DNA from: Kineosporia sp. A_224
Lineage (GTDB): Bacteria; Actinomycetota; Actinomycetes; Actinomycetales; Kineosporiaceae
Reading direction: 5' to 3'
Length of the DNA: 64,000 bases
NCBI RefSeq assembly: GCF_002198655.1
Contig: NZ_MWLN01000199.1
Span: forward strand, 124,001 to 188,000
The notes under the pieces are model-generated. The model saw only the letters and a list, made by a program, of their open reading frames with translations. It was not told where the DNA came from and did not search any database. Positions within the stretch are counted from its first letter, which is position 1; each line of letters begins with the position of its first letter. This document shows, one piece after another, positions 1 to 64,000 of the stretch. The translations under genes were made by a program, and so were the position numbers.

Positions 1-1031
1 AAGGCAGCCACCGGAGCCGAAGGGTCATCACCCGGCAGAGTCGGAACGGCGGGAGTCGGGGTCAACGCGTCGGGAACCCACAGCGGCACCACGTCCCGCT
101 CGGTGTCCGGTCGTGGTCGGAACCGGTCCGCAGGCACCACGGGGACCCGGTTGTCGAGGCCTTGGTGCGGGCGGTCGTGGTTGTACTCCCGGACCCACGC
201 ATCGACTGCGGCCTGGGCCTCGACAATGCTGGTGAACGGTCCCGCGTCGGTGAGGAAGTCCGGGCCGAGAGTGCCGTGGAACCTCTCCACCTTGCCGTTC
301 TGGTTCGGCGACGCGGGCTGGGTCAGCCGGTGGCTGATCCCGTTGTGCCGGCAGATCTTGTCGAACAGCACCTCCCCGCCCTTACCAAACCGGTCGGTGA
401 ACTGCTTCCCGTTGTCGGTGATCACCTCTGCCGGGACACCGAACCGGGCCAGCGCCGTCGCGAACGCCAGACACACGGCACGACCGGTCGCTCGTTCCAC
501 GACCGAGGCCATCACGCAGTACCGGGAATGGTCATCGACCCCGGTCACCACCTTCACGACCCGGACCTCGCCGGTCCGCACATCGACCAGCTCGACGCCG
601 TCGACGATGTCGATGCCCCACAGCTGCATCGGCTCCGGGCGCTCGAACCGCGTGTAGGACGACCGCGGACGCTTCCGGGGACGATGGACCAGCAGCCCCT
701 GCCGGTACAGGATCCGGTCGATCGTCCGCTCTGACGGCACCACGACGCCGGCCACCGGCTTGCGGAGCAGCTCGAGCCGGATCCGGGTCGACCCCCACCG
801 CGGATGGGCGCGTCGCATCTCCGCGACCGTCGCCTCCACCTCTGGTGACACCTGATGCGGGCACGACTTCGGCCGATGCGACCGGTCGGCCAGCCCCGGC
901 AGCTGCGAGGTCAGATACCTGCCCACCCACCGGTGCAGCGTGGACCGGGACACCCCGACCGACTCAGCGACCTCCGTCACTGCCGCTCCGGCCAACACCG
1001 CCCGGACAGCGTCCAACCGCTGCTCGACCAT
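1..1031 (-). CDS. IS481-family transposase (partial, C-terminus beyond edge)
   Basis: This is a DDE/RNase H-fold integrase that would catalyse movement of the surrounding IS481-type element. The frame reads from ATG at 1031 (GTG at 1040 and TTG further up are alternatives; an in-frame TGA lies upstream) to the left edge without a stop, giving about 343 visible residues. An N-terminal helix-turn-helix (VAESVGVSRSTLHRWVGRYL, residues 21-40) is followed by the rve catalytic core. Asp141 lies in WGIDIVDG, Asp206 in VITDNGKQF and Glu249 in NGKVERFHGTL, so the DDE triad is complete. The visible part looks intact; whether the tail is intact cannot be seen. Confidence 0.9.
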   Translation of the reverse strand, partial: MVEQRLDAVRAVLAGAAVTEVAESVGVSRSTLHRWVGRYLTSQLPGLADRSHRPKSCPHQVSPEVEATVAEMRRAHPRWGSTRIRLELLRKPVAGVVVPSERTIDRILYRQGLLVHRPRKRPRSSYTRFERPEPMQLWGIDIVDGVELVDVRTGEVRVVKVVTGVDDHSRYCVMASVVERATGRAVCLAFATALARFGVPAEVITDNGKQFTDRFGKGGEVLFDKICRHNGISHRLTQPASPNQNGKVERFHGTLGPDFLTDAGPFTSIVEAQAAVDAWVREYNHDRPHQGLDNRVPVVPADRFRPRPDTERDVVPLWVPDALTPTPAVPTLPGDDPSAPVAA

Positions 1032-1170
1032 CGACAACACGACCAGTGCCAATCCCGGCCCCTCCAGCCCAGACGTCCCACGGAGACGACTGGCCAGACT
1101 GGCCGATCATGAACCACTGTCGCGCATCACCTGACGCTCACCTGTCGCACATCACCCGACGCAGGACACA
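1..1170 (-). mobile_element. IS481-type insertion sequence, cut by left window edge
   Basis: The element contains a transposase read from the minus strand (start near 1031) and about 130 bp of leader. At its outer side, near 1166-1170, the minus strand reads TGTGTCCTGC; IS481 elements typically end in 5'-TGT. The leader holds two close copies of GGTGATGnGCGACAG (around 1128-1158), probably transposase binding sites. The other end lies outside the window, so neither terminal inverted repeats nor a target duplication can be checked. The exact boundary is an inference. Confidence 0.65.
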
Positions 1171-1334
1171 ACGGAAGGAGGCGCTGTTGCTGAATCTGCC
1201 AATGACATATCAAGGGCGGCCGCTCCGCGGCCGCCGGCGCCGCGCCTTGCCCTCCCGCTCCGCTCCGGGCCGGCGCGCGCGGTGGGACTCGATGTGGTGG
1301 CAGGGAGCGGTAGCGGCCTGTCGACGAAGATGGG
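1171..1334. other. Gene-free spacer with GC-rich hairpin
   Basis: No gene was recognised between the IS481 end and the cold-shock pseudogene. The only structure is a perfect hairpin at 1215-1235, GGCGGCCGC-TCC-GCGGCCGCC. It lies just downstream of the cold-shock pseudogene on the minus strand and may be its old terminator, although no U-tract follows. Confidence 0.4.
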
Positions 1335-1515
1335 TCAGAGGACGGCGCTCAGAGCCTGGTAGCGGCGGTAGCCGTACTGTTCGCCAGCTTCCCACTCCAC
1401 GGTGACAGCCTCACCGGCCTGCAGCTGGCGGTAGCCGTCCATCCTTTACACGGACCAGTGGACCCTGCAGCCGCCCGGCAGCTCCGGCGCGTCGAGGACA
1501 CCCCAGCCGATTTCA
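1335..1515 (-). pseudogene. Cold-shock-domain protein, C-terminal fragment
   Basis: On the minus strand the frame reads EIGWGVLDAPELPGGCRVHW, then SV-stop, then RMDGYRQLQAGEAVTVEWEA and on to SAVL before TGA at 1335. This is the pattern of the small actinobacterial cold-shock-domain-like proteins (GWGVLD near the start, VHxS, then GYR and VxxE). Two lesions are visible: an in-frame TAA at 1446-1448, and loss of the N-terminus at 1515 where the ISL3 element begins. The missing N-terminal codons are recognisable on the other side of the element at 2935-2966. Rejoining the two sides leaves them one base out of frame, so the gene is dead. Confidence 0.7.
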
Positions 1516-2934
1516 GGCTCTGCTGACTGATCCGTGGGTCATGTCCGGCCGGGAAGTGCGGGGCGGTGGCCGCCGAGGTTGAGCATGGCCAGGGCGATGA
1601 GGGCGTCGGGGCTGGCGAAGCCGAACGCCATCCGGGTGATGAGTCGGATCTTTGTGTTGACGGACTCGATGAGTCCGTTGGACAGGTGGTGCTCGATCGA
1701 GGCGAGGATCGTGTCGCGGTGCTCGACGATGGTCCGCTGGAGTTTGACGAAGCGTGGGATCCGGCAGCGGCGGGCCCAGCTGATCCAGGCGTCGAGGGCG
1801 GGGACGGCCTCGTCGAAGGGCAGTTGGAACACCAGCCGTAGTCCTTCCTTGAGCAGGTAGGCGCGGTGCAGGCGGGGTTCGGCCTTGGTGATCCAGTCGA
1901 GCTTGGCTTGTTGCCGGGTGGTGAGGTGCTCGGGGTTCTTCCAGAGCGCGAACCGGGCGCCCTTCAACGCTTTCGCGTGCCCGGCGGCCTCCACCCGCAG
2001 GCCGGCCGCGCGCCGGGCGCGGCGGGCGCGGGCGTCGTCGCGGGCGGCGTTCCACGCCTCGCGGCGGACCTCGTCGAGGGCTTGGGTGGCCCACCGGACG
2101 ACGTGGAACGGGTCGGCGCAGCGGACCGCGTTCGGGCACCGTTGCGTGACGACGTCACCGATCCAGTTCGCGCCGTCGGCGCTGACGTGGGTGAGCAGGG
2201 CGCAGCGCTCGGGGCCGAGGGCGTCGAAGAACGCCCGCAGGGTGGCCTGGTCGCGGCCGGCGGCGACCCACACCAGCCGTCCGGTGTCGTGGTCGACGAC
2301 CACGGTCAGGTACTTGTAGTTGCGCTTGTAGGAGATCTCGTCGATCCCGATCCGGCGCAGCCCGTCGAACAGGTCCAACCCGGCGGTGGTGTCGGCCCAG
2401 ACCCGGCTGATGATCGAACCGACCGTCCGCCACGCGATCCGCGCCAGCTGCGTGACCGCGGTCTTGGAGCACTGCGTGGCCAGCCAGGCGACCTGCTGGT
2501 CGAACCCGTACGTGTGGCCGGCGCCGTGCCGGGCCCAGGGCACCTGACGCACGGTCGGTCCGTGCTGGCGGCAGTTCACCCGCGGTGCGTCGGCCTCCAG
2601 GAACACCCGGGTGGTGCCCCAGTCCAGACCCCGCCAGCGGCGCCGGCCCTCACCCCGGTCGAACCAGGCAGCCCGCGCCCCGCACCGCCCGCACCGACCA
2701 CGGGCACCTCGTCGCGGTCGGACATGAACCACGACCACGTCGTCCCCCTGGTCGTACTCGACGTCCTCGACCACGGTGTTCTCGACGCCCAACAGGGCGC
2801 CCCATAGGCTTGCTCGACGCACGCCGTTCCTCGCTCACAGGTGACTGACCCTAGACAAGCCAGAAACCTAGGCCGGGAACGGCGTGCACCCGTCTCCGAC
2901 GCCACCGACCACCCACGGAAACGTCAATAGAGCC
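1516..2934 (-). mobile_element. ISL3-family insertion sequence, complete
   Basis: A 1,419-bp element is bounded by imperfect inverted repeats, 1516-1539 and 2911-2934. Both start GGCTCT, share TGAC and finish TCCGTGGGT (19 of 24 positions identical by eye). The transposase fills almost the whole element and its stop codon abuts the left repeat. ISL3 elements normally duplicate 8 bp. The flanks here, 1508-1515 (CGATTTCA) and 2935-2942 (CGATTATT), agree at only the first 5 positions, suggesting an old insertion or drift after insertion. It interrupts a cold-shock-domain gene. Confidence 0.85.
1539..2822 (-). CDS. ISL3-family transposase
   Basis: A full-length 427-residue transposase that mobilises the surrounding element. 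The N-terminus carries a CxxC zinc-finger-like segment (GRCGRCGARAAWFDRG, residues 42-57), as in ISL3 enzymes, followed by an HTH region (KTAVTQLARIAWRTVGSI). The DDE catalytic core shows Asp161 in GIDEISYKRNYKYLT, Asp237 in VRCADPFHVVRW and Glu386 in LIESVNTKIRLITRMAFGF. The length matches the family and no frameshift is visible, so the enzyme may be active even though the target-site duplication is imperfect. The stop codon overlaps the left terminal repeat. Confidence 0.95.
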   Translation of the reverse strand: MRRASLWGALLGVENTVVEDVEYDQGDDVVVVHVRPRRGARGRCGRCGARAAWFDRGEGRRRWRGLDWGTTRVFLEADAPRVNCRQHGPTVRQVPWARHGAGHTYGFDQQVAWLATQCSKTAVTQLARIAWRTVGSIISRVWADTTAGLDLFDGLRRIGIDEISYKRNYKYLTVVVDHDTGRLVWVAAGRDQATLRAFFDALGPERCALLTHVSADGANWIGDVVTQRCPNAVRCADPFHVVRWATQALDEVRREAWNAARDDARARRARRAAGLRVEAAGHAKALKGARFALWKNPEHLTTRQQAKLDWITKAEPRLHRAYLLKEGLRLVFQLPFDEAVPALDAWISWARRCRIPRFVKLQRTIVEHRDTILASIEHHLSNGLIESVNTKIRLITRMAFGFASPDALIALAMLNLGGHRPALPGRT

Positions 2935-2966
2935 CGATTATTTCCGGGGTCGAAGCTGCGGACCAC
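2935..2966 (-). pseudogene. Cold-shock-domain protein, N-terminal fragment
   Basis: On the minus strand a good ribosome site (GGAAGGAG, 7 nt spacing) precedes GTG at 2966 and the codons VVRSFDPGNN, after which the ISL3 element begins. V-R-x-F/W-D-P is the usual opening of actinobacterial cold-shock-domain-like proteins, directly before the GWGVLD motif that is preserved at the far side of the IS (1505-1515). The two pieces together indicate that the ISL3 element inserted in this gene about ten codons after its start. Confidence 0.6.
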
Positions 2967-3454
2967 TGCCTGGCTCCTTCCCGTCCGAAAGCTCACGACG
3001 GGGAGGGTAGCGACCAACCGGTCAGAGCCAGGCAGGCTTTCGTTCGGCCCGCGCGGGACATGTCATCGGGTCCCGTTCGTGTGACGCGCGGGGCCGATCG
3101 CCTCAGTCTCGCGACTCACCTTCCGGTACCACCGCCGAACCCCGACAACCCCCAGGTTCCGGTCGGTGCCGGGAAGGTGCTCACCGCACCTGCGCGTGGC
3201 CGAGTCCTCGAGGTGGGTGGGAGTTGCTCGGCGAGCCTCCCCGACGGAGGTACCTCCCGCCTGACGGCAAGGGGATGAACCGCCCCCCTTGCCGCCAGCT
3301 CCCACCTGTTAGACCAAGACCAGGCGAGGAACGCCCGACGAGCCAGCCCAACCAGAACGACCCGGACGTCGCCGCCCACTCGAAAGTCATCGGCACTGTT
3401 TCGGGCTACTCGAGTCCGCCCGACCAACGAACATTCAAGTCATGAAGGCTTCAA
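2967..3454. other. Gene-free region with two strong inverted repeats
   Basis: No convincing gene was found in about 490 bp. It contains a perfect 12-bp palindrome GGAGGTACCTCC (3246-3257). Directly after it is a hairpin of CTGACGGCAAGGGG (3261-3274) with CCCCTTGCCGCCAG (3285-3298), a 14-bp stem with one mismatch and a 10-nt loop. The hairpin could be a terminator for the minus-strand gene at 3455 or a remnant of a mobile-element end. Short open frames here have no recognisable features. Confidence 0.45.
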
Positions 3455-4174
3455 TCAGTTCGTCCCTCCGCCAACAACAGCCACCTTCGGCTCCGCCGCC
3501 TCAATGTCGGCGGAAGCAGCCTCTACGGACCGACCTGCCCACAACTTGGCCAATTCCGTGTCTTGACGCTCCGCCGGAGTCACTATGCCCGACGACACCG
3601 GGAAGACTGCGTATGGCATGTCTGGGACGATTCTTCCGGTGGAGTCTCGGGTCACCGGCATCAGATAGTTCTGCCCAATCTCCACCCAAGTCGACCCATC
3701 GACCACCAACTTACTGCGTTTGCCGTTGTGCGTGACCCAACCAGCCCAAACTGCATCGAATTGCAGGGGAGGTGCGGCAGCGTCGGGACGCCGCCAAAGA
3801 GTTTCCGCTACCTCAAAACTGATCACCCGATAGATCCAGAGTTCACCCGCTGCGACACGCGCGGGAGGAGCCGGATCGGTCTCTTCCTTTGCTGTCACGG
3901 CAGTGACAAGCAGCACTGCATCCGCATGCCTCACAAGATCCTCCAACGTATCGGAGGGATAGAGCGTCGCCCCGTCGGCGTAGACCACCGGGGGCAAGTC
4001 GCGAGTGTCATTGCCGCGGTGGATCACGGCGAAGGAAAGCACTGCGAGCGCAAGGCTTACCGCCAGGCCCGACACCCAAGCGATCTGAACTCTTCTCATC
4101 GTTGTCCACCCTGATTTCGGCCTGTTCCGCAGGGACATCCCGCGACGGCGAACGGCACGGCCCATGTCACACAT
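3455..4174 (-). CDS. Membrane-anchored exported protein of unknown function
   Basis: I do not recognise the family. The 239-residue product has a basic N-terminus (RRVQ) followed by one hydrophobic segment (IAWVSGLAVSLALAVLSFAV, residues about 31-50), and the remainder would lie outside the cytoplasm. The mature part is mixed alpha/beta in character with motifs such as ADAVLLVTAVTAKEE and SFEVAETLWR. Start candidates are the ATG at 4174, a second Met three codons later, and Met27 right before the membrane segment; AGGAAGG sits just upstream of the first two. It lies 28 bp behind the metalloprotease on the same strand, so the two are probably co-transcribed. Base composition is clearly less GC-rich than the chromosome around it, suggesting transfer. 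Confidence 0.65.
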   Translation of the reverse strand: MCDMGRAVRRRGMSLRNRPKSGWTTMRRVQIAWVSGLAVSLALAVLSFAVIHRGNDTRDLPPVVYADGATLYPSDTLEDLVRHADAVLLVTAVTAKEETDPAPPARVAAGELWIYRVISFEVAETLWRRPDAAAPPLQFDAVWAGWVTHNGKRSKLVVDGSTWVEIGQNYLMPVTRDSTGRIVPDMPYAVFPVSSGIVTPAERQDTELAKLWAGRSVEAASADIEAAEPKVAVVGGGTN

Positions 4175-4202
4175 GATCCTTCCTCAAGCAGTCTGGATCG
4201 CC

Positions 4203-4811
4203 TTAGTATGTGCCGTTGATCTGCCCAACGTTAAGGAGCCCGAGTGCCGCCGGCATGGTCGAGTCGATACTCTTGCGCAGGCACTGCAGTGAAGAGTCCT
4301 GATTCCCCATGGCGGGGCTCGCATTATCACCGTGTACGAGCCCTACGGCGTGCCCAGACTCGTGGCAGATAAGCGTCAGGAACGGTGTGCTCATGGAGAA
4401 AGTGACGTACTCCTGATCGCACTGCGTCGACGAGATGGCGTCGTCGCAGATCGTTAGTCCGATAAGGCCACCCTGTAATGTTCCCTGCCTATAGATTATG
4501 TCGGTTTCGGCCGACCCTGTATACACTGGCGAACTCGTGAAGTTCACCGTGAGTACAGTTGGTTCAAATTGTCCTTCGAGCACTGAGTTAATGTTTGAAC
4601 GTCCCGTTGCTGAGATAGTTGCCTCGTCGAACCACACCAATGTCGCATTGTCCGTCCGACAGAAGAGAGAGCCATCCGCGCAATTCCAATTGGTGTTCGG
4701 GGTATGGAACATGTTGTCCTGCGCGGCGAGTGCCGGAGCGGGCGCCAGGCTCAACGTCACAACCGACAAGAGTGCAGCAAGAATTGACCGGCGCCTACGT
4801 GGATTGCGCAT
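4203..4811 (-). CDS. Secreted zinc metalloprotease of matrixin type
   Basis: A predicted exported zinc endopeptidase. The start at 4811 is preferred because GGAGGAGG lies 6-7 nt upstream and the product then begins with a classic signal peptide: MRNPRRRR, a hydrophobic stretch, and APALAA near residue 30. The mature domain of about 172 residues carries the zinc motif HESGHAVGLVH (residues 150-160), which fits HExxHxxGxxH of metzincins such as matrixins; His150, His154 and His160 would bind zinc and Glu151 act as base. A Met-turn candidate (MPAALG) follows near the C-terminus. Substrate unknown; no pro-domain is evident. The downstream partner at 3455 is likely co-expressed. Composition is lower in GC than the neighbourhood. 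Confidence 0.8.
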   Translation of the reverse strand: MRNPRRRRSILAALLSVVTLSLAPAPALAAQDNMFHTPNTNWNCADGSLFCRTDNATLVWFDEATISATGRSNINSVLEGQFEPTVLTVNFTSSPVYTGSAETDIIYRQGTLQGGLIGLTICDDAISSTQCDQEYVTFSMSTPFLTLICHESGHAVGLVHGDNASPAMGNQDSSLQCLRKSIDSTMPAALGLLNVGQINGTY

Positions 4812-4865
4812 CTGTAGCCCTCCTCCAGGTGTGGCCAGCATGATCGCGCTAGTCGAGGGCGTCAA

Positions 4866-5161
4866 GGACCGGGCGCAGATGATCCCGATGACCGTGACCG
4901 AACGTTGGCTGTCAACGGCAGTCTCTTGACTCCGACCGGACAGTTCACCGCGGCCGACATAGAAGCCAGCGCCTTGTGGTCATCGCAGGGAGCAGTGACC
5001 GTCGCGTCAGACATGGATACTAGAACGGACTCAAGACCTCGCCGTGGGGATGCCAATCGACCATATTCAGACGAGTCGACTGGGCACGAATCGGCAGGCC
5101 AATGGCGGTTGTCCACGATCGACAGCTAGCGTCGGCCCGGAGTCTGCGGGTTGAGGGCCGC
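4866..5161. other. Intergenic region, nothing recognised
   Basis: About 300 bp of lower-GC sequence upstream of the metalloprotease gene and beyond the end of the toxin remnant. It should contain the minus-strand promoter of the protease. A short open frame (4862-5116, minus) has no family signature and is not called. Confidence 0.4.
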
Positions 5162-5562
5162 TCAGCCAGCTCCCAGAAGGACCAGCCCATGATGGTCGAC
5201 GAAGTCCTGGTAGTCCTTGACGTTCAACGTCGCGAGCGGCCGGCCCTCGAAGAGGCAGCACGCCGCGTTCCACATGTCGTTGACCGGTCGCGGTCGGCCG
5301 GCGCGGCGGGTGGCGGCGGACAGCCGGCCCCAGATCCGGGCGACCTCCTCGTCGTAGCCGATGACCGGAACCGTCTCCAGCCACGCGTCGAGGAGGTCGG
5401 TGCTCTTGCGGCCCCAGCTGCGGGCCACCGTCCACTCCGTCAGCTCCCCGAGCGCACGAAGGTGATGCACGGCGCGTACGGCGCGAGCTGACCGAGGACC
5501 TTGGGGGAGAGGCGGCGGCGGATGAGGTTCGAGACGACCGTGTCGAGGGCTACGTAGTCCAC
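5162..5562 (-). pseudogene. VapC-like PIN-domain toxin, frameshifted
   Basis: PIN-domain toxins are Mg-dependent RNases neutralised by a neighbouring antitoxin. Translation from GTG at 5562 gives VDYVALDTVVSNLIRRRLSP and on to APCITFV, a typical VapC N-terminus with the first catalytic Asp in ALDT. The frame then breaks: it reads RSGS-stop, while the continuation ELTEWTVARSWG and then VNDMWNAACCL and LATLNVKDYQDF is found one frame over, ending at 5162. A single-base loss around 5454-5455 explains this (a base between GTG and CGCTC restores VxLGELTEW). The second half keeps the conserved ND and NVKDY acidic motifs. As sequenced the toxin is inactive; a sequencing error cannot be excluded. Confidence 0.75.
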
Positions 5563-5568
5563 CTGGGG

Positions 5569-5775
5569 CTAGACCGTCCCCAGCCGTCGGCCCTCGCGGA
5601 CGTACTCGAGGAACTCGTCGAGCTCGCCGGGCTCCGCTAAGAGCTCCTCGCGGGCGTAGAAGGACCCGTCGCCGATCGGGCGGGTGCCCTTGGCCGCCGC
5701 CTGCTCGTCGAGGGTGGCCCGCCGCTGCTTCCACCGGTCGGGCGCGGGCGTCGGGTGCTCAGCACCGGTCGTCAT
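5569..5775 (-). CDS. Putative VapB-like antitoxin
   Basis: A 68-residue protein starting at ATG 5775 (GGAGGTGG upstream), with the sequence DEQAAAKGTRPIGDGSFYAR and an acidic C-terminal half (PGELDEFLEYVREGRRLGT). It lies 6 nt before the GTG of the PIN-domain gene on the same strand, the normal antitoxin-toxin order. No ribbon-helix-helix or AbrB motif is obvious to me; the assignment rests mainly on size and position. Since the toxin frame is broken, the antitoxin may now be free of selection. Confidence 0.65.
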   Translation of the reverse strand: MTTGAEHPTPAPDRWKQRRATLDEQAAAKGTRPIGDGSFYAREELLAEPGELDEFLEYVREGRRLGTV

Positions 5776-5998
5776 CGCGACCACCTCCAGTTCGCTCGGG
5801 ACGACTGCTGAAACAAGTCTCGCACCCAGGACCCTTCCCCGGCGAGCGGCTGCCGGGGGCGCGTCGGGGGCACACGGGGGCACGCCAGGGGCGCAGGAGC
5901 CTGTCCGGCGCTGACAGCCGACGACCGACCATCACGAACGTTTCCGCAGGTCAGCACGTGTTCTGGCGGCATCGGACGAGGTCACCTAGGCTGCCGAT

Positions 5999-6193
5999 AT
6001 GGAGCAGCCCCAGTTCTGGTTCAACATCCGCACCGGCAAGGTCGAGACGGAGTACGACAAGAACCAGGGCAAGGACCTCATGGGGCCCTACGCCAGCGAG
6101 GCCGAGGCGGCGCAGTCGCTGGCGAAGGCCGCCGAACGGACCGAGTCGTGGGACGAGGAGGACCGCCGCTGGCGCGAGGGCGACGAGGCCTGA
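5999..6193 (+). CDS. Small conserved actinobacterial protein
   Basis: A 64-residue soluble protein beginning MEQPQFWFNIRTGKVE and containing LMGPYASEAEAAQSLAKA then ESWDEEDRRWREGD. The pattern FWFNxxTGxVE - GPYxxxxEA - WDxEDxxW is one I associate with a family of short actinobacterial proteins in which the middle part resembles an SPOR-like fold; no function is established to my knowledge. It stands alone on the plus strand. The ATG at 5999 is the only sensible start. Confidence 0.75.
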   Translation: MEQPQFWFNIRTGKVETEYDKNQGKDLMGPYASEAEAAQSLAKAAERTESWDEEDRRWREGDEA

Positions 6194-6212
6194 GCCCACG
6201 ACCTGCCGCGGC

Positions 6213-6575
6213 TCAGTGCCGGGCGAAGTAGGCCAGCGCGTTCTGCTTGTCGGGGAACGCCGGCGCACCGAGACCGCCCCCGACCAGCTGCAGCCCGCGG
6301 AGCACCGCCCGGCCGATGCCGTCCATGCCGATGAATGCCGAGCGCACCCCGTGCGCCGACATCGGACCGCGCATGGCCGCCTTCACCGCGGTCAGGAACT
6401 CGCTCGTGGGCTTATGGTTCGGGTCGACGTGTACGAGCACCCGAACCCCGTGCTCAGCCGCCGCGACGAGCCTGAGGGTCTCCTCCAGGGTCGCCATGTC
6501 CTGCTCGTGCGTATGGCCGCGGTAGTCCGCGAGCAGGTAGCGCAGCCCGTTCTCCTCCTGCCAGCTGCACGCCAT
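6213..6575 (-). CDS. STAS/SpoIIAA-like domain protein
   Basis: A 120-residue single-domain cytoplasmic protein from ATG 6575, with AGGGAGG upstream. The alternating beta/alpha pattern (LRYLLADYRGHTHEQDMATL, RVLVHVDPNHKPTSEFLTAV, then an alanine/methionine-rich helix and RSAFIGMDGIGRAVLRGL) resembles the SpoIIAA-like/STAS fold found in anti-sigma antagonists and in stand-alone stress proteins. No phosphorylatable serine motif of the SpoIIAA type is evident, so a role in sigma regulation is only a possibility. It converges with the small gene at 5999. Confidence 0.6.
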   Translation of the reverse strand: MACSWQEENGLRYLLADYRGHTHEQDMATLEETLRLVAAAEHGVRVLVHVDPNHKPTSEFLTAVKAAMRGPMSAHGVRSAFIGMDGIGRAVLRGLQLVGGGLGAPAFPDKQNALAYFARH

Positions 6576-6646
6576 GACCGACCTCCCTCGAATGGCGGCG
6601 TCTCCACCTCTGCGAGCCCTATCGGCTGCCGGGGCCGCCGACTTGA

Positions 6647-7210
6647 TCAGACGGTGGGCCGGGCCTGCCGGCGCCGCCGGTCGGTGAACGTCTCGCGGTA
6701 GCGGTTGAGCAGGGACAGCAACTCGTCCTGGTCGAGGCCGCCGTAGCCCGCGGGCACCGTCGTGGGGTAGCCGAAGCGGCCGCGCAGCCGGCGCCGCGTC
6801 CGGTCGTCGGGCGCGTGCCGGTAGGCCCGGTTCTGGAACCCGACCCCGGCGCCGGCAGGGCTGAACCGCACGCAGTCCTCCCAGGTCTCGCTCTGCCGTA
6901 CCCGGAACGCGCCGACCTCGGTGACGCCGTCGGCGTCGACGACGAGCCGGGCCGGGCGCACGAGGTCGACCACGGACGACGCGACGAACCACCCGAGCGC
7001 ACCGAGGACGACGGCCGCGCCGGCGACCCACCACAGCGACCCCGCGGCGTCGTCGGCACCGGCCGCCACGACGCCGCCGCACCCGAGCGTCAGGACGACC
7101 GCGAGCGCGAGGGTGGCGACCCGGTTGCGGCGCGCCATGACGAGCTCGACCCGGGGGAGCGACGGCGGGTCCTGCGGCACGTCTCCAGGATCGCCCGTGG
7201 CGGTGACCAT
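6647..7210 (-). CDS. Membrane protein with PH-like cytoplasmic part
   Basis: A 187-residue protein starting at ATG 7210, 14 nt after the MFS gene stop and so probably in its operon. Two hydrophobic segments (VATLALAVVLTLGCGGVV and LWWVAGAAVVLGALGWFVAS) are followed by a soluble part: RLVVDADGVTEVGAFRVRQS, ETWEDCVRFSP, then a basic C-terminal region ending RRRRQARPTV. The arrangement of two transmembrane helices plus a small beta-rich domain is common in YdbT/PH-domain-like actinobacterial proteins. No enzymatic motif is seen. Confidence 0.65.
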   Translation of the reverse strand: MVTATGDPGDVPQDPPSLPRVELVMARRNRVATLALAVVLTLGCGGVVAAGADDAAGSLWWVAGAAVVLGALGWFVASSVVDLVRPARLVVDADGVTEVGAFRVRQSETWEDCVRFSPAGAGVGFQNRAYRHAPDDRTRRRLRGRFGYPTTVPAGYGGLDQDELLSLLNRYRETFTDRRRRQARPTV

Positions 7211-7224
7211 GCGCAGGCGTTCGG

Positions 7225-8556
7225 CTACGTCGCGTCGGGGCGGACGGCGTCCGCCCCGGGGAGCGTCTCGTCCGCCCGGCGGGCCCGCTCCTCGCGCAGG
7301 TCCCGCTCGCGGACGGCGTGCTCGTCGGTCCGGGCGTCGTAGCCCCAGAACTCGCGCAGCCAGGCCGCGGTCGCGACGACACCGACCGCGCAGAGCACCC
7401 CGCCGCTGACGATCGACGTCCGGACGCCGAACCCGTCCGCGACGACCCCGGCCCGCACCTGGCCGCCGAGCGGACCCACCGAGTACGAGAGCATCTCGAT
7501 GCCCGCGAGCCGGCCGCGGCGCTCGTCGGGGATGGTCTGGTTCCAGATGATCTGCCGGAACAGGGCGCTCACCATGTCGGCCGCCCCGGCCAGCGCGAAG
7601 AAGACGAGCACGAGCCACGCGGCCGACGCGAGACCGGCCGCCGCGGTCGCCAGCCCCCAGCAGGCCGCGGCGACGACGACGACCCTTCCGTGGTGGTGCA
7701 CGCGCGCCGTCCAGCCGCTCGTCGCCGTCGCGACGAGGCTGCCCGCCGTCCCCGCGCTGTAGAGCAGGCCGAGGAGCTCGGGCTGCCGGAGCACGTCGGT
7801 CGCGAACGCCGGGAAGAGCACGACGGGCATGGCGAGGAACATCGCGACCATGTCGATGACGTACGTGCCGAGCAGGTCGCGCCGGCCGGCCGCGTAGCGG
7901 ATCCCCTCGACGATCCCGGCGACGCTCGGCGGCGTCCCGCCGTCCGTGACGGGGGCCGGGCGCAGGCCGACGTAGAGCACGGCGGCGACCGAGAGCCCGA
8001 CGACGTCCACCGCGTACGCCCACGTCGCACCGCCCGAGGCGAGGATGAGCCCACCGATCGCCGGCCCGGCGAGCAGCCCGGTCTGCATCCCGATCGACGA
8101 GAGCGCCAGCGCCCCGGGCAGCTCGTCGTGCCGGACGACGCGCGGCAGCAGCGCCTCCCGGCTCGGCCGGTGCGCGGCGGTCACGGCGGACAGCAGGGCG
8201 CCGACGACGTACAGCGCCCAGACCTGCGGGGTCGGCAGGTGCGCGTTGACGAGGAGCAGCGCCGTGAGCGCGACCTGGGCGACGGTCGTCGTGACGAGCA
8301 CGGTGCGGCGGTCGTAGTGGTCGGCGATCGCCCCGCCCCAGAGGCCGAACACGACGAGCGGCACGAGCTCGACAGCGCCGAGCATGCCGACCGCGAGGTT
8401 CGACCCGGTCAGGGCGTAGAGCTGCCAGGGCAGCGCGACGTAGGTGACCATCGCGCCGAGGTAGGTCACGGTGCCGGCGACGAGGAGCAGCCGGAAGTCG
8501 CGCGACGTCCGCAGAGGCGTGAGGTCGACCATCGGCAGGCGGGGGAGGCGGGGCAC
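7225..8556 (-). CDS. MFS transporter, EntS-like exporter
   Basis: A 443-residue major facilitator with about 12 hydrophobic segments, probably an inner-membrane drug/siderophore exporter. It opens with LRTSRDFRLLLVAGTVTYLG and contains the loop 2-3 signature ADHYDRRTVLVTTTVAQVAL and the loop with HRPSREALLPRVV, typical of the EntS/DHA3-like family (PF05977). The C-terminal tail (DEHAVRERDLREERARRA) is charged and cytoplasmic. The start is a GTG at 8556; a second Met eight codons on is possible. Substrate cannot be told from sequence; no siderophore genes lie nearby. Confidence 0.85.
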   Translation of the reverse strand: MPRLPRLPMVDLTPLRTSRDFRLLLVAGTVTYLGAMVTYVALPWQLYALTGSNLAVGMLGAVELVPLVVFGLWGGAIADHYDRRTVLVTTTVAQVALTALLLVNAHLPTPQVWALYVVGALLSAVTAAHRPSREALLPRVVRHDELPGALALSSIGMQTGLLAGPAIGGLILASGGATWAYAVDVVGLSVAAVLYVGLRPAPVTDGGTPPSVAGIVEGIRYAAGRRDLLGTYVIDMVAMFLAMPVVLFPAFATDVLRQPELLGLLYSAGTAGSLVATATSGWTARVHHHGRVVVVAAACWGLATAAAGLASAAWLVLVFFALAGAADMVSALFRQIIWNQTIPDERRGRLAGIEMLSYSVGPLGGQVRAGVVADGFGVRTSIVSGGVLCAVGVVATAAWLREFWGYDARTDEHAVRERDLREERARRADETLPGADAVRPDAT

Positions 8557-8633
8557 GAGCGGTCAGCCTCTCAAGCCGGTGGTGGTGATCGCATCCGGGT
8601 ATCCGCCCGGCCGGAGGTCAGGAGGTGCCCGGG

Positions 8634-9635
8634 TCAGCGGTGCAGCTTGGGGAGCACCTCGCGGCCGAAGACCTCGATCCACTCGGCCTGGTTGCGGCCC
8701 ACGTTGTGCAGGTAGACGCGGTCGAAGCCGAGGTCGCAGAACTTCTGGATCGCGGCCCGGTGCACGTCGGGGTCGCTGGAGATGACCATGCGGCCCTCGA
8801 AGTCCTCCGGGCGGACGAGCTTGGCCATCTGCTCGAAGTCGAACGGGGAGCGGATGTCGGCCTTGGGGAACTTCATCCCGCCGTTGGGCCACTGGTCCAT
8901 CGCGTTCGCCAGCGCCTCCTCGTCGGTCGGCGCCCACGACAGGTGCAGCTGGAGCACGCGCGGCATCGTGTCCGGGTCCTTGCCGGCCTCCCGGGCGCCC
9001 TCGGCGAACTTGTCGAAGAGGCCGCCGATCTTCTCCAGCGGGGCCCCGACGGTGATGATCCCGTCGGCGAACTTGCCGGTCTTCTTCGCGTTGATCGGGC
9101 CGGCCGTCGCCACGAGGATCGGCGGCGCCTGCTCGGGCATCGTCCACAGCCGGGTCGACTCCATCTTGAAGAACCGGCCGTCGTGCTTGACGTCCTTGTT
9201 CGCCAGCGAGGCGTCGAAGAGCTTGCGGATGACCTCGATGGCCTCCCACATGCGGAGCGACCGCTCGCCGGCCTCGGGCCAGTACCCCGGCACGACGTGC
9301 TCGTTGAGCGCCTCGCCCGACCCGAGGCCCAGCCACGACCGGCCCGGGTACATCGCCTCGGTGGTCGCCGCGGCCTGGGCGACGACCGCCGGGTGGAAGC
9401 GGAAGGACGGGCACGTCACGCCCGGGCCCAGGTCGCCGCGGGTGCGCTCGCCGACGGCGGCCAGGACGCTCCACACGAACGACGCCTCACCCTGCGCGGG
9501 CACCCAGGGCTGGAAGTGGTCGGCGGCCATGCAGCCGGAGAAGCCGTGCTCCTCGGCGAGCACCTGGTATCCCACGACCTCCTGGGGTGCGAACTGCTCG
9601 AGCATCGCGGCGTAGCCGATCGTCAGGTCTGCCAT
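8634..9635 (-). CDS. F420-dependent LLM-class oxidoreductase (FGD-like)
   Basis: A luciferase-like TIM-barrel oxidoreductase, 333 residues, of the type that uses deazaflavin F420. The N-terminus IGYAAMLEQFAPQEVVGYQ, the motif SGCMAADHFQPW and the loop GLGSGEALNEHVVPGYWP resemble F420-dependent glucose-6-phosphate dehydrogenases and the related TIGR03557 family. The substrate is not predictable; FGD itself would need a dedicated phosphate-binding set that I cannot confirm. The start ATG overlaps the end of the DUF2306 gene by 13 nt, so both are likely in one transcript. Confidence 0.85.
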   Translation of the reverse strand: MADLTIGYAAMLEQFAPQEVVGYQVLAEEHGFSGCMAADHFQPWVPAQGEASFVWSVLAAVGERTRGDLGPGVTCPSFRFHPAVVAQAAATTEAMYPGRSWLGLGSGEALNEHVVPGYWPEAGERSLRMWEAIEVIRKLFDASLANKDVKHDGRFFKMESTRLWTMPEQAPPILVATAGPINAKKTGKFADGIITVGAPLEKIGGLFDKFAEGAREAGKDPDTMPRVLQLHLSWAPTDEEALANAMDQWPNGGMKFPKADIRSPFDFEQMAKLVRPEDFEGRMVISSDPDVHRAAIQKFCDLGFDRVYLHNVGRNQAEWIEVFGREVLPKLHR

Positions 9636-10279
9636 GCGGCCGAGATTAGCCGGACGTCGTCCCGCCCGCCCGACCGGTCACGGGTGAGCGCCCACGCCAC
9701 GGCGAGGTTCGGCACCCACGCCAGCCAGGCGATCGCGGCGTAGGCCTGGGCGAAGGTCCCCGGGGCGAGGCCCGCGGCGTCCAGGCCGGACCAGGCGCCG
9801 AGGTAGAGCCGCAGGGTGACGGCGGCGAAGGTCAGGGCGACGGCGCGGACCATCCAGCGCCGGTGGGTCGCGACGTCCCGGCGGCGGGCGGCCCGGACCC
9901 CGAGCACCGTCGTCGTCAGCCAGGCGGCGGCCAGCGCGGCGAACCCGGCCCGGGCCACCGGCCCGCCGAACGCCGTCGGCGCGAGCGCGAGCCCGCCGAC
10001 GCCACCGACGAGGACGCCGAGGCCGAACAGCCGCCCGAGCACCCGGTGCACCCGTGGCACGCGGCGGCGCAGCGTGCGGGACAGCTGCCACGGCGCGGTC
10101 GCCAGCGCGAGCATCGCGCCCGTGACGTGCAGGTACAGCGGCACCTGGTGGGCCAGGTACACGGCGCGCTGCTCGTCGAAGTACAGCGCGGGGTCGAAGC
10201 GCAGGTACGCCGACGCGACGAGGACGACGAGCGTCGACAGCAGCGTGGCGAGGGCCCAGAGGAGGCGGCGTCCGGTCAT
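9623..10279 (-). CDS. DUF2306 integral membrane protein
   Basis: A 218-residue membrane protein if started at ATG 10279 (MTGRRLLWALATLL), with about six to seven hydrophobic segments. The stretch APWQLSRTLRRRVPRVHRVL followed by GRLFGLGVLVGGVGGLAL is the histidine-containing loop and helix that define DUF2306. Two further histidines (ATHRRWMVRAVALTF) could with it make a heme- or quinone-binding site, but no function is established. The gene ends 13 nt inside the following LLM oxidoreductase, which suggests coupling. Confidence 0.8.
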   Translation of the reverse strand: MTGRRLLWALATLLSTLVVLVASAYLRFDPALYFDEQRAVYLAHQVPLYLHVTGAMLALATAPWQLSRTLRRRVPRVHRVLGRLFGLGVLVGGVGGLALAPTAFGGPVARAGFAALAAAWLTTTVLGVRAARRRDVATHRRWMVRAVALTFAAVTLRLYLGAWSGLDAAGLAPGTFAQAYAAIAWLAWVPNLAVAWALTRDRSGGRDDVRLISAAWQT

Positions 10280-10452
10280 GCCTCGACGATCTCGGCCCGT
10301 GCGGCGCCGTCCCACCGGGCCCGCCCCCGGGCCGGGCCGGGGGACAACCCCCGGAGGGCGCTGCGGCCGGCCCGACGCCGGTGGGCGGCCGGGCTACGCG
10401 ATGAGCGAACGGGTGTCGACGCCGGGCCCCGCGGTCTGCGCAGGATGGGCCC

Positions 10453-11448
10453 ATGACGGACCCGGCCTCCTCGGCGACCCCGCTCCCGCTCTTCGGCGTC
10501 AACCTCGGCCGGCTCGCCGACCCTGCGTCAGGCCCCGCGCCGGCCGGCCCGCCGGGGGACGACGCGGCCGGGGTGCCGGCCGGTCCGGTCGCGGCGGCCC
10601 GCTGGGCCGAGGAGAACGGGCTCGACGTCGTCACGGCGGCCGACCACGTCGGCGCACCGTCGCCCTTCCTCCAGCTCGCGGCCGCGGCGGCGGTCACGTC
10701 GCGGGTACGCCTGCGCACGTACGTCCTCGACTACGGCTTCTGGAACCCCGTCCTCCTCGCGCGGGACGTCGCGACGCTCGACGTCGTCTCCGGCGGCCGG
10801 GTCGACCTCGGGCTCGGCGCCGGGCACATGCCGAAGGAGCACGAGAGGGCCGGGCTGCCGTTCCCGCGGTACGCGGACCGGCTCGCCGAGCTCGACGCGT
10901 TCGCGACCGCCGTCCGCGACGCGCTCGCCGCCGACGACCAGGCGCCCAAACCGGTGCAGCGGCCGGTCCCGCTGTTCATCGCCGCGATGTCGCCGCGCGG
11001 GCTGGACGTCGCGGCCCGGCACGGCAGCGTCGTCGGTCTCGCCGGCGCGGTGCAGCTCGCCGGTCGGCCCGCGGGCACCTTCGGGCTCGCGTCGTCCGCG
11101 CAGACCGACGAGCGGGTCGCCGAGGTCCGGGCCGCGAGGGCGGCGCGCGGGCAGCAGCCGGCGACCTTCGACGTCCTGCTCCAGATGGTCTCCCTCGGGA
11201 AGGACCCGCAGGAGAGCGCCGAGGCGCTCGCCGCCGAGTGGCGCGCCGAGGGCGACGAGATCACGACCGCCGAGCTGCTCGACACGCCGTTCCTGCTCTT
11301 CGCCCGCACCGCCGAGGACGCCGCCGCCGAGCTCGAGCGGCGCACGCTGCGGTGGGGCGTGTCGTCGTGGTGCACCCACACGCCGTCCGGGGTGCCGCTC
11401 GCGCAGGTCGCGGCGGCGTACCGGGCCCGCGCGGCGGCGCCCGCGTGA
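10453..11448 (+). CDS. LLM-class (probable F420-dependent) oxidoreductase
   Basis: A 331-residue luciferase-like enzyme distinct from the one at 8634. Recognisable elements are LPLFGVNLGRLADPAS at the N-terminus, DVVTAADHVGAPSPFLQLAA, VRLRTYVLDYGFWNP, and the highly conserved barrel segment LDVVSGGRVDLGLGAGHMPK, which fits the TIGR03621 group of F420-dependent reductases in actinobacteria. The C-terminal half ends with WGVSSWCTHTPSGVPLAQV. It starts a plus-strand cluster: its TGA overlaps the GTG of the next gene (GTGA). Confidence 0.85.
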   Translation: MTDPASSATPLPLFGVNLGRLADPASGPAPAGPPGDDAAGVPAGPVAAARWAEENGLDVVTAADHVGAPSPFLQLAAAAAVTSRVRLRTYVLDYGFWNPVLLARDVATLDVVSGGRVDLGLGAGHMPKEHERAGLPFPRYADRLAELDAFATAVRDALAADDQAPKPVQRPVPLFIAAMSPRGLDVAARHGSVVGLAGAVQLAGRPAGTFGLASSAQTDERVAEVRAARAARGQQPATFDVLLQMVSLGKDPQESAEALAAEWRAEGDEITTAELLDTPFLLFARTAEDAAAELERRTLRWGVSSWCTHTPSGVPLAQVAAAYRARAAAPA

Positions 11449-12233
11449 GGTCGCTCGTCGACGACACCGGGCGCGACGTCGTCGTCCCGGACGACGTCAC
11501 GCGGGTCGTCTCGATCGTCCCGTCGCTCACCGAGTCGGTCGCGGCGACCGCCCCCGGGCTGCTCGTCGCGGCCACCGACTGGTGCACGTACCCGGCGGAC
11601 CTCGACGTCGTGCGGGTCCGGGGCACGAAGAACCCGGACGTCGCGCGGATCGTCGACCTCGCGCCCGACCTCGTGCTCGCGAACGCCGAGGAGAACCGCG
11701 ACCCCGATCTCGACCGGTTGCGCGCCGCGGGGGTCGCGGTGTGGGTCACCGACATCCGTACCGTCTCCGGCGCGCACCCGGCGCTCGGCCCCGACGGGTC
11801 GCTCGCGCGGATGCTCGACGCGTGCGGGCTCGCCCGGCCCGGCTGGCTCGACGCGGCGGACGCCGCGTGGGCCGCCGTCCGCCCGGCTGCGCCCCGGAGG
11901 CGGGCCGTCGTCCCGATCTGGCGCCGGCCGTGGATGGCCGTCGGCCGGGACACGTTCACCGGCGACGTGCTCGCCCGGCTCGGCGTCGACAACGCGCTCG
12001 ACGGCGACCCCGAGCGCTACCCGAAGGTCGACCTCGACGGGCTCGCCGGGCGGGTCGGCGGGTTCGACGTCGTCGTCCTGCCCGACGAGCCGTACCTGTT
12101 CACCGCGGACGACGGCCCGGAGGCCTTCCCCGGCGTGGAGTCCGTGCTCGTCTCAGGGCGACTGCTCACCTGGTACGGGCCGTCGCTCGTCGACGCGGCC
12201 CGGGACCTGCCGGGCCTGCTCGGCACCCCATGA
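11445..12233 (+). CDS. BtuF-like helical-backbone metal/corrinoid-binding protein without signal peptide
   Basis: A 262-residue protein from GTG 11445, overlapping the stop of the previous gene. The fold signature is that of the BtuF/FepB periplasmic binding family: VVSIVPSLTESVAATAPGLL, the WCTYPADL segment, then VRGTKNPDVARIVDLAPDLV and ANAEENRDPDLDRLRAAG. Unlike transported-ligand receptors it lacks a signal peptide and lipobox, and no ABC permease is nearby, so it is probably cytoplasmic. Such proteins are seen in actinobacteria as stand-alone helical-backbone metal receptors with unknown ligands. Confidence 0.75.
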   Translation: MRSLVDDTGRDVVVPDDVTRVVSIVPSLTESVAATAPGLLVAATDWCTYPADLDVVRVRGTKNPDVARIVDLAPDLVLANAEENRDPDLDRLRAAGVAVWVTDIRTVSGAHPALGPDGSLARMLDACGLARPGWLDAADAAWAAVRPAAPRRRAVVPIWRRPWMAVGRDTFTGDVLARLGVDNALDGDPERYPKVDLDGLAGRVGGFDVVVLPDEPYLFTADDGPEAFPGVESVLVSGRLLTWYGPSLVDAARDLPGLLGTP

Positions 12234-12256
12234 CCCCCAGCGGACAGGAGAACCCG

Positions 12257-12652
12257 GTGCACCTCGACCACATCGCCGCCCCGGACGGCGTCGCCCCGGG
12301 GCGCGGCTACACCCAGGTCGTCACCGGCCGCGGGCGCCTCGTCGCCGTGTCCGGCCAGATCGCCCAGGACGCCGACGGCGCCCTCGTCGGCGAGGGCGAC
12401 GTGGCGGCGCAGGCGCGGCAGGTCTTCGCGAACCTCGGGAGCTGCCTGCGTGCTGCGGGCGCGACGTTCGCGGACGTCGTCAAGCTGACGGTCTTCGTGC
12501 TGGACGCAGCCAGCCTTCCGGCCGTCCGCGCGGCGCGCGACGAGGTCGTCGACACCGCGCGTCCGCCGGCGAGCAGCGCCGTCGTCGTCGCAGGGCTCTT
12601 CGCTCCCAGCTACCTGCTGGAGATCGAGGCGCTGGCCGTCGTCGCGGACTGA
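12257..12652 (+). CDS. RidA-family protein (YjgF/YER057c/UK114)
   Basis: RidA proteins hydrolyse reactive enamine/imine intermediates or have relaxed related roles. The product of about 131 residues shows LDHIAAPDGVAPGRGYTQVV, AVSGQIAQDADGALVGEGD, QARQVFANLGSCLRAAGATF, VVKLTVFVLDA and RPPASSAVVVAGLF. I prefer GTG 12257 because GGAG lies 6 nt upstream; the ATG at 12230 overlaps the previous stop (ATGA) and would add nine residues. The usual RidA catalytic Arg is replaced here: the motif reads RPPASSAVV rather than RxxxEI, so it may belong to a non-canonical (Rid1-7-like) subgroup. Confidence 0.8.
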   Translation: MHLDHIAAPDGVAPGRGYTQVVTGRGRLVAVSGQIAQDADGALVGEGDVAAQARQVFANLGSCLRAAGATFADVVKLTVFVLDAASLPAVRAARDEVVDTARPPASSAVVVAGLFAPSYLLEIEALAVVAD

Positions 12653-12676
12653 GCCCCGGCGGTCGACCGCGGCTCA
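12650..12676. terminator. Bidirectional hairpin embedding both stop codons
   Basis: TGAGCC (12650-12655) pairs with GGCTCA (12671-12676) around a perfect palindrome GCGGTCGACCGC (12659-12670). The TGA of the RidA gene and the TGA of panB on the other strand form the two outer tips of the stem. It probably ends transcription from both convergent genes, although no U-tract follows on either side. Confidence 0.6.
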
Positions 12677-13594
12677 CGCGTCGAACGAGTGCTCCGCCGC
12701 CGGGAACGTGCCGCCGCGGACGTCGTCCGCGTACGCCTTGGCCGCCTCGAGCATGACGCCGTGCAGGTCCGCGTAGCGCTTGACGAAGCGTGGCGCCTTG
12801 CCGGTCCGCAGGCCCATCATGTCCTGCCAGACGAGCACTTGGCCGTCGCAGTCCGGGCCGGCGCCGATACCGATCGTGGGGATCGCGAGCGCCTTCGTCA
12901 CCTCGGCGGCGGCCGGCGCGGGGACCATCTCGAGGACGATCGCGAAGGCACCCGCGGCCTCGAGCGCCACGGCGTCCGCGACGAGCTTCTCGACGCCGCT
13001 CGACCCGCGGCCCTGCACCCGGTAGCCGCCGAGGGCGTGCTCGCTCTGCGGCGTGAACCCGATGTGCGCCATGACGGGGATGCCGGCGCCGACGACGTTC
13101 TCGACGCTCGGCGCGACCCGGGCGCCGCCCTCGAGCTTCACCGCGTGGGCGAGGCCCTCCTTCATCATCCGCATGCTCGTCGCGAGCGCCTGGTCCGGCC
13201 CGGCCTGGTACGAGCCGAACGGCAGGTCGGCGACGACGAGGCTGCGCCGGGCGCTGCGGGTCACGGCGCGCACGAGCGGGACGAGCTCGTCGACCGTCAC
13301 CGGGACGGTCGTCTCGTAGCCGAGGACGTTGTTCGCCGCCGAGTCGCCGACGAGGAGCACCGGGATGCCGGCCTCCTCGAAGATCGCCGCCGAGTACTGG
13401 TCGTAGGCCGTGAGCATCGCGAACTTCTCGCCGCGCTGCTTGAGCTCGCGCAGGTGGTGGATCCGCACCCGGCGCGGGGGAGGGACGGCGCCCGGCGCCG
13501 CGGCGTCCGGGACGATGACGCGCCCGCCGTACGGGTTGGGCTGCTCGGCGCCGGAGGTGCCTGCGGCGTCCGGGGCCGGGGTCTGCTCGGTCAT
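12674..13594 (-). CDS. panB: 3-methyl-2-oxobutanoate hydroxymethyltransferase
   Basis: PanB makes ketopantoate from 2-oxoisovalerate and methylene-tetrahydrofolate, the first committed step of pantothenate/CoA synthesis, in the cytoplasm. At 306 residues it is slightly longer than usual because of a Pro/Ala-rich N-terminal extension of about 40 residues. The core has [40 protein letters not shown] (Mg-binding Asp), [36 protein letters not shown] (catalytic Glu) and [25 protein letters not shown] precedes the ATG at 13594. The gene lies 13 nt after nadE on the same strand, so the two coenzyme-synthesis genes are probably one operon. Confidence 0.95.
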
Positions 13595-13607
13595 GTCGAT
13601 CCCTCTC

Positions 13608-15398
13608 TCAGGACTCGTCCTCGCGCCAGCGGCTCGTGATCGGCAGGCGCCGGTCCCGGCCGAAGGCGACGGGGGAGATCTTCGGGCCCGGTGCGGACTG
13701 GCGGCGCTTCCACTCCGCGCGGTCGACCATCGTGACGACGGAGTCGATCGTCGCGGCGTCGAAGCCGTCGGCGAGCAGCTCGGAGCGGCCGTGCGCGCCC
13801 TCGACGTAGCGCTCGAGCAGCTGGTCGAGCAGCTCGTACGGCGGCAGCGAGTCCTGGTCGGTCTGGCCGGGGCGCAGCTCCGCGGACGGAGCCTTGGTGA
13901 TGCTCGCCTCCGGGATCGGCGGCGTCTGGCCGCGCCGGACGGCGTCCGCGTTGCGCCACCGGGACAGCGCCCACACGAGCGTCTTCGGGACGTCCTTGAG
14001 CGGGTTGAACCCGCCGACCGAGTCACCGTAGATCGTCGAGTAGCCGACCGACAGCTCCGACTTGTTGCCGGTCGTCAGGCAGAGGTGGCCCTCCTGGTTC
14101 GAGACCCCCATGAGGACGACGCCCCGTACCCGGGCCTGGAGGTTCTCCTCCGCGACCCCGGTGAGGTGCACGCTGTCGAGGAACGCCTGGACCATCGGCG
14201 CGATCGGCACGACCCGGTAGTCGAGCCCGGTGCGCTTGGCGAGGTCGGCGGCGTCGTCCTTGGAGTGCTCGCTGGAGTACTTGCTCGGCATCGAGATGCC
14301 GACGACGTTCGCCGGCCCGACGGCGTCCACGGCGATCGCCGCGACGAGCGCGGAGTCGATGCCGCCGGACAGCGCCACGACGCACGAGCGCATCCCGTTC
14401 TTGCGCACGTAGTCCCGCAGGCCGACGACGAGCGCCTCGTAGACCTCGGCCTCGCCGTCGAGCGGTTCGGCGACGCTCGCCGGCGCGAGGTACGCGGGGT
14501 CGGGGGAGTAGGGGGCGACCGGCTCGGCGGAGACGGTGACCCGCCGGACGCCGTCCACCGGGCGGGTCGCGTCGTCCGCGCTCGCGTGCGCCCGGTCGTG
14601 CGGCAGGTCGAGGTCGACGACGAGCAGCGCCTGCGAGAACTGCCGCGCCCGGGCCAGGACGTCGCCGCCGGCGCTCACGACGATCGAGTCGCCGTCGAAG
14701 ACGAGGTCGTCCTGGCCGCCGACCATGTTCACGTACGCCAGGGCGCAGCCGGCCTCGGCGGCGCGCCGGGTCACGAGGTCGCGGCGGACGTCGTCCTTGT
14801 CCGTCTCGTACGGCGAGCCGTTGAGCACGAGCAGCAGCTCCGCGCCGGCAGCGCGGGTCTGCGCGACCGGGCCGCCCTCCTGCCAGAGGTCCTCGCAGAT
14901 CGCGATCGCGACGTCGACGTCCCGGACCCGGACGACGGTGAGGTCGCGGCCCGGCACGAAGATGCGGAACTCGTCGAAGACGCCGTAGTTCGGCAGGTGG
15001 TGCTTGGCGTAGCGGGCGACGACCCGCCCGCCGACGAGCACCGCCGCCGCGTTCTGCGGCGACCCCTTGGGCACGCCGAGCCGGTCGACGTCCGCGACGT
15101 TGTCGCCGTCCGCGTCGGCCCGGTCGAGGTACCCGACGACGACCGGCAGGTCGCCGAGGCCGTCGGCCGCGAGGTCGCCGGCGAGGCGCTCGAGCGCCGC
15201 CCGGCTGGCGTCGACGAAGCTCGTGCGCAGCGCGAGGTCCTCGACGGGGTAGCCGGTGAGGACCATCTCGGGGAAGGCCACGAGGTGCGCGCCCGCGTCG
15301 CGGGCCTTCGCGGCCCACTCCCGGACGAGCACGGCGTTCCCGGCGAGGTCGCCGAGGGTGGGGTCGACCTGGGCCAGGGCGAGACGCAGCTGCGGCAT
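13608..15398 (-). CDS. nadE: Glutamine-dependent NAD+ synthetase
   Basis: A 596-residue enzyme that converts deamido-NAD to NAD using ammonia from glutamine. The N-terminal nitrilase-type glutaminase carries the triad Glu44 ([11 protein letters not shown]), Lys132 ([12 protein letters not shown]) and Cys168 ([10 protein letters not shown]). The C-terminal ATP-pyrophosphatase domain has the P-loop [20 protein letters not shown], followed by [28 protein letters not shown] and [12 protein letters not shown]. Domain order and size match the shorter bacterial glutamine-dependent form. The gene is transcribed away from the ArsR operon, sharing the intergenic region 15399-15549. Confidence 0.95.
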
Positions 15399-15441
15399 GG
15401 CACCAGCCTAGGACCGGCCGCCCGGTCCTGCCGAGATGGTT

Positions 15442-15458
15442 TCCGACTGTGAGTCGGA
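15442..15458. promoter_or_regulatory. Short inverted repeat in divergent promoter region
   Basis: TCCGACT-GTG-AGTCGGA, 7-bp perfect arms, lies 44 bp upstream of nadE on its non-coding side and about 90 bp upstream of the arsR-like gene. It could be a protein-binding site or a small hairpin in an mRNA leader. Confidence 0.4.
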
Positions 15459-15508
15459 GACTTCGGTCACGGTGCCCGGTCCGTGAGGTGCCGGCGATCG
15501 TCAGAAAC

Positions 15509-15524
15509 ATGCCTTGACAGGCAT
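15509..15524. promoter_or_regulatory. Probable ArsR-type operator overlapping a -35-like box
   Basis: ATGCCT-TGAC-AGGCAT is a perfect inverted repeat 26 bp upstream of the GTG of the ArsR-like regulator. The centre contains TTGACA (15514-15519), a perfect -35 hexamer sequence, though a good -10 is not obvious at the right distance. Position and size fit autoregulation by the adjacent ArsR protein. Confidence 0.5.
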
Positions 15525-15549
15525 ATGACGAGGGAGAGAGGCTGCCGGG

Positions 15550-15855
15550 GTGCCCGATGCCCTCGCCGTGCTCGCCGAGCCGCACCGCCGCCGCATCCTC
15601 GACGTCCTGCGCGCGGGGGAGCAGCCGGTCACGGTGCTCGTCGAGGCGCTCGCCCTGTCCCAGCCCGCGGTGAGCAAGCACCTGCGGGTGCTGCGGGAGG
15701 CGGGCCTGGTCGCCGTCCGGCCGGTGCACCGGCAGCGGTTGTACCGGGTGCGACCGGACCCGCTGCGCGAGATCGACGCGTGGCTCGCGCCGTACCGGGC
15801 CCTGTGGGCCGACCGCCTCGACGCCCTCGAGGCCCACCTCGACACGATGGAGTGA
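15550..15855 (+). CDS. ArsR/SmtB-family transcriptional regulator
   Basis: A 101-residue winged-helix repressor starting at GTG 15550. The opening ALAVLAEPHRRRILDVLRAG is the ArsR signature, followed by the recognition helix SQPAVSKHLRVLREAGLVAV and wing RPVHRQRLYRVRPDPLREI. It has no metal-binding CxC motif and belongs to the group paired with SRPBCC (AHSA1-like) proteins, in which regulator and partner genes are adjacent. The next gene starts 5 nt after its stop. An inverted repeat directly upstream (15509-15524) is the likely operator. Confidence 0.9.
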   Translation: MPDALAVLAEPHRRRILDVLRAGEQPVTVLVEALALSQPAVSKHLRVLREAGLVAVRPVHRQRLYRVRPDPLREIDAWLAPYRALWADRLDALEAHLDTME

Positions 15856-15859
15856 CCCG

Positions 15860-16405
15860 ATGACGCACGACGACCTGGCACAGCCCGACGAGACCCGGTT
15901 CGGCACCGTCGAGGAGGTGGACGGCGGCCGGCGGCTGCGCTTCGTCCGCCGGCTCGCGCACCCGCGGGAGAAGGTCTGGCGCGCGCTCACGCAGGACGAG
16001 CACCTCGCCGCGTGGTTCCCGCAGCGGATCGTCGGGGAGCGCGCCGCCGGGGCGGCGCTGTCCTTCGAGTTCCGCGGCGGCGAGGCGCAGCCGTTCGCCG
16101 GCCGGATGCGCGTCGTCGACCCGCCCGCGGTGCTCGAGTACACGTGGGGCACCGACGTCCTGCGGTTCGAGCTCGAGGACGACGGCGCCGGCTGCGTGCT
16201 CACGCTGCTCGACACCGTCGCCGAACGCGGCACGCAGGCCCGCACCGCCGCCGGCTGGCACGTCTGCCTCGACGCGCTCGAGGCCGCCCTGGCCGGCACC
16301 GCACCGCACGGCCCCGGCTGGGCCGACGTGCACACGCGCTACGTCGTCCGGCTCGGCCCGGAGGCCTCGACGATCGGCCCGCCGGCCGGGCTGCACCTCA
16401 CGTGA
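15860..16405 (+). CDS. SRPBCC/AHSA1-domain protein
   Basis: A 181-residue START-like (Bet v1) fold protein. The core reads RFVRRLAHPREKVWRALTQ, HLAAWFPQRIVGER, FAGRMRVVDPPAVLEYTWG and CVLTLLDTVAERG, the standard AHSA1 pattern, which forms a hydrophobic pocket for small ligands or lipids. It is co-transcribed with the ArsR-like regulator, a widespread pair whose physiological role is generally unknown. It is convergent with the quinone oxidoreductase gene, with only 3 nt between the stop codons. Confidence 0.85.
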   Translation: MTHDDLAQPDETRFGTVEEVDGGRRLRFVRRLAHPREKVWRALTQDEHLAAWFPQRIVGERAAGAALSFEFRGGEAQPFAGRMRVVDPPAVLEYTWGTDVLRFELEDDGAGCVLTLLDTVAERGTQARTAAGWHVCLDALEAALAGTAPHGPGWADVHTRYVVRLGPEASTIGPPAGLHLT

Positions 16406-16408
16406 CGG

Positions 16409-17356
16409 TCAGGGCACGAGAGCGATCTTCCCCGCCGCGTGGCCCTCGCGCAGTGCCGCGTGCGCGGCGGCGGCCTCGGCGAGCGGGTACGTCGCGGCGA
16501 CGGTGACGACGAGCCGGCCCGCGTTCACGAGGTCGACGAGCTCGAGACGCGCGGCGTCCCGGACGGCGGTGCCCGGGTCTGCGCCGGGGCCGCCGCCGAG
16601 CGCCTTGATCCCCGCCGAGCCGGCGCGGCCGAAGGCGGCGATCGTCGCGATCCGGCCCCGGTCCTTCGTCAGGGCGAGCGAGACGTCGACGGCCTCGTCG
16701 GTGCCGACGAGGTCCAGCGAGGCGTCCACGCCGTCCGGCGCGAGCGCGCGGACCCGTTCCTCGAGCCCGGCCCCGTAGGCGACCGGCTCGGCGCCGAGCG
16801 CCCGCAGCGCGTCGTGCCGGCCCGGGCTCGCCGTCGCGACGACGCGCGCCCCGCGGAGCGCGGCGAGCTGGACGGCCACGAGGCCGACGCCGCCGGCGGC
16901 GCCGTGGACGAGCACGGTGTCGCCCGCCCCGACCGCGGTCGCCGTGAGGGCGTGCACCGCCGTCGCACCGGTGAGCATGAGGCCGGCCGCGGCCGGCCAG
17001 TCGAGCGCGGCCGGCTTCGGCACGACCGACGCGGCCGGCACGACGAGGCGGTCGGCGTACGCGCCGGTCGTGCGGAACACGACGACCTCGTCACCGACCC
17101 CGACCGGCCCCGCCGGGCCCACGGCGTCCGCACCGACCGCGGTCACCACACCGGCGGCCTCGAAGCCCAGGCGCATCGGCAGGCTCGCGGGGTCCGAGCC
17201 CATGAAGCCGCTGTAGACCTTGTGGTCGATCGGGTTGACGCCCGCCGCCCGGACGTCGACCGCCACCTCGCCCGGGCCGGGCGGTCCGACCTCGACGTCG
17301 ACGACGGACAGGACCTCGGGACCGCCGAAGGCGGTCGCGACCACGGCACGTGTCAT
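16409..17356 (-). CDS. Zinc-independent NADP-dependent quinone oxidoreductase (MDR family)
   Basis: A 315-residue medium-chain dehydrogenase/reductase. Starting at ATG 17356 gives the expected N-terminus MTRAVVATAFGGPEVLSVVD. The GroES-like part has VDVRAAGVNPIDHKVYSG; the Rossmann part has VLVHGAAGGVGLVAVQLAAL, the AxxGVG motif for NADPH. It lacks the zinc ligands of alcohol dehydrogenases, as in quinone oxidoreductases (QorA-like). The C-terminus AHAALREGHAAGKIALV is canonical. Likely role: NADPH-dependent reduction of quinones or enones in the cytoplasm; the true substrate is unknown. Confidence 0.9.
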   Translation of the reverse strand: MTRAVVATAFGGPEVLSVVDVEVGPPGPGEVAVDVRAAGVNPIDHKVYSGFMGSDPASLPMRLGFEAAGVVTAVGADAVGPAGPVGVGDEVVVFRTTGAYADRLVVPAASVVPKPAALDWPAAAGLMLTGATAVHALTATAVGAGDTVLVHGAAGGVGLVAVQLAALRGARVVATASPGRHDALRALGAEPVAYGAGLEERVRALAPDGVDASLDLVGTDEAVDVSLALTKDRGRIATIAAFGRAGSAGIKALGGGPGADPGTAVRDAARLELVDLVNAGRLVVTVAATYPLAEAAAAHAALREGHAAGKIALVP

Positions 17357-17425
17357 GACCCTGCCAAGCAGCCGGCGACCCTGCTGATTCCCCGGGCCGT
17401 TGCCGTGCACCCGACGATGCGGTTC

Positions 17426-18253
17426 TCAGCGCCGGGACGGTGCGACGACGAGGGACTGCGCGCTCGACCCGACGACGCCGAGCTCGTCGTGGAGCGTCGA
17501 GCGGGCCAGCCCGGTGCCGGACGAGGCGTAGCGGGAGTGCGCGTCGAGGCAGACCCAGTCACCGGCGAGCGGCCGGGTCAGGTGCACGGTGAGGTCGACG
17601 TTGACGAACTGCCACAGGTCCCAGTCGAGCCCGGCCGAGACCCCGGAGGAGGAGTCCGCGACGAGGACGGCGCGCTGCAGCCCGGACGGCTCCTCGCCGC
17701 CGACGAGGGGGAGCCGGGCGCGCCCCCAGACCGTCGCGTCCCCCCGGCCGTGGGTGCCGCCGACGACCCGCCAGTCGATCGAGCGGCCGTAGGGGAAGTC
17801 CCAGCGGTCGCCGCCGACCGGCGGGCAGAGGTCCGGCTCGGGCAACGTCACCCCGGCCTCGGTCACGTCGTCCGGCAGCGCCACCGGCGGGTCGGCGACC
17901 GCGAGCAGCCAGGTCCGGGCGACGAGCACGTCCCGGCCGCCCGCCGACAGCGTCGCCTCGGCGAGCGCCACCCGGCGGCCGGGCCGGACGACCCGGGCCG
18001 TCACCTCGACCTGCCCGACCGGGACGGGGGCGAGGAAGTCCACCGCCGTCCGGACGGCGACGAGCCCGCTGCCGCCCGCCGCGGCCACCACCTGCTCGCA
18101 GGCCCGCACGAGCAGCGCCGACGGCGGGCCGCCGTGCATCGCGTCCGCCGACCAGGGGCCGGTGCAGTGCTCGTGGGCGTCGAACCGCTGCGTCGCAGGC
18201 GCTCCGCCGCCGGGGTCGAGGGGTGCGACGAGTGCGAAGTAGGAGGTGCTCAC
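17426..18253 (-). CDS. Acyl-CoA thioesterase, TesB-like hotdog domain
   Basis: A 275-residue double-hotdog protein from GTG 18253. The first hotdog contains GPWSADAMHGGPPSALLVRA and TAVDFLAPVPVGQVEVTARV, followed by RVALAEATLSAGGRDVLVAR. The second has DWDLWQFVNVDLTVHLTRPL and DWVCLDAHSRYASSGTGLAR. These are the hallmarks of TesB/thioesterase-like superfamily members that hydrolyse acyl-CoA. The start overlaps the TGA of the ABC ATPase gene (GTGA), so it is translated as the last gene of the ABC cluster; whether that is functional or accidental is open. Confidence 0.85.
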   Translation of the reverse strand: MSTSYFALVAPLDPGGGAPATQRFDAHEHCTGPWSADAMHGGPPSALLVRACEQVVAAAGGSGLVAVRTAVDFLAPVPVGQVEVTARVVRPGRRVALAEATLSAGGRDVLVARTWLLAVADPPVALPDDVTEAGVTLPEPDLCPPVGGDRWDFPYGRSIDWRVVGGTHGRGDATVWGRARLPLVGGEEPSGLQRAVLVADSSSGVSAGLDWDLWQFVNVDLTVHLTRPLAGDWVCLDAHSRYASSGTGLARSTLHDELGVVGSSAQSLVVAPSRR

Positions 18254-18960
18254 CGGGCGGCGGCCTTCCCGTCGACGAGGTCGAGACGTGCGTCGCACCA
18301 CTGCGCGACCTCGGTGTCGTGGGTCGCGAGGACCACCACGACGCCGTCGTCCGCGAGCCGGCGCAGGGCCGCGAGGACGACGTCCCGCGCGGCGGTGTCG
18401 AGCTCGCTCGTCGGCTCGTCGGCGAGGAGCAGCCGCGGCCGGACGACGAGCGCCCGGGCCACCGCGACGCGTTGCTGCTGCCCGCCGGACAGCTCCTCCG
18501 CGAGCCGGTCGGCGGTCAGCTCGTCGGGGCCGAGGCCGGCGTCGGCGAGGGCGGCCGACGCGCGGTCCCGCACCGACGACCCGTCGCCCCGCCTCCCGCC
18601 CTCGAGCTGCAGCGCGAGCTCGACGTTCTCGTGCGCAGTGAGCACGGGCAGCAGCCCGTAGCCCTGGAGCACCATCGCGGCCCGGCGCCCGGGGCGGTGG
18701 TCGTCGAGGGCGACCGGGGCGCCGTCCCAGGCGACGGTGCCGGCGTCCGGGACGACGAGCCCGCCGAGCACCCCGAGCAGGGTGCTCTTGCCCGACCCGG
18801 ACGGGCCGGTCACGGCGAGCACGCTGCCGGCCGGGACGTCGAGGTCCACGTCGTCGAGGACGGCGCGCCCGCGGTACCGGACCGTCACGCCGCGGGCCAC
18901 GAGCCCGGTCGGCGGACCGCCCGGGGCCGTTCCCGCCGGAGCCGTGCCCGCCGCGCTCAC
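18250..18960 (-). CDS. ABC transporter ATP-binding protein (LolD/MacB-like)
   Basis: A 236-residue nucleotide-binding subunit from GTG 18960. It has Walker A VTGPSGSGKSTLLGVLGGL, a Q-loop region (MVLQGYGLLPVLTAHENVEL), signature LSGGQQQRVAVARALV, Walker B LLLADEPTSELD and the H-loop LATHDTEV. The sequence type is that of LolD/MacB-family ATPases, which pair with FtsX-like permeases such as the one at 19799. Two ATPases with one large permease suggest a heterodimeric ATPase, or that this one serves an unlinked permease. Coupled by 4-nt overlaps on both sides. Confidence 0.9.
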   Translation of the reverse strand: MSAAGTAPAGTAPGGPPTGLVARGVTVRYRGRAVLDDVDLDVPAGSVLAVTGPSGSGKSTLLGVLGGLVVPDAGTVAWDGAPVALDDHRPGRRAAMVLQGYGLLPVLTAHENVELALQLEGGRRGDGSSVRDRASAALADAGLGPDELTADRLAEELSGGQQQRVAVARALVVRPRLLLADEPTSELDTAARDVVLAALRRLADDGVVVVLATHDTEVAQWCDARLDLVDGKAAAR

Positions 18961-19802
18961 GGCTGCCTCCGCACCAGGCGCAGGTCGTCGCCGTCCCGGC
19001 GGACCTCGACGAGGGTGCCGGCGGGCCAGGCGTCGCGCTCGCTGTGCGGCAGGTGCAGCGCGCCGTCGGCACCGACGACGACGAAGCGCTCGTCGCCCCG
19101 GCCCTCCTCGCCGACCCGGCCCGCCCGCATGACGACCTGCCGGCCGAGCCGGGCGCCGACCTCGCGGTCGTGGGTGACGGCGACGACGGTCGTCCCGAAC
19201 CGCTCGTTGACCCGCTGCAGCGTCGCGATGACGGCGTCCCGGCCCGCGGCGTCGAGCTGGCTCGTCGGCTCGTCGGCGAGGAGCAGGCCCGGGCCGCCCG
19301 CGACCGCGGCGGCGATGGCGACCCGCTGCAGCTCGCCGCCGGACAGGGCGGCCAGCGGTTCGTCGGCGAGGTGGTCGAGGTCGAGCCCGGCGAGCAGCTC
19401 GTCGGCCGCCTCGGCGCGGTGCCGGCGGCCCGTCCCGCGCTGGGCGAAGGCGACGTTCTGCGCCGGGCTCGCGTACGGCAGGAGGTTGCGGCCGGCGCCC
19501 TGCAGGAGCGTCGCGACCCGGCCGCGGCGCAGCCGCAGCAGCTCGCGCTCGGACATCCGGCCGATCTCCGCGTCCCCGATCCGGACCGTGCCGGCCGAGG
19601 GCCGCACGAGCCCGGACAGCGCCGCGAGGAGGGTCGACTTGCCCGAACCCGACGGCCCGAAGAGGGTCACGGTCTCGCCGGCAGCGATGGTCAGGTCGAC
19701 CCCGCGCAGCGCGACGACCTCGGTGTCGAAGAGCCGGTAGATGTGGACCAGGCCCTCGACCCGGACCGGCAGACCCGCGCCGGCGGGGGCGTGGGCGCTC
19801 AT
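18957..19802 (-). CDS. ABC transporter ATP-binding protein (LolD/MacB-like)
   Basis: A 281-residue ATPase starting at ATG 19802. Walker A LFGPSGSGKSTLLAALSGL, Q-loop LLQGAGRNLLPYASPAQNVA, signature LSGGELQRVAIAAAV, Walker B LLLADEPTSQLD and H-loop AVTHDREVG are all present. A C-terminal extension of about 40 residues (ERFVVVGADGALHLPHSERD, ending LRLVRRQP) forms a small beta-rich tail of the kind seen in some actinobacterial members. The start overlaps the permease stop (ATGA) and the stop overlaps the next ATPase start. Confidence 0.9.
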   Translation of the reverse strand: MSAHAPAGAGLPVRVEGLVHIYRLFDTEVVALRGVDLTIAAGETVTLFGPSGSGKSTLLAALSGLVRPSAGTVRIGDAEIGRMSERELLRLRRGRVATLLQGAGRNLLPYASPAQNVAFAQRGTGRRHRAEAADELLAGLDLDHLADEPLAALSGGELQRVAIAAAVAGGPGLLLADEPTSQLDAAGRDAVIATLQRVNERFGTTVVAVTHDREVGARLGRQVVMRAGRVGEEGRGDERFVVVGADGALHLPHSERDAWPAGTLVEVRRDGDDLRLVRRQP

Positions 19803-22800
19803 GCCTGCACCTGCCGGAGCAGCCCGGTGTCGGCCGCGGCGACGACGCGCCGGGCGCCGAGCTCGCTGAACGCCGCGGCGACGAGGGCCGCCGCACCGGT
19901 CACCGCGAGCAGGAGCGGCCAGCGGACGCCGTACGCCCGGACCGCCTCCGACCCGCCGGTGACCGCCGGCAGGGCGTCGAGCACGAGCCAGGTCGCGGCG
20001 GCGCCGGTGACGCCCCCGACGAGGACGCCCAGCAGGACGAGCACGAGCTGCTCGACCCGCCCGGCCGCGACGAGCGAGGAGCGCCGGGCCCCGAGCAGGC
20101 GGGCCGCCGCGAGCTCGTAGGCGCGCCGGCGGCCGCCGAGGTACGTCGAGGCGAGGAGCGCGCCGCCGCCGGCGAGCAGCGCCGCGACCGCGGCGACGAG
20201 GTAGAGCACGAGAGCCAGCGAGGTGCCGTCCCCGTCGAGCACGGCCTGGCGCTCCGCGAGGCTGTCGACGCCGCGGACCGACAGGCCGGCGGCCCCGAGC
20301 CGGCGGACGGCGTCCGGTGGTGCGGCCGGCGACAGCCACACCTGGGCGTCCGCCTCGGACCAGCGCCGCTCGGCGGCGGAGTCGACGGCGTTGCGCAGGT
20401 CGACGAGCGCGCCCGCGCGGCCGACGACGGGCAGCGGGCCGCGCCTGCCGGTCGCCGTGACGACGAGCTGGGTCGAGTCGAGTCCCGCGACGCGGACGGT
20501 CGGGGCGTCGGACCCGCTGTCGTACGGCGAGTACGACGCCCGGTCCCCGAGGACGGCAGGCGGGTCTGCGGGGTGGTCGGCGGGCTCGGCGGCCGGACCC
20601 GTCCCGTCCGTGACGGTGAGGACCAGCCCGGCGGCGCTCGTCGCCACGTCCTGCGGGCGGACCCGGGACGGGTCGAGGGTCAGCGACGCCGTCCGGGCGA
20701 GGCGCCACCCGCCCGGGGCCGACAGGCCGGCGTCGACCGGGCCGCCGGCGTCCGACATCCGGGTCACCGTCACGGTGCCGGACGGCTGCACGTCGCCGAA
20801 CGGGTCGACGTCGAGGGTGAGGCGGAGCAGCCGGCAGCCGTCTGCGCACGAGGGCAGGCGGACCGTGTAGTCGCGGGTGCCCCGGGCCAGCGCGCCGAAG
20901 GTGACGACCCGGTCGGTGCCGTCGGGGGCGATGAGCCGGGCGCCGAGGGACGTCTTCGACGAGCGCGCGGGCAGCGCGTCGTCAACGGTCACCGTGAGCG
21001 TGTCGCGCGCCGTGACGGGTGCGGCGTCGACCGGCGGCCGCAGGACGCGCGCGAGCCCGGCCGGGGTGGTCCCGACCCACGCCGGGTCCCACGCCGAGAC
21101 GGCGGCGAACCGCGGCGAGTCCACGGCGAGGGTCCCGTCGACGCTGACGGCGGCCATCGCCCACGTCCCCTCGGGGTCGACGGTGCCGACGACCTCGGCG
21201 AGCGCCCACGGGGGCAGCGCCGCGACGTGGACGACCTGCGCTGCCGGCACCTGGGTGCGGGCGAGGTCGAAGCGGGCCTCCTGGGCGATCCGCCACTCCT
21301 GGACGCCGAAGACGGCCAGTGCGACGGCCACCGCGAGGAGCACGCTGACCCGGCTGCCGGCCGGTCGCCGCGCCAGGTTGCGGGCAGCGAGGAAGAGCGC
21401 CGCGCCGGGGCGGCCGCGGGTGCTCGCGACCGCGAGCCGGGCCACGAACGGCAGCACCCGGACGGCGACGAGCCCGCCGGCGAGGGCGAGCAGCGCCGGC
21501 GTCGCGAGGGCCACCGCGCCGGAGACGCCGGTCCGCAGCAGGTAGACGCCCTCCGCGGCGAGCACGAGCGCGACGGCGTCCACGGCGACACCGCGCAGCC
21601 GGGCCGCCCGGCCGCCGGCCGTGCGCCGGAGCTGGTCCAGGACCGGCGCGGTGAGCAGCCTGGCCGTCGCAAGGGCGGCCGCGACGAGGCCGCCGACGAC
21701 GGCGGCGGCGAGCGCGAGCCACACGGTGCGGTCCAGGGTCACCGACGTCCCGGGCTGCAGCACGCCCTCGACGAGCCGGCTGACGACGAGGTAGGACAGT
21801 GCCAGCCCGACCGGGGCGGCCGCGAGCAGCAGGACGCAGGCCTCGGCGAGCGCGAGGACCGCCGTCCGGCGCAGGGACAGGCCGCGCAGCTTCGCGAGGG
21901 CGACCTCGGCGCTGCGCTCCTCGGTCGTCGTCGCGACGACGAGGAAGAGGACGAACCAGGCGAGCGCGACGAGCTGCAGCGTGATCGCCAGCGCGGCGCC
22001 GCGCAGGTCCCGCCGCTGGGGCGCGACCTCGGCGAGCAGGTCGGTGATCTGGTTCGTCAGGGTCATCGGGGGCAGGTCCTCGGCGGCGACGCCGCGGACG
22101 GCGCCGGCCGGCCGGCCCCCGACCGCACGCAGGTCCCGGTCGACCGCGGCGACGTCGGCGACGACGGGGCCGGTGGTCGAGAGCAGGATCGTGTCCCGCC
22201 GCAGCGGCCGGTAGGCCCCGGCGGCACCGCCCAGCGTCCTGTCGTCGATGTCGTCGCGCGCGACGAGCACGGCGTCGACCTTGAGGACGTCGTCCGGCTG
22301 GCGCGGCTCGGTCCACTGGATCGGGGAGCGGGCGCCCCACACGGCCTCCGCCGCGGCGACGTCCGCGTAGACCCCCGCGACGCGCAGCGGCCGGGCGGCG
22401 AGCGAGAGCCGGACCTGGCTGCCGACCGCCAGCCGGAAGGTCTGCGCCGTCCGCCGCGAGACGAGGACCTGGCCCGGGCCGGGCGAGCACGTGCCGCTGT
22501 CCATCTGCAGCCCCTCGCACGCCCGCTCGAGCCACACCGGCTGGGCCAGCCCCGCGACGGAGCCCCCGTCGAGCACGAGGGACGTGCTGTCGAGCTCGAC
22601 GAACGCGCTGGGCGGCCCGAACCACCGGTCCAGCCGGTGGTCCGCGGCGACGGCCCGTGCGGCGTCCGCGACGACCGGCGGCCCGACCTGGCCGGTCGTC
22701 GGGTCGCTGCTCATGTCGCCGGTGAGCCGGCCGGGCCCGCCGAGCTGGGCCTCGACCGTGAGCCCGACCTGGACCGCCGGCGCCTGGGCGACCCGCTGCC

Positions 22801-22936
22801 GAAGGAGGGACTCCTCGGCGCTGCGCGCGTAGAGCGGCCCGAGGGTGCCCGCGGCGGTCGCGACGACCGACGCGGCGAGGACGGCGAGCGAGGTCGCCCG
22901 GCGCCAGCGCACCGCGCGCCAGAGCAGGGCCAGCAC
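19799..22936 (-). CDS. FtsX-like ABC transporter permease
   Basis: A large membrane permease of 1,045 residues with duplicated FtsX modules. A first transmembrane helix (TSLAVLAASVVATAAGTLGP) is followed by a large extracytoplasmic domain, then a cluster of helices (LVALAWFVLFLVVATTTEER, VALAKLRGLSLRRTAVLALA). A second extracytoplasmic domain and a terminal FtsX block follow ([20 protein letters not shown] and RRAYELAAARLLGARRSSLV). Such MacB-type systems export or mechanically act on lipids, peptides or envelope proteins; the substrate is unknown. It is the first gene of a coupled cluster with two ATPases and a thioesterase. Confidence 0.85.
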   Translation of the reverse strand: MLALLWRAVRWRRATSLAVLAASVVATAAGTLGPLYARSAEESLLRQRVAQAPAVQVGLTVEAQLGGPGRLTGDMSSDPTTGQVGPPVVADAARAVAADHRLDRWFGPPSAFVELDSTSLVLDGGSVAGLAQPVWLERACEGLQMDSGTCSPGPGQVLVSRRTAQTFRLAVGSQVRLSLAARPLRVAGVYADVAAAEAVWGARSPIQWTEPRQPDDVLKVDAVLVARDDIDDRTLGGAAGAYRPLRRDTILLSTTGPVVADVAAVDRDLRAVGGRPAGAVRGVAAEDLPPMTLTNQITDLLAEVAPQRRDLRGAALAITLQLVALAWFVLFLVVATTTEERSAEVALAKLRGLSLRRTAVLALAEACVLLLAAAPVGLALSYLVVSRLVEGVLQPGTSVTLDRTVWLALAAAVVGGLVAAALATARLLTAPVLDQLRRTAGGRAARLRGVAVDAVALVLAAEGVYLLRTGVSGAVALATPALLALAGGLVAVRVLPFVARLAVASTRGRPGAALFLAARNLARRPAGSRVSVLLAVAVALAVFGVQEWRIAQEARFDLARTQVPAAQVVHVAALPPWALAEVVGTVDPEGTWAMAAVSVDGTLAVDSPRFAAVSAWDPAWVGTTPAGLARVLRPPVDAAPVTARDTLTVTVDDALPARSSKTSLGARLIAPDGTDRVVTFGALARGTRDYTVRLPSCADGCRLLRLTLDVDPFGDVQPSGTVTVTRMSDAGGPVDAGLSAPGGWRLARTASLTLDPSRVRPQDVATSAAGLVLTVTDGTGPAAEPADHPADPPAVLGDRASYSPYDSGSDAPTVRVAGLDSTQLVVTATGRRGPLPVVGRAGALVDLRNAVDSAAERRWSEADAQVWLSPAAPPDAVRRLGAAGLSVRGVDSLAERQAVLDGDGTSLALVLYLVAAVAALLAGGGALLASTYLGGRRRAYELAAARLLGARRSSLVAAGRVEQLVLVLLGVLVGGVTGAAATWLVLDALPAVTGGSEAVRAYGVRWPLLLAVTGAAALVAAAFSELGARRVVAAADTGLLRQVQA

Positions 22937-23025
22937 CGGGCCAGGCTAGCGCCCGGCGGCCCGCCGGTGACCGTGCCCGGGCGACGGGGCCGCCTCCCGC
23001 CGTGGCGAGGTCCAGGCCGTAGCCT

Positions 23026-23041
23026 GTTACCGCGGCGACAC
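23026..23041 (+). promoter_or_regulatory. Weak GlnR-like half box upstream of glnA2
   Basis: GTTAC-CGCGGC-GACAC matches the first half of the actinobacterial GlnR box (GTnAC-n6-GAAAC) except for one base in the second element. No convincing second half follows. It lies about 75 bp upstream of the glnA2 start. Confidence 0.25.
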
Positions 23042-23115
23042 GCGGCCCTGTGAGGCTGGGCGGATCCGTACAACCGGTTCGGGCGGGAGCCCCCGATCGA
23101 TGAGCGAGTGTGACC

Positions 23116-24453
23116 GTGGACAGGCAGCAGGAGTTCGTCCTCCGCACGATCGAGGAGCGTGACATCCGGTTCGTCCGGCTGTGGTTCACCGACGTCCTCG
23201 GCTCGCTCAAGTCGGTGGCCGTGGCCCCTGCCGAGCTCGAGGGGGCGTTCTCCGAGGGCATCGGCTTCGACGGCTCCGCGATCGAGGGCCTGGCCCGGGT
23301 CTACGAGGCCGACATGCTCGTCCGGCCGGACCCGGCGACGTTCGCCGTCCTGCCCTGGCGCGGGGACCACCACGGCACCGCGCGGATGTTCTGCGACGTC
23401 CTCACCCCGGACGGCGAGCCGTCGATGTCGGACCCGCGCAACGTCCTGCGCCGCGCGCTGCACAAGGCCGCCGGCCACGGGCTGACGTTCTACACGCACC
23501 CCGAGATCGAGTTCTACCTGCTCAAGGACGAGTGGGCGCCGGGCCGCGACCCCGAGCCCGTCGACCGCGCCGGGTACTTCGACCACGTCCCGCGGGGCAC
23601 GACGCACGACTTCCGGCGGGCCGCGATCGGTGTCCTGGAGTCGATGGGCATCTCGGTGGAGTTCAGCCACCACGAGGGCGGCCCCGGCCAGAACGAGATC
23701 GACCTGCGCTACGCCGACGCGCTCAGCACGGCCGACAACATCATGACCTTCCGCAGCGTCATCAAGGAGGTCGCGCTCGAGCAGGGCATCTACGCGACGT
23801 TCATGCCCAAGCCGTTCGCGGACCACCCCGGCTCCGGCATGCACACCCACCTGTCGCTCTTCGAGGGCGACCGCAACGCCTTCCACGAGGCGGGCGCGGA
23901 GTTCCAGCTGAGCAAGGTGGCGCGGCAGTTCATCGCCGGCCTGCTCGCGCACGCCGCCGAGATCACCGCGGTGACGAACCAGTGGGTCAACTCGTACAAG
24001 CGGCTGTGGGGCGGCGGAGAGGCCCCGAGCTACGTCTGCTGGGGCCACAACAACCGGTCGGCGCTCATCCGGGTGCCGATGTACAAGCCGGGCAAGGGCA
24101 ACTCGACGCGCATCGAGTACCGCGCGATCGACTCCGCCGCGAACCCCTACCTCGCGTTCGCGATCATGCTCGCGGCCGGGCTCAAGGGCATCGAGGACGG
24201 GCTCGACCTGCCGGACGGCGCCGAGGACGACGTCTGGTCGCTCACCGACGCCGAGCGCCGGGCCCTCGGGATCAAGCCGCTGCCGACGAGCCTGGACAAC
24301 GCGATCCAGATCATGGAGGAGTCCGAGCTCGTCGCCGAGACCCTCGGCGAGGGCGTCTTCGACTACTTCCTGCGCAACAAGCGCGCCGAGTGGGCGGAGT
24401 ACCGGCACCAGATCACCGCGTTCGAGCTCAACCGCTACCTCCCGATGCTCTGA
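23116..24453 (+). CDS. glnA2: Glutamine synthetase, GlnA2 type
   Basis: A type I glutamine-synthetase-fold enzyme of about 445 residues. The canonical GlnA2 start is GTG 23116 (MDRQQEFVLRTIEERDIRFV); an in-frame GTG at 23110 adds two codons. Active-site blocks are present: GIGFDGSAIEG, THPEIEFYLLKDE, GGPGQNEIDLRYADAL, FMPKPFADHPGSGMHTHLSL, NRSALIRVPMY and EYRAIDSAANPYLAFA. The adenylylation loop that contains Tyr in GlnA1 reads AEDDVWSLTDAER, with no Tyr, so GlnE should not modify it. In other actinobacteria GlnA2 is non-essential and some related enzymes act in polyamine glutamylation. It heads a cluster with an amidotransferase and glnE. Confidence 0.92.
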   Translation: MDRQQEFVLRTIEERDIRFVRLWFTDVLGSLKSVAVAPAELEGAFSEGIGFDGSAIEGLARVYEADMLVRPDPATFAVLPWRGDHHGTARMFCDVLTPDGEPSMSDPRNVLRRALHKAAGHGLTFYTHPEIEFYLLKDEWAPGRDPEPVDRAGYFDHVPRGTTHDFRRAAIGVLESMGISVEFSHHEGGPGQNEIDLRYADALSTADNIMTFRSVIKEVALEQGIYATFMPKPFADHPGSGMHTHLSLFEGDRNAFHEAGAEFQLSKVARQFIAGLLAHAAEITAVTNQWVNSYKRLWGGGEAPSYVCWGHNNRSALIRVPMYKPGKGNSTRIEYRAIDSAANPYLAFAIMLAAGLKGIEDGLDLPDGAEDDVWSLTDAERRALGIKPLPTSLDNAIQIMEESELVAETLGEGVFDYFLRNKRAEWAEYRHQITAFELNRYLPML

Positions 24454-24479
24454 CCGTCGCGACCGATGACGAGTGACCG

Positions 24480-25268
24480 ATGACGACGCTGTCCACCCCG
24501 ACGCCCCCGTCGGACGCCGCCACCGCTGCCCGCGTGCTCGTCGTCGTCCACGAGGACGACTCCGGCCTCGGACGGCTCGACCCGTACCTGCGTGAGCGAC
24601 TCGGCCCGGCGTGCGTCGACGACCGGCACCCCGGCTCGGGCGACGACCTGCCGGCCGACCTCTCCGGGCACGACGCGATCGTCGTGCTCGGCGGGGTGAT
24701 GGCCGCCTGGGAGGACGACGTCGCCCCCTGGCTGCCCGGCACCCGGGCGCTGCTCGCCGAGGCGGTCGACCGCGGCGTCCCCACGCTCGGCATCTGCCTG
24801 GGCTTCCAGCTGCTGGCGATGGCCACCGGCGGGCGGGCCGAGCGCGGCACGCACGGGCTGGAGATCGGCTACGTCGAGGTCGACCTGCTGCCCGCGGCGG
24901 CGGACGACGCCCTGCTCGGCGCGGTCCACGCCGAGGCCGGGCCGCGGATCGGCGTCGCGCACTGGCACCAGGACACCGTGACCGAGCTGCCGCCGGGCGC
25001 CGTCCCGCTCGCGACCGGGCAGCGGTACGCCCGGCAGGCGTTCCGGCTGGGGGAGCGGGCCTGGGGCGTCCAGTACCACCCCGAGGTCACCGCCGCGGAC
25101 TACGAGAGCTGGCTCGTCGGCGGCCACGGCACCGTCGTCGGCGCCGGGCTGCACCCCGACGACCTGCGGCCGGCGCTCGCCGCCGGCGAGGAGTCGCTCG
25201 CGCGCGTCGCCCGCACCCACGCGGTCGCGTTCGCGGACGTCGTCGCCGCGTACGTCGCCCGCCGCTGA
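24480..25268 (+). CDS. Class I glutamine amidotransferase domain protein
   Basis: A 262-residue stand-alone glutaminase-type protein with complete triad: Cys106 in GICLGFQLLA, and His200 and Glu202 in GVQYHPEVT. The GuaA-like N-terminal strand order (VLVVVHEDDSGLGRLDPYL, AIVVLGGVMAAWEDD) matches the YfeJ/GuaA-like GATase1 group, which hydrolyse glutamine or gamma-glutamyl compounds and pass on ammonia. It starts 26 nt after glnA2 and is followed 57 nt later by glnE, a context that supports a role in glutamine or gamma-glutamyl-amine turnover. The acceptor is unknown. Confidence 0.85.
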   Translation: MTTLSTPTPPSDAATAARVLVVVHEDDSGLGRLDPYLRERLGPACVDDRHPGSGDDLPADLSGHDAIVVLGGVMAAWEDDVAPWLPGTRALLAEAVDRGVPTLGICLGFQLLAMATGGRAERGTHGLEIGYVEVDLLPAAADDALLGAVHAEAGPRIGVAHWHQDTVTELPPGAVPLATGQRYARQAFRLGERAWGVQYHPEVTAADYESWLVGGHGTVVGAGLHPDDLRPALAAGEESLARVARTHAVAFADVVAAYVARR

Positions 25269-25325
25269 CCGTCGCCCGGCGCCGCCGTCGGCACCGGTCC
25301 GACGGCACAGGGCGGACGGGCTACG

Positions 25326-28300
25326 GTGGCGGACGTGAGCACGTCCAGGCCCCGGCGCGGCAGCCTCGGGGGCCAGCTGGCCCGCCTGGGGTTCGTCGAC
25401 GTCCCGAAGGCCGAGCGGCTCCTCGAGGACCCGGCGCTCGCCGGGATCGTCGACCCGTTCGAGGACCTCTTCGAGGACGGCGCGCTCTCCGCGCTCGGCG
25501 AGGCGCCGGACCCGGACCTCGCGCTGCTCTCGCTCGTGCGGATCCTCGAGCAGCTCATCGGCCTGCAGCCCGACGACCCGTTCGCCGCGTTCGACCTCGA
25601 CGGCGCGGACGAGCGCCCCGCCGCACCGTCGACCGGCGAGATCGCCCTGCTCGGTGCCCACCCCGCGCGGCTGCGCGCCGTCCTGCGCTCCGGGGGGCCG
25701 GCCCGGGACCGGCTCGTCGCCGTCCTCGGCGCGTCGGCGGCGCTCGGCGACCACCTCGCCCGCCACCCGGAGCACTGGACGGTGCTCGTCGAGGACGACG
25801 AGGAGAGCCGCACCGCGCCCGCGATGCGCGCCGAGCTCCTGCTGGCGGTCGGCGCCGACCCGGACGCCGCGGAGCCGGTGGCGGACCTGCCGCCGGAGGA
25901 GGCGACCGACGCGCTGCGGGTCGCCTACCGCCGCCGGCTGCTCGCCGTCGCCGGGCTCGACCTCACCGCGCCCGACCCGGTCGTCGCGATGCCCGCGGTC
26001 GGCCGCGAGCTCGCCGACCTCGCCGCGGCCGCGCTGGAGACCGCGCTCGCGATCGCCCGCAGCGAGCTGCCGCCGGACGCCGCCCCGTGCCGGATCGCGG
26101 TGATCGGGATGGGCAAGTGCGGCGGCCGCGAGCTCAACTACGTGAGCGACGTCGACGTCGTCTACGTCGTCGAGCCCCCCGAGGAGCTCGCCGGCGACCC
26201 GGACGCCGAGACCGCCGCGCTCGCCACCGGAACCCGGCTCGCCGCGGGCCTGGCCCGGGCCTGCTCCGCCGCCACGGCCGAGGGCACGCTCTGGCCGGTC
26301 GACGCCAACCTGCGCCCGGAGGGCAAGGCCGGGCCGCTCGTGCGGACCCTCGAGAGCCACCGCTCCTACTACCAGCGGTGGGCGGCGACCTGGGAGTTCC
26401 AGGCGCTGCTCAAGGCCCGCCCGGTCGCCGGTGACCTCGCGCTCGGCGAGGCCTACCTCGACGCGCTCGAGCCGATGGTGTGGCAGGCCTCGCAGCGGGA
26501 GAACTTCGTCGAGGACGTCCAGGCGATGCGCCGCCGCGTCGAGCAGCACGTGCCCGCCAAGGAGGCGGCCCGCCAGATCAAGCTCGGCCCGGGCGGCCTG
26601 CGGGACGTGGAGTTCAGCGTCCAGCTGCTCCAGCTCGTCCACGGCCGGGTCGAGCCACGGCTGCGCACGGGCAACACGACCCAGGGCCTGGAGCTGCTCT
26701 CGACGTACGGCTACGTCGGCCGTGACGACGCCGCCGAGATGGACCGGGCCTACCGCTTCCTGCGCACCCTCGAGCACCGGGTGCAGCTGTTCCGGCTGCG
26801 CCGCACCCACGTCGTCCCGGACGCCGAGGCGGACCTGCGCCGGATGGGCCGGTCCTTCGGGTTCCGCCGGACGCCGGCCGTCGAGCTCGAGGAGACCTGG
26901 CAGGCCCGGGCCCGCGAGGTCCGGCGGCTGCACGAGAAGCTCTTCTACCGGCCGCTGCTCGCCGCCGCCGCCCGGCTCACGACCGACGAGGTCCGGCTCA
27001 CGCCCGAGGCCGCGACGGCCCGGCTGCGGGCGCTCGGCTACCGCGACCCCGGCGGCGCGATGCGGCACATCGAGGCGCTCACGTCGGGCGTCAGCCGGCG
27101 GGCCGCGATCCAGCGCCAGCTGCTGCCGGTCATGCTCGGCTGGTTCGCCGGGGGAGCGGACCCGGACGCCGGGCTGCTGTCGTTCCGCCGGGTCAGCGAC
27201 GAGCTCGGGACGACGCACTGGTACCTCAAGATGCTCCGCGACTCCGGGGCCGCGGCGGAGCGGATGGCGCACGTCCTCGCGTCGAGCCGGCTCGTCTCAG
27301 AGCTGCTCGAGCTCGGCCCGGAGGCGGTCGCGATGCTCGGCGACGAGGCCGAGCTGAGGCCGCGGCCGCGGTCGGCGATGATCGACGCCGTCCGGCGGGC
27401 CGCCGACCGGCACGACCGCGACCCGGAAGGCGCCGTCATCGCCGCACGCGCCGTCCGGCGGCGGGAGATCGTCCGGACGGCGATCGCGGACCTCGTCGGG
27501 CTCGCCGACCTCGCAGCGGTCGGGCGGGGGCTGTCGGACGCCGCGGTGGCGGCCGTCGACGGCACGCTGCGGGCGGCGTCCGCGGCCGTCGCGCAGCGCA
27601 CCGGCGGCACGCTGCCGACCCGGCTGCTCGTCGTTGGCATGGGCCGGCTCGGCGGCAGCGAGGCCGGCTACGGCAGCGACGCGGACGTCATGTTCGCCCA
27701 CGAGCCGCTGCCCGGTGCCGACGAGAAGCAGGCCCAGGACGCCGCGATGGCCGTCGTCTCCGAGCTGCGCCGGATGCTCCGGATGCCCGGCCCGGAGCCG
27801 GCGCTCGACGTCGACGCGGACCTGCGGCCCGAGGGCCGCAACGGCCCGCTGGTGCGCACCCTGGACTCGTTCGCGGAGTACTACGGGCGCTGGTCGTCGA
27901 CGTGGGAGGCGCAGGCGCTCACCCGGGCCGTGCCGATCGCCGGTGACGAGGACCTCGCGCTGCGGTTCGTCGCGCTCGTCGACCCGCTGCGCTGGCCCGA
28001 GGGCGGGCTGCCCGAGGCGGCCGTCAAGGAGATCCGCCGGATCAAGGCCCGCGTGGAGTCCGAGCGGCTGCCGCGCGGCGCGGACCCGCACCGGCACCTC
28101 AAGCTCGGCCGCGGCGGGCTCTCGGACGTCGAGTGGACCGTCCAGCTGCTCCAGCTCCAGCACGGCCACGCCGTCCCGGGCCTGCGCACGACCTCGACGA
28201 CGGGGGCGCTCGCCGCGGCCGCGGAGGCCGGTCTGCTCGACCAGGAGGACGCCCGGGCGCTGCTGCTCGCGTGGACGCTCGCCTCCCGGGTCCGCAACGC

Positions 28301-28475
28301 GACCGTGCTGTGGCGCGGCCGGCCGTCGGACGCGCTGCCGAAGACGGTCCGCGAGATGGACGGCGTCGCCCGGATCGTCGGATACCCGCCTGGGTCCGCC
28401 GGGCAGCTCGACGAGGACTACCTGCGGGTGACCCGCCGGGCGCGCTCGGTGGTGGAGCGGGTCTTCTACGGCTGA
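25326..28475 (+). CDS. glnE: Bifunctional glutamine synthetase adenylyltransferase/deadenylase
   Basis: A 1,049-residue enzyme controlling glutamine synthetase by adding or removing AMP at a tyrosine. It has the two nucleotidyltransferase halves of GlnE: the N-terminal deadenylase core IGMGKCGGRELNYVSDVDVV and the C-terminal adenylylase core LVVGMGRLGGSEAGYGSDAD. Each is followed by the conserved DANLRPEGKAGPLVRTLES or DADLRPEGRNGPLVRTLDS segment and a helical domain (GPGGLRDVEFSVQLLQLVH; GRGGLSDVEWTVQLLQLQ). Length is normal. The likely target is GlnA1 at 37860, which keeps the target Tyr, not the adjacent GlnA2. The start is GTG 25326 or GTG 25335. Confidence 0.95.
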   Translation: MADVSTSRPRRGSLGGQLARLGFVDVPKAERLLEDPALAGIVDPFEDLFEDGALSALGEAPDPDLALLSLVRILEQLIGLQPDDPFAAFDLDGADERPAAPSTGEIALLGAHPARLRAVLRSGGPARDRLVAVLGASAALGDHLARHPEHWTVLVEDDEESRTAPAMRAELLLAVGADPDAAEPVADLPPEEATDALRVAYRRRLLAVAGLDLTAPDPVVAMPAVGRELADLAAAALETALAIARSELPPDAAPCRIAVIGMGKCGGRELNYVSDVDVVYVVEPPEELAGDPDAETAALATGTRLAAGLARACSAATAEGTLWPVDANLRPEGKAGPLVRTLESHRSYYQRWAATWEFQALLKARPVAGDLALGEAYLDALEPMVWQASQRENFVEDVQAMRRRVEQHVPAKEAARQIKLGPGGLRDVEFSVQLLQLVHGRVEPRLRTGNTTQGLELLSTYGYVGRDDAAEMDRAYRFLRTLEHRVQLFRLRRTHVVPDAEADLRRMGRSFGFRRTPAVELEETWQARAREVRRLHEKLFYRPLLAAAARLTTDEVRLTPEAATARLRALGYRDPGGAMRHIEALTSGVSRRAAIQRQLLPVMLGWFAGGADPDAGLLSFRRVSDELGTTHWYLKMLRDSGAAAERMAHVLASSRLVSELLELGPEAVAMLGDEAELRPRPRSAMIDAVRRAADRHDRDPEGAVIAARAVRRREIVRTAIADLVGLADLAAVGRGLSDAAVAAVDGTLRAASAAVAQRTGGTLPTRLLVVGMGRLGGSEAGYGSDADVMFAHEPLPGADEKQAQDAAMAVVSELRRMLRMPGPEPALDVDADLRPEGRNGPLVRTLDSFAEYYGRWSSTWEAQALTRAVPIAGDEDLALRFVALVDPLRWPEGGLPEAAVKEIRRIKARVESERLPRGADPHRHLKLGRGGLSDVEWTVQLLQLQHGHAVPGLRTTSTTGALAAAAEAGLLDQEDARALLLAWTLASRVRNATVLWRGRPSDALPKTVREMDGVARIVGYPPGSAGQLDEDYLRVTRRARSVVERVFYG

Positions 28476-28535
28476 GCGCGGCGTCCCGGCGGCCCCGGGG
28501 TGCAGCGGGGCCACCGCGTCGGCCAGGATGGCCCG

Positions 28536-29114
28536 GTGCAGCTGACCCCCGCCCGCGGCGTCTTCGGCGACGAGCCCGTCTGGTTCCACGAGCCCGCGCG
28601 CTGGCGCCGCTCCGGCCCGGACATCGTGCTCACCGCAGACCCGGGCAGCGACTTCTGGCGCCACACCCACTACGGCTACGTCCACGACAACGGGCACTTC
28701 CTCGGCGCCCGGATGCTCGGCGAGTTCGTCGCGAGCACGACGGTCGAGGGGCAGTACCGGGCCGGCGGCGACCAGGCCGGCCTCATGGTCCGGATGGACG
28801 CCGAGCGCTGGATCAGCGTGGCGGTCGAGCGCGTCGACGGCGGGCACAGGATCGTCGCCGTCGTGACCCACGGCGTCTCGGACCGCAGCGTCGTCCCGGT
28901 CGGCCGGGTGGACGGGCCGGTCGGGCTGCGGGTCGTGCGCTCGGGCGACGGTCTCTCGGTCGAGTTCTCCCTCGACGCCGGGGCGACCTGGGTGCCGCAC
29001 CGGCTCTGCTACCTGCCCCCGGACCTGCCCGCGTTCGTCGGCCCGATGGCCGCCTCGCCCGCCGGGGACGGCTTCGAGGTCGTCTTCCGCGACATCGTCA
29101 TCACCAAGCCCTGA
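28536..29114 (+). CDS. DUF1349 (concanavalin-like) domain protein
   Basis: A 192-residue soluble beta-rich protein starting at GTG 28536. It shows the DUF1349 hallmarks WFHEPARWRRSG, DPGSDFWRHTHYGYVHDNGH, the central GDQAGLMVRMDAERWISVAV and the terminal SPAGDGFEVVFRDIVI. The family adopts a jellyroll similar to carbohydrate-binding lectins and is generally cytoplasmic and uncharacterised. It follows glnE by 60 nt on the same strand, but a functional link to nitrogen metabolism is not evident. Confidence 0.85.
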   Translation: MQLTPARGVFGDEPVWFHEPARWRRSGPDIVLTADPGSDFWRHTHYGYVHDNGHFLGARMLGEFVASTTVEGQYRAGGDQAGLMVRMDAERWISVAVERVDGGHRIVAVVTHGVSDRSVVPVGRVDGPVGLRVVRSGDGLSVEFSLDAGATWVPHRLCYLPPDLPAFVGPMAASPAGDGFEVVFRDIVITKP

Positions 29115-29147
29115 CGCGTCCGCCCGCGCCGGGTCCCGGAACAGCAG

Positions 29148-29184
29148 CGGGCCCGGACGACGCGGGGAACGTCGTCCGGGCCCG
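29148..29184. terminator. Perfect 14-bp stem hairpin
   Basis: CGGGCCCGGACGAC (29148-29161) pairs perfectly with GTCGTCCGGGCCCG (29171-29184), with a 9-nt loop, directly behind the DUF1349 gene and followed by AAA. It probably terminates the glnA2-glnE transcript and may also act on the convergent strand. Confidence 0.65.
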
Positions 29185-29190
29185 AAACCA

Positions 29191-29244
29191 GGTCAGGGGG
29201 CTGACCCGGGGGACGACGGCCCGCCTGGGGCGGGCGGGCCGTCG
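29191..29244. terminator. Two further hairpins between convergent genes
   Basis: GGTCAG-GGGG-CTGACC (29191-29206) and CGACGGCCCGCC / GGCGGGCCGTCG (29214-29225 with 29233-29244, 12-bp perfect stem) follow immediately. They lie just downstream of the stop of the secreted Fn3-like gene on the minus strand and are its likely terminator. Confidence 0.6.
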
Positions 29245-29260
29245 CGCACGGTGCTGTGCG

Positions 29261-31663
29261 TCAGGTCGCGAACGGACCCGCGCCACCACCGAAGGAGCTG
29301 AAGGCGTACCACGGACCGTTGACGGTCGGGGTCTGCCCGTTCCGCAGGCGCAGCTCCCACGTCGCGCCGCCGGGGGCTGCCGTGATGACGGCATTCCCGA
29401 TGAACACGTAGTTCGTGACGCCTGCGGTGGTGTTCTTCCGGTAGATCCGCACGGTCGCGGCACCGTTGGTGACGCTGCCGTTGAGGCGGAGCTCGGAGCC
29501 TGCCCGGTAGCGGCCCGTGGCGATCGAGACCGTGTCGGTCTGGATCGACACCTGGACGACGTCGACCGCGGTCTGGCCGCCCTTCGTGGCCGTGACCTTG
29601 TAGAAGAGCGGAGCGTTCCGCGCCTCCCAGACCGCCGCGTTCGTGCCCGCGGCGTTCGTCGCGGTGGACGTCGGCAGCCCGAGGACCGGGACCGTCACCG
29701 TCGGCGCCGCGACGTCCGTCGCGGACAGCAGGCTGGTCGCGATCACGGCCGAGTTGGGGTCGGCCGTGGTGATCCGCTGCCAGGTGTACGCCACCCCGCT
29801 GATCGGCGAGCTGCCGTTGAGCGTGACCGCCGCACCGCCGCGGACGGCGGTCTTGTCCGCGCCGGCGCTCACGGTGACCTGTTCGCCGACCGTCGCGGTC
29901 GCGGGCCCGGAGGCCGGCCCGGCGCCGACGGCGTTCCGGGCGGTCACGGTGACCGTGTACTCACCGGCGTCGAGGCCGGTGATCTGGGTTGTCAGCGTTC
30001 CCGTGCCGGGGGACACCTGCTTCGAGCCGTTCTCGGGCCCTGCCCAGGTCACGTCGTACCGGGTGACCGGCGCGTCCTGCGGGTCGGCCACGGCCGTGAA
30101 CTCGACGTCGATCGTGCCGAGCCCACCGACGGCGCCGGTGAGGGTCGGCGCGTCCGGGGTCGACGCGTCGAGGAACGTCACGAGCTGGTCGACCTGTGCC
30201 GAGGGGTTCCCGGCGGCGTCGAACGCGACGACGCTGATCCTCGTGCTCGCCGAGATGTCGAACGGCGCCGTGTACAGCGTCGTCGGGACGCTGCCGGTGA
30301 GGACGTCCCCGTCGGTGAGGTCCGGGAAGCCCGGCTCGCCCGGCGCGGTGAGGGCGTAGTAGATCTCGCCGCCCTCGGTGGAGGCCAGCGTCACCGGGGT
30401 CGCGCCGAGGTAGGGGCCGGCCGGCAGCGTGAGCGACGCGGTCGGAGGCGTCTCGTCCGGCGGCGTGATGCTCAGCTGCGCCGCCGGGTTCGTCTCGTTC
30501 CCCGCGGCGTTCACCGAGGTGACCTCGTACGTGTAAGCGTTCGGGTCGCCGTCCACGGTGAGCGTCGTGCCGGTCGCGGTCGCGTTGTTGACCCGCTTGC
30601 CGAACTCGGCCTGCTTGAGGTTCGCGTCCTGTGCGCCGACGGCGCGGACCCGGTACCCGGTGATGGCCGGGGTGCCCGGGACCGGAACGGCCGGCACCCA
30701 GGTGACCTCGACGTTGTGGCCGCCGCCGGACGTCGCCTCGACGACCGTGATGCTCGTCGGCGCCGGCGGGCCGGACTGCAGCGGGCCGTTCGGGCAGCCG
30801 CCGAAGCCGGGGCCGCCGAGCTCGCCGAACTCGGCGATCGTCAGACCCTGACGGTTCGCGTCGAGGTCCTCGACCTCCCACGCCATGGCGCGCGCGCCGC
30901 CGCCGGCGGCGATCGCCGCGGTCTCGGCGTTGAGGAACTCGTAGGTCGCGACGAAGTCGACCGGGCCGGTCGTCGCGTTCTGGTCGCTGAAGATCAGGCT
31001 CGAGGAGTACTGGCCCCGGGCGTCGAGGGTGAGCGGGCCCGGGGTGGCCCGGACGTCACGGCGCGCGATCTCGGTACCGGTGAGTGCCGGCTCGACGATC
31101 CGCTGCTCGAGCTGCGCGAGGTTGACGCCGGCGCCGATGTGGCCGCGGAGCCGCAGGACCGTCGGGTCGAGCGCGTCGATCTCGATCGCCGGACCACCGA
31201 ACGCGCCGATGTTGGCCGCGATGGTCGTGGTGTCGCCGAGGAGCTCGTTGCCGACGTACACCGAGACCTTGTCGCCGGCCTGGATGTCCGGCGTCACGTT
31301 CGGGGCCCCGGTGCCGGTGCCCCAGCAGTACCCGCCGGGGTGGTTGATCTCGATGGACGGGCTGCCGCCGGTGAGGACGCCCTCGGCGGAGCCGGTCACC
31401 TGGCCGTCCCGCGTGACGACGACGCGTGCGGTCTCGCCGACGTGGGTGTCGAAGCCGTCGACGGAGATGAAGTCGCGGTCGGGGAAGACGACGATGTTGT
31501 CCGGGAAGGTCGGCACGGCCGCCGAGGCCGAGGAGGCCAGGCTCAGCGTGCCGACAGCGCCCGCGGAGACCGCGAGGACGACCGCGAGCCCCATCCGGGT
31601 CGGCTTGTCGAGAGATCGGAGCCGGCGCGCAAGGGCGCGCGGCAGCGCAGCGGTGCGATTCAT
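29261..31663 (-). CDS. Large secreted protein with fibronectin-III/Ig-like repeats
   Basis: An 800-residue exported protein from ATG 31663. The N-terminus is a twin-basic stretch, then MGLAVVLAVSAGAVGTLSLA and SSASAA, an apparent signal peptide. The mature protein has a beta-rich N-terminal region of about 250 residues (NIVVFPDRDFISVDGFDT, including a lone Cys pair in GGYCWG and FGGCPN). Fibronectin-III-like modules follow (PPAPTSITVVEATSGGGHNV, YRVRAVG, TYEVTSVNAAGNET; PDAPTLTGAVGGLGTIDVEF, RYDVTWAG, YTVTVTARNAVGAG). A PKD/Ig-like module (SAGADKTAVRGGAAVTLNGS) and a final beta region complete it. No sortase motif or catalytic site is seen. Probably an envelope or extracellular adhesion/structural protein. 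Confidence 0.8.
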   Translation of the reverse strand: MNRTAALPRALARRLRSLDKPTRMGLAVVLAVSAGAVGTLSLASSASAAVPTFPDNIVVFPDRDFISVDGFDTHVGETARVVVTRDGQVTGSAEGVLTGGSPSIEINHPGGYCWGTGTGAPNVTPDIQAGDKVSVYVGNELLGDTTTIAANIGAFGGPAIEIDALDPTVLRLRGHIGAGVNLAQLEQRIVEPALTGTEIARRDVRATPGPLTLDARGQYSSSLIFSDQNATTGPVDFVATYEFLNAETAAIAAGGGARAMAWEVEDLDANRQGLTIAEFGELGGPGFGGCPNGPLQSGPPAPTSITVVEATSGGGHNVEVTWVPAVPVPGTPAITGYRVRAVGAQDANLKQAEFGKRVNNATATGTTLTVDGDPNAYTYEVTSVNAAGNETNPAAQLSITPPDETPPTASLTLPAGPYLGATPVTLASTEGGEIYYALTAPGEPGFPDLTDGDVLTGSVPTTLYTAPFDISASTRISVVAFDAAGNPSAQVDQLVTFLDASTPDAPTLTGAVGGLGTIDVEFTAVADPQDAPVTRYDVTWAGPENGSKQVSPGTGTLTTQITGLDAGEYTVTVTARNAVGAGPASGPATATVGEQVTVSAGADKTAVRGGAAVTLNGSSPISGVAYTWQRITTADPNSAVIATSLLSATDVAAPTVTVPVLGLPTSTATNAAGTNAAVWEARNAPLFYKVTATKGGQTAVDVVQVSIQTDTVSIATGRYRAGSELRLNGSVTNGAATVRIYRKNTTAGVTNYVFIGNAVITAAPGGATWELRLRNGQTPTVNGPWYAFSSFGGGAGPFAT

Positions 31664-31973
31664 GTGATGCCCCAATACCTTCGCAGTCCCCAAGGGACCG
31701 GCTGCCCCGCCGGTCACTACCGAGGCTGCACCGCGAAAGGGTTCATGGCTAAGGGAGTCTTAAAATTCCCCCTAGTTTGGGGGGTGGCCACCCCCTGCAT
31801 GAGGGGGGCCGTACGGACGAGGCACTCCGTCGTTCGGTGGATCTCCGGTCGGTTTCCGTAATCGCGGCGCGACGGGCCTGCGCCCAGCATGGCACGTCCC
31901 GGCGTGGTGCACGCGCGGCTCGTACAGTCGTGGCAGCGGCGCGGGCGTGCGCCGCCCGAGGCGGGAGGTGGCC
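31664..31973. other. Divergent intergenic region between secreted Fn3 protein and CorA
   Basis: About 310 bp carrying the promoters of two divergent genes. It contains a run of GC-rich inverted repeats (31768-31807, listed separately) next to an AT-rich stretch (TCTTAAAATT, 31758-31767), the only AT-rich patch nearby and a possible promoter or UP-like region for the minus-strand secreted protein. Confidence 0.5.
31768..31807. promoter_or_regulatory. Three stacked inverted repeats upstream of secreted protein
   Basis: CCCCC-TAGTTT-GGGGG (31768-31783), GGGGGTGGCCACCCCC (31780-31795, perfect 16-bp palindrome) and CCCCCT-GCATG-AGGGGG (31791-31807) overlap end to end with centres about 12 bp apart. 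They lie about 105-145 bp upstream of the ATG of the secreted protein. The regular spacing, roughly one DNA turn, suggests a cooperative regulator-binding array; a hairpin is the alternative. Confidence 0.45.
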
Positions 31974-33182
31974 GTGAGCCGGGACGACGCGACGTGGCGG
32001 CGGGCGGCGCGCCTGGCCCGGGGTGCGCTCCCGCTGCGGGCGGTGCCGTGGGCCGCGACCGGGGCGCACGGCGCGGGCCCGGACGAGGACGGCGACGCGA
32101 CGTCCGACGGCCAGGCCCGCCCGGGGCGGGGCATCGACGAGGTCATCGGCGACTGCGCGCTCTACGAGGACGGCCGGCGCCGTCCGGGCCGGATCGACCT
32201 CGCCGACGCGGGCCGGACGGCGCGGACGGTGCAGGGCGGCAAGGGGTTCGTCTGGATCGGCCTCCAGCAGCCGACCGCCGAGGAGATCTCCGTCGTCGCG
32301 GACGCGTTCGGGCTGCCGGCCCTCGCCGTCGAGGACGCCGTCAAGGCGCACCAGCGGCCCAAGCTCGAGGTCTACGGCGACGTCGTGTTCGTCGTCATCA
32401 AGCCCGTGCGGTACGTCGACCACGAGGAGGTCGTCGACGTCACCGAGATCGCCGTCTTCCTCGGGCGCAACTTCGTCGTGACCGTCCGGCACGGGCACAG
32501 CGACGTCCTGCGCCGGGTGCGCGCCGAGATCGACGCCGAGGGGTCCGACCTCGCCACGCACGGCCCGACGGGGGTGCTCTACCGGACGGCGGACCTCGTC
32601 GTCGACGGCTACGAGGAGGCGATCTCCTCGATCGACGTCGACGTCGACGAGATCGAGCTGCAGGTCTTCGGCGCCGAGCAGCACGACGTCGACGACGACG
32701 AGAACTCCGAGCGCATCTACAAGCTCAAGCGCGAGATCGCCGAGTTCCGGCGGGCGGTCGCGCCGCTCGCGCTGCCGCTCCAGCGGCTCGCGGACGGCGC
32801 CGTCGCCGGGGTCGACGCGGAGCTCCTCCAGTACTTCCGCGACGTCCACGACCACGTGCTGCGCGCCGCCGACGCGATCGAGGTGCACGACCGGCTGCTC
32901 TCCGACGTGCTCCAGGCCGAGCTGGCCCGGGTCGCGGCCCGGCAGAGCCGGATCGCGGTGCGGCAGAACGAGATCGCCGTCCGGCAGAACGAGGACATGC
33001 GCAAGATCTCGGCCTGGGCGGCGATCGCTCTCGTACCGACGGCGATCGCCGGCATCTACGGCATGAACTTCGACACCATGCCCGAGCTGCACTGGCGCTA
33101 CGGGTACTTCGGGGTGCTCACCGTCATCGGGGTCGCCTGCGTGACGCTGTACCGGCTGTTCCGCCGCAACGGCTGGCTCTGA
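31974..33182 (+). CDS. CorA-family magnesium/cobalt transporter
   Basis: A 402-residue divalent-cation channel of the CorA/MRS2 family, starting at GTG 31974 with GGGAGG 5 nt upstream. The large N-terminal cytoplasmic domain includes GFVWIGLQQPTAEEISVVAD, FVVIKPVRYVDHEEVV and a long acidic helix (DVDVDEIELQVFGAEQHDVD). The C-terminus has the first transmembrane helix ending with the selectivity motif YGMN (AAIALVPTAIAGIYGMNFDT), the periplasmic loop MPELHWRYG and the second helix FGVLTVIGVACVTLYRLFRR. Complete and typical. It is divergent from the secreted Fn3-like gene. Confidence 0.92.
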   Translation: MSRDDATWRRAARLARGALPLRAVPWAATGAHGAGPDEDGDATSDGQARPGRGIDEVIGDCALYEDGRRRPGRIDLADAGRTARTVQGGKGFVWIGLQQPTAEEISVVADAFGLPALAVEDAVKAHQRPKLEVYGDVVFVVIKPVRYVDHEEVVDVTEIAVFLGRNFVVTVRHGHSDVLRRVRAEIDAEGSDLATHGPTGVLYRTADLVVDGYEEAISSIDVDVDEIELQVFGAEQHDVDDDENSERIYKLKREIAEFRRAVAPLALPLQRLADGAVAGVDAELLQYFRDVHDHVLRAADAIEVHDRLLSDVLQAELARVAARQSRIAVRQNEIAVRQNEDMRKISAWAAIALVPTAIAGIYGMNFDTMPELHWRYGYFGVLTVIGVACVTLYRLFRRNGWL

Positions 33183-33296
33183 CCGCCGCCGACGGGTCCT
33201 GGCCGTCCGCGCCGTGCGGATGACGGGCCGTCCGGCCGGATGACGTCCGGCCCGACGTCCCCCGCCGCGACGCCGCCGAGCACTAGCGTGGTCCGC

Positions 33297-34343
33297 GTGA
33301 TCGACAGGGTCCTCGGGGAGCTCGAGTCGGCGCTGCGCGCCGACGGGGCCGCGGCCGGCCGGGCGATGCAGGCCGTGTGGCAGCAGGTCGGGTCGGCGGA
33401 CGCCGCCGCGGCGACCCGTGCGCTGGAGCGCATCGGCTCCCTGTTCGACGGGCTGCCGCCCGGCCGCGGGAGCCGGCTCGCCGTGCTCGCGGGGGCGCTC
33501 GTGGAGCGTGGCGCCGACCCGGCACCCGCGGTGCCCGCCGTCGTCGACGGCTGGCTCGAGGCGGCGGAGGCGGCGACGGAGTTCGCCCGGCGCTGGCGGC
33601 TCGCCGTCCGGCTCGCACCGCCGGAGCCGGTGGACGACCCCGCGACGTTCGAGGCCGTCGTCGCCCGGCTCGCGGGCGGGGAGCCGGCCGACGACGGGCT
33701 GCGCCGGCTCGCCGCGGCCTGGTTCATGCTCGGGCAGTGGACGATGGCGCTCACGACGTTCCTCCAGCAGGCCGCCGTCCGGACCGGCCTGCCGCGCCGC
33801 GAGGAGGTCGAGGACGCCGTGGAGGCGCTCCAGGACGTCCGCTACGACCTCGACTGGCTCGTCGACCTGCTCCGGGTGCTCGACGACGAGCAGATGCTCG
33901 TCCTGCACCGGCCGAGCGGGCGCGGCTGGGCGCTCACCGTCGGCGGGATCGGCGACAACTTCCAGCTGCACACGCTGCTCGCGGCGACGCTGCTGAGCAT
34001 GACCGACGACCGGCTGCTCCCCGGCATGCCGCCGTCCGCCGCGGAGGTCGCCGCCGCGACCGACGGCCCGCTGCGCCCCGACGGCGGGATGCAGGCGCGG
34101 TTCCACCTCGTGGACGGCGAGGGGCACTGGATCTGGAACGAGGGCGTCCCGGCGGACATCCCCGTCGTCGACGGCGCGCGCGTCGTCCTGCTCGACCCGC
34201 TCGGCGAGGCGCGCACGTGGGAGGCGGGCCGGCAGTTCGCGCAGATGGTGCCGACGGTCCGGCTGGTGCGGGTGCTCGACCGGGACGAGGCCGCGCTGCG
34301 CATCGTGTCGGTCCCGACGATCGCGACGCCGCAGCACCCGTGA
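33297..34343 (+). CDS. Conserved hypothetical protein
   Basis: I do not recognise a named family. The product, about 348 residues from GTG 33297, is soluble and mainly helical. Its first part is alanine-rich (ATRALERIGSLFDGLPPGRG, RLAVLAGALVERGADPAPAV). A conserved-looking central region reads AWFMLGQWTMALTTFLQQAA, DLDWLVDLLRVLDDEQMLVL and WALTVGGIGDNFQLHTLLAA. The end is beta-rich (HWIWNEGVPADIPVVDGARV). The GIGDNFQLHTLLA motif recurs, as far as I recall, in uncharacterised actinobacterial proteins. It follows corA by about 115 nt and precedes glnN. Confidence 0.65.
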   Translation: MIDRVLGELESALRADGAAAGRAMQAVWQQVGSADAAAATRALERIGSLFDGLPPGRGSRLAVLAGALVERGADPAPAVPAVVDGWLEAAEAATEFARRWRLAVRLAPPEPVDDPATFEAVVARLAGGEPADDGLRRLAAAWFMLGQWTMALTTFLQQAAVRTGLPRREEVEDAVEALQDVRYDLDWLVDLLRVLDDEQMLVLHRPSGRGWALTVGGIGDNFQLHTLLAATLLSMTDDRLLPGMPPSAAEVAAATDGPLRPDGGMQARFHLVDGEGHWIWNEGVPADIPVVDGARVVLLDPLGEARTWEAGRQFAQMVPTVRLVRVLDRDEAALRIVSVPTIATPQHP

Positions 34344-34380
34344 CGCTCAGCACACGTCTTCGGCGCCGCGAACCACAACG

Positions 34381-34418
34381 ATGACCTCCCCGAAACATTC
34401 GGTGTAGCGGGGCTACCT
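34381..34418 (+). promoter_or_regulatory. Partial GlnR-like box upstream of glnN
   Basis: ATGAC-CTCCCC-GAAAC (34381-34396) fits the first half of the GlnR box GTnAC-n6-GAAAC with one changed base. With the same 6-nt spacing come TGTAG (34403-34407) and TACCT (34414-34418), which match the second half poorly. It lies about 60-95 bp upstream of the glnN start, where a nitrogen regulator would be expected to act. Confidence 0.45.
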
Positions 34419-34474
34419 AGCGTCGATCTTCGGCAGACCTCTGCCGCACGGACGACGACAGGGAGTGGCAGCAC

Positions 34475-36649
34475 ATGGGTGGGAACGACGCTCGGATCCA
34501 GGCGATCAAGGACGTCGAGGCCTACGTGCCTCCTGCGGTGAGCTTCATGGCCGAGGAGAAGCCGGGCGAGATCTTCGGCGAGAACGTGTTCAGCCGCGCC
34601 GTGATGCAGCAGCGGCTTCCGAAGTCGGTCTTCAAGTCCGTCCTCGCCACGATCGAGCACACCGCGCCGCTCGACCCGCTCGTCGCGGACGCCGTCGCCT
34701 CGGCGATGAAGGACTGGGCGCTCGAGAAGGGCGCCACCCACTACGCGCACGTCTTCTACCCGCTGACCGGCCTCACCGCGGAGAAGCACGACAGCTTCTT
34801 CGAGCCGATCGGGGACGGCGGCGCCATCGCCGAGTTCGCCGGCAAGACGCTCATCCAGGGCGAGCCGGACGCCTCGAGCTTCCCGAACGGCGGCCTGCGC
34901 AACACGTTCGAGGCCCGCGGGTACACCGGCTGGGACGTCACCAGCCCGGCGTACGTGCTCGAGAACCCGAACGGCAACACCCTGTGCATCCCGACGGTCT
35001 TCGTCTCCATGACCGGCGAGGCGCTCGACCACAAGACGCCGCTGCTGCGCTCCCAGCAGGCGATGGCGGACCACGCCGAGCGGATCCTGCGCCTGTTCGG
35101 GCACACTCCCGCGCGCGTCGTGTCGTACTGCGGCCCGGAGCAGGAGTACTTCCTCGTCGACCGGCACTTCGTGCTGGCCCGTCCCGACCTGCTCAACGCC
35201 GGCCGCACCCTCTTCGGTTCCAAGCCGCCCAAGGGCCAGGAGTTCGACGACCACTACTTCGGGGCCATCCCCGAGCGGGTGCTCGGCTTCATGCTCGACA
35301 CCGAGCGCGCCCTGTTCAAGCTCGGTATCCCGGCGAAGACGCGGCACAACGAGGTCGCGCCGGGCCAGTTCGAGATCGCGCCGATGTTCGAGCGCGCGAA
35401 CGTGGCGTCCGACCACCAGCAGCTGCTCATGACGACCTTCAAGTCGATCGCGCGCAAGCACGGCATGGAGTGCCTCTTCCACGAGAAGCCCTTCGCCGGC
35501 GTCAACGGCTCCGGCAAGCACGTGAACTTCTCGATCGGCAACGCGACCGAGGGCAACCTGCTCCTGCCCGGCGACAACCCGCACGACAACGCGCAGTTCC
35601 TCGTGTTCTGCGCCGCCGTCATCCGGGCCGTCCACAAGTACGCCGGCCTGCTCCGCGCGTCCGTCGCGTCGGCGAGCAACGACCACCGGCTCGGCGCGAA
35701 CGAGGCCCCGCCCGCGATCATCTCGATCTTCCTCGGCGACCAGCTCGCCGGCGTCTTCGAGCAGATCGCCCTTGGGGCCGCGACGTCGTCGAAGAGCAAG
35801 GGCCGCCTGACGATCGGCGTCGACACGCTGCCCGTCCTGCCGACCGACCCGGGCGACCGCAACCGGACGAGCCCCTTCGCCTTCACCGGCAACAGGTTCG
35901 AGTTCCGTGCACCCGGTTCGATGCAGACCGTCGCCGGCCCGATGGTCACCCTGAACACGATCATGGCCGAGGCGCTCGACCACATCGCGACGGAGCTCGA
36001 GGCAGCGGTCGCCGCCGGGACCGACTTCAACGCCGCGGTACAGACCGTCCTCACCGAGATCATCAACACCCACGGCGCGGTCGTCTTCAACGGCGACGGC
36101 TACTCGGAGAAGTGGCAGGTCGAGGCTGCCGAGCGCGGGCTGCCGAACCTGCGGACGACGCTCGACGCGCTCCCCGAGCTCGTCTCCCCGGAGGCGATGG
36201 AGCTCTTCGAGAAGTACAAGGTCTTCAACCACCGTGAGATGCACAGCCGCTACGAGATCGGTCTGGAGCACTACACGCTCACGATCGGCGTCGAGGCGCG
36301 CCTCACGCACGAGATCGGCGCGACCGTCGTGCTGCCGGCCGCCGTCCGCTACCAGACCGAGCTGGCCGTCAACGTCGGCGCGCTCAAGGCGGCCGGGGTG
36401 GACGCCGACCTCGCCTCGCTGGAGACGGTGACCGGCCCGCTCGGGGACCTGCGGGCGGCGCTCACGACCCTCGGCGCGGCACTGGCCGCCGACGCGGGGG
36501 AGGAGCCGCTCGAGGAGGCCACGTACGCCCGGGACGTCCTGCTGCCGGCGATGGCCGCCGTCCGGACCGCCGCCGACGCGCTCGAGGGCGTCGTCGCCGA
36601 CGACCTCTGGCCGCTGCCGACGTACCAGGAGATGCTCTACATCCTCTGA
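34475..36649 (+). CDS. glnN: Glutamine synthetase type III
   Basis: A 724-residue GSIII enzyme that makes glutamine from glutamate and ammonia with ATP. GSIII is much longer than type I and here shows the family start [20 protein letters not shown], the unique N-terminal domain ending [20 protein letters not shown], the catalytic blocks [55 protein letters not shown] and [20 protein letters not shown], and the helical C-terminus. The start at 34475 has AGGGAG upstream. GSIII has no adenylylation site and is not a GlnE target; it is typical of Bacteroidetes and cyanobacteria and scattered in actinobacteria, so ancient transfer is possible. A GlnR-like half box precedes it. Confidence 0.95.
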
Positions 36650-36656
36650 CCCGCGC

Positions 36657-37670
36657 TCACGCGGACGGCGACGGGCCTGCGACCGGCAGGCTCGTCGCCG
36701 TCTTCGGCGTGAGGTCGACGTTCGGGTCCTCGGACGGCGCGTACATGTGCTGCCCGAAGTAGACGGCGACGCGGTCCATGACGTCCGCCGACGGGCTGAA
36801 CAGCACGTACCGCTTGCGCGGGCCGCCGGTGCTCGTGGCCATCTGCGGCACCCGGAAGTCGAACCGCACACCGCTCGCGCGGGCGATCCGGGCGATGGTC
36901 CGGGGTGCGTAGTAGGAGACGTGACCGCGGCGGTAGAGGTACTCCTGACGCTCCAGGTTGCCGCCGTCGTAGATGTTCGTCGAGCAGACGAGCAGCCCCT
37001 GGGGCGTGAGCAGGTCGAACAGCCGGCGGAACTCGGTCGTCGGGTCCGTGAAGTGCTCGACGACCTCGCAGGCGACGACGAGGTCGAACCGCTCGGTCGT
37101 GCCGTCCCGGACGTTGAGGAAGTCCTCGTCGAGCCCGAGGTCGACCACGTCGCTGATGATCGCCCGCTCCACGCCGGGCAGGGCGCGCACGTGCAGGTAG
37201 TCCTGGCTGCGACCGGCGCCGAACACGTTGACCCGCAAGCCCGTGCGGCCGAGCACCTGGACGCCCATCCGGGCCATCTGGAACTCCCGGCCCGGCCGGT
37301 CCGCGGTGCCGACCCGCGCCGTCAGCTCGAACCGGTTGACCGAGGTGAACTTCGTGTAGTCCACCGTGTTCGTGCCGTTCGAGACGTAGCCGCACTGCGA
37401 GCAGATCCGCAGCTCGTAGGCCCGCTTGGGGCGCTGGACGGTCTGCGACCGGGTCTTCGTCGACCCGCAGACCAGGCAGCCCTCGGGCAGCGGCGATCCG
37501 CTCGCGTCGGGTCGGCGGCTCGCCTCGAGCCGGCGGTTCGCCTCGAGGAGGAGGCGGCGGCGGCGCGCGGCCTGGAACCTGCGCAGCTGCCGGCGCGGGT
37601 GCCGCAGACCGCGTGCCACGGCGTCGAGCCGGGCACCGGCCCGCTGCGCGGGGCCTGCAGGATCCGTCAT
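36657..37670 (-). CDS. SAM-dependent methyltransferase with N-terminal zinc ribbon
   Basis: A 337-residue class I methyltransferase. A basic N-terminal helix region (RHPRRQLRRFQAARRRRLLL) leads to a four-Cys zinc-ribbon (CLVCGSTKT and ICSQCGYVSN). A Methyltransf_23-type core follows with LRVNVFGAGRSQDYLHVRAL (altered motif I: GAGRSQD), FDLVVACEVVEHFTDP and FDLLTPQGLLVCSTNIYDGG. The domain order (zinc ribbon plus methyltransferase) resembles glycan- or cell-surface-modifying methyltransferases. Start: the ATG at 37670 is favoured, with GGAAGG 11 nt upstream; GTG codons 9-12 nt further up are possible. Convergent with glnN. Confidence 0.8.
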   Translation of the reverse strand: MTDPAGPAQRAGARLDAVARGLRHPRRQLRRFQAARRRRLLLEANRRLEASRRPDASGSPLPEGCLVCGSTKTRSQTVQRPKRAYELRICSQCGYVSNGTNTVDYTKFTSVNRFELTARVGTADRPGREFQMARMGVQVLGRTGLRVNVFGAGRSQDYLHVRALPGVERAIISDVVDLGLDEDFLNVRDGTTERFDLVVACEVVEHFTDPTTEFRRLFDLLTPQGLLVCSTNIYDGGNLERQEYLYRRGHVSYYAPRTIARIARASGVRFDFRVPQMATSTGGPRKRYVLFSPSADVMDRVAVYFGQHMYAPSEDPNVDLTPKTATSLPVAGPSPSA

Positions 37671-37802
37671 CGTTCGCACCACCTTCCGCCGCTCCCGGGT
37701 GGTCCCAATCGGCGGCGCTGACCAGGGACCCTACTGCGCCGCGCGCCCCGCGTCATGATCCGGCGCGTCGCGACGGCTGCGCCGGCACCGGCCGACAGCA
37801 CG

Positions 37803-37847
37803 CGAAGGGCCTCCGACCCGGGATCTTCCCTGGTCAGAGGCCCTTCG
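37803..37847. terminator. glnA1 terminator hairpin
   Basis: CGAAGGGCCTCCGACC (37803-37818) pairs with GGTCAGAGGCCCTTCG (37832-37847) with a single mismatch and a 13-nt loop. It lies 13 nt past the glnA1 stop on the minus strand. No strong U-tract follows, as is usual for actinobacterial terminators. Confidence 0.75.
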
Positions 37848-37859
37848 GACGACGCGATC

Positions 37860-39284
37860 TCAGATGTCGTAGTACAGCTCGAACTCGTGGGGGTGCGGCC
37901 GCAGGGAGATCGGGAGGATCTCCTGCTGACGCTTGAAGTCGATCCACGTGTCGATGAGGTCCTCGGTGAACACGCCACCCTCGGAGAGGTAGCTGTGGTC
38001 GGCCTCGAGAGCGTCGAGGACGGCGCCGAGCGAGCCGGGGACCTGCGGGATCGAGGCGTGCTCCTCCGGCGGCAGTTCGTAGAGGTCCTTGTCGACCGGT
38101 GCGAGCGGCTCGATCCGGTTCTTGATGCCGTCGATGCCGGCCATGAGCTGGGCGGCGAACGCGAGGTACGGGTTGCTCGACGGGTCGGGCACCCGGAACT
38201 CGATGCGCTTGGCCTTCGGGTTCGAGCCGGTGACCGGAATCCGCACGCAGGCGGAGCGGTTGCGGGCCGAGTAGACCAGGTTGACCGGCGCCTCGTAGCC
38301 CGGCACCAGGCGGCGGTAGCTGTTCACCGTCGGGTTGGTGAAGGCGAGCAGCGACGGGGCGTGGTGCAGGAGGCCGCCGATGTACCAGCGCGCGATGTCG
38401 GACAGGCCGCCGTAGCCGCGCTCGTCGTAGAAGAGCGGCTCGCCGTCCTTCCAGAGCGACTGGTGGCAGTGCATGCCCGAGCCGTTGTCACCGAAGAGCG
38501 GCTTCGGCATGAAGGTCGCCGTCTTGCCGGCCTCCCACGCCACGTTCTTGATGACGTACTTGAAGAGCATGACCTTGTCGGCCGACTTGAGCAGCGTGTC
38601 GAAGCGGTAGTTGATCTCCGCCTGGCCCGCGGTGCCGACCTCGTGGTGGGCGCGCTCGACCTGCAGGCCGAGAGAGTCCAGGGTCTTCGACATCTGGTCG
38701 CGCAGGTCCGCGTAGTGGTCGACCGGCGGGACGGGGAAGTAGCCGCCCTTGTACCGGGTCTTGTAGCCGCGGTTGCCGCCCTCCTCGACGCGCCCGGTGT
38801 TCCAGGCGCCCTCGATGGAGTCGATGTGGTAGTACCCGGCGTTCTGCTTCGTCTCGAAGCGGACGTCGTCGAAGACGTAGAACTCCGCCTCCGGGGCGAA
38901 GAACGCGGTGTCCGCGATGCCCGTCGACTTGAGGTACGCCTCGGCCTTGCGGGCCACCTGGCGCGGGTCGCGGCTGTAGGCCTCGTCCGTGTACGGGTCG
39001 ACGATGCTCATGTTGATGTTGAGCGTCTTCTCCGTGCGGAACGGGTCGATGTAGGCGGTGCCGACGTCCGGGATGAGCTTCATGTCCGACTCGTTGATCG
39101 CCTGGAAGCCACGGATCGACGAACCGTCGAACATCTGGCCCTCGGCGAAGAACGTTGCGTCGACCGACGCGGCCGGCACGTTGAAGTGCTGCATGACCCC
39201 GGGGAGGTCGCAGAACCGCACGTCCACGAACTTGACGTCCTCGTCCTTGATGAACTTGAGGACCTCGTCGCCATTGCTGAACAT
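37860..39284 (-). CDS. glnA1: Glutamine synthetase type I, adenylylatable
   Basis: The main assimilatory glutamine synthetase: 474 residues from ATG 39284 ([20 protein letters not shown]), exactly the size of GlnA1 of other actinobacteria, with GGAGG upstream. Conserved blocks are [68 protein letters not shown] (preceded by FMPKPLFGD), [13 protein letters not shown] and [20 protein letters not shown]. The adenylylation loop [12 protein letters not shown] keeps the target Tyr (about residue 402), so activity should be controlled by GlnE (25326). Transcription is likely controlled by GlnR: a near-perfect box lies at 39390-39427. Confidence 0.97.
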
Positions 39285-39389
39285 CCAACCTCCAGGGCTG
39301 GGGAGCGGAGCGGGCATCGGGCAGGGTTCACCGCGGGCCCGCGTCATCGGGGAGTCCCGTGGAATCGCCCTGGACACTATGGACCAGGG

Positions 39390-39427
39390 ATTTCCCGCCA
39401 GTGTCCCGTCTGTTTCCGTGAGGTAAC
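39390..39427 (-). promoter_or_regulatory. GlnR box upstream of glnA1
   Basis: Read on the minus strand: GTTAC, 6 nt, GAAAC, 6 nt, GACAC, 6 nt, GAAAT. This reproduces the GlnR consensus gTnAC-n6-GaAAC-n6-GtnAC-n6-GAAAc in spacing throughout and in nearly every specified base. It lies about 106 bp upstream of the glnA1 ATG, followed by a possible -10 (TAGTGT near 39376-39381). Confidence 0.8.
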
Positions 39428-39517
39428 GGGAGCCGACCGCAGGTGTCGGCGGTGTGACGCTACCCCGCGCCCGGGGGCCCGGGTGCCCCGGCGCGCCGCC
39501 CCGGCTAGCCTCGGGGC

Positions 39518-39982
39518 ATGGCCGGACGACGCGACATGGGTTCGTGGCTCGACGGGCCGGGCGGGTCGCGGACGCCGGTGGACGACGGCGCCGACCACGC
39601 CGGGGCCCGGTTCGGCCGGCCCGCGCAGGGCGCCGGGTCGGTCGCCTCCTTCGGGCGGCGGGTCGTCGGCCTGCTCGTCGACTGGCTGCTCTGCGTGCTC
39701 ATCGCGCAGGGGCTGCTGTCGTCCGTCGGTCGCCCCGACCTCATGGCGCTCGTCGTCCTCGTGACCGAGCACGTGCTGCTCGTCGGGACGCTGGGCATGA
39801 CGGTCGGGCACCGGGTCGCCGGGATCAGGGTCGAGACCCTCGACGGCCGCCCGCCGGGACCGGCCCGGGCGCTCGTCCGGGCGCTGCTGCTCGTCCTCGT
39901 CGTCCCGCCGCTGTTCACCGACCGCGACAACCGCGGCCTGCACGACCGCGCCGCCGGCACCCTCGTCGTCCGCGCCGCCTGA
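39518..39982 (+). CDS. RDD-family membrane protein
   Basis: A 154-residue protein with three hydrophobic segments: [39 protein letters not shown] and [15 protein letters not shown]. The RDD signature occurs as [15 protein letters not shown] (Arg-Arg...Asp), with the terminal block [19 protein letters not shown] typical of the family. Function unknown; RDD proteins are found in transport and envelope contexts. In actinobacteria a short RDD gene is frequently found next to glnA1, divergently oriented as here. Confidence 0.9.
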
Positions 39983-40003
39983 CCCACCCTCCCACCCCGG
40001 AGT

Positions 40004-40046
40004 TACTAGCGCGTATGACCCGTTTTCTGGGTCATACGCGCTAGTA
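40004..40046. repeat. Perfect 18-bp-stem palindrome between convergent genes
   Basis: An 18-nt arm (40004-40021, starting TACTAGCGCG and ending ATGACCC) pairs with no mismatch with 40029-40046 across the 7-nt loop GTTTTCT. The composition is visibly less GC-rich than the surroundings. Its place between the RDD gene and the histidine-kinase gene fits a bidirectional terminator; the perfect long stem and differing composition would also fit a REP-like dispersed palindrome. Confidence 0.7.
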
Positions 40047-40053
40047 GCTCGGG

Positions 40054-41493
40054 TCAGGTGTCGTGGAGGGGGAGGCGGACCTGGAAGCGGGTGTCTCCCG
40101 GCACCGACTCGACGCGCAGGTCGCCGCGGTGCCGCTGGACGACGATCCGGTAGGAGATGTCGAGCCCGAGCCCGGTCCCCTCGCCGACCGGCTTCGTCGT
40201 GAAGAACGGTTCGAAGATCCTGGACCGCAGCTCCGCCGGGACGCCCGGCCCGGTGTCGCCGATCTCGACGAGCACGTGCTCGCCGTCGCGTGCCGTGCGC
40301 ACGGTGAGCGCGCCCTGGCCGCCCATCGCCTGGACGGCGTTCTCGACGAGGTTCGTCCAGACCTGGTTGAGCTCGCCGGGGTAGGCGGGGATCCGGGGCA
40401 GCGTCCGGTCGAGGTCCTTGACGACGGTGACCCCGGGCCGCAGCTTGGCGCCCAGCATGACGAGCGTCGACTTGAGCCCTTCGTGGACGTCGATGTCCTG
40501 GCGCGGCGCCCGGTCCATCTGGGAGTACTGCTTCGCCGCTCCGACGAGCGCCGAGATCCGGCCCGTCGTGTCGTCGATCTCGTTGAGGAGCATCTCCGTC
40601 TCGAGGGTGTACGTCACCCAGCGCAGCCCGCCACCGAGATGGGTCCGGGGCACCGCGGCCGCGACCCGGTCGAGCCAGCCGGTGTCGAGCCCGGCGGCGA
40701 CGAGCGTCGCCGCGAGCTCCCACCCGTTGGCGACCTCGTGCTCGTCGAGCCAGTCGGTCAGCTCGTCCTCGGCGTCGCTCGTCTCGAGCGGCGACAGCTC
40801 GGGCGCCGACGCCAGCCGGGCCACGGCCTCCTCCTGGACGTCGGTGAGCCGGATGAGCGTGTCCGCGTCGAGCTTGCCGTCGGCGAGGCTCGCGAGCTTG
40901 TGCCGCATCGCGGCGAACCGTTCCCGCAGCGTCGCGGTCGCCCGGACGGCGGCCGCGGCCGGGTTGTTCAGCTCGTGCGTGAGCCCCGCGGTGAGCCGGC
41001 CGAGAGAGAGCAGCCGCTCCCGCTGGGCGACGATCTCGTTGCTCGAGCGCATCCCGACGAACAGGCCCTCGAGCAGGTGCATCGCCATCGGGAACCAGGT
41101 GCGGATCTCGACGGCGAACTCGTCGGCGTCCAGCGCGAGCAGCGCCGCGTCGGTGACTGCCTCCATGGAGGCGCTGTACGGCAACGGTTCCGGCGTCCGG
41201 ACGTACGCCTGGGTCGCCCCCGCGTAGGCGCCGCGCTGGCTCGTCCGGATGATCTCGAGCTCGTGGTCCTCGACCCGGCGCCGCATGACGACGGTGCCCT
41301 CGAGCAGCACGAAGAAGCACGTCGCGGGGTCGCCCTGGGTGTAGACGGCCTCCCCCGCCGTCCGGCGCTCGACCCGGCCGTGCGCCGCGAGCCAGCCGAG
41401 CTTGTCGTCGTCCAGCGACTCGAAGAGGAACAGCGTGCGCAGCACGTCGGGGCCGACCCGCTCCGGGCCGGCCGTCGTCCCGTCGACCGTCAC
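40054..41493 (-). CDS. CNB-domain sensor histidine kinase
   Basis: A 479-residue soluble kinase with no transmembrane segment. The N-terminal half is a cyclic-nucleotide-binding (Crp/CNB) domain (AGEAVYTQGDPATCFFVLLE, GTVVMRRRVEDHELEI, GAYAGATQAY), residues about 18-125. The kinase half has the H-box LGRLTAGLTHELNNPAAAA with His173, N-box NLVENAVQAM, G1 box EIGDTGPGVP, F-box IFEPFFTTKP and G2 GEGTGLGLDIS. It should autophosphorylate on His173 and transfer to the response-regulator flavoprotein encoded 4 nt upstream (41498). The signal is probably a small molecule or redox state sensed by the CNB domain. Confidence 0.9.
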   Translation of the reverse strand: MTVDGTTAGPERVGPDVLRTLFLFESLDDDKLGWLAAHGRVERRTAGEAVYTQGDPATCFFVLLEGTVVMRRRVEDHELEIIRTSQRGAYAGATQAYVRTPEPLPYSASMEAVTDAALLALDADEFAVEIRTWFPMAMHLLEGLFVGMRSSNEIVAQRERLLSLGRLTAGLTHELNNPAAAAVRATATLRERFAAMRHKLASLADGKLDADTLIRLTDVQEEAVARLASAPELSPLETSDAEDELTDWLDEHEVANGWELAATLVAAGLDTGWLDRVAAAVPRTHLGGGLRWVTYTLETEMLLNEIDDTTGRISALVGAAKQYSQMDRAPRQDIDVHEGLKSTLVMLGAKLRPGVTVVKDLDRTLPRIPAYPGELNQVWTNLVENAVQAMGGQGALTVRTARDGEHVLVEIGDTGPGVPAELRSRIFEPFFTTKPVGEGTGLGLDISYRIVVQRHRGDLRVESVPGDTRFQVRLPLHDT

Positions 41494-41497
41494 GCGG

Positions 41498-43186
41498 TCA
41501 CCGCCCTTCCAGGTACCGGTGCACGAGGGTCACCGCGAGGGCCCCCTCGCCGACCGCGGACGCCACCCGCTTCACCGACTGCGACCGGACGTCGCCGGCG
41601 ACGAACACCCCGGGCACGCTCGACTCGAGCAGGTACGGGTCGCGGTCCGGCGACCAGCCCGGCGGCGGTGCGCCGTCCCGGACGAGGTCGGGGCCGGTGA
41701 GGACGAAGCCCGCGTCGTCGCGGTGCACGGCATCCGGCAGCCACGCCGTCATCGGCGACGCGCCGATGAACACGAAGACGTGCCCGGTCCGCACCGTCGT
41801 CGAGGTGCCCGTCGCGTCGTCGGCGAGCGTGACCTGCTCGAGGTGGTCCTCGCCGTCCAGCGCGGCGACCCGGGTGCACAGCCGGACCTCGATGTTCGGC
41901 ACGGCCCGCACCTGCTCGATGAGGTAGTGCGACATCGACCGTTCCAGGTCACGCCCGCGGACGACGAGGGTCACCCGCGCGGCGTGCCGGGCGAGGAAGA
42001 CCGCGGCCTGCCCGGCCGAGTTCGCCCCGCCCACGACGACGACGTGCTCGCCCGCGCACGTCGCGGCCTCGGTCGCCGTCGAGCCGTAGTAGACCCCGCT
42101 GCCGACGAAGCGGTCGGCGCCGTCCGCGTCGAGCTGCCGGTACGCGACGCCGGTCGCGAGGATCACCGTGTGCGCGGCGATGCGCGTGCCGTCGTCGAAC
42201 CGGACGACGCGGCGCGGCCCGGTCGCGTCGATGCCGACGGCCGTGCGCGCCGTGAGCACCTCGGCACCGAACTTCACCGCCTGCCGGCGGGCCCGGTCGG
42301 TGAGCTGCCCGCCCGAGACCCCGTCGGGGAAGCCGAGGTAGTTCTCGATCCGCGAGCTCTGCCCGGCCTGCCCGCCGGCGGCCTGGCGCTCGACGAGCAC
42401 CGTGCGCAGCCCCTCGGACGCGCCGTACACCGCGGCGCCGAGGCCGGCCGGGCCGGCCCCGACGATGAGGACGTCGTAGAAGTCCTCGGTCGGCACGGTC
42501 GACAGGCCGACGCTCGTCGCGAGGTCGGCGAGCGTCGGGGCCCGCAGCACCGTGCCGTCGGCGGTCACGACGACCGGCACGTCGTGCGGCGTCGAGTCGC
42601 TCGCGGCGAGCAACCGCGCGCCGTCCGGCTCGTCGGCGGCGTACCAGCGGTACGGGACGGCGTTGCGCGCCAGGAAGTCCCGGACCTCGAAGCTCGGCCG
42701 GGAGAACCGGTGCCCGACGACCTTCGTCACCGTCACGGCGGCCTCACCGCTCGCCGCCCACAGCTCCAGGAGCGTGTCGATGACGGGGTAGAGCTTCTCC
42801 TCCGGGGGCGACCACGGCTTGAGCAGGTAGTGGTCGACGTCCACGTCGTTGATCGCGCGGATCGCGGCGTCGGTGTCGGCGTAGGCGGTGAGCAGCGCGC
42901 GGCGGGCCCGCGGGAACAGGTCCATCGCGGCCTCGAGGAACTCGATGCCGTTCATCTGCGGCATCCGGTAGTCGGCGAGCAGGACGGCGACCGGCTCGCC
43001 GCGCAGCCTGAGCTCCTTGAGCGCGTCGAGGGCCTCTGCCCCGGACGACGCGCGGACGACCCGGTGCCGGTCGCCGTACCGGCGGCGCAGGTCCCGTGCG
43101 ACGGCACGGGAGACGGACGGGTCGTCGTCGACGGTGAGGATGACGGGACGGCGCTCCTGCTCGGGCGCGGGGTCGGGCTCGGTCAC
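41498..43186 (-). CDS. Response regulator fused to thioredoxin-reductase-like flavoprotein
   Basis: A 562-residue fusion. Residues 14-130 form a receiver domain with acidic pocket VDDD (20-22), phospho-acceptor Asp72 (LLADYRMPQMNG) and Lys123 (LLKPW). Residues 150-225 look like a glutaredoxin-like domain without a CxxC (GHRFSRPSFEVRDFLARNAV; HDVPVVVTADGTVL). From 236 a two-dinucleotide-binding reductase follows: FAD motif VLIVGAGPAGLGAAVYG, NADPH motif VVVVGGANSAGQAAVF and the FAD-closing VPGVFVAGDVRSQSVKRVA. The redox CxxC of thioredoxin reductases is absent (STATEAATCAG occupies that place), so it is unlikely to reduce thioredoxin in the classic way. Paired with the histidine kinase 4 nt downstream. 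Confidence 0.9.
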   Translation of the reverse strand: MTEPDPAPEQERRPVILTVDDDPSVSRAVARDLRRRYGDRHRVVRASSGAEALDALKELRLRGEPVAVLLADYRMPQMNGIEFLEAAMDLFPRARRALLTAYADTDAAIRAINDVDVDHYLLKPWSPPEEKLYPVIDTLLELWAASGEAAVTVTKVVGHRFSRPSFEVRDFLARNAVPYRWYAADEPDGARLLAASDSTPHDVPVVVTADGTVLRAPTLADLATSVGLSTVPTEDFYDVLIVGAGPAGLGAAVYGASEGLRTVLVERQAAGGQAGQSSRIENYLGFPDGVSGGQLTDRARRQAVKFGAEVLTARTAVGIDATGPRRVVRFDDGTRIAAHTVILATGVAYRQLDADGADRFVGSGVYYGSTATEAATCAGEHVVVVGGANSAGQAAVFLARHAARVTLVVRGRDLERSMSHYLIEQVRAVPNIEVRLCTRVAALDGEDHLEQVTLADDATGTSTTVRTGHVFVFIGASPMTAWLPDAVHRDDAGFVLTGPDLVRDGAPPPGWSPDRDPYLLESSVPGVFVAGDVRSQSVKRVASAVGEGALAVTLVHRYLEGR

Positions 43187-43306
43187 GACAGGGCCAACGC
43201 TGCGGACGGCTCGGGCATGCCGGTCACGCTAACGAGCGGTCCCGGGTGCCGCACCCGCGCGCAGGGCCCGGCGGGAGCGTCCGGGGCACAGGGCAGACTG
43301 GCGGGC

Positions 43307-45904
43307 GTGAGACCCGGGACGGACCTGCCGCTGCGCGCCGTCCTTCCGGCGGTCCTCGCCGCGCTCGACGCCGCGGGGACCGCCGTGCTCGTCGCGCCGC
43401 CCGGCACCGGCAAGACGACGCTCGTGCCGCTCGCGCTCGCCGGTCTGCTCGACGAGCCGGACGACGGACCGTCCGCGGGCACCCCGCCGGTCCGGGTGCT
43501 CGTCGCCGAGCCGCGCCGGCTCGCCGCGCGCGCCGCGGCCCGGCGGATGTCGGACCTCGTCGGCGACCAGGTCGGCGGCCTCGTCGGGTTCACCGTGCGC
43601 GGGGAGTCCCGGACGTCGGCGCGCACCCGGGTCGAGGTCGTCACGACCGGGCTGCTCGTGCAGCGGCTGCTCGCGGACCCGGAGCTGGCCGGGGTCGGCG
43701 TCGTCATGCTCGACGAGGTGCACGAACGGCACCTCGACACCGACCTGGCGCTCGCGTTCTGCGTCGACGTCCGGGCGGCGCTGCGGCCGGACCTGCGGCT
43801 GCTCGCCACGTCGGCGACCGCGGACGCCGAACGGGTCGCGGCGGCGCTCGGCCGCGACGCGGCCGTGGACGGCGGCCCGGGCGACGGTCTGCCGGGCGGG
43901 GCGGCCCCCGTCGTCGAGGCGGACGGCGTCCTGTTCCCCGTCGAGCCGGTCTGGTGCCCGCCGCCCGCCGGGATCGCGCCGCCGCACGGGCTGCGCGTCG
44001 ACCCGCGGCTGCTCGACCACGTCGCGACCGTCGTCCGGCGGGCTCTCACCGAGCGCGCCGGGGACGTGCTCGTCTTCCTTCCCGGCGCCGGCGAGATCGG
44101 CGGCCTGACCGGTCGGCTCGCGGGCGCGACCGACCCGGGAGGCGCCCCGCTCGACGTCGTCCCGCTGCACGGCCGGCTGCGCGGGGACGTCCAGGACGCG
44201 GCGCTGCGCCCGACCCCCGGACGGCGCCGCGTCGTGCTCGCGACGGCGGTGGCGGAGAGCAGCGTCACCGTGCCGGGGGTCCGGGTGGTCGTCGATGCCG
44301 GGCTGGCCCGGGTGCCGCGGACCGACCTCGGGCGCGGGCTCGACGCCCTCGTCACCGTGCGGGTCTCCCGCGCCGGCGCGACCCAGCGGGCCGGCCGGGC
44401 CGGCCGGGAGGCACCCGGCGCGGTCTACCGCTGCTGGCCGGAGGGCGAGCACGAGCGGCTCGCCGCCCAGCCCGAGCCGGAGGTGGGGACGGCCGACCTC
44501 ACGGCGTTCGCGCTGCGGCTCGCGTGCTGGGGCGCACCGCGTGGTCGCGGCCTCGCGCTCGTCGACGCTCCCCCGGTCGCCGCGCTCGATGTCGCCGAGG
44601 CGACCCTGCACGGCCTCGGCGCCCTGGACGGCGACGGCCGGGCCACACCGCGCGGCCGGGCCCTCGCCCGGGTCGGGGCGCATCCGCGGCTGGCCCGCGC
44701 TCTGCTCGACGGGGCACCGCTCGTCGGTGCGCGGCGGGCCGCGGAGGTCGTCGCGCTGCTGTCCGACGACGCGGGGACCGGCCCGGGCGGGGCCGGTGGC
44801 GACGACCTCGTCGCCCGCTGGCGGGCGCTGCGGACCGGGCGGGACCCGGGCTCCCAGCGCTGGCAGGACGAGACGCGGCGGTTGCTCCGGGCGGTCGAGG
44901 GCCCGGCGGCACGAGGCGGTGCGCCGTCCGGGCCGGCGGACGGGCCGTCGCTCGACGAGGCGGCCGGGGTCGTCGTCGGCCTCGCCTTCCCCGAGCGGCT
45001 CGCGCGCCGGCGCCGGGCCGGCGACCGCAGCTACCTCATGGCGTCGGGCACCGCCGCCGAGCTCGGCGACGGCACCCGGCTCGCCGACGCCACGTGGCTC
45101 GCGATCGCCGTGGCGGACCGCCCGCCGGGGCGCCGCGACGCCCGGGTGCGGGCCGCCGTCCCGGTCGACGAGGCGACGGCGCGCGAGGTCGGCGCGCACC
45201 TGCTCGAGGAGGTCGACGAGGTGGTCTGGGCGGGCGGCGACGTCCGGTCGCGGCGGCTCGAGCGGCTCGGTGCCGTCGTCCTCGCGGAGCGCCCGCTGCG
45301 CTCCCCGGACCCGGCCCTCGTCGCCGCCGCCGTCGCCGCGGGGCTGCGCGCCGAGGGCCTCGACCTGCTGCGCTGGAGCGAGAACGCCCTCGCGCTGCGG
45401 CGCCGGCTCGCCGCCTGCCGGTCCGGCCTCGGCGACCCGTGGCCGGCCGTCGACGACGAGAGCCTGCTCGCGCACCTCGACCTCGCCGGGGCGCGCTCGC
45501 GCCGTGACCTGCTCAGGGTCGACGTCACGACGGCGCTGCGCACCCTCGCCGGCTGGCGGCTCGTGGCGACCCTCGACGACGTCGCCCCCGAGCGCGTCGA
45601 GGTGCCCTCGGGGTCGAAGGTCGCCGTCGACTACACCGACCCGGACGCCCCGGCGCTCCCGGTCAAGGTGCAGGAGGTCTTCGGCTGGACGGCGTCCCCG
45701 CGGGTCGCCGGCCGCCCGCTCGTGCTGCGGCTGCTCTCCCCCGCCGGCCGCCCGGTCGCCGTGACGAGCGACCTGGAGTCGTTCTGGCGCAACGGGTACC
45801 CCGGCGTCCGCGCCGACCTGCGCGGCCGCTACCCACGGCACCCCTGGCCCGAGGACCCGCTCGCCGCGGCACCGACCAGGCGGGTCAACCCGCGCCGAGG
45901 CTGA
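43307..45904 (+). CDS. hrpB: ATP-dependent helicase HrpB
   Basis: An 865-residue DEAH-type RNA helicase from GTG 43307. Motif I LVAPPGTGKTTLVPLALA, Ia LVAEPRRLAARAAARRMSD, motif II MLDEVHERHLDTDLAL (DEVH), motif III LLATSATAD, motif V VVLATAVAESSVTVPGVRVV and motif VI TQRAGRAGREAPG are all present. The HA2 domain follows and then the HrpB C-terminal domain with PSGSKVAVDYTD and the terminal RYPRHPWPEDPLAAAPTRR, diagnostic for HrpB rather than HrpA. Cellular role in actinobacteria is little known. It is divergent from the redox two-component pair. Confidence 0.93.
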   Translation: MRPGTDLPLRAVLPAVLAALDAAGTAVLVAPPGTGKTTLVPLALAGLLDEPDDGPSAGTPPVRVLVAEPRRLAARAAARRMSDLVGDQVGGLVGFTVRGESRTSARTRVEVVTTGLLVQRLLADPELAGVGVVMLDEVHERHLDTDLALAFCVDVRAALRPDLRLLATSATADAERVAAALGRDAAVDGGPGDGLPGGAAPVVEADGVLFPVEPVWCPPPAGIAPPHGLRVDPRLLDHVATVVRRALTERAGDVLVFLPGAGEIGGLTGRLAGATDPGGAPLDVVPLHGRLRGDVQDAALRPTPGRRRVVLATAVAESSVTVPGVRVVVDAGLARVPRTDLGRGLDALVTVRVSRAGATQRAGRAGREAPGAVYRCWPEGEHERLAAQPEPEVGTADLTAFALRLACWGAPRGRGLALVDAPPVAALDVAEATLHGLGALDGDGRATPRGRALARVGAHPRLARALLDGAPLVGARRAAEVVALLSDDAGTGPGGAGGDDLVARWRALRTGRDPGSQRWQDETRRLLRAVEGPAARGGAPSGPADGPSLDEAAGVVVGLAFPERLARRRRAGDRSYLMASGTAAELGDGTRLADATWLAIAVADRPPGRRDARVRAAVPVDEATAREVGAHLLEEVDEVVWAGGDVRSRRLERLGAVVLAERPLRSPDPALVAAAVAAGLRAEGLDLLRWSENALALRRRLAACRSGLGDPWPAVDDESLLAHLDLAGARSRRDLLRVDVTTALRTLAGWRLVATLDDVAPERVEVPSGSKVAVDYTDPDAPALPVKVQEVFGWTASPRVAGRPLVLRLLSPAGRPVAVTSDLESFWRNGYPGVRADLRGRYPRHPWPEDPLAAAPTRRVNPRRG

Positions 45905-45930
45905 GGTCGGCGCCACTACAGTCGACAGCG

Positions 45931-45978
45931 CCTCAGAGGTAGATCGCTCTCGATATGTACGGCGATCTACCTCAGAGG
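45931..45978. promoter_or_regulatory. Long inverted repeat, likely TetR operator
   Basis: CCTCAGAGGTAGATCGC (45931-45947) and GCGATCTACCTCAGAGG (45962-45978) are inverted copies matching 16 of 17 positions, separated by 14 nt. The right arm ends 37 bp before the GTG of the TetR gene. Arm length and spacing suggest two regulator dimers or one extended operator; autoregulation by the adjacent TetR is the simplest reading. Confidence 0.65.
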
Positions 45979-46015
45979 GCATATGGACGGCCGCCGCGTC
46001 GGGAGGAGTGCAGCA

Positions 46016-46672
46016 GTGAGCGACCGCACCCGGCGCGCTCCGCTGAGCGCCGACGAGATCGTCGCGGTCGCCTGGGAGATGTCCGGCGGCGATGCGGACG
46101 CCGTGAGCCTGCGCGACCTCGGCGCCCGGCTCGGGGTCCACCCGACGGCGGTGTACCGGCACTTCCCGGACAAGCACGAGCTCATGTGCGCCGTGGCCGA
46201 CCGAACGCTCGCCGGCGTCTGCGACGTCGCGGACGGCGTCGACGACCCGGTCGAGGCCCTCGTCGCCGTCCTCTCGGCGCTCCGCGGCCGGCTGCTCTCC
46301 CGGCCCGCCGCTGCGCGGGTGCTCGCGCAGGGCCCGACCCGGCGGGTCAACGAGGTCACGCTCACCGAGCGGCTGCTCGGGCTGCTCCGGGCGCTCGGCC
46401 TGCCCGACGCCGACGTCGCCCGCGGCTACCACGCCGTCGTCGAGCTCACCGTCGGCTCCGCCGTCATCGACCAGCCGGTCGACGCGCTCGGCGCCCCCGG
46501 CCGGGCCGCGACGTACGACCGGTGGCGGGCCGACTACCTCGCCCTGGACGCCGACCGGTACCCGGCGCTCGTCGCGCTGGCCCCGGTGCTCTACCGCGGT
46601 GCGGGCGAGGACTTCGAGTTCGCCCTGAGGCTGCTCCTCGAGGCCCTCGCCCGTCGCGGCGGGCGCGGCTGA
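46016..46672 (+). CDS. TetR/AcrR-family transcriptional regulator
   Basis: A 218-residue repressor. GTG 46016 is chosen because GGGAGGAG lies 6 nt upstream; ATG 45983 would extend it by 11 residues into poor sequence. The N-terminal HTH reads LSADEIVAVAWEMSGGDADA and VSLRDLGARLGVHPTAVYRH followed by FPDKHELMCAV. The C-terminal ligand domain belongs to the TetR_C group with LALDADRYPALVALAPVLYR near the end. It converges with the catabolic operon 46711-50528 and sits behind a strong inverted repeat; it may regulate itself and that operon, but no copy of the repeat was seen at 50528. Confidence 0.85.
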   Translation: MSDRTRRAPLSADEIVAVAWEMSGGDADAVSLRDLGARLGVHPTAVYRHFPDKHELMCAVADRTLAGVCDVADGVDDPVEALVAVLSALRGRLLSRPAAARVLAQGPTRRVNEVTLTERLLGLLRALGLPDADVARGYHAVVELTVGSAVIDQPVDALGAPGRAATYDRWRADYLALDADRYPALVALAPVLYRGAGEDFEFALRLLLEALARRGGRG

Positions 46673-46688
46673 CGCACGCCCGTGCGTC
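46671..46688. terminator. Hairpin between convergent genes
   Basis: GACGCAC-GCCC-GTGCGTC, a perfect 7-bp stem, begins within the TetR stop codon and ends 22 bp before the stop of the glutamine-synthetase-like gene. Likely a bidirectional terminator. Confidence 0.5.
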
Positions 46689-46710
46689 GGTGCCGGCGTC
46701 GGCGCTGGCG

Positions 46711-48030
46711 TCAGTGGTACGGCAGGTAGAACGCCTTCTCGAAGTCCGACAGCGTCTCGCCGTCGAGGGTCGACCCGGATGCCTCGAACTTCTCGAGCTC
46801 GGCCCGCTTGACCCCGACGAGGTTCGCGACGAGCTCGGCGCCGACCGCCTCGACGAGCGCGGTGTCGGCCTCGAGCGCGTCGAGCGCCTCGCCGAGGCTC
46901 GTCGGCGCCGTGACGTCGGTGCCGCCGTCCTCGAAGCCGTCGCCGGTGTAGGCGGGCGGCGGCTCGGCCTTCGCCGTCGCACCGAGCCACGCCGCGCGCA
47001 GCACCGCGGCGACGCCGAGGTGCACGTTCATCGAGCCGTCGCCGACCCGGCTCTCGACGCGCATCGCGGTGCCGGCCTCGGCCGGGATCCGGTTGCTCAC
47101 GTTGCGGTGGTCGACGCCCCAGTTCGCCCAGTAGCCCGCGAGCGTGCCCGGCTGCAGGCGGCGGTAGGCGTTGACCGTCGGGGCGCAGAGCGCGATGAGC
47201 GCGCGGTGGTGCTCGCAGAGCCCGGCGACGCTCTGCCGGCCGACCTCGGCGAGGCCGTGCTCGGCGTGCGGGTCGTAGAAGGCGTTGCGCCCGTCGGCGT
47301 CCGCCATCGAGAAGTTCACGTGGAGGCCGGAGCCGGCGACCGTCGGGAACGGCTTGCCGAGGAAGGTGAAGTCGAGCCCGAGCGCGAGGCCCCGCTCCCG
47401 GACCAGCAGCCGGAACAGGAAGGCGTCGTCCGCGACCGCGAGCGCGTCGCCGTACTCGAGGGTGAACTCGAACTGCGACTCGTCGAACTCGACGCTCGCG
47501 GACTCCACCGCGAACCCGCAGCGGTCGGCGGTCTCGAGGACGTCCTCGAGGAAGCCGCTCGGGTCGCCGAGCCGGCCGGTGCCGTAGACCATCGAGCGCG
47601 GGTTGGCGAAGCGCGTCCAGCCGCCCTCGCCGTCGGGTGCGAGGAGGTAGCCCTCGAGCTCGATGCCGACCTTCGCGCGGTGGCCGAGGTCGGCCCAGCC
47701 GGCGACGGCGTTCTTCAGCGCCGTCCTGGCCGAGACCGGGTACGGGGCGCCGTCGATCTCCAGGTCGGCGACGGCGACCGCCGTCCGGTCGTCGTCCCAC
47801 GACGGGTGCAGCGAGTCGGGGTCGACGGTGCCGTGGACGTCGCGCAGCCCGTCGAGCATGTGCGCGCCGGGCGCGGGGATGATGTCGCGGTCGTACGTGA
47901 GGCCGAAGGTCGTCACGCAGAACCCGCTGCCGGCCTCGGCACGGCGGGTCGGCAGGTACTTGCCACGGGCGAGGCCCAGGTGGTCGGGCCACAGCATCCG
48001 CACACGGCGGTAGCTGCTCACGGGGGTCAT
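46711..48030 (-). CDS. Glutamine-synthetase-like gamma-glutamyl ligase
   Basis: A 439-residue member of the glutamine synthetase fold, far from GlnA1/A2. Catalytic blocks remain: VGIELEGYLLAPDG, SVEFDESQFEFTLEYGDALA, LGKPFPTVAGSGLHVNFSMA, VNAYRRLQPGTLAGYWANWG and AMRVESRVGDGSMNVHLGVA. The N-terminus (VRMLWPDHLGLARGKYLPTR) lacks the DGSS motif of true glutamine synthetases, and there is no adenylylation Tyr loop. Such divergent members (GlnA3/GlnA4, PuuA, IpuC-like) gamma-glutamylate amines such as polyamines, ethanolamine or isopropylamine for catabolism. Its place 44 nt behind the NicX/NicD/flavin-reductase genes suggests that here too it acts on an amine or amide intermediate. Confidence 0.85.
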   Translation of the reverse strand: MTPVSSYRRVRMLWPDHLGLARGKYLPTRRAEAGSGFCVTTFGLTYDRDIIPAPGAHMLDGLRDVHGTVDPDSLHPSWDDDRTAVAVADLEIDGAPYPVSARTALKNAVAGWADLGHRAKVGIELEGYLLAPDGEGGWTRFANPRSMVYGTGRLGDPSGFLEDVLETADRCGFAVESASVEFDESQFEFTLEYGDALAVADDAFLFRLLVRERGLALGLDFTFLGKPFPTVAGSGLHVNFSMADADGRNAFYDPHAEHGLAEVGRQSVAGLCEHHRALIALCAPTVNAYRRLQPGTLAGYWANWGVDHRNVSNRIPAEAGTAMRVESRVGDGSMNVHLGVAAVLRAAWLGATAKAEPPPAYTGDGFEDGGTDVTAPTSLGEALDALEADTALVEAVGAELVANLVGVKRAELEKFEASGSTLDGETLSDFEKAFYLPYH

Positions 48031-48073
48031 GCGGGGCTCCCTGGTGGGCGGGTCCTCAGGACGGGCGGGTCGG

Positions 48074-48670
48074 TCAGCGCGGGGTGACGGGTGGTGCGGC
48101 AGGCGGGGTGGCGCCGAGGGTGACGAACCGGCGCCGGTGGTACATGAGCGGGGTGGGCGCGTCGCCCGGTGGGAGGACGACGTCGTGCACGCTACCGATG
48201 ACGACGGTGTGCGTGGACTGGTGCATCGAGTTCCCGACGTGGCAGACGAACGTCGCGGCCGCGCCCTCGAGGACCGGGACGCCGTGCGGGTGCACCCGCC
48301 ACGTGCCCGCCGAGAAGCGGTCCTCGCCGGACAGCCCGGTGCGCCCGGCGAAGACCTCGGCGACGTCCTGCTGGTCGGCGGCCAGGACGTTCACCGAGAA
48401 CCAGCCGGTCGTCGGGAGCGCCTTCGCCAGGCTCGACGAGCGGTTGAGGCACGCGACGAGCATCGGCGGCTCGGCCGACAGCGACGTCACGGCGGTGGCG
48501 GTGAGACCGGCCCGGCCCGAGCGCGGGCTCGTCACGGCGATGACGCTCACGGCGGCCGCGAGCGAGCTCATCGCCTCGACGAAGCGCTCGGCGACGCCGT
48601 CCTCGGGGGCGTGCGTGTCGTCGTACAGCGCGTCCTCGGGCAGCGGCCGCCGGTCGTCGGCGCTCGTCAC
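48074..48670 (-). CDS. Flavin reductase family protein
   Basis: A 198-residue split-barrel FMN/FAD reductase of the HpaC type, from GTG 48670. The core shows FVEAMSSLAAAVSVIAVTSP, GLTATAVTSLSAEPPMLVAC, LNRSSSLAKALPTTGWFSVN and VLAADQQDVAEVFAG, the standard signature. These enzymes supply reduced flavin to two-component monooxygenases. The start overlaps the NicX-like stop (GTGA). Possible monooxygenase partners in the neighbourhood are the acyl-CoA-dehydrogenase-family flavoproteins at 50612 and 51796, some relatives of which are flavin-dependent hydroxylases. Confidence 0.88.
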   Translation of the reverse strand: MTSADDRRPLPEDALYDDTHAPEDGVAERFVEAMSSLAAAVSVIAVTSPRSGRAGLTATAVTSLSAEPPMLVACLNRSSSLAKALPTTGWFSVNVLAADQQDVAEVFAGRTGLSGEDRFSAGTWRVHPHGVPVLEGAAATFVCHVGNSMHQSTHTVVIGSVHDVVLPPGDAPTPLMYHRRRFVTLGATPPAAPPVTPR

Positions 48671-49725
48671 GCGTCCCCCGCCGGGCGCCGCGCGAGCTCG
48701 CCCTGCAGGCGGCCCTCCCGGACGACGGCCACGCCGTCCAGCTCGACGGTGCACCGCCGCATCGGCAGGTCGAAGTGGCACGGCGAGAAGCGCTGCGCCG
48801 TCTCGTTCGCACCCGTCGAGTACATGAAGTTGCCCTCGAACGCGCGGGCCTCGGTGCCGTTGATCTGGCTGCGGTCGTAGAGGTCGAGGTAGTCCCAGCG
48901 GGCGGCCGGGTTCATCCCCCAGCCGATGTGGGAGGACGCGTACGCGTCCTTGCCACCGAACGCCGCCATGTAGTCGGCGAGCTGGTCGGCCTCGTAGCCG
49001 TCGCCGCTGATGTCGGTGACGAAGTCGTCGACGACCGTCATCCGGATCGGCGAGGACACGTACTTCTTGAAGGTGAGGTTGATGTCGCCCGGTGCGAGGA
49101 CGATCGTGCCGCTCACGGTCCCCGGGGCCGGGAAGGCGAGGACGAGCCCGCCCGGCCAGTGCGCGATGCTGCCGGGCCCGCTCGTGACGCCTGTCGAGCC
49201 CGCGGTGAACGAGCCCGCGAGCCGGACGGTGAGGTCGGTACCGGCCTCCGAGGTGACCCGCATCGTGTCGGCGGCCGAGATCATCTCGTGGCCACGGGCG
49301 ACCCGGGCGGCCATGTCCGGGTCGTGCGGGAGCCGCTCAAAGTTCTCCGGGTGCTCGTTGCTGATCATAAGCACCCGGGTGCCGGCGCCGAGGATCGCGC
49401 CGAGCTCGCGCGAGTGCAGCAGCCCCTCCGCGGTGCAGTCGACGACGAAGTCGGCCTCCTTGAGGGCGGCCAGCGCCGCCGGGTTGCCGCGCAGCGCGAG
49501 CGAGGTGCCGGTCGAGCGCAGCGCGACGGGGCCGGTGTTCGCCGGCGTCGGCATGACGACCTGCAGCGTCGCGGCGCCGAGCGACTGGGCCGCGAGCAGC
49601 GCCGTCTCGACGATCGAGGACCGGCTCGCCGACTCGGAGAGGACGACGCACGTCTCGGTCGGGCCGAGCCCGCAGAGCTCCAGCTGCAGCCGGAACCGTT
49701 CCAGCCAGCGCCATTCGGTCGTCAT
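48667..49725 (-). CDS. NicX-like 2,5-dihydroxypyridine 5,6-dioxygenase (M29-like fold)
   Basis: A 352-residue protein, the same size as Pseudomonas NicX. NicX opens 2,5-dihydroxypyridine with oxygen and Fe(II), yielding N-formylmaleamate. The C-terminal metal ligands of that family appear to be conserved: His266 (YASSHIGWGMNP) and His317 with Asp319 (SPCHFDLPMR). The N-terminal half (CVVLSESASRSSIVETALLA, DFVVDCTAEGLLHSRELGA, VLMISNEHPENFERLP) matches the leucyl-aminopeptidase/M29-like fold of this group. The genes before and after overlap by 4 nt. A peptidase role is the alternative, but the NicD-like neighbour favours ring cleavage. Confidence 0.8.
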   Translation of the reverse strand: MTTEWRWLERFRLQLELCGLGPTETCVVLSESASRSSIVETALLAAQSLGAATLQVVMPTPANTGPVALRSTGTSLALRGNPAALAALKEADFVVDCTAEGLLHSRELGAILGAGTRVLMISNEHPENFERLPHDPDMAARVARGHEMISAADTMRVTSEAGTDLTVRLAGSFTAGSTGVTSGPGSIAHWPGGLVLAFPAPGTVSGTIVLAPGDINLTFKKYVSSPIRMTVVDDFVTDISGDGYEADQLADYMAAFGGKDAYASSHIGWGMNPAARWDYLDLYDRSQINGTEARAFEGNFMYSTGANETAQRFSPCHFDLPMRRCTVELDGVAVVREGRLQGELARRPAGDA

Positions 49726-50528
49726 GCGTCGAGGCCCTTCCAGAAGGTGCGGACGATCTCGTTGACCAGGTCGGGCTGCTCGAGGTTGGCCAGGTGGCCG
49801 GCCCCGGGGACGACCTCGAGCCGCGCCCCGGGCACGAGGTCCGCGATGACCTCGGCGTACTGCAGCGGGGTCTCCTCGTCGTGCTCCCCGACGACGACGA
49901 GCGTCGGGCAGCCGATCCCCGGCAGCCGCGTCCGGGTGTCGTGCGTGACGAGCATGCCGCACGCGGCCCGCAGCGCCGCGGCCGGGATCCGGGACATCGC
50001 GCCGACCGCCTCGGCGCGCTGGGCGGCGGTCGCCGCCGGGCCGACGATGGCGCCGATGACCGTCGGGGCCATGTCGGCGGGGGTCGCACCGGCGGCGAGC
50101 GGGCCGAGCCGGGCGTCGAGCCAGGACTGCGCGGTCGTCGTCCCGTCCAGGCCGAACGCCGGGCTGGTGTCGAGGAGCACGAGCGAGCGGACGACGTCCG
50201 GGTGGTCCAGCGCGAGGTGCTGGGCGACCATCCCGCCGAGCGACAGGCCGACGACGTCCACCGGCCCCGCGGACAGCTCACGGGCCAGGCCCGCGGCCGC
50301 GGCCGCGACGGAGCCGAAGGAGTCCGGGCTGCCCGGCGAGACGCCGTACCCGGGCATGTCCCAGGCGACGCACGTGCGGATGTCGGCGAGGCCGGTCAGC
50401 TGCGGCTCCCACGCCGTCCGCGAGCCGCCCAGCCCGTGGAGGAAGAGCGCGACCGGGCCGGTCCCCGCGGTGCGCCGGCCGACCGGCGGCGCGTCGTGGT
50501 CCTGCGGGGTCGGCGGCACGGGGGTCAC
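49722..50528 (-). CDS. Alpha/beta hydrolase, NicD-like
   Basis: A 268-residue alpha/beta hydrolase from GTG 50528. The nucleophile is Ser96 in VVGLSLGGMVAQH, His245 is in GAGHLANLE, and the acid is Asp120 (LVLLDTSPAFG) or Asp217 (VVVGEHDEETP). The oxyanion region is FLHGLGGSRTAW. It is the first gene of the operon and overlaps NicX-like by 4 nt; in the nicotinate pathway NicD (N-formylmaleamate deformylase) acts right after NicX, so the pairing is suggestive. General similarity to 3-oxoadipate enol-lactonases (PcaD) means that role remains possible. Confidence 0.8.
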   Translation of the reverse strand: MTPVPPTPQDHDAPPVGRRTAGTGPVALFLHGLGGSRTAWEPQLTGLADIRTCVAWDMPGYGVSPGSPDSFGSVAAAAAGLARELSAGPVDVVGLSLGGMVAQHLALDHPDVVRSLVLLDTSPAFGLDGTTTAQSWLDARLGPLAAGATPADMAPTVIGAIVGPAATAAQRAEAVGAMSRIPAAALRAACGMLVTHDTRTRLPGIGCPTLVVVGEHDEETPLQYAEVIADLVPGARLEVVPGAGHLANLEQPDLVNEIVRTFWKGLDA

Positions 50529-50564
50529 AGTACCGAGCGGCCGGCGGGCCTGCCCAGACACAAA

Positions 50565-50579
50565 GTCAACAGTGTTGAC
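50565..50579. promoter_or_regulatory. Perfect palindromic operator in divergent promoter
   Basis: GTCAACA-G-TGTTGAC is a perfect 15-bp inverted repeat midway in the 83-bp gap between the hydrolase/NicX operon (minus) and the acyl-CoA-dehydrogenase gene (plus). The position means one bound regulator could control both directions. It is AT-rich for this genome, fitting a real site rather than chance. Confidence 0.65.
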
Positions 50580-50611
50580 CCGGACCCGCGGGGCGCGGAA
50601 CACTCCTGCGC

Positions 50612-51805
50612 ATGACTCTCGCCCCGTCCGCTGCCGCACCCGCCGTCGACCGGGACGCGCTCGTCGCGAAGATCCGTGAGCTCGGTCCCGTCTTCGCCGA
50701 GCGCGCCGTGAGGTACGACCTCGAGGCGTCCTTCCCGTTCGAGAACTTCGCCGACCTGCGCGAGATCGGCTTCCTCGCGCTGTGCGTCCCGCAGCGCTAC
50801 GGCGGCCTCGGCGCGAGCTTCGCGGACTACGCCCGCGTCTCGGCGGAGATCGGCCGCTACTGCGGGTCGACGGCGCTGACGTTCAACATGCACAACGCGA
50901 CGATGCTCTGGGCCGGTGAGGTCGCCGACCTCCTCGACCTCGACGACGACGCGCGCGCCACCCACGAGCGCCGCCGGACCGAGCTGTTCCGCGGGGTCGT
51001 CGAGGACGGCACGATCCACAGCCAGCCGTTCAGCGAGGGCGTCTCCGCCGGGGCGCTGTCCGGCGTCACGACCAAGGCGGAGCCCTGCGAGGGCGGCTTC
51101 CGGGTCACGGGGCGCAAGATCTTCGCCTCCCTCTCCGGTGCGGCGAACCGCTACAACATCACCTGCCAGGTCCCCGGGGAGCCGTTCATCCGGCTGCTGT
51201 CGGTGCCGACGGACGCCGAGGGCGTCGAGATCGTCGGCCCGTGGGACCCGCTCGGGATGCGCGGAACGGTGTCGAAGACCCTGCTCTTCACCGACGTGTT
51301 CGTCCCCGCGGAGAACGAGGTCATGCCGCCGGGGGCCTACGACCAGGCGGCCCAGCGGTACCCGTTCCTCTTCATGTCGCTCGCGCCGTCCTACCTCGGG
51401 CTCACCCAGGGCGTCCTCGACTTCGTCCGCGGCTACCTGCGCGGCGAGATCGCCGGGTCGCCGTCCGGCCCGCCGCGCCGGGACCTGCCGCAGAAGCAGG
51501 CCGGCTGGGCCCAGCTCCAGATCTCCTACGAGCGCAGCCGGGCGCTGCTCTACGACGTCCTCGACCACATGGTCATCGACCCGGACGCCGACCTGCTCGC
51601 CCGCGCGTGGGCCGCCGTCTTCACGACGATGGAGACGGCGAACGAGGTCGCGGCGCTCGCTGTTCGGGTCTGCGGCGGCCAGTCGATGCTCAAGCACCTG
51701 CCGCTCGAGCGGATGTACCGCGACAGCAGGCTCGGCTCGACGATGCTGCCGTGGAGCGCCGAGGTCTGCCTCGACCGGCTCGGGACGGCGAAGCTCTACG
51801 ACTGA
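50612..51805 (+). CDS. Acyl-CoA-dehydrogenase-family flavoprotein
   Basis: A 397-residue ACAD-fold protein. Recognisable segments are FENFADLREIGFLALCVPQR, RYGGLGASFADYARVSAEIG, TALTFNMHNATMLW, GGFRVTGRKIFASLSGAA, WDPLGMRGTVSKTLLFTDVF and VCGGQSMLKHLPLERMYRDS. The usual catalytic Glu motif near the C-terminus is not clear to me, and the sequence also resembles ACAD-type flavin monooxygenases (DszC/HsaA class). With a flavin reductase encoded in the divergent operon, either an acyl-CoA dehydrogenase or a two-component hydroxylase is plausible. It ends 10 nt inside the opposite gene. Confidence 0.85.
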   Translation: MTLAPSAAAPAVDRDALVAKIRELGPVFAERAVRYDLEASFPFENFADLREIGFLALCVPQRYGGLGASFADYARVSAEIGRYCGSTALTFNMHNATMLWAGEVADLLDLDDDARATHERRRTELFRGVVEDGTIHSQPFSEGVSAGALSGVTTKAEPCEGGFRVTGRKIFASLSGAANRYNITCQVPGEPFIRLLSVPTDAEGVEIVGPWDPLGMRGTVSKTLLFTDVFVPAENEVMPPGAYDQAAQRYPFLFMSLAPSYLGLTQGVLDFVRGYLRGEIAGSPSGPPRRDLPQKQAGWAQLQISYERSRALLYDVLDHMVIDPDADLLARAWAAVFTTMETANEVAALAVRVCGGQSMLKHLPLERMYRDSRLGSTMLPWSAEVCLDRLGTAKLYD

Positions 51806-53034
51806 CGGACCCGGGCCCGCGCGAGGTTCAGTTCCACCCGCGCCATCGAGCGCAGGTGCACCTCGTCGGGGCCGTCGGCGAGGCGCAGCGTGCGGACCAT
51901 CGCCCACATCTGCGCGAGCGGGGTGTCCTCGCTGACGCCGGCGGCGCCGTGGGCCTGGATCGCCTTGTCGAGCACGTAGAGCGCCGCCCGCGGGGCCGCG
52001 ACCTTGATCGCCGCGATCTCGCTCGCGGCGCCCTTCGCGCCGACCCGGTCGATGAGCCAGGCCGTCTTGAGCACGAGGAGCCGGGCCTGCTCGAGCGCGA
52101 GCCGCGACTCGGCGACCCACTCCCGGACGACGCCCTGGTTCGCCAGCGGCTGCCCGAACGCCGTCCGCTCGATCGCGCGGGAGGTCATGAGCTCCAGCGC
52201 CCGCTCCCCCATCCCGAGCGCGCGCATGCAGTGGTGGATCCGGCCCGGGCCGAGGCGGGCCTGGGCGATCGCGAAGCCGGAGCCGGGCGTGCCGACGAGG
52301 TTCGACGCCGGCACCCGGACGTCGTGGAAGCTGACCTCCCCGTGCCCGCCGTGCGCGCCGTCGTCGTAGCCGAAGACCGACGTCGACCGGTGCACGGTGA
52401 CACCGGGGGTGTCGAGGGGGACGAGGATCATCGAGTGCCGGGCGTGCCGCTCGGCGTCCGGCTCGCTGACGCCCATGACGATCGCGATCTCGCACTCGGG
52501 CCGCAGGGCCCCCGACGACCACCACTTGCGGCCGTTCACGACGTACTCGTCGCCGTCCCGGGTGATCCGGGTGGCGATGTTCGTCGCGTCGGACGAGGCG
52601 ACGTCCGGCTCCGTCATCGAGAAGCAGGAGCGGATCCGGCCCTCGAGCAGGGGAACGAGCCAGCGCTCCTTCTGCTCGGGGGTGCCGAACATGGCGAGCA
52701 CCTCCATGTTCCCGGTGTCCGGTGCCGCGCAGTTCATCGCCTCGGGGGCGAGCGCGTACGACCGCCCGGAGAGCTCGGCGATCGGCGCGTAGTCGAGCAC
52801 CGACAGGCCCGCGCCGTGCTCGGCGTCGGGCAGGAACAGGTTCCACAGCCCGCGCTCCCGGGCCTGCGTCCTGAGGTGCTCGATGACCGCCGGCGTCCGG
52901 TAGGGGGTGCCCTCCTCCCGGAGCCGGGCGACCTGGTGGTGGTACAGCGGTTCCGCCGGGAGGACGGCCTCGTCGAGGAACCGGCGGACGGCCTCCTGGA
53001 GCTCGGCGGAGCGGGCGCTCGGGGCGAAGTCCAT
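51796..53034 (-). CDS. Acyl-CoA dehydrogenase (ACAD11/FadE-like)
   Basis: A 412-residue flavoenzyme of the acyl-CoA dehydrogenase family. Typical motifs: LWNLFLPDAEHGAGLSVLDY, EAMNCAAPDTGNMEVLAMFG, RSCFSMTEPDVASSDATNIA (substrate/FAD loop), EYVVNGRKWWSSGA, RLGPGRIHHCMRALGMGERA and YVLDKAIQAHGAAGVSEDTP. This belongs to the group of long-tailed or branched acyl-CoA dehydrogenases near human ACAD10/11, which work on 4-hydroxy or branched acyl chains. It is followed 9 nt upstream on the same strand by the phosphotriesterase-like gene (53044), forming a likely operon downstream of the QsdR-like regulator. The C-terminal codons overlap those of the gene at 50612. Confidence 0.9.
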   Translation of the reverse strand: MDFAPSARSAELQEAVRRFLDEAVLPAEPLYHHQVARLREEGTPYRTPAVIEHLRTQARERGLWNLFLPDAEHGAGLSVLDYAPIAELSGRSYALAPEAMNCAAPDTGNMEVLAMFGTPEQKERWLVPLLEGRIRSCFSMTEPDVASSDATNIATRITRDGDEYVVNGRKWWSSGALRPECEIAIVMGVSEPDAERHARHSMILVPLDTPGVTVHRSTSVFGYDDGAHGGHGEVSFHDVRVPASNLVGTPGSGFAIAQARLGPGRIHHCMRALGMGERALELMTSRAIERTAFGQPLANQGVVREWVAESRLALEQARLLVLKTAWLIDRVGAKGAASEIAAIKVAAPRAALYVLDKAIQAHGAAGVSEDTPLAQMWAMVRTLRLADGPDEVHLRSMARVELNLARARVRQS

Positions 53035-53043
53035 GGGTGCCTC

Positions 53044-54018
53044 TCAGCGGGTGAAGTACCCGGCGGGGTTGGCGACGAGCATCTGGTCGACCTGGGCCTG
53101 CGTGACCCCGGCCGCCAGGAGCGCGGGCAGCACGTCGTCGCTGATGTGCTCGTAGTGCCAGTTCGGTGCGGCGGCGGCCTTCGCGGCGTCGTGCGCGGCC
53201 CCGAAGTAGTCGATGAAGCAGTTCGCGTCGTGGCCGAGGACCATCCGGTCCGCGTAGCCGCGGGCGGCCAGCGCTGCGATGGTCGCGACCCGTTGCGCGC
53301 CGGGGTTGAAGATGTCGAGCCCGAAGCGGTCCATCCCGAGGGTGGCGCCCCGGTCGGCGAGGCTCATGAGGAAGTCGAGGTCGTTGCTGTCGCCGGCGTG
53401 GCCGACGACGACCTTCGTGAGGTCCGCGCCCGCGGCCTCGAACAGGTCGAGCGCCGTCCGGCCGCTCTGCTCGAGGGCGCTCGTGTGCACGGTGATCGGG
53501 GCGCCGGTCTCGGCGCTCGTGCGGCCGACGGCCCGGGCGATCCGCTCGACGCCCGGCGTCGGGACCGCGGTCTCGACGCAGCACTTGAGGAAGGCGGCCT
53601 TGACCCCGGTGCCCGCGATGCCCTCGGCGATGTCGCGGGTGAAGTCGGTGACGAGCGGCTCGGGCATGTCGAGGAGCAGCCCGGGACCGCGGTAGGCGTA
53701 CTGCTGCGGGAGGTCCCCGAAGGCGTACAGGCCGGTCGCGACGACGATGTTCACCGGCGTCTGCGCGGCGATCCGCTGCATCCGCGGGATGTTGCGGCCC
53801 AGTCCCCACACGGTCGGGTCGACGATCGTCGTGATGCCCTTGGCGTGCAGGGCGCGGAGCTTCTCGACCGCGTCGGCGACCCTCGCCTCCTCGTCCCACC
53901 AGGTGTCGCCGTAGTTCTCGACGTGCTCGGTCGCGAGCACGAAGACGTGCTCGTGCATGAGGGTCGGGCCGAGGTCGCTCAGCGCGACCGGGCCGCGGAC
54001 GGTCTCCACCGTGGACAT
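53044..54018 (-). CDS. Phosphotriesterase-family amidohydrolase / putative lactonase
   Basis: A 324-residue TIM-barrel metalloenzyme from ATG 54018 (GAGAGG upstream). Every expected binuclear metal ligand is seen: His22 and His24 (LMHEHVF), carboxylated Lys145 (AAFLKCCVET), His178 (ITVHTSALEQ), His207 (VVVGHAGDSND) and Asp264 (VLGHDANCFID). In actinobacteria this family includes lactonases such as QsdA of Rhodococcus, which open lactones including acyl-homoserine lactones and are regulated by a QsdR-type TetR repressor. The gene here follows a QsdR-like TetR by 81 bp and precedes an acyl-CoA dehydrogenase, an arrangement consistent with lactone degradation to an acyl-CoA. True phosphotriesterase activity is less likely. 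Confidence 0.87.
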   Translation of the reverse strand: MSTVETVRGPVALSDLGPTLMHEHVFVLATEHVENYGDTWWDEEARVADAVEKLRALHAKGITTIVDPTVWGLGRNIPRMQRIAAQTPVNIVVATGLYAFGDLPQQYAYRGPGLLLDMPEPLVTDFTRDIAEGIAGTGVKAAFLKCCVETAVPTPGVERIARAVGRTSAETGAPITVHTSALEQSGRTALDLFEAAGADLTKVVVGHAGDSNDLDFLMSLADRGATLGMDRFGLDIFNPGAQRVATIAALAARGYADRMVLGHDANCFIDYFGAAHDAAKAAAAPNWHYEHISDDVLPALLAAGVTQAQVDQMLVANPAGYFTR

Positions 54019-54075
54019 GGGTGACACCTCTCCGACGTCGTCGTCCGGGGGCCGTGGCGTCCCGGGCGCGAAGGC

Positions 54076-54102
54076 CTGAGACACATCGCCGCAGCGTCTC
54101 AG
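54076..54102. promoter_or_regulatory. Inverted repeat between qsdR-like and phosphotriesterase-like genes
   Basis: CTGAGAC (54076-54082) and GTCTCAG (54096-54102) form perfect 7-bp arms 13 nt apart. The right arm includes the stop codon of the TetR gene, and the repeat lies 58-84 bp upstream of the phosphotriesterase-like ATG. Likely operator for internal-promoter control of the 51796-54018 genes. Confidence 0.5.
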
Positions 54103-54776
54103 CGTGTCCGGGGGGTGTCAATGGGGCCGAGGTCCCCAGGCGGCAGGCCGAGCAGCACCGCCGCGACGGCGAGCGCCTCGTCGATCCGCGGCTCCCCGCC
54201 GCCGAGCAGGTGCGCGTAGAGCGGCCCGTCCCCGATCCGGACGATCGCCTGCGCGAGCACCGGGACGGGCAGCAGGGGCGCCATCCGGCCGGCCGCGACC
54301 TCCTCGTCGAGCAGTGCCCGCAGCAGGGCGGCCGAGCGGCTCTCGATGAGTCCCGGGCTCGTCGCGAGCCGGACGAAGAGCCGCGGCTCGCGGGCCGTGA
54401 GCGCCCGCAGCGGCTCCGCGTCGACGACGCGGTGCATGAAGGCGTCGAGGACGGCGAGCACGCGGTCGCCCCCGGTCGGGCCGGGGCGACGGGCGTCGAC
54501 GTCGCGGACCGCGGCGCGGAACGTCCACTCGGTGGCGTCGGAGAGCACGGCACCGAGGAGGTCCTCGCGGTTGCCGGCCCAGCGGTAGAGCGTCGCGCGG
54601 CCGACGCCGAGCTCTGCGGCGAGGGCGGACATGTCGAGGCTGTCGCCGCGCAGGTACGCCGCACGGGCCGCCGCGTGAACGGCGGCAGCACCACGCCCGC
54701 CGCGCGGCCGGGGTGCCGCCGGGCGGCCCTGCAGCGGGCGCTCCTGCGGCAGGTCCTCCGGCGGGCGGGCGGTCAC
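54099..54776 (-). CDS. TetR-family regulator, QsdR-like
   Basis: A 225-residue regulator; the start may be ATG 54776 or a later codon because the first 30 residues are Pro/Arg-rich. The HTH is AAYLRGDSLDMSALAAELGV then GRATLYRWAGNREDLLGAVL, the pattern typical of the QsdR subfamily (LDMxxLAxELGVxRxTLYRW). The C-terminal ligand domain includes AFMHRVVDAEPLRALTAREP and VPVLAQAIVRIGDGPLYAHL. QsdR represses lactone-degradation genes in Rhodococcus. It lies upstream of the phosphotriesterase-like and dehydrogenase genes on the same strand and 4 nt past the methyltransferase stop. Confidence 0.85.
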   Translation of the reverse strand: MTARPPEDLPQERPLQGRPAAPRPRGGRGAAAVHAAARAAYLRGDSLDMSALAAELGVGRATLYRWAGNREDLLGAVLSDATEWTFRAAVRDVDARRPGPTGGDRVLAVLDAFMHRVVDAEPLRALTAREPRLFVRLATSPGLIESRSAALLRALLDEEVAAGRMAPLLPVPVLAQAIVRIGDGPLYAHLLGGGEPRIDEALAVAAVLLGLPPGDLGPIDTPRTR

Positions 54777-54780
54777 CGCG

Positions 54781-55581
54781 TCATCGTGGCACGGCGGGCG
54801 GCCGCTGCGGATCTGCCGGACGGACGGTGTGCCAGAGCGTCCAGCGGTCGCGCTCGACGACGGGGCCGGGCGGCAGTGTCGCGCGGAGCGTGGCGCAGAA
54901 GCCGTCGAGCTCGGTGTCGTCGAGCTCGTGGAGGATCGAGCGTCCGGTCCGTGCGCGTAGCTCGGTGGCGTAGGCCTCGGCGCTCGCGTGCACCCGGCGC
55001 ACCTCGTGCAGCGAGCTCGTCGTGACCGGGTCGAAGCCGTTGCGCCGCAGCACCTCCGTGAGCGCCGCGGCGTCGGGCCGCCGGCCGGCCTCGACGGCGC
55101 GCAGTCGTGGGAAGGCCGCGAGGAGGTACCCCCTGAGGTTGTCGGGGCCGGCGGGTCGGTCGACGTCGTCCGGCGTCCGGTCCTGGACGACGAGGTGGCC
55201 GCCGGGGACGAGCAGCCGGTAGGCCTCGCGGGCGAAGGCGTCGAGGTCCGGCAGGTGGTGGACGACCGCCCGGGACAGGACGAGGCCGGCCGCGCCGTCC
55301 GGCAGGCCGGTCGCGGTGACGTCGGCGCGGACCAGGTCGAGCCCGGCGGGGGCGTCGGCCCGCGCGGCGTCGAGGATCGGCGCGCTCGAGTCGACCCCGA
55401 CGACGTGGGCGGCGCCGAGCCGGAGCAGCGCGCGGGAGTAGGTCCCGCCGCCGCACCCCAGGTCGACGGCGCGCAGGCCGCGCGGGTCGACCAGGCGCCC
55501 GAACGCCTCGGTCCAGGTCGGGTCGGCGTCCCGGTCGGAGTATGTCCTCGCCTGTGCGGGGTCGTGGAAGTTCACGGGCAC
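54781..55581 (-). CDS. Class I SAM-dependent methyltransferase
   Basis: A 266-residue Methyltransf_11/25-type enzyme from GTG 55581, preceded by AGGAGG with 5-nt spacing. Motif I is LRAVDLGCGGGTYSRALLRL, motif II AHVVGVDSSAPILDAARADA, motif III GLVLSRAVVHHLPDLDAFAR and the post-III region YRLLVPGGHLVVQDRTPDD. It has no membrane segment or secretion signal. Substrate unknown; actinobacterial relatives methylate small molecules. Transcribed together with the QsdR-like gene, 4 nt downstream. Confidence 0.88.
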   Translation of the reverse strand: MPVNFHDPAQARTYSDRDADPTWTEAFGRLVDPRGLRAVDLGCGGGTYSRALLRLGAAHVVGVDSSAPILDAARADAPAGLDLVRADVTATGLPDGAAGLVLSRAVVHHLPDLDAFAREAYRLLVPGGHLVVQDRTPDDVDRPAGPDNLRGYLLAAFPRLRAVEAGRRPDAAALTEVLRRNGFDPVTTSSLHEVRRVHASAEAYATELRARTGRSILHELDDTELDGFCATLRATLPPGPVVERDRWTLWHTVRPADPQRPPAVPR

Positions 55582-55731
55582 GGTGGCCTCCTGGTGCTCG
55601 CCGGCGGTCGTCCGCCGAAGTGCCTTGATATCAAGATACTCTCCGGTGACCGGGCGCCCGGTCAGGGACAGCCGTGGCTGTCGGCGGGTAGGGTCACCTG
55701 GACCATGATCAGCGCGGGTCGGGGAGGCGCC

Positions 55732-56070
55732 GTGAGCGGGACGGACGACGGGATCACCGGGCCGGGCGCCGACGACGCGCAGAGCGCCTGGGCGGAGTGG
55801 ATCCGGCCCGAGGCCGCGGTGCTCGGTGTCGCGGGGGTCGCGGCTGCCGCGCTGGCCCGCACCCTGACCGGCGCGTCCGGGGACGACCCGGACGACGACA
55901 CGTCCCCTGCCGTCGGGGACGGTGACGACGCGGGCGACGCCGACGCCTGGGAGCAGATCTCCCGCGACACGCAGCAGGTGGCCGACCACGGCGTGACCCT
56001 CGCGGCGATGGACGGCATGGCTCAGGCGCAGGCAGACACGATCGAGTCGTTCAACCCTTCGAACTACTGA
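55732..56070 (+). CDS. Small acidic membrane-anchored protein, paralogue A
   Basis: A 112-residue protein of no family known to me, from GTG 55732 (GGGGAGG 4-5 nt upstream). It has an N-terminal segment AWAEWIRPEAAVLGVAGVAA with one hydrophobic helix to LARTL, a highly acidic linker (SGDDPDDDTSPAVGDGDDAG) and an amphipathic C-terminal helix region (VTLAAMDGMAQAQADTIESF) ending NPSNY. The next gene encodes a paralogue with the same three-part layout, 10 nt on. Topology is likely single-pass. Together they may form a pair acting at the membrane; the neighbours give no clear clue. Confidence 0.7.
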   Translation: MSGTDDGITGPGADDAQSAWAEWIRPEAAVLGVAGVAAAALARTLTGASGDDPDDDTSPAVGDGDDAGDADAWEQISRDTQQVADHGVTLAAMDGMAQAQADTIESFNPSNY

Positions 56071-56080
56071 CGGAGGACCT

Positions 56081-56413
56081 GTGAGCGGGATGGACAGCAC
56101 CACGGACGCCTGGGCCGACTGGACGACCCCGGGGGCGGCCGCGTTCGGCGTCGTCGGGCTGGCCGTGGCGGCGGTCGGGCACGTGCTCGCTGACGACGAC
56201 GGCGCGGACGACGGCGCGGACGACGGTGCGGACGGCGTCGGGGACGTCGACAAGGACGGCGACGCGGACCAGGACGACGTGACGCAGCAGTCGACCGACC
56301 TCCTCGTGGACTCGACGAACGGCGGCGTCCAGCTCATGGCCGCGGACGCCGCGCAGCACGCCTACGGCGAGGCCATCACGTCGTACTGCGACCCTGACGG
56401 CCCCGACTTCTGA
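56081..56413 (+). CDS. Small acidic membrane-anchored protein, paralogue B, with TSP3-like Asp motif
   Basis: A 110-residue protein starting at GTG 56081 with GGAGG 5 nt upstream. It aligns along its whole length with its upstream neighbour: AWADWTTPGAAAFGVVGLAV against AWAEWIRPEAAVLGVAGVAA, an acidic middle, and a C-terminal helix GGVQLMAADAAQHAYGEAIT ending DPDGPDF. Within the acidic part DVDKDGDADQDD fits the DxDxDGxxDxxD pattern of calcium-binding thrombospondin type 3/dockerin-like repeats, and a 12-nt unit is tandemly repeated three times just before it. Ca2+ binding is an inference. Function unknown. Confidence 0.7.
   Translation: MSGMDSTTDAWADWTTPGAAAFGVVGLAVAAVGHVLADDDGADDGADDGADGVGDVDKDGDADQDDVTQQSTDLLVDSTNGGVQLMAADAAQHAYGEAITSYCDPDGPDF
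56195..56230 (+). repeat. Three tandem 12-nt units in paralogue B
   Basis: GACGACGGCGCG occurs three times in a row (last unit with one change), encoding DDGA three times. It probably arose by slippage and lengthens the acidic linker in frame. Confidence 0.85.
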
Positions 56414-56417
56414 CCTC

Positions 56418-56437
56418 CCCGCCGGTCAGCCGGCGGG
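56418..56437. terminator. Bidirectional hairpin after small-protein genes
   Basis: CCCGCCGG-TCAG-CCGGCGGG, perfect 8-bp stem. The loop contains the stop codon of the oxygenase gene on the minus strand, and the stem starts 5 bp after the stop of paralogue B on the plus strand. Confidence 0.6.
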
Positions 56438-57457
56438 AACCTCGGCCTCGACCCGCCCGAACGTCGCCAGGCCGTGGGACCCACCGGGCAGAGCCAGGTC
56501 CCCGGCGGCGAGCCGGTCCCGCAGGTACGTGAACGTCTGGATCGTCTGGGCCCAGATGTGCTCCCCCGCGACGACCGGCGGGCGGACGGCGTCCCCCTCG
56601 GCGACGAACTGCGGGAGCGGCTCGACGACCGTCCAGTAGTCGAGGCTGCAGAACAGCGGGAAGGAGTACCGCTCGCTCGTCACCTTCCGCACCCGGTGGG
56701 TCGTCGCGACGAAGCGCCCGTTCGTCCAGGTCTCGAGCATGTCTCCGATGTTCACGACGAACGCGTCCTCGACCGGCGGGGCGTCCACCCACTGCCCGGC
56801 CCCGTTGAGCACCTCGAGGCCGGGGGTCGTCGAGCGCAGCAGCGTGAAGCACTCGTAGTCGGTGTGGGCGCCGATGCCGGGGCGGTCCTCGGCGGTGTCG
56901 TCGGCGGGGTAGTGCAGGAGGCGCAGCTGGCTCGGCGGTGCGGTGAGGTACCGGTCGAAAGCGTCAGGGGCCTCGCCGAGGGCCAGCGCGAACCCCCGGA
57001 ACAGCGCCCTGGCGACGGACCACACGTGCGCGTAGTACGCAGAGAGCGCCTCCTCGAAGCCCGGGACGTCGGGCCACCGGTTCGGGCCCGAGAAGGGGTG
57101 CGGCGCCATGCCCGGAGGCAGCGCGACCTCGGGGACGAAGTCGAACGCCTCCTTCTTGTCCGGGGTGCCACCGGCGAAGACCTCCTCGCCCTCCGGAACG
57201 TAGCCCCGGTGGTTCGTCGAGTCGCCGATGTACGTGCGCAGCTTCGCCTCGGGCGGCAGGGCGAAGAACGCCTGCGTCACGGCGAGGAGGCGTTCGAAGA
57301 CGCCGTCCGGCGGCATGCACCCGGTGACGTGGACGAAGCCGACCTCGCTCGCCGCGCGGCCGAGCGCGTCGGCGACGGCGCGGTGCGCGGCAGGATCGTC
57401 GCCGAGCAGCGGTGCGATGTCGACGATCGGGACCGAGGTGAAGTCACTGGGCGGCAT
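56426..57457 (-). CDS. Fe(II)/2-oxoglutarate-type oxygenase, isopenicillin N synthase family
   Basis: A 343-residue double-stranded beta-helix oxygenase from ATG 57457 (AGGAGAG upstream). The N-terminal DIOX_N part has VPIVDIAPLLG and ASEVGFVHVTGCMPPDGVFE. The iron facial triad is His198 and Asp200 (GIGAHTDYECFTLL) with His254 (VATTHRVRKV), followed by the 2-oxoglutarate/substrate RxS motif in SERYSFPLFC. Segments such as FFALPPEAKLRTYIGDSTNH RGYVP are conserved in 2OG oxygenases of plants and bacteria. Substrate unknown. Its start lies inside the end of the unknown gene at 57444 (14-nt overlap), so the two are coupled. Confidence 0.88.
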   Translation of the reverse strand: MPPSDFTSVPIVDIAPLLGDDPAAHRAVADALGRAASEVGFVHVTGCMPPDGVFERLLAVTQAFFALPPEAKLRTYIGDSTNHRGYVPEGEEVFAGGTPDKKEAFDFVPEVALPPGMAPHPFSGPNRWPDVPGFEEALSAYYAHVWSVARALFRGFALALGEAPDAFDRYLTAPPSQLRLLHYPADDTAEDRPGIGAHTDYECFTLLRSTTPGLEVLNGAGQWVDAPPVEDAFVVNIGDMLETWTNGRFVATTHRVRKVTSERYSFPLFCSLDYWTVVEPLPQFVAEGDAVRPPVVAGEHIWAQTIQTFTYLRDRLAAGDLALPGGSHGLATFGRVEAEVPAG

Positions 57458-58442
57458 CGCGCTCTCCTGCCATCTGGTGGTCTGCTGCGATCTCGTGGTC
57501 TGCTGCCGTCTGCTGGTCCGGTGCCGGCTGCCGCTGCGTCGGTGCTGCGGCGGTCTCGTCGGACCGGTGGCCACCGGGTGCGGGGAGCAACGTCGTCCCC
57601 TCGCGCCGGACGACGTCCCAGGTCCGCACGAGCGGTCCGGCGGTCCCGACGTCGCACGTCGTGAACCGGTCGCCGGCGTCCACCGGGGCGAGGTCGTCGC
57701 CCTCGCGGTACGGCAGCGTCGACATCTCGACGACCCAGCGGCCGTCGGGGTCGATGCGGCCCAGGGCGACCTCGCAGTCGAGGAGCGCGGCACGCTCCTG
57801 CGCGTCGGCACGCAGGAGCAGCGCGGTGAGCCGGGCGCCGGGCGGCAGCGGCGCCGCCCGGCCGCGTGCGACACCGAACCGGGCCCCGACCCGGACGAGG
57901 ACGCCCGGCCGGCCGCTCCCGCGCTCGCGCAGCCGGACGGCCGCGGCGTCGGCGACCGGTGCCGGCTCGGGGTGCCAGTGCTCGACGTAGGCCGAGTGCA
58001 CGCCGACCTCGACGAGGGTGGTCCCGTCCCAGTGCAGCCGGCCCTCGTCGGGGACCCCGGCGGGCGGCTGGAGGTCGACGAGCCGGTCCCACCGCGCGAG
58101 GTCGCCGGTGACGGTGAACGTGCCGGCGAACCCCTCGTGGGCGCCGAGCCAGCGCAGGACGGGCGCGGGTGCGGTCGCCAGCCCGGCCGGGCCGGTGAGA
58201 CCCGTCAGGTCAGGGCGTGGCGGGTGCAGCCCCGCGGGCCGGCGCAGGTCGACGTAGAGGCCGGGGCCCTGGAACCACACCACCTGCGTCGTCTCGTCGC
58301 GGCGGCCCTCGGCGTCGCGGTAGAGCGACCGCCGGACCGGGCCGAGCAGGGCCTCCGGGGTCGTCACCGCGGCGGGCGAGGACGTCACCTGTCGGACGAT
58401 AGGCAGCGTGACGACAGCGCCGGATGACGCGGCTGTGTCCAT
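57444..58442 (-). CDS. Conserved hypothetical protein coupled to 2OG oxygenase
   Basis: A 332-residue soluble protein from ATG 58442 that I cannot assign. It contains RDETTQVVWFQGPGLYVDLR followed by RPAG; then HEGFAGTFTVTGDLARWDRL, VDLQPPAGVPDEGRLHWDGT, a YVEHWHPEP motif and a later RWVVEMSTLPYREGDDL. The beta-rich pattern and paired WxGTxxVExG suggest a lipocalin-like or cupin-like barrel. The last about 45 residues are Gln/Asp-rich low complexity and overlap the oxygenase start by 14 nt. The strict coupling implies a shared pathway, perhaps supply or binding of the oxygenase substrate. Confidence 0.65.
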   Translation of the reverse strand: MDTAASSGAVVTLPIVRQVTSSPAAVTTPEALLGPVRRSLYRDAEGRRDETTQVVWFQGPGLYVDLRRPAGLHPPRPDLTGLTGPAGLATAPAPVLRWLGAHEGFAGTFTVTGDLARWDRLVDLQPPAGVPDEGRLHWDGTTLVEVGVHSAYVEHWHPEPAPVADAAAVRLRERGSGRPGVLVRVGARFGVARGRAAPLPPGARLTALLLRADAQERAALLDCEVALGRIDPDGRWVVEMSTLPYREGDDLAPVDAGDRFTTCDVGTAGPLVRTWDVVRREGTTLLPAPGGHRSDETAAAPTQRQPAPDQQTAADHEIAADHQMAGERDAAQ

Positions 58443-58486
58443 CCGGTAACGGGGCCACCGGGCCCGGCGCAGTGGGCGCCCGACTC

Positions 58487-60442
58487 CTACCCCGCCGCTG
58501 CGATGAGCGGGAAGCGCAGGCCGCTCGCCCGGCGGACCGGGCGTTCGACGGCGGCGCGGACCGCAGCCTCTCCCCCGAGGACCCGGACCTGCTCCCGGGC
58601 CCGGGTCACCGCCGTGTAGAGCAGCTCGCGGGTGAGGAGCGGCGACTCCTGCGGCGGCAGGACGACGGAGACGGACCGGAACTGGCTGCCCTGGCCGCGG
58701 TGCACGGTCGTCGCGTAGACGGTCTCGACGGCGGGCAGCCGGTGCGGGCGGACGACGAGCGGGGAGCGCGGGTCGCCGAACGCCGCCACGAGGCCGGTGC
58801 CGTCCGCGACGAGGACGCCGGTGTCGCCGTTGTACAGGCCCGTGTCGCGGTCGTTCGCGGTGACGATGAGCGGCCGCCCGGGGTACCACCGGCCGTGGTG
58901 GGCCCGACCGTCGTCGGCGTCCTCCGGCCCGGCCGCCGCGAGCGCCCACGACTCGGCGAGGGCGGCCCACCGGGCGACGCCGAACGGGCCCCTGCGGTGG
59001 GCGAGCAGCAGCCGGTGCGTCTCGAGGGCGCCGAGGGCGGTGGCGACGTCGCCGCCGCGCGCCGCGTGGAGGACGGCCCGGCCGGAGGCCGCGACCTCGG
59101 CCCGGACGCCCGCGGCCTGCTCCTCGTCGGGCAGAGCGCCGCTTGTGTCGACGAACGTCACCGCGGTGTCCCCGCGGCGCAGGACCGCGAGGACGGCGTC
59201 GGCGTCCCCGGAGCGGATCGCCGTCGCGAGCTCACCGATCGCCCCGTCGAACCGGTGCGTGCGGGTGAGCCGGACGACGCCGTTGCGCAGCGCGGGCGAG
59301 TCCTCGGGCCCGACGTCGGCGTCCGCGGGGAGGGCACGGGCCAGGGCGGCGGGAAGGTCGTCGGCGACGGGCGGCCGGGCGACGAGGTCGCCGAGCACCG
59401 CACCGGCCTCGACGGACGCGAGCTGGTCGGGGTCGCCGACGAGGACGAGCCGGGCGTCGGGCCGCAGGGCGTCGACGAGCCGGGCCATGAGGGTCAGCGA
59501 CACCATGGAGGTCTCGTCGACGACGACGACGTCGTGCGGGAGGCGGTGGTCCCGGTCGTGCGCGAACCGGGTGCTGCTGCCGGGCTTCCAGCCGAGGAGC
59601 CGGTGCACGGTGGTGGCCTCGGGCTCGCCGACGCGGCGCCGGTCCTCGTCACCGAAGCGGGCCGCCTCGGCCCGGACGGCCTCCTGGAGCCGGGCGGCCG
59701 CCTTGCCCGTGGGGGCGGCGAGCGCGACCCGCAGCGGCGCTCCCCCGACCGACTGGAGGACGGCGAGCAGCCGCGCGACGGTCGTCGTCTTGCCGGTGCC
59801 CGGGCCGCCGGTCACGACCGTGACCCGGCTCAGGGCCGCGGTCGCGGCGGCGAGACGCTGCCGGCCGTCGGCCTCGACGGGGAACAACCGGGCCACGGCC
59901 CGGGCGACGACGACCGGCTCGACGCCGAGCAGGCCACGGGCGAGCCGGCCGTCGACCTCGGCGCGGACGACCTGCTCGTCGCGCCAGTACCGGTCGAGGT
60001 AGAGCCGGCCGTCGACCCAGCGGACCGGTGGGTCCGGCACGCGGGTCCGGCCGCCCGAGGCGTGCGGGGCGGCCGCGCCCGGGCCGGGGGCCACGAGCGG
60101 GCTGCCGAGGATGGCTGCCCGCCAGGCGGCCGGCTCGGGCCAGGGCAGCCCGGCCGCCGGGGTGCCGGCGACGAGCACCCCGTCCTCGGCCTCGGGGACG
60201 GCGAGCGCGTCGAGGTCGTCGAGCGCGACGCACACCGAGCCGGAGCGCAGCGCCCGGACGGCGAGCCCGACCGCGAGGAGCACCCGCTCGTCGTCCTCGC
60301 CGGTGAGCCGGCCGAGCCTGCGCGCGACCTGGACGTCGGCGGAGGCGAGGATCCCGGCGTCGTTGAACGCGCGCAGCACCGGCCCGGCCGTCAGCGCGAC
60401 GCGGGCCGGCACCGGGGCGGACCGGCGGTCCGTCGCGGTCAC
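58487..60442 (-). CDS. recD: Exodeoxyribonuclease V subunit alpha (RecD)
   Basis: RecD is the 5'-3' helicase of the RecBCD double-strand-break repair nuclease. The 651-residue product from GTG 60442 has Walker A VVTGGPGTGKTTTVARLLA, motif II VVVVDETSMVSLTLMARLVD, motif III LVLVGDPDQLASVEAGAVLG, LTRTHRFDGAIGELATAI and the C-terminal motif VI region VYATTVHRGQGSQFRSVSVV followed by LLYTAVTRAREQVRVLG. The N-terminal segment is shorter than in E. coli but complete for the actinobacterial type. The start overlaps the recB stop (GTGA). Confidence 0.93.
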   Translation of the reverse strand: MTATDRRSAPVPARVALTAGPVLRAFNDAGILASADVQVARRLGRLTGEDDERVLLAVGLAVRALRSGSVCVALDDLDALAVPEAEDGVLVAGTPAAGLPWPEPAAWRAAILGSPLVAPGPGAAAPHASGGRTRVPDPPVRWVDGRLYLDRYWRDEQVVRAEVDGRLARGLLGVEPVVVARAVARLFPVEADGRQRLAAATAALSRVTVVTGGPGTGKTTTVARLLAVLQSVGGAPLRVALAAPTGKAAARLQEAVRAEAARFGDEDRRRVGEPEATTVHRLLGWKPGSSTRFAHDRDHRLPHDVVVVDETSMVSLTLMARLVDALRPDARLVLVGDPDQLASVEAGAVLGDLVARPPVADDLPAALARALPADADVGPEDSPALRNGVVRLTRTHRFDGAIGELATAIRSGDADAVLAVLRRGDTAVTFVDTSGALPDEEQAAGVRAEVAASGRAVLHAARGGDVATALGALETHRLLLAHRRGPFGVARWAALAESWALAAAGPEDADDGRAHHGRWYPGRPLIVTANDRDTGLYNGDTGVLVADGTGLVAAFGDPRSPLVVRPHRLPAVETVYATTVHRGQGSQFRSVSVVLPPQESPLLTRELLYTAVTRAREQVRVLGGEAAVRAAVERPVRRASGLRFPLIAAAG

Positions 60443-63400
60443 GGCGCCTCCCCGGTGTCGAGCAGCGTCGAGAGACCGGCGACGAGCGCCCCGGGCGGCC
60501 GCCACGCCATGACGCCCGACGGGGTGCCGTCCACGGCCGGGGTCGACGGGCCGGCCATCCCACGGACGAAGAGGTAGAGCCCGCCGCCGAGGTGCACGTC
60601 GGGGTCGTACCCGGGCTGGCGCCACGTGAGGAACCGGTGCAGGGCCACCAGGTACAGCAGGAGCTGGAGCGGGTAGTCGGCCTCCGTCATCGCCTCGACG
60701 AGCGCGTCGCAACGGTAGTGCGCGGCCGTCAGCGGCTCCCCGGCGGGCGCGAGCCGGTTCGTCTTGTAGTCCACGACGAGGTAGCGCGGCTCCGGCCCGG
60801 CGGCGGCCGCGCTGCCACCGGGGCCCGGGCCGCGGACACGCAGCACGGCGTCGAGGCTCCCGGTGAGGTAGCCCCGCAGCCGGGTCGCGGCGAACGGTGC
60901 GTGCATCAGGTGGTCGGCGTACGGCCGGAACGGGTCGGCTGCCGGGAGGTGCCGCCCGAGCAGGTCGCCGATCGCAGCGATCGTCGCCCCCCGACCGGTG
61001 GGGCTGTCCCCGCCTGCGAGCGGCAGCTCGAACTCCAGCTCGGCGAGCCGGTCGACGGGCCGGACGTCGCGCAGCGCGAGCCCGGGCACCGCCGGGCCGA
61101 GCGGCGTCGCGAGGACGGCGCCGAGCGCGGCTGCGAGGGCGACCGGGTCGACCCCGCCGAACCGTGCGGCGCCGGCGTCCCGGCAGCGCCGCAGCAGCTC
61201 GGCGCCGAGGTCGGACGCGGAGGTGTCGACGTACTCGAGCACCTCGTGCACGAGGACGCCGAAGGCGGCCCCCGCCGGCAGGTCCGCGAGCGGCAGCGGG
61301 ACGTCGTCCGCGGCCCCGCCCGCCGACACGCCCTGCGGGGTGCCCGCCGTGGTGGCTGCGGTGGTGGCCGGGGTCGGGGGCAGCCCGGGCGCGGGCGGCG
61401 GCGGCTCGTCCTCGACGCCCCGGGTCTCCGGCTCGCTCGACACCCCCGAACCGCCCGGGCCGCCCGGGTCCCCCGGCAGGGCCCCGGCCGCGCCCGTCGG
61501 TGCGCCGCCGAGGGCCGCCTCCGCGGCGTAGCGCTCCTCGTGCGCGGCGGCGGTGAGGGCGGTGTACGAGGTGCGCCGCCAGGTCGTGTCCAGCCGACGG
61601 CCGAAGGGCGCGACCGTGAGGTCGGGGCGCCCGGTGCCGGCGGGGGCCCACCGGGCCGGCGACGGGAGCGTGTCGACGTGCTCGACCACGACGGTGCCTA
61701 CGGACGACGCTGCGAGGGCGTCGAACGCCCGGGCCGCCTCGTCGTCCCGGCCGACGGGCACGGAGGGCGGTGGCTCCTGGCCTGCCCCGGGTCGCCCGAG
61801 CAGCACCCGGGACAGCGGGCCGGCCGCGGAGTTGCTCGAGGGGGCCCAGTGCACGACGACCTGCGAGCAGGCCCGGGTCAGGGCGACGTAGAGCAGGCGC
61901 AGGTCCTCGCCGCGCTCCTCGGCCATGTGGAGGCTGCGCGCGGTGTCGTAGCCGGGGGTCCCCGGGCCGCCGACGTCGAGCACCCGGGCCTCGCCGTCGT
62001 GGTGGCGCAGGATCGGCGGGGTGCTGCTCTCGAACCGGTCCCAGGCGAAGGGCACGTAGACGACGGGGAACTCCAGGCCCTTGCTCGCGTGCACGGTGAC
62101 GACCTGGACCGCGGCCGCGTCGGTCTCCAGCCGGCGGCTGCGCTCCTCGGCGTAGTCGAGGGCGGCCTCCGCGATCCGCCGCCGCAGCCAGTCGGTGAGG
62201 GCGGCGGTCCCCAGGCCCTCCGCGGTGGCCGTGAGGTGCAGCGACTGCGCGACGTGGCGCAGGTCGGTGAGGGTCCGCTCGCCGGTCGCCGTGACGAGGA
62301 GCCGCTCGGCGAGGCCGTCCGCCGACGCGGCCTCGAAGAGCGCCGCGACGCCGCGGGCGCCGAGCAGCTGGGCCCACGACCGGACCCGGTCCGACAGCGC
62401 GTCGCGGTCGGCGTCTGTGGCCGTGCCGAGCCGCGTCGCGTCCCAGCCGACGAACGGCGTCAGCGCCGCTGCGGCCGTCCGGCCCGGGTTGCCGGGCTGC
62501 TCGAGCGCGACGAGCAGCGTGAGCCAGGCGCGGGCGGCCGGGGAGTCGAACACACTGCTGAGACCGGAGACGACCGCGGGCACCCCGGCCGCGACGAGGG
62601 CGTCCCGGACGGTCGTCGCGTCGACGTTGCGCCGGGCGAGGACCGCGACGTCGGCCGGGACCACGGGCCGCCACCCGCCGCCGTCCCGCAGCTGCGACGA
62701 CCCGAGCTGGCGTACGACGTCCGCCGCGACGTCCGTGGCGATCGCCTCCCGGACCGCCTGGACGAGCGGTTTGGTCGACGACCGGGCCGGGACACCGAAC
62801 ACGGGCCGCGAGAGGTGCCGCAGCCGGACCGGGGCTCCCCCGGTGAACCGGCGTTCGGGGTGGGCCGCCTCGACCGGCCGGACGACGATCCGCGGGTCCC
62901 CGAGCGCCGCCCCGCCGAGGAGGTGCTCCAGGCCCGCGAGGAGCGGGGCGTCGCTGCGCCAGCTCCGGCCGAGCGTCGCCGAGTGGTCGGCGACCCCGCG
63001 GGCCGCGAGGTAGGCGACGACGTCGCCGCCGCGGAACGCGTAGATGGCCTGCTTGGGGTCGCCGATGAGGACGAGCGTCCGCCGCCCGTGGAAGGCGGTC
63101 GCGAGGATCTCCCACTGCACCGGGTCGGTGTCCTGGAACTCGTCGACGAGGACGACGTCGTACCGCGACCTGACCCGGGCCACCGCGTCGTCGCCGTGGG
63201 CCGGGTCGACGAGCGCGTCCCGCAGCTCGACGAGCAGGTCGTCGTAGTCGAGGACGCGGCGGGCCCGTTTGCGCCGGGTGACCTCGGCGGCGGCCGCGTG
63301 CGCGAAGGCGTACCGGTGACCGGCAGGTGAGCCAGGTGCCGCGGCGGCCGGTTCGAGCCGGGCCTGCGGGGAGCCGACTGCGGCCCGCGCCACCTGCCGG

Positions 63401-63966
63401 GCCTCCTCGACGCTCAGCGGCGGCGCCGGGGTGTCGGCGTACAGGAGCACGTAGAGGTCGTCGACGACCTCGTCGACGAGGTCGGCGAGGTCCGGCACGA
63501 GCACGGCGTCGGCGTCGACGTCGGCGGCGAGCCCGAGCGAGGCGAGCATCTGCTGGCAGAAGCCGTGCGTCGTGGCGATCGTCGCGGCGTCGAACTGCGC
63601 GAGCGCGGCCCGCAGCCGGCGCCGGCGGGCCGCGAGCTCGGCGTCGTCGACGCTCGCGAGGTGCCGGACCAGCGGGTCCTGCGCGGTCCGGGCGTCGTCC
63701 GCCAGCAGGGCCCGCTCGGCGCTGACGAGCCGCTCCCGCACCCGGTCCCGCAGCTCGGACGTCGCCGCCCGGCCGAACGTCACGAGGAGCAGCCGGGACA
63801 GGTCCGCGACCCCCTCGGCGACGTACCGGGTCGCGAGGGCGGCGATGGTGAACGTCTTGCCGGTGCCCGCGCTCGCCTCGAGCACCGTCGTGCCGGTCGG
63901 CAGCGGCCCGCAGACGTCGAAGACCGCGGCGAGCGGCGGGGCGGCAGGTTGCTCCGTCGTCGTCAT
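60439..63966 (-). CDS. recB: Exodeoxyribonuclease V subunit beta (RecB)
   Basis: A 1,175-residue UvrD-like 3'-5' helicase with a C-terminal nuclease. Walker A is LEASAGTGKTFTIAALATRY (residues 29-48); further helicase motifs are VLVDEFQDTDPVQWEILATA (II), RRTLVLIGDPKQAIYAFRGG (III) and VVTVHASKGLEFPVVYVPFA (V). A Pro/Gly-rich linker of about 90 residues follows, then the RecB nuclease domain with GVLVHEVLEYVDTS, the metal/Lys motif YLVVDYKTNRLAP and a terminal YPLQLLLYLVALHRFL. The start ATG overlaps the recC stop (ATGA). The order recC-recB-recD is the standard one. Confidence 0.95.
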   Translation of the reverse strand: MTTTEQPAAPPLAAVFDVCGPLPTGTTVLEASAGTGKTFTIAALATRYVAEGVADLSRLLLVTFGRAATSELRDRVRERLVSAERALLADDARTAQDPLVRHLASVDDAELAARRRRLRAALAQFDAATIATTHGFCQQMLASLGLAADVDADAVLVPDLADLVDEVVDDLYVLLYADTPAPPLSVEEARQVARAAVGSPQARLEPAAAAPGSPAGHRYAFAHAAAAEVTRRKRARRVLDYDDLLVELRDALVDPAHGDDAVARVRSRYDVVLVDEFQDTDPVQWEILATAFHGRRTLVLIGDPKQAIYAFRGGDVVAYLAARGVADHSATLGRSWRSDAPLLAGLEHLLGGAALGDPRIVVRPVEAAHPERRFTGGAPVRLRHLSRPVFGVPARSSTKPLVQAVREAIATDVAADVVRQLGSSQLRDGGGWRPVVPADVAVLARRNVDATTVRDALVAAGVPAVVSGLSSVFDSPAARAWLTLLVALEQPGNPGRTAAAALTPFVGWDATRLGTATDADRDALSDRVRSWAQLLGARGVAALFEAASADGLAERLLVTATGERTLTDLRHVAQSLHLTATAEGLGTAALTDWLRRRIAEAALDYAEERSRRLETDAAAVQVVTVHASKGLEFPVVYVPFAWDRFESSTPPILRHHDGEARVLDVGGPGTPGYDTARSLHMAEERGEDLRLLYVALTRACSQVVVHWAPSSNSAAGPLSRVLLGRPGAGQEPPPSVPVGRDDEAARAFDALAASSVGTVVVEHVDTLPSPARWAPAGTGRPDLTVAPFGRRLDTTWRRTSYTALTAAAHEERYAAEAALGGAPTGAAGALPGDPGGPGGSGVSSEPETRGVEDEPPPPAPGLPPTPATTAATTAGTPQGVSAGGAADDVPLPLADLPAGAAFGVLVHEVLEYVDTSASDLGAELLRRCRDAGAARFGGVDPVALAAALGAVLATPLGPAVPGLALRDVRPVDRLAELEFELPLAGGDSPTGRGATIAAIGDLLGRHLPAADPFRPYADHLMHAPFAATRLRGYLTGSLDAVLRVRGPGPGGSAAAAGPEPRYLVVDYKTNRLAPAGEPLTAAHYRCDALVEAMTEADYPLQLLLYLVALHRFLTWRQPGYDPDVHLGGGLYLFVRGMAGPSTPAVDGTPSGVMAWRPPGALVAGLSTLLDTGEAP

Positions 63967-64000
63967 ACCGTCCGCACCTCCTCGTGGGCGAGCAGCGGCT
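63963..64000 (-). CDS. recC: Exodeoxyribonuclease V subunit gamma (RecC), C-terminal end only
   Basis: Only the last codons (PLLAHEEVRTV then TGA) lie in the window; the TGA overlaps the recB ATG. Identification rests on position in the recC-recB-recD order and on the 4-nt coupling, not on sequence content. Confidence 0.55.
   Translation of the reverse strand, partial: PLLAHEEVRTV

Follow-up and report, generated by a model that had tools for sequence, protein, structure and literature searches.

In the window, that is, the whole 64,000-nucleotide stretch of Kineosporia sp. A_224 DNA analysed here, two adjacent minus-strand genes form an operon, in which a response regulator (RR) fused to a thioredoxin reductase (TrxR)-like flavoprotein comes first and a histidine kinase follows. 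A preliminary description of the locus had given both ORFs and the 4-nt gap between them, and we found them exactly so. The features are as follows:

41498..43186, minus strand: RR-degenerate glutaredoxin-cysteine-less TrxR-like flavoprotein, 562 aa, GTG start, TGA at 41500-41498
42797..43144, minus strand: REC domain, residues 15-130 (Pfam Response_reg), with invariant columns
42503..42733, minus strand: degenerate glutaredoxin-fold domain, residues 152-228, aligned with the intact CSDC glutaredoxin of paralogue L143
42692-42703, minus strand: S162-R-P-S165 in place of the glutaredoxin CxxC, from the alignment to L143
41504..42481, minus strand: TrxR-like FAD/NAD(P)H module, residues 236-561, with GAGPAG, GGANSAG and AGD motifs intact
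42071..42085, minus strand: former redox site, G368-S-T-A-T372 replacing C-A-T-C; CxxC in 0/48 clade members
42056..42058, minus strand: single cysteine C377, present in 40/41 close relatives and 33/48 members across the clade
41567..41569, minus strand: R540, 48/48 in the clade vs 0/8 in CxxC-bearing relatives, which have Gln
41519..41521, minus strand: H556, 48/48 in the clade vs 0/8 in CxxC-bearing relatives, which have Arg or Glu
40054..41493, minus strand: soluble histidine kinase, 479 aa, GTG start, 4 nt past the stop of the regulator
41113..41361, minus strand: CNB-like sensor domain, residues 45-127 (Pfam), phosphate-binding cassette degenerate
40975..40977, minus strand: phosphoacceptor H173 in LTHELNNP, invariant or nearly so in an 88-sequence alignment
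40063..40374, minus strand: HATPase_c domain with intact N (NLVENAVQAM), G1 (DTGPGV) and G2 (GTGLGL) boxes
40004..40046, minus strand: 18-bp perfect hairpin, located in the gap that separates the kinase stop from the convergent gene; folding energy -44.3 kcal/mol, z -8.2

The hairpin is the probable terminator common to both convergent units, closing the operon. The neighbours of the pair in the window (glutamine synthetases, a helicase) are unrelated to it, and the genes around RR-type loci are varied. Since full-length homologues of the regulator, 60-70% identical, occur across Actinomycetota, its architecture is not due to chance.

The REC domain (Pfam Response_reg, residues 16-128, 5e-14, 52.7 bits vs a cut-off of 30.2) has the acidic pair, phosphoacceptor Asp, Thr and Lys of a response regulator, and D20, D21, D72 (the phosphoacceptor, 42971-42973), T100 and K123 were all invariant in the family alignment. 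The kinase matched Pfam cNMP_binding at residues 45-127 (4e-12) and HATPase_c (1e-24, 87 bits), with a sub-threshold HisKA match at 164-192, and H173 together with the ATP-lid motifs that mark a histidine kinase was conserved at a level of at least 93% in 88 sequences. It is the sole full-length kinase of the CNB-sensor type in this genome. The two genes had been taken for a two-component pair, and gene order bears this out: in the named actinobacterial loci the kinase gene comes after the regulator gene every time (80/80), with a gap of ≤180 nt in 78 of them, CNB-kinase neighbours occur beyond Actinomycetota in Deinococcus, Caballeronia, Gloeothece and Nostoc sp. C052, and relatives from four phyla have kept the pairing. 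This conservation supports the view that the two gene products would act as a cognate pair. As for the signal, the proposed cyclic-nucleotide-type sensor stood as far as its cNMP_binding domain is concerned, but not as a true cyclic-nucleotide sensor, because the cAMP/cGMP cassette GE(x)n R(S/T)A is degenerate in the kinase and in the 15 family members compared. Sensing of cAMP or cGMP is thus not backed; the Arg of the cassette is gone in CNB-TrxR fusions too.

On the output side, the effector had been expected to be a flavoprotein and not a DNA-binding domain, and it does look like an enzyme: Pfam Pyr_redox_2 matched residues 237-548 (1e-32), and Foldseek with the predicted reductase model returned TrxR/AhpF (E 1e-29). 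The reported loss of CxxC also held, and at both dithiol sites: no CxxC was found in the reductase module, where the CATC region has become GSTAT, nor in the glutaredoxin-like segment (~150-228), where neither CxxC nor CxxS is present and S162xxS165 stands instead. The paralogous Grx-TrxR fusion L143 (G000:C88) of this genome has the two motifs intact (CSDC, CATC), and therefore the cysteine loss in the regulator is genuine and not a misalignment. L143 shares with the regulator the order of a glutaredoxin fold followed by TrxR, but it has no REC and no kinase and groups with TrxR outside the cysteine-less clade. Homology of the glutaredoxin-like domain was drawn through this intact paralogue; the Pfam glutaredoxin match, obtained with a hand-made family consensus as query, was only sub-threshold, and the predicted order of elements (beta-alpha-beta-alpha-beta-beta-alpha) fits a thioredoxin-like fold. 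The domain had been described as a CxxC-less insertion, which is right about the missing motif but not about the place, as it sits between REC and reductase and not inside the reductase.

The claim that FAD and NADPH motifs are kept was true in part. The FAD motifs, GGxNSAG and R410 are retained, and the dinucleotide-binding residues G243, G245, G248, G386, G531 and D532 are invariant in the 48 clade members, but the NADPH 2'-phosphate motif HRRxxxR is replaced by VRG..L..SMSxYL, in which R410 alone is kept and is followed by G411 and SMSxYL, so the cofactor could be NADPH or NADH. When the reductase sites of 48 cysteine-less clade members were aligned with those of 8 CxxC-bearing relatives, Q393, Y421, R540 and H556 were found in 48/48 of the former and 0/8 of the latter, and such clade-wide new invariants point to a re-specialised site rather than decay. 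At position 377, 15 of the 48 carry Met, Val, Leu, Ile, Thr or other residues in place of Cys, including RR-type members from Deinococcus and others, which ruled out C377 as the place to which the active site had moved throughout the clade. The predicted model lies nearer to flavin-reduced TrxR 5mh4 (TM 0.89, 3.0 A) than to flavin-oxidised 5mjk (TM 0.59, 8.3 A).

An all-against-all comparison of the ORFs was run with a GC3 filter. Of the 297 genomes sampled from the phylum, 62 contained the cysteine-less module, which also occurs in other phyla and forms one monophyletic clade in the tree (support 100/100). Its members are annotated 'FAD-dependent oxidoreductase' or 'thioredoxin-disulfide reductase', names which are misleading because the cysteines are missing. 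In other branches of the clade a CNB sensor is fused straight onto the reductase with no phosphorelay, and both these CNB-TrxR proteins and stand-alone TrxR members occur without any kinase. Since the fusions carry no other output domain, the CNB signal would act on the reductase, making the reductase the output. On several actinobacterial plasmids their genes sit in chaperone/ClpB heat-shock operons, and in actinobacterial heat-shock operons a thioredoxin gene adjoins the zinc finger and CNB-TrxR; the heat-shock context goes with the CNB-fused branch.

That zinc finger is of the UBP type, and gene linkage makes it the leading candidate for what had earlier been called an unknown partner in electron transfer. 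Its gene is linked in 37/80 loci, 36 times at 15-114 nt past the kinase and once upstream, so that annotated operons exist in the order RR-TrxR, kinase, UBP zinc finger, and it is linked to all deep branches, the CNB-fused, stand-alone and unassigned-N-terminus members included. Across the 297 genomes both module and zinc finger occurred in 48, the module alone in 14, the zinc finger alone in 20 and neither in 215, these being raw counts uncorrected for phylogeny or genome size. The window holds no zinc-finger gene; a stand-alone zinc finger of the operon type is encoded in trans in the same genome (G000:C71:7515-7712, 62% over 115 aa), and it was invisible to the earlier reader because it lies on another contig. 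About half of the loci are without it in cis and 14/62 module-bearing genomes are without it altogether, therefore it is either not strictly required or was lost from draft assemblies. Its six cysteines, a CC pair among them, are invariant in 55/55 sequences. The operon zinc finger matches the bacterial UBP-type protein PDB 2ida over 82 residues (E 2e-25) with all six Cys in common; 2ida is a hypothetical protein, and the eukaryotic UBP fingers that were aligned differ from it in having no CC pair. The idea that the zinc finger reads a conserved reductase tail was dropped, the C-terminal tails past HxYL being variable.

We give about an even chance to the reading that the pair is a two-component system with an enzyme as output, namely an NAD(P)H-flavin reductase gated by a signal, which would dispense with thiol chemistry and work with the zinc-finger protein. 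The soluble kinase would detect a cytoplasmic signal, probably neither cAMP nor cGMP, through its CNB-like domain, autophosphorylate at H173 and donate the phosphate to D72 in the fused regulator. Once D72 is phosphorylated, the regulator domains would be rearranged, so that NAD(P)H begins (or ceases) to pass hydride to FAD; gating of NAD(P)H oxidation in this way is our best inference. Both dithiol relays being gone, the flavin cannot reduce thioredoxin by the classical route and may hand its electrons directly to another acceptor, for which the best candidate, or the adaptor that brings the acceptor, would be the zinc-finger protein supplied here in trans. CNB-on-reductase branches would bypass the phosphorelay, and their place in chaperone/ClpB operons makes a stress-gated redox reaction tied to protein quality control the probable general role. 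Tentatively, and with less confidence, we suggest that these proteins may constitute an unrecognised class of signal-gated enzyme, in which a TrxR-derived flavoprotein has dropped thiol chemistry and delivers electrons from NAD(P)H straight to a UBP-type zinc finger, or by way of it, under control of a phosphorelay or a fused CNB domain and tied to protein quality control.

The absence of CxxC in 48/48 members would also suit a signal-gated NAD(P)H oxidase, in which the flavin, once reduced, is reoxidised by O2 (or a quinone or small molecule) and phosphorylation starts the formation of H2O2 or the disposal of NAD(P)H. Single-polypeptide members without an obvious partner gene agree with this, and R540, at a position presumably close to the flavin, fixes a positive charge where TrxR has Gln and could tune flavin reactivity. 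The recurring zinc-finger linkage, however, points to a protein partner, and no sign of peroxide-handling genes was seen nearby; we consider an oxidase unlikely. Loss of both catalytic dithiols and the altered 2'-phosphate motif could alternatively mean no turnover at all, the protein being a pseudoenzyme that either senses redox or pyridine-nucleotide state through bound FAD and NAD(P)H, or serves as a scaffold to which the zinc finger binds under the control of phosphorylation. This is less likely still, as the FAD and NAD(P)H dinucleotide motifs, like several residues of the putative active site, do not vary in 48 sequences from several phyla, which exceeds the needs of a scaffold, and CNB-fused members offer no other output domain.

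It may also be argued that disulfide reduction survives with a relocated or outsourced dithiol, involving C377, near the old site and so common in close relatives, or partner cysteines such as the invariant zinc-finger CC pair, and the thioredoxin gene of the heat-shock operons is in keeping with this. But the clade members devoid of C377, RR-type Deinococcus proteins included, speak against it, and zinc-finger cysteines are expected to be zinc ligands, which leaves this behind even the pseudoenzyme in probability. Finally, the constant pairing would be compatible with the flavoprotein as input, sensing NAD(P)H or redox state and informing the kinase, which then acts on other regulators; the kinase-free CNB-TrxR and stand-alone members, in which the module is the terminal effector, make this very improbable.

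The preferred reading, a regulator that directly switches an NAD(P)H-dependent flavoenzyme, would, if true, couple a signal to electron flow in one step, whereas most response regulators act on DNA, second messengers or other proteins. Its sequence and distribution suggest a redox enzyme under signal control, widespread and so far unstudied, and the conserved zinc finger and the chaperone-operon architecture provide direct and cheap handles on its function. The domain combination itself had been said to be known from annotations and is already in print: REC-thioredoxin reductase regulators are reported as a 'Mycobacterium-like combination' in bacteria and Heimdallarchaeota (Galperin et al. 2018, PMC5847659), whose part on this architecture does not mention the cysteine loss, the kinase type or the zinc-finger partner. 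Our literature search found no study of the kinase/cysteine-less TrxR/zinc-finger system, only the combination being mentioned in that part of PMC5847659, and the system around it thus appears undescribed. Among the nearest named relatives, CNB-domain-containing thioredoxin-disulfide reductases (an NCBI product name), share the cysteine-less clade and the zinc-finger linkage but carry the sensor on the reductase itself. The TrxB/AhpF core (TIGR01292, PF07992) shares the fold, FAD GxGxxG, GGxNSA and AGD and provides the best PDB relatives by sequence and fold, TrxR-like ferredoxin-NADP reductases being a much weaker sequence match; the regulator departs from this core in its missing CxxC, in R-G...SMSxYL for HRRxxxR and in its fixed R540 and H556, and stays below the curated TIGR01292 cut-off (221.1 bits vs 343.45). 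Cyanobacterial DDOR and FFTR are, like the ferredoxin-NADP reductases just named, TrxR-fold flavoproteins with a changed partner or donor (PMC9025218); in DDOR and FFTR, however, CxxC is retained and the NADPH site is gone, opposite to what is seen in the regulator.

Both open reading frames were found where the preliminary description had placed them, the stop of the regulator and the start of the kinase being 4 nt apart, and a hairpin lies beyond the second gene.

43186-41498, minus strand: RR-TrxR, a response regulator with degenerate glutaredoxin and cysteine-less thioredoxin reductase (TrxR)-like flavoprotein, 562 aa
41493-40054, minus strand: soluble histidine kinase, 479 aa
40004-40046: hairpin, 18-bp perfect inverted repeat with 7-nt loop, in the interval between the kinase stop and a convergent gene (z -8.2)

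Since the hairpin separates the kinase stop from the convergent gene, the operon in the window probably consists of two genes. In RR-TrxR, Pfam recognised a receiver domain at residues 16-128 and, at 237-548, a pyridine-nucleotide-disulphide oxidoreductase domain; in the kinase it recognised a cyclic-nucleotide-binding (CNB) domain (45-127) and a kinase ATPase domain; the NCBIfam family nearest to the reductase is thioredoxin reductase, at 221 bits, far under the curated cut-off of 343. Three glutamine-synthetase-like genes of differing types lie inside 14 kb (34475-36649, plus strand; 37860-39377 and 46711-48030, minus strand).

The paralogue L143, on contig C88 of the same genome, has the order glutaredoxin-TrxR with both active sites, CSDC and CATC, intact. 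Aligned to it, RR-TrxR reads S162-R-P-S165 in its glutaredoxin-like part and G-S-T-A-T in its reductase part, in agreement with the earlier claim that both had lost CxxC, and judged by this alignment the loss is real. The order in L143 also sets the glutaredoxin-like domain apart as a module that follows the receiver and precedes the reductase without interrupting it, although the earlier description had called it inserted. Residues 154-225 of the AlphaFold model (pLDDT averaging 79, with low values at 269-291 and 534-542) follow the beta-alpha-beta-alpha-beta-beta-alpha order expected of a glutaredoxin fold.

In a tree of 56 reductase modules all cysteine-less proteins formed one group (support 100/100), separate from TrxR and glutaredoxin-TrxR fusions, and its 48 members all lack CxxC throughout the module. 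Q393, Y421, R540 and H556 are each present in all 48 and absent from all eight CxxC-bearing sequences compared, which carry Glu at the Q393 position, Gln at that of R540 and Arg or Glu at that of H556. This residue pattern, as read from the sequences, speaks for selection towards an altered chemistry and against decay. The FAD and NADPH motifs had been described as kept; this holds for the glycines binding the FAD and NAD(P) dinucleotides (48/48), but where HRRxxxR would bind the 2'-phosphate of NADPH the sequence has R410-G and then SMSxYL, and the cofactor could therefore be NADPH or NADH. C377, a cysteine in 40/41 close relatives, was ruled out as a general catalytic residue, being cysteine in just 33/48 across the clade.

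Among 80 named loci, the best-scoring of 574 and with close relatives over-represented, a kinase 52-65% identical stands directly downstream of the regulator in every case, within 180 nt in 78. CNB-type kinases adjoin the regulator also in Deinococcus, Caballeronia, Gloeothece and Nostoc sp. C052, while Nostoc edaphicum encodes a related, receiver-bearing kinase at a distance of about 2.6 kb; in Deinococcus aetherius (L131) and Caballeronia sp. NK8 (L132) two related kinases flank one RR-TrxR gene, one per side. The window's genome has no second full-length kinase of this type. Receiver residues D20, D21, D72, T100 and K123 are invariant, and H173 and the ATP-binding boxes of the kinase are conserved. 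The cyclic-nucleotide-type sensor proposed earlier is a CNB domain by Pfam, but its phosphate-binding cassette is degenerate, likewise in the fusions of CNB directly to the reductase (CNB-TrxR), which makes cAMP or cGMP unlikely as ligand.

What precedes the reductase varies among clade members: a receiver domain, a receiver-like or Pfam-unrecognised region, a CNB domain or no recognised sensor. The CNB-fused and stand-alone members have no output domain besides the reductase, an argument for its being the effector. The receiver-bearing branch has its CNB domain on the kinase and others have it fused to the reductase, which argues that a CNB-like sensor would control one reductase either directly, by fusion, or via phosphorelay. 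In one sub-branch (L144, L145, L146, L154, L155, L156 and L160) the N-terminal region aligns with the receiver domain and was Pfam-unrecognised in the members scanned; it is possibly a pseudo-receiver.

A UBP-type zinc-finger protein of about 115 aa appears as a candidate third component. Its gene starts 15-114 nt past the kinase match in 36 of the same 80 loci, and in one further locus it sits immediately ahead of the regulator; Tsukamurella and Streptomyces records annotate the operon as 'FAD-dependent oxidoreductase / ATP-binding protein / UBP-type zinc finger'. Reductase genes of the CNB-fused, unassigned and stand-alone branches have it as a neighbour too. Among 297 genomes of the phylum, both occur in 48, the reductase alone in 14, the zinc finger alone in 20 and neither in 215, a count omitting five genomes with weak, CxxC-type hits only (three of them sequence-checked); Fisher p is about 1e-26 on these raw counts, phylogeny and genome size ignored. 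Six cysteines and three histidines are invariant (55/55), including a CC pair that aligned eukaryotic UBP fingers lack; 2ida is a solved structure of a bacterial relative. The 64-kb window holds no zinc-finger gene, and the genome has an operon-type one on contig C71 (62% over 115 aa). The latter (L141 2411-2755) is some 400 nt from a TrxR-like flavoprotein with its CPYC motif kept (L141 3163-4200). A UBP-type zinc finger also forms the end of a Na+/H+ antiporter-like protein encoded on contig C140 of the same genome (L142 881-3208), which gives this finger a second bacterial setting.

From these comparisons we infer each biochemical step of a course that is most likely as follows: a signal would act on the kinase, H173 would transfer phosphate to D72 of RR-TrxR and thereby change the reductase module, and electrons would pass from NAD(P)H to FAD and from FAD directly to a non-thiol acceptor, with the zinc finger as partner or adaptor in the transfer. 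The predicted model fits the flavin-reduced arrangement of TrxR (5mh4; TM 0.89, 3.0 A), in which the nicotinamide is brought to the flavin, and fits the flavin-oxidised one much more poorly (5mjk; TM 0.59, 8.3 A). An oxidase that would hand the electrons to O2 instead seems unlikely; we consider a pseudoenzyme serving as sensor somewhat less probable again, and thiol chemistry outsourced from the module the least probable of these. The open-access literature searched yielded no paper that deals with loss of the cysteines, with the zinc finger as partner or with any function, in line with the earlier remark that no function was established. The domain combination, noted then as seen in annotations, does have NCBI product names, as has the CNB fusion, and REC-TrxR has already been published, under the name 'the Mycobacterium-like combination' (PMC5847659).

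Chaperone operons with dnaJ, cbpM, clpB and trxA on Rhodococcus, Nocardia and Streptomyces plasmids end in CNB-TrxR and zinc-finger genes, one of them (L137) having dnaK and grpE too, and in Paraburkholderia a stand-alone clade member adjoins Clp and Hsp20 genes. This suggests a role of the cysteine-less family in protein-folding stress; the neighbours of the receiver-bearing branch are mixed, and for the window's system such a role is therefore no more than a suggestion. In these actinobacterial-plasmid operons (L137, L169, L170, L172) dnaJ-cbpM-clpB-trxA leads to the zinc finger and CNB-TrxR, and a DUF1931 gene is next in two.
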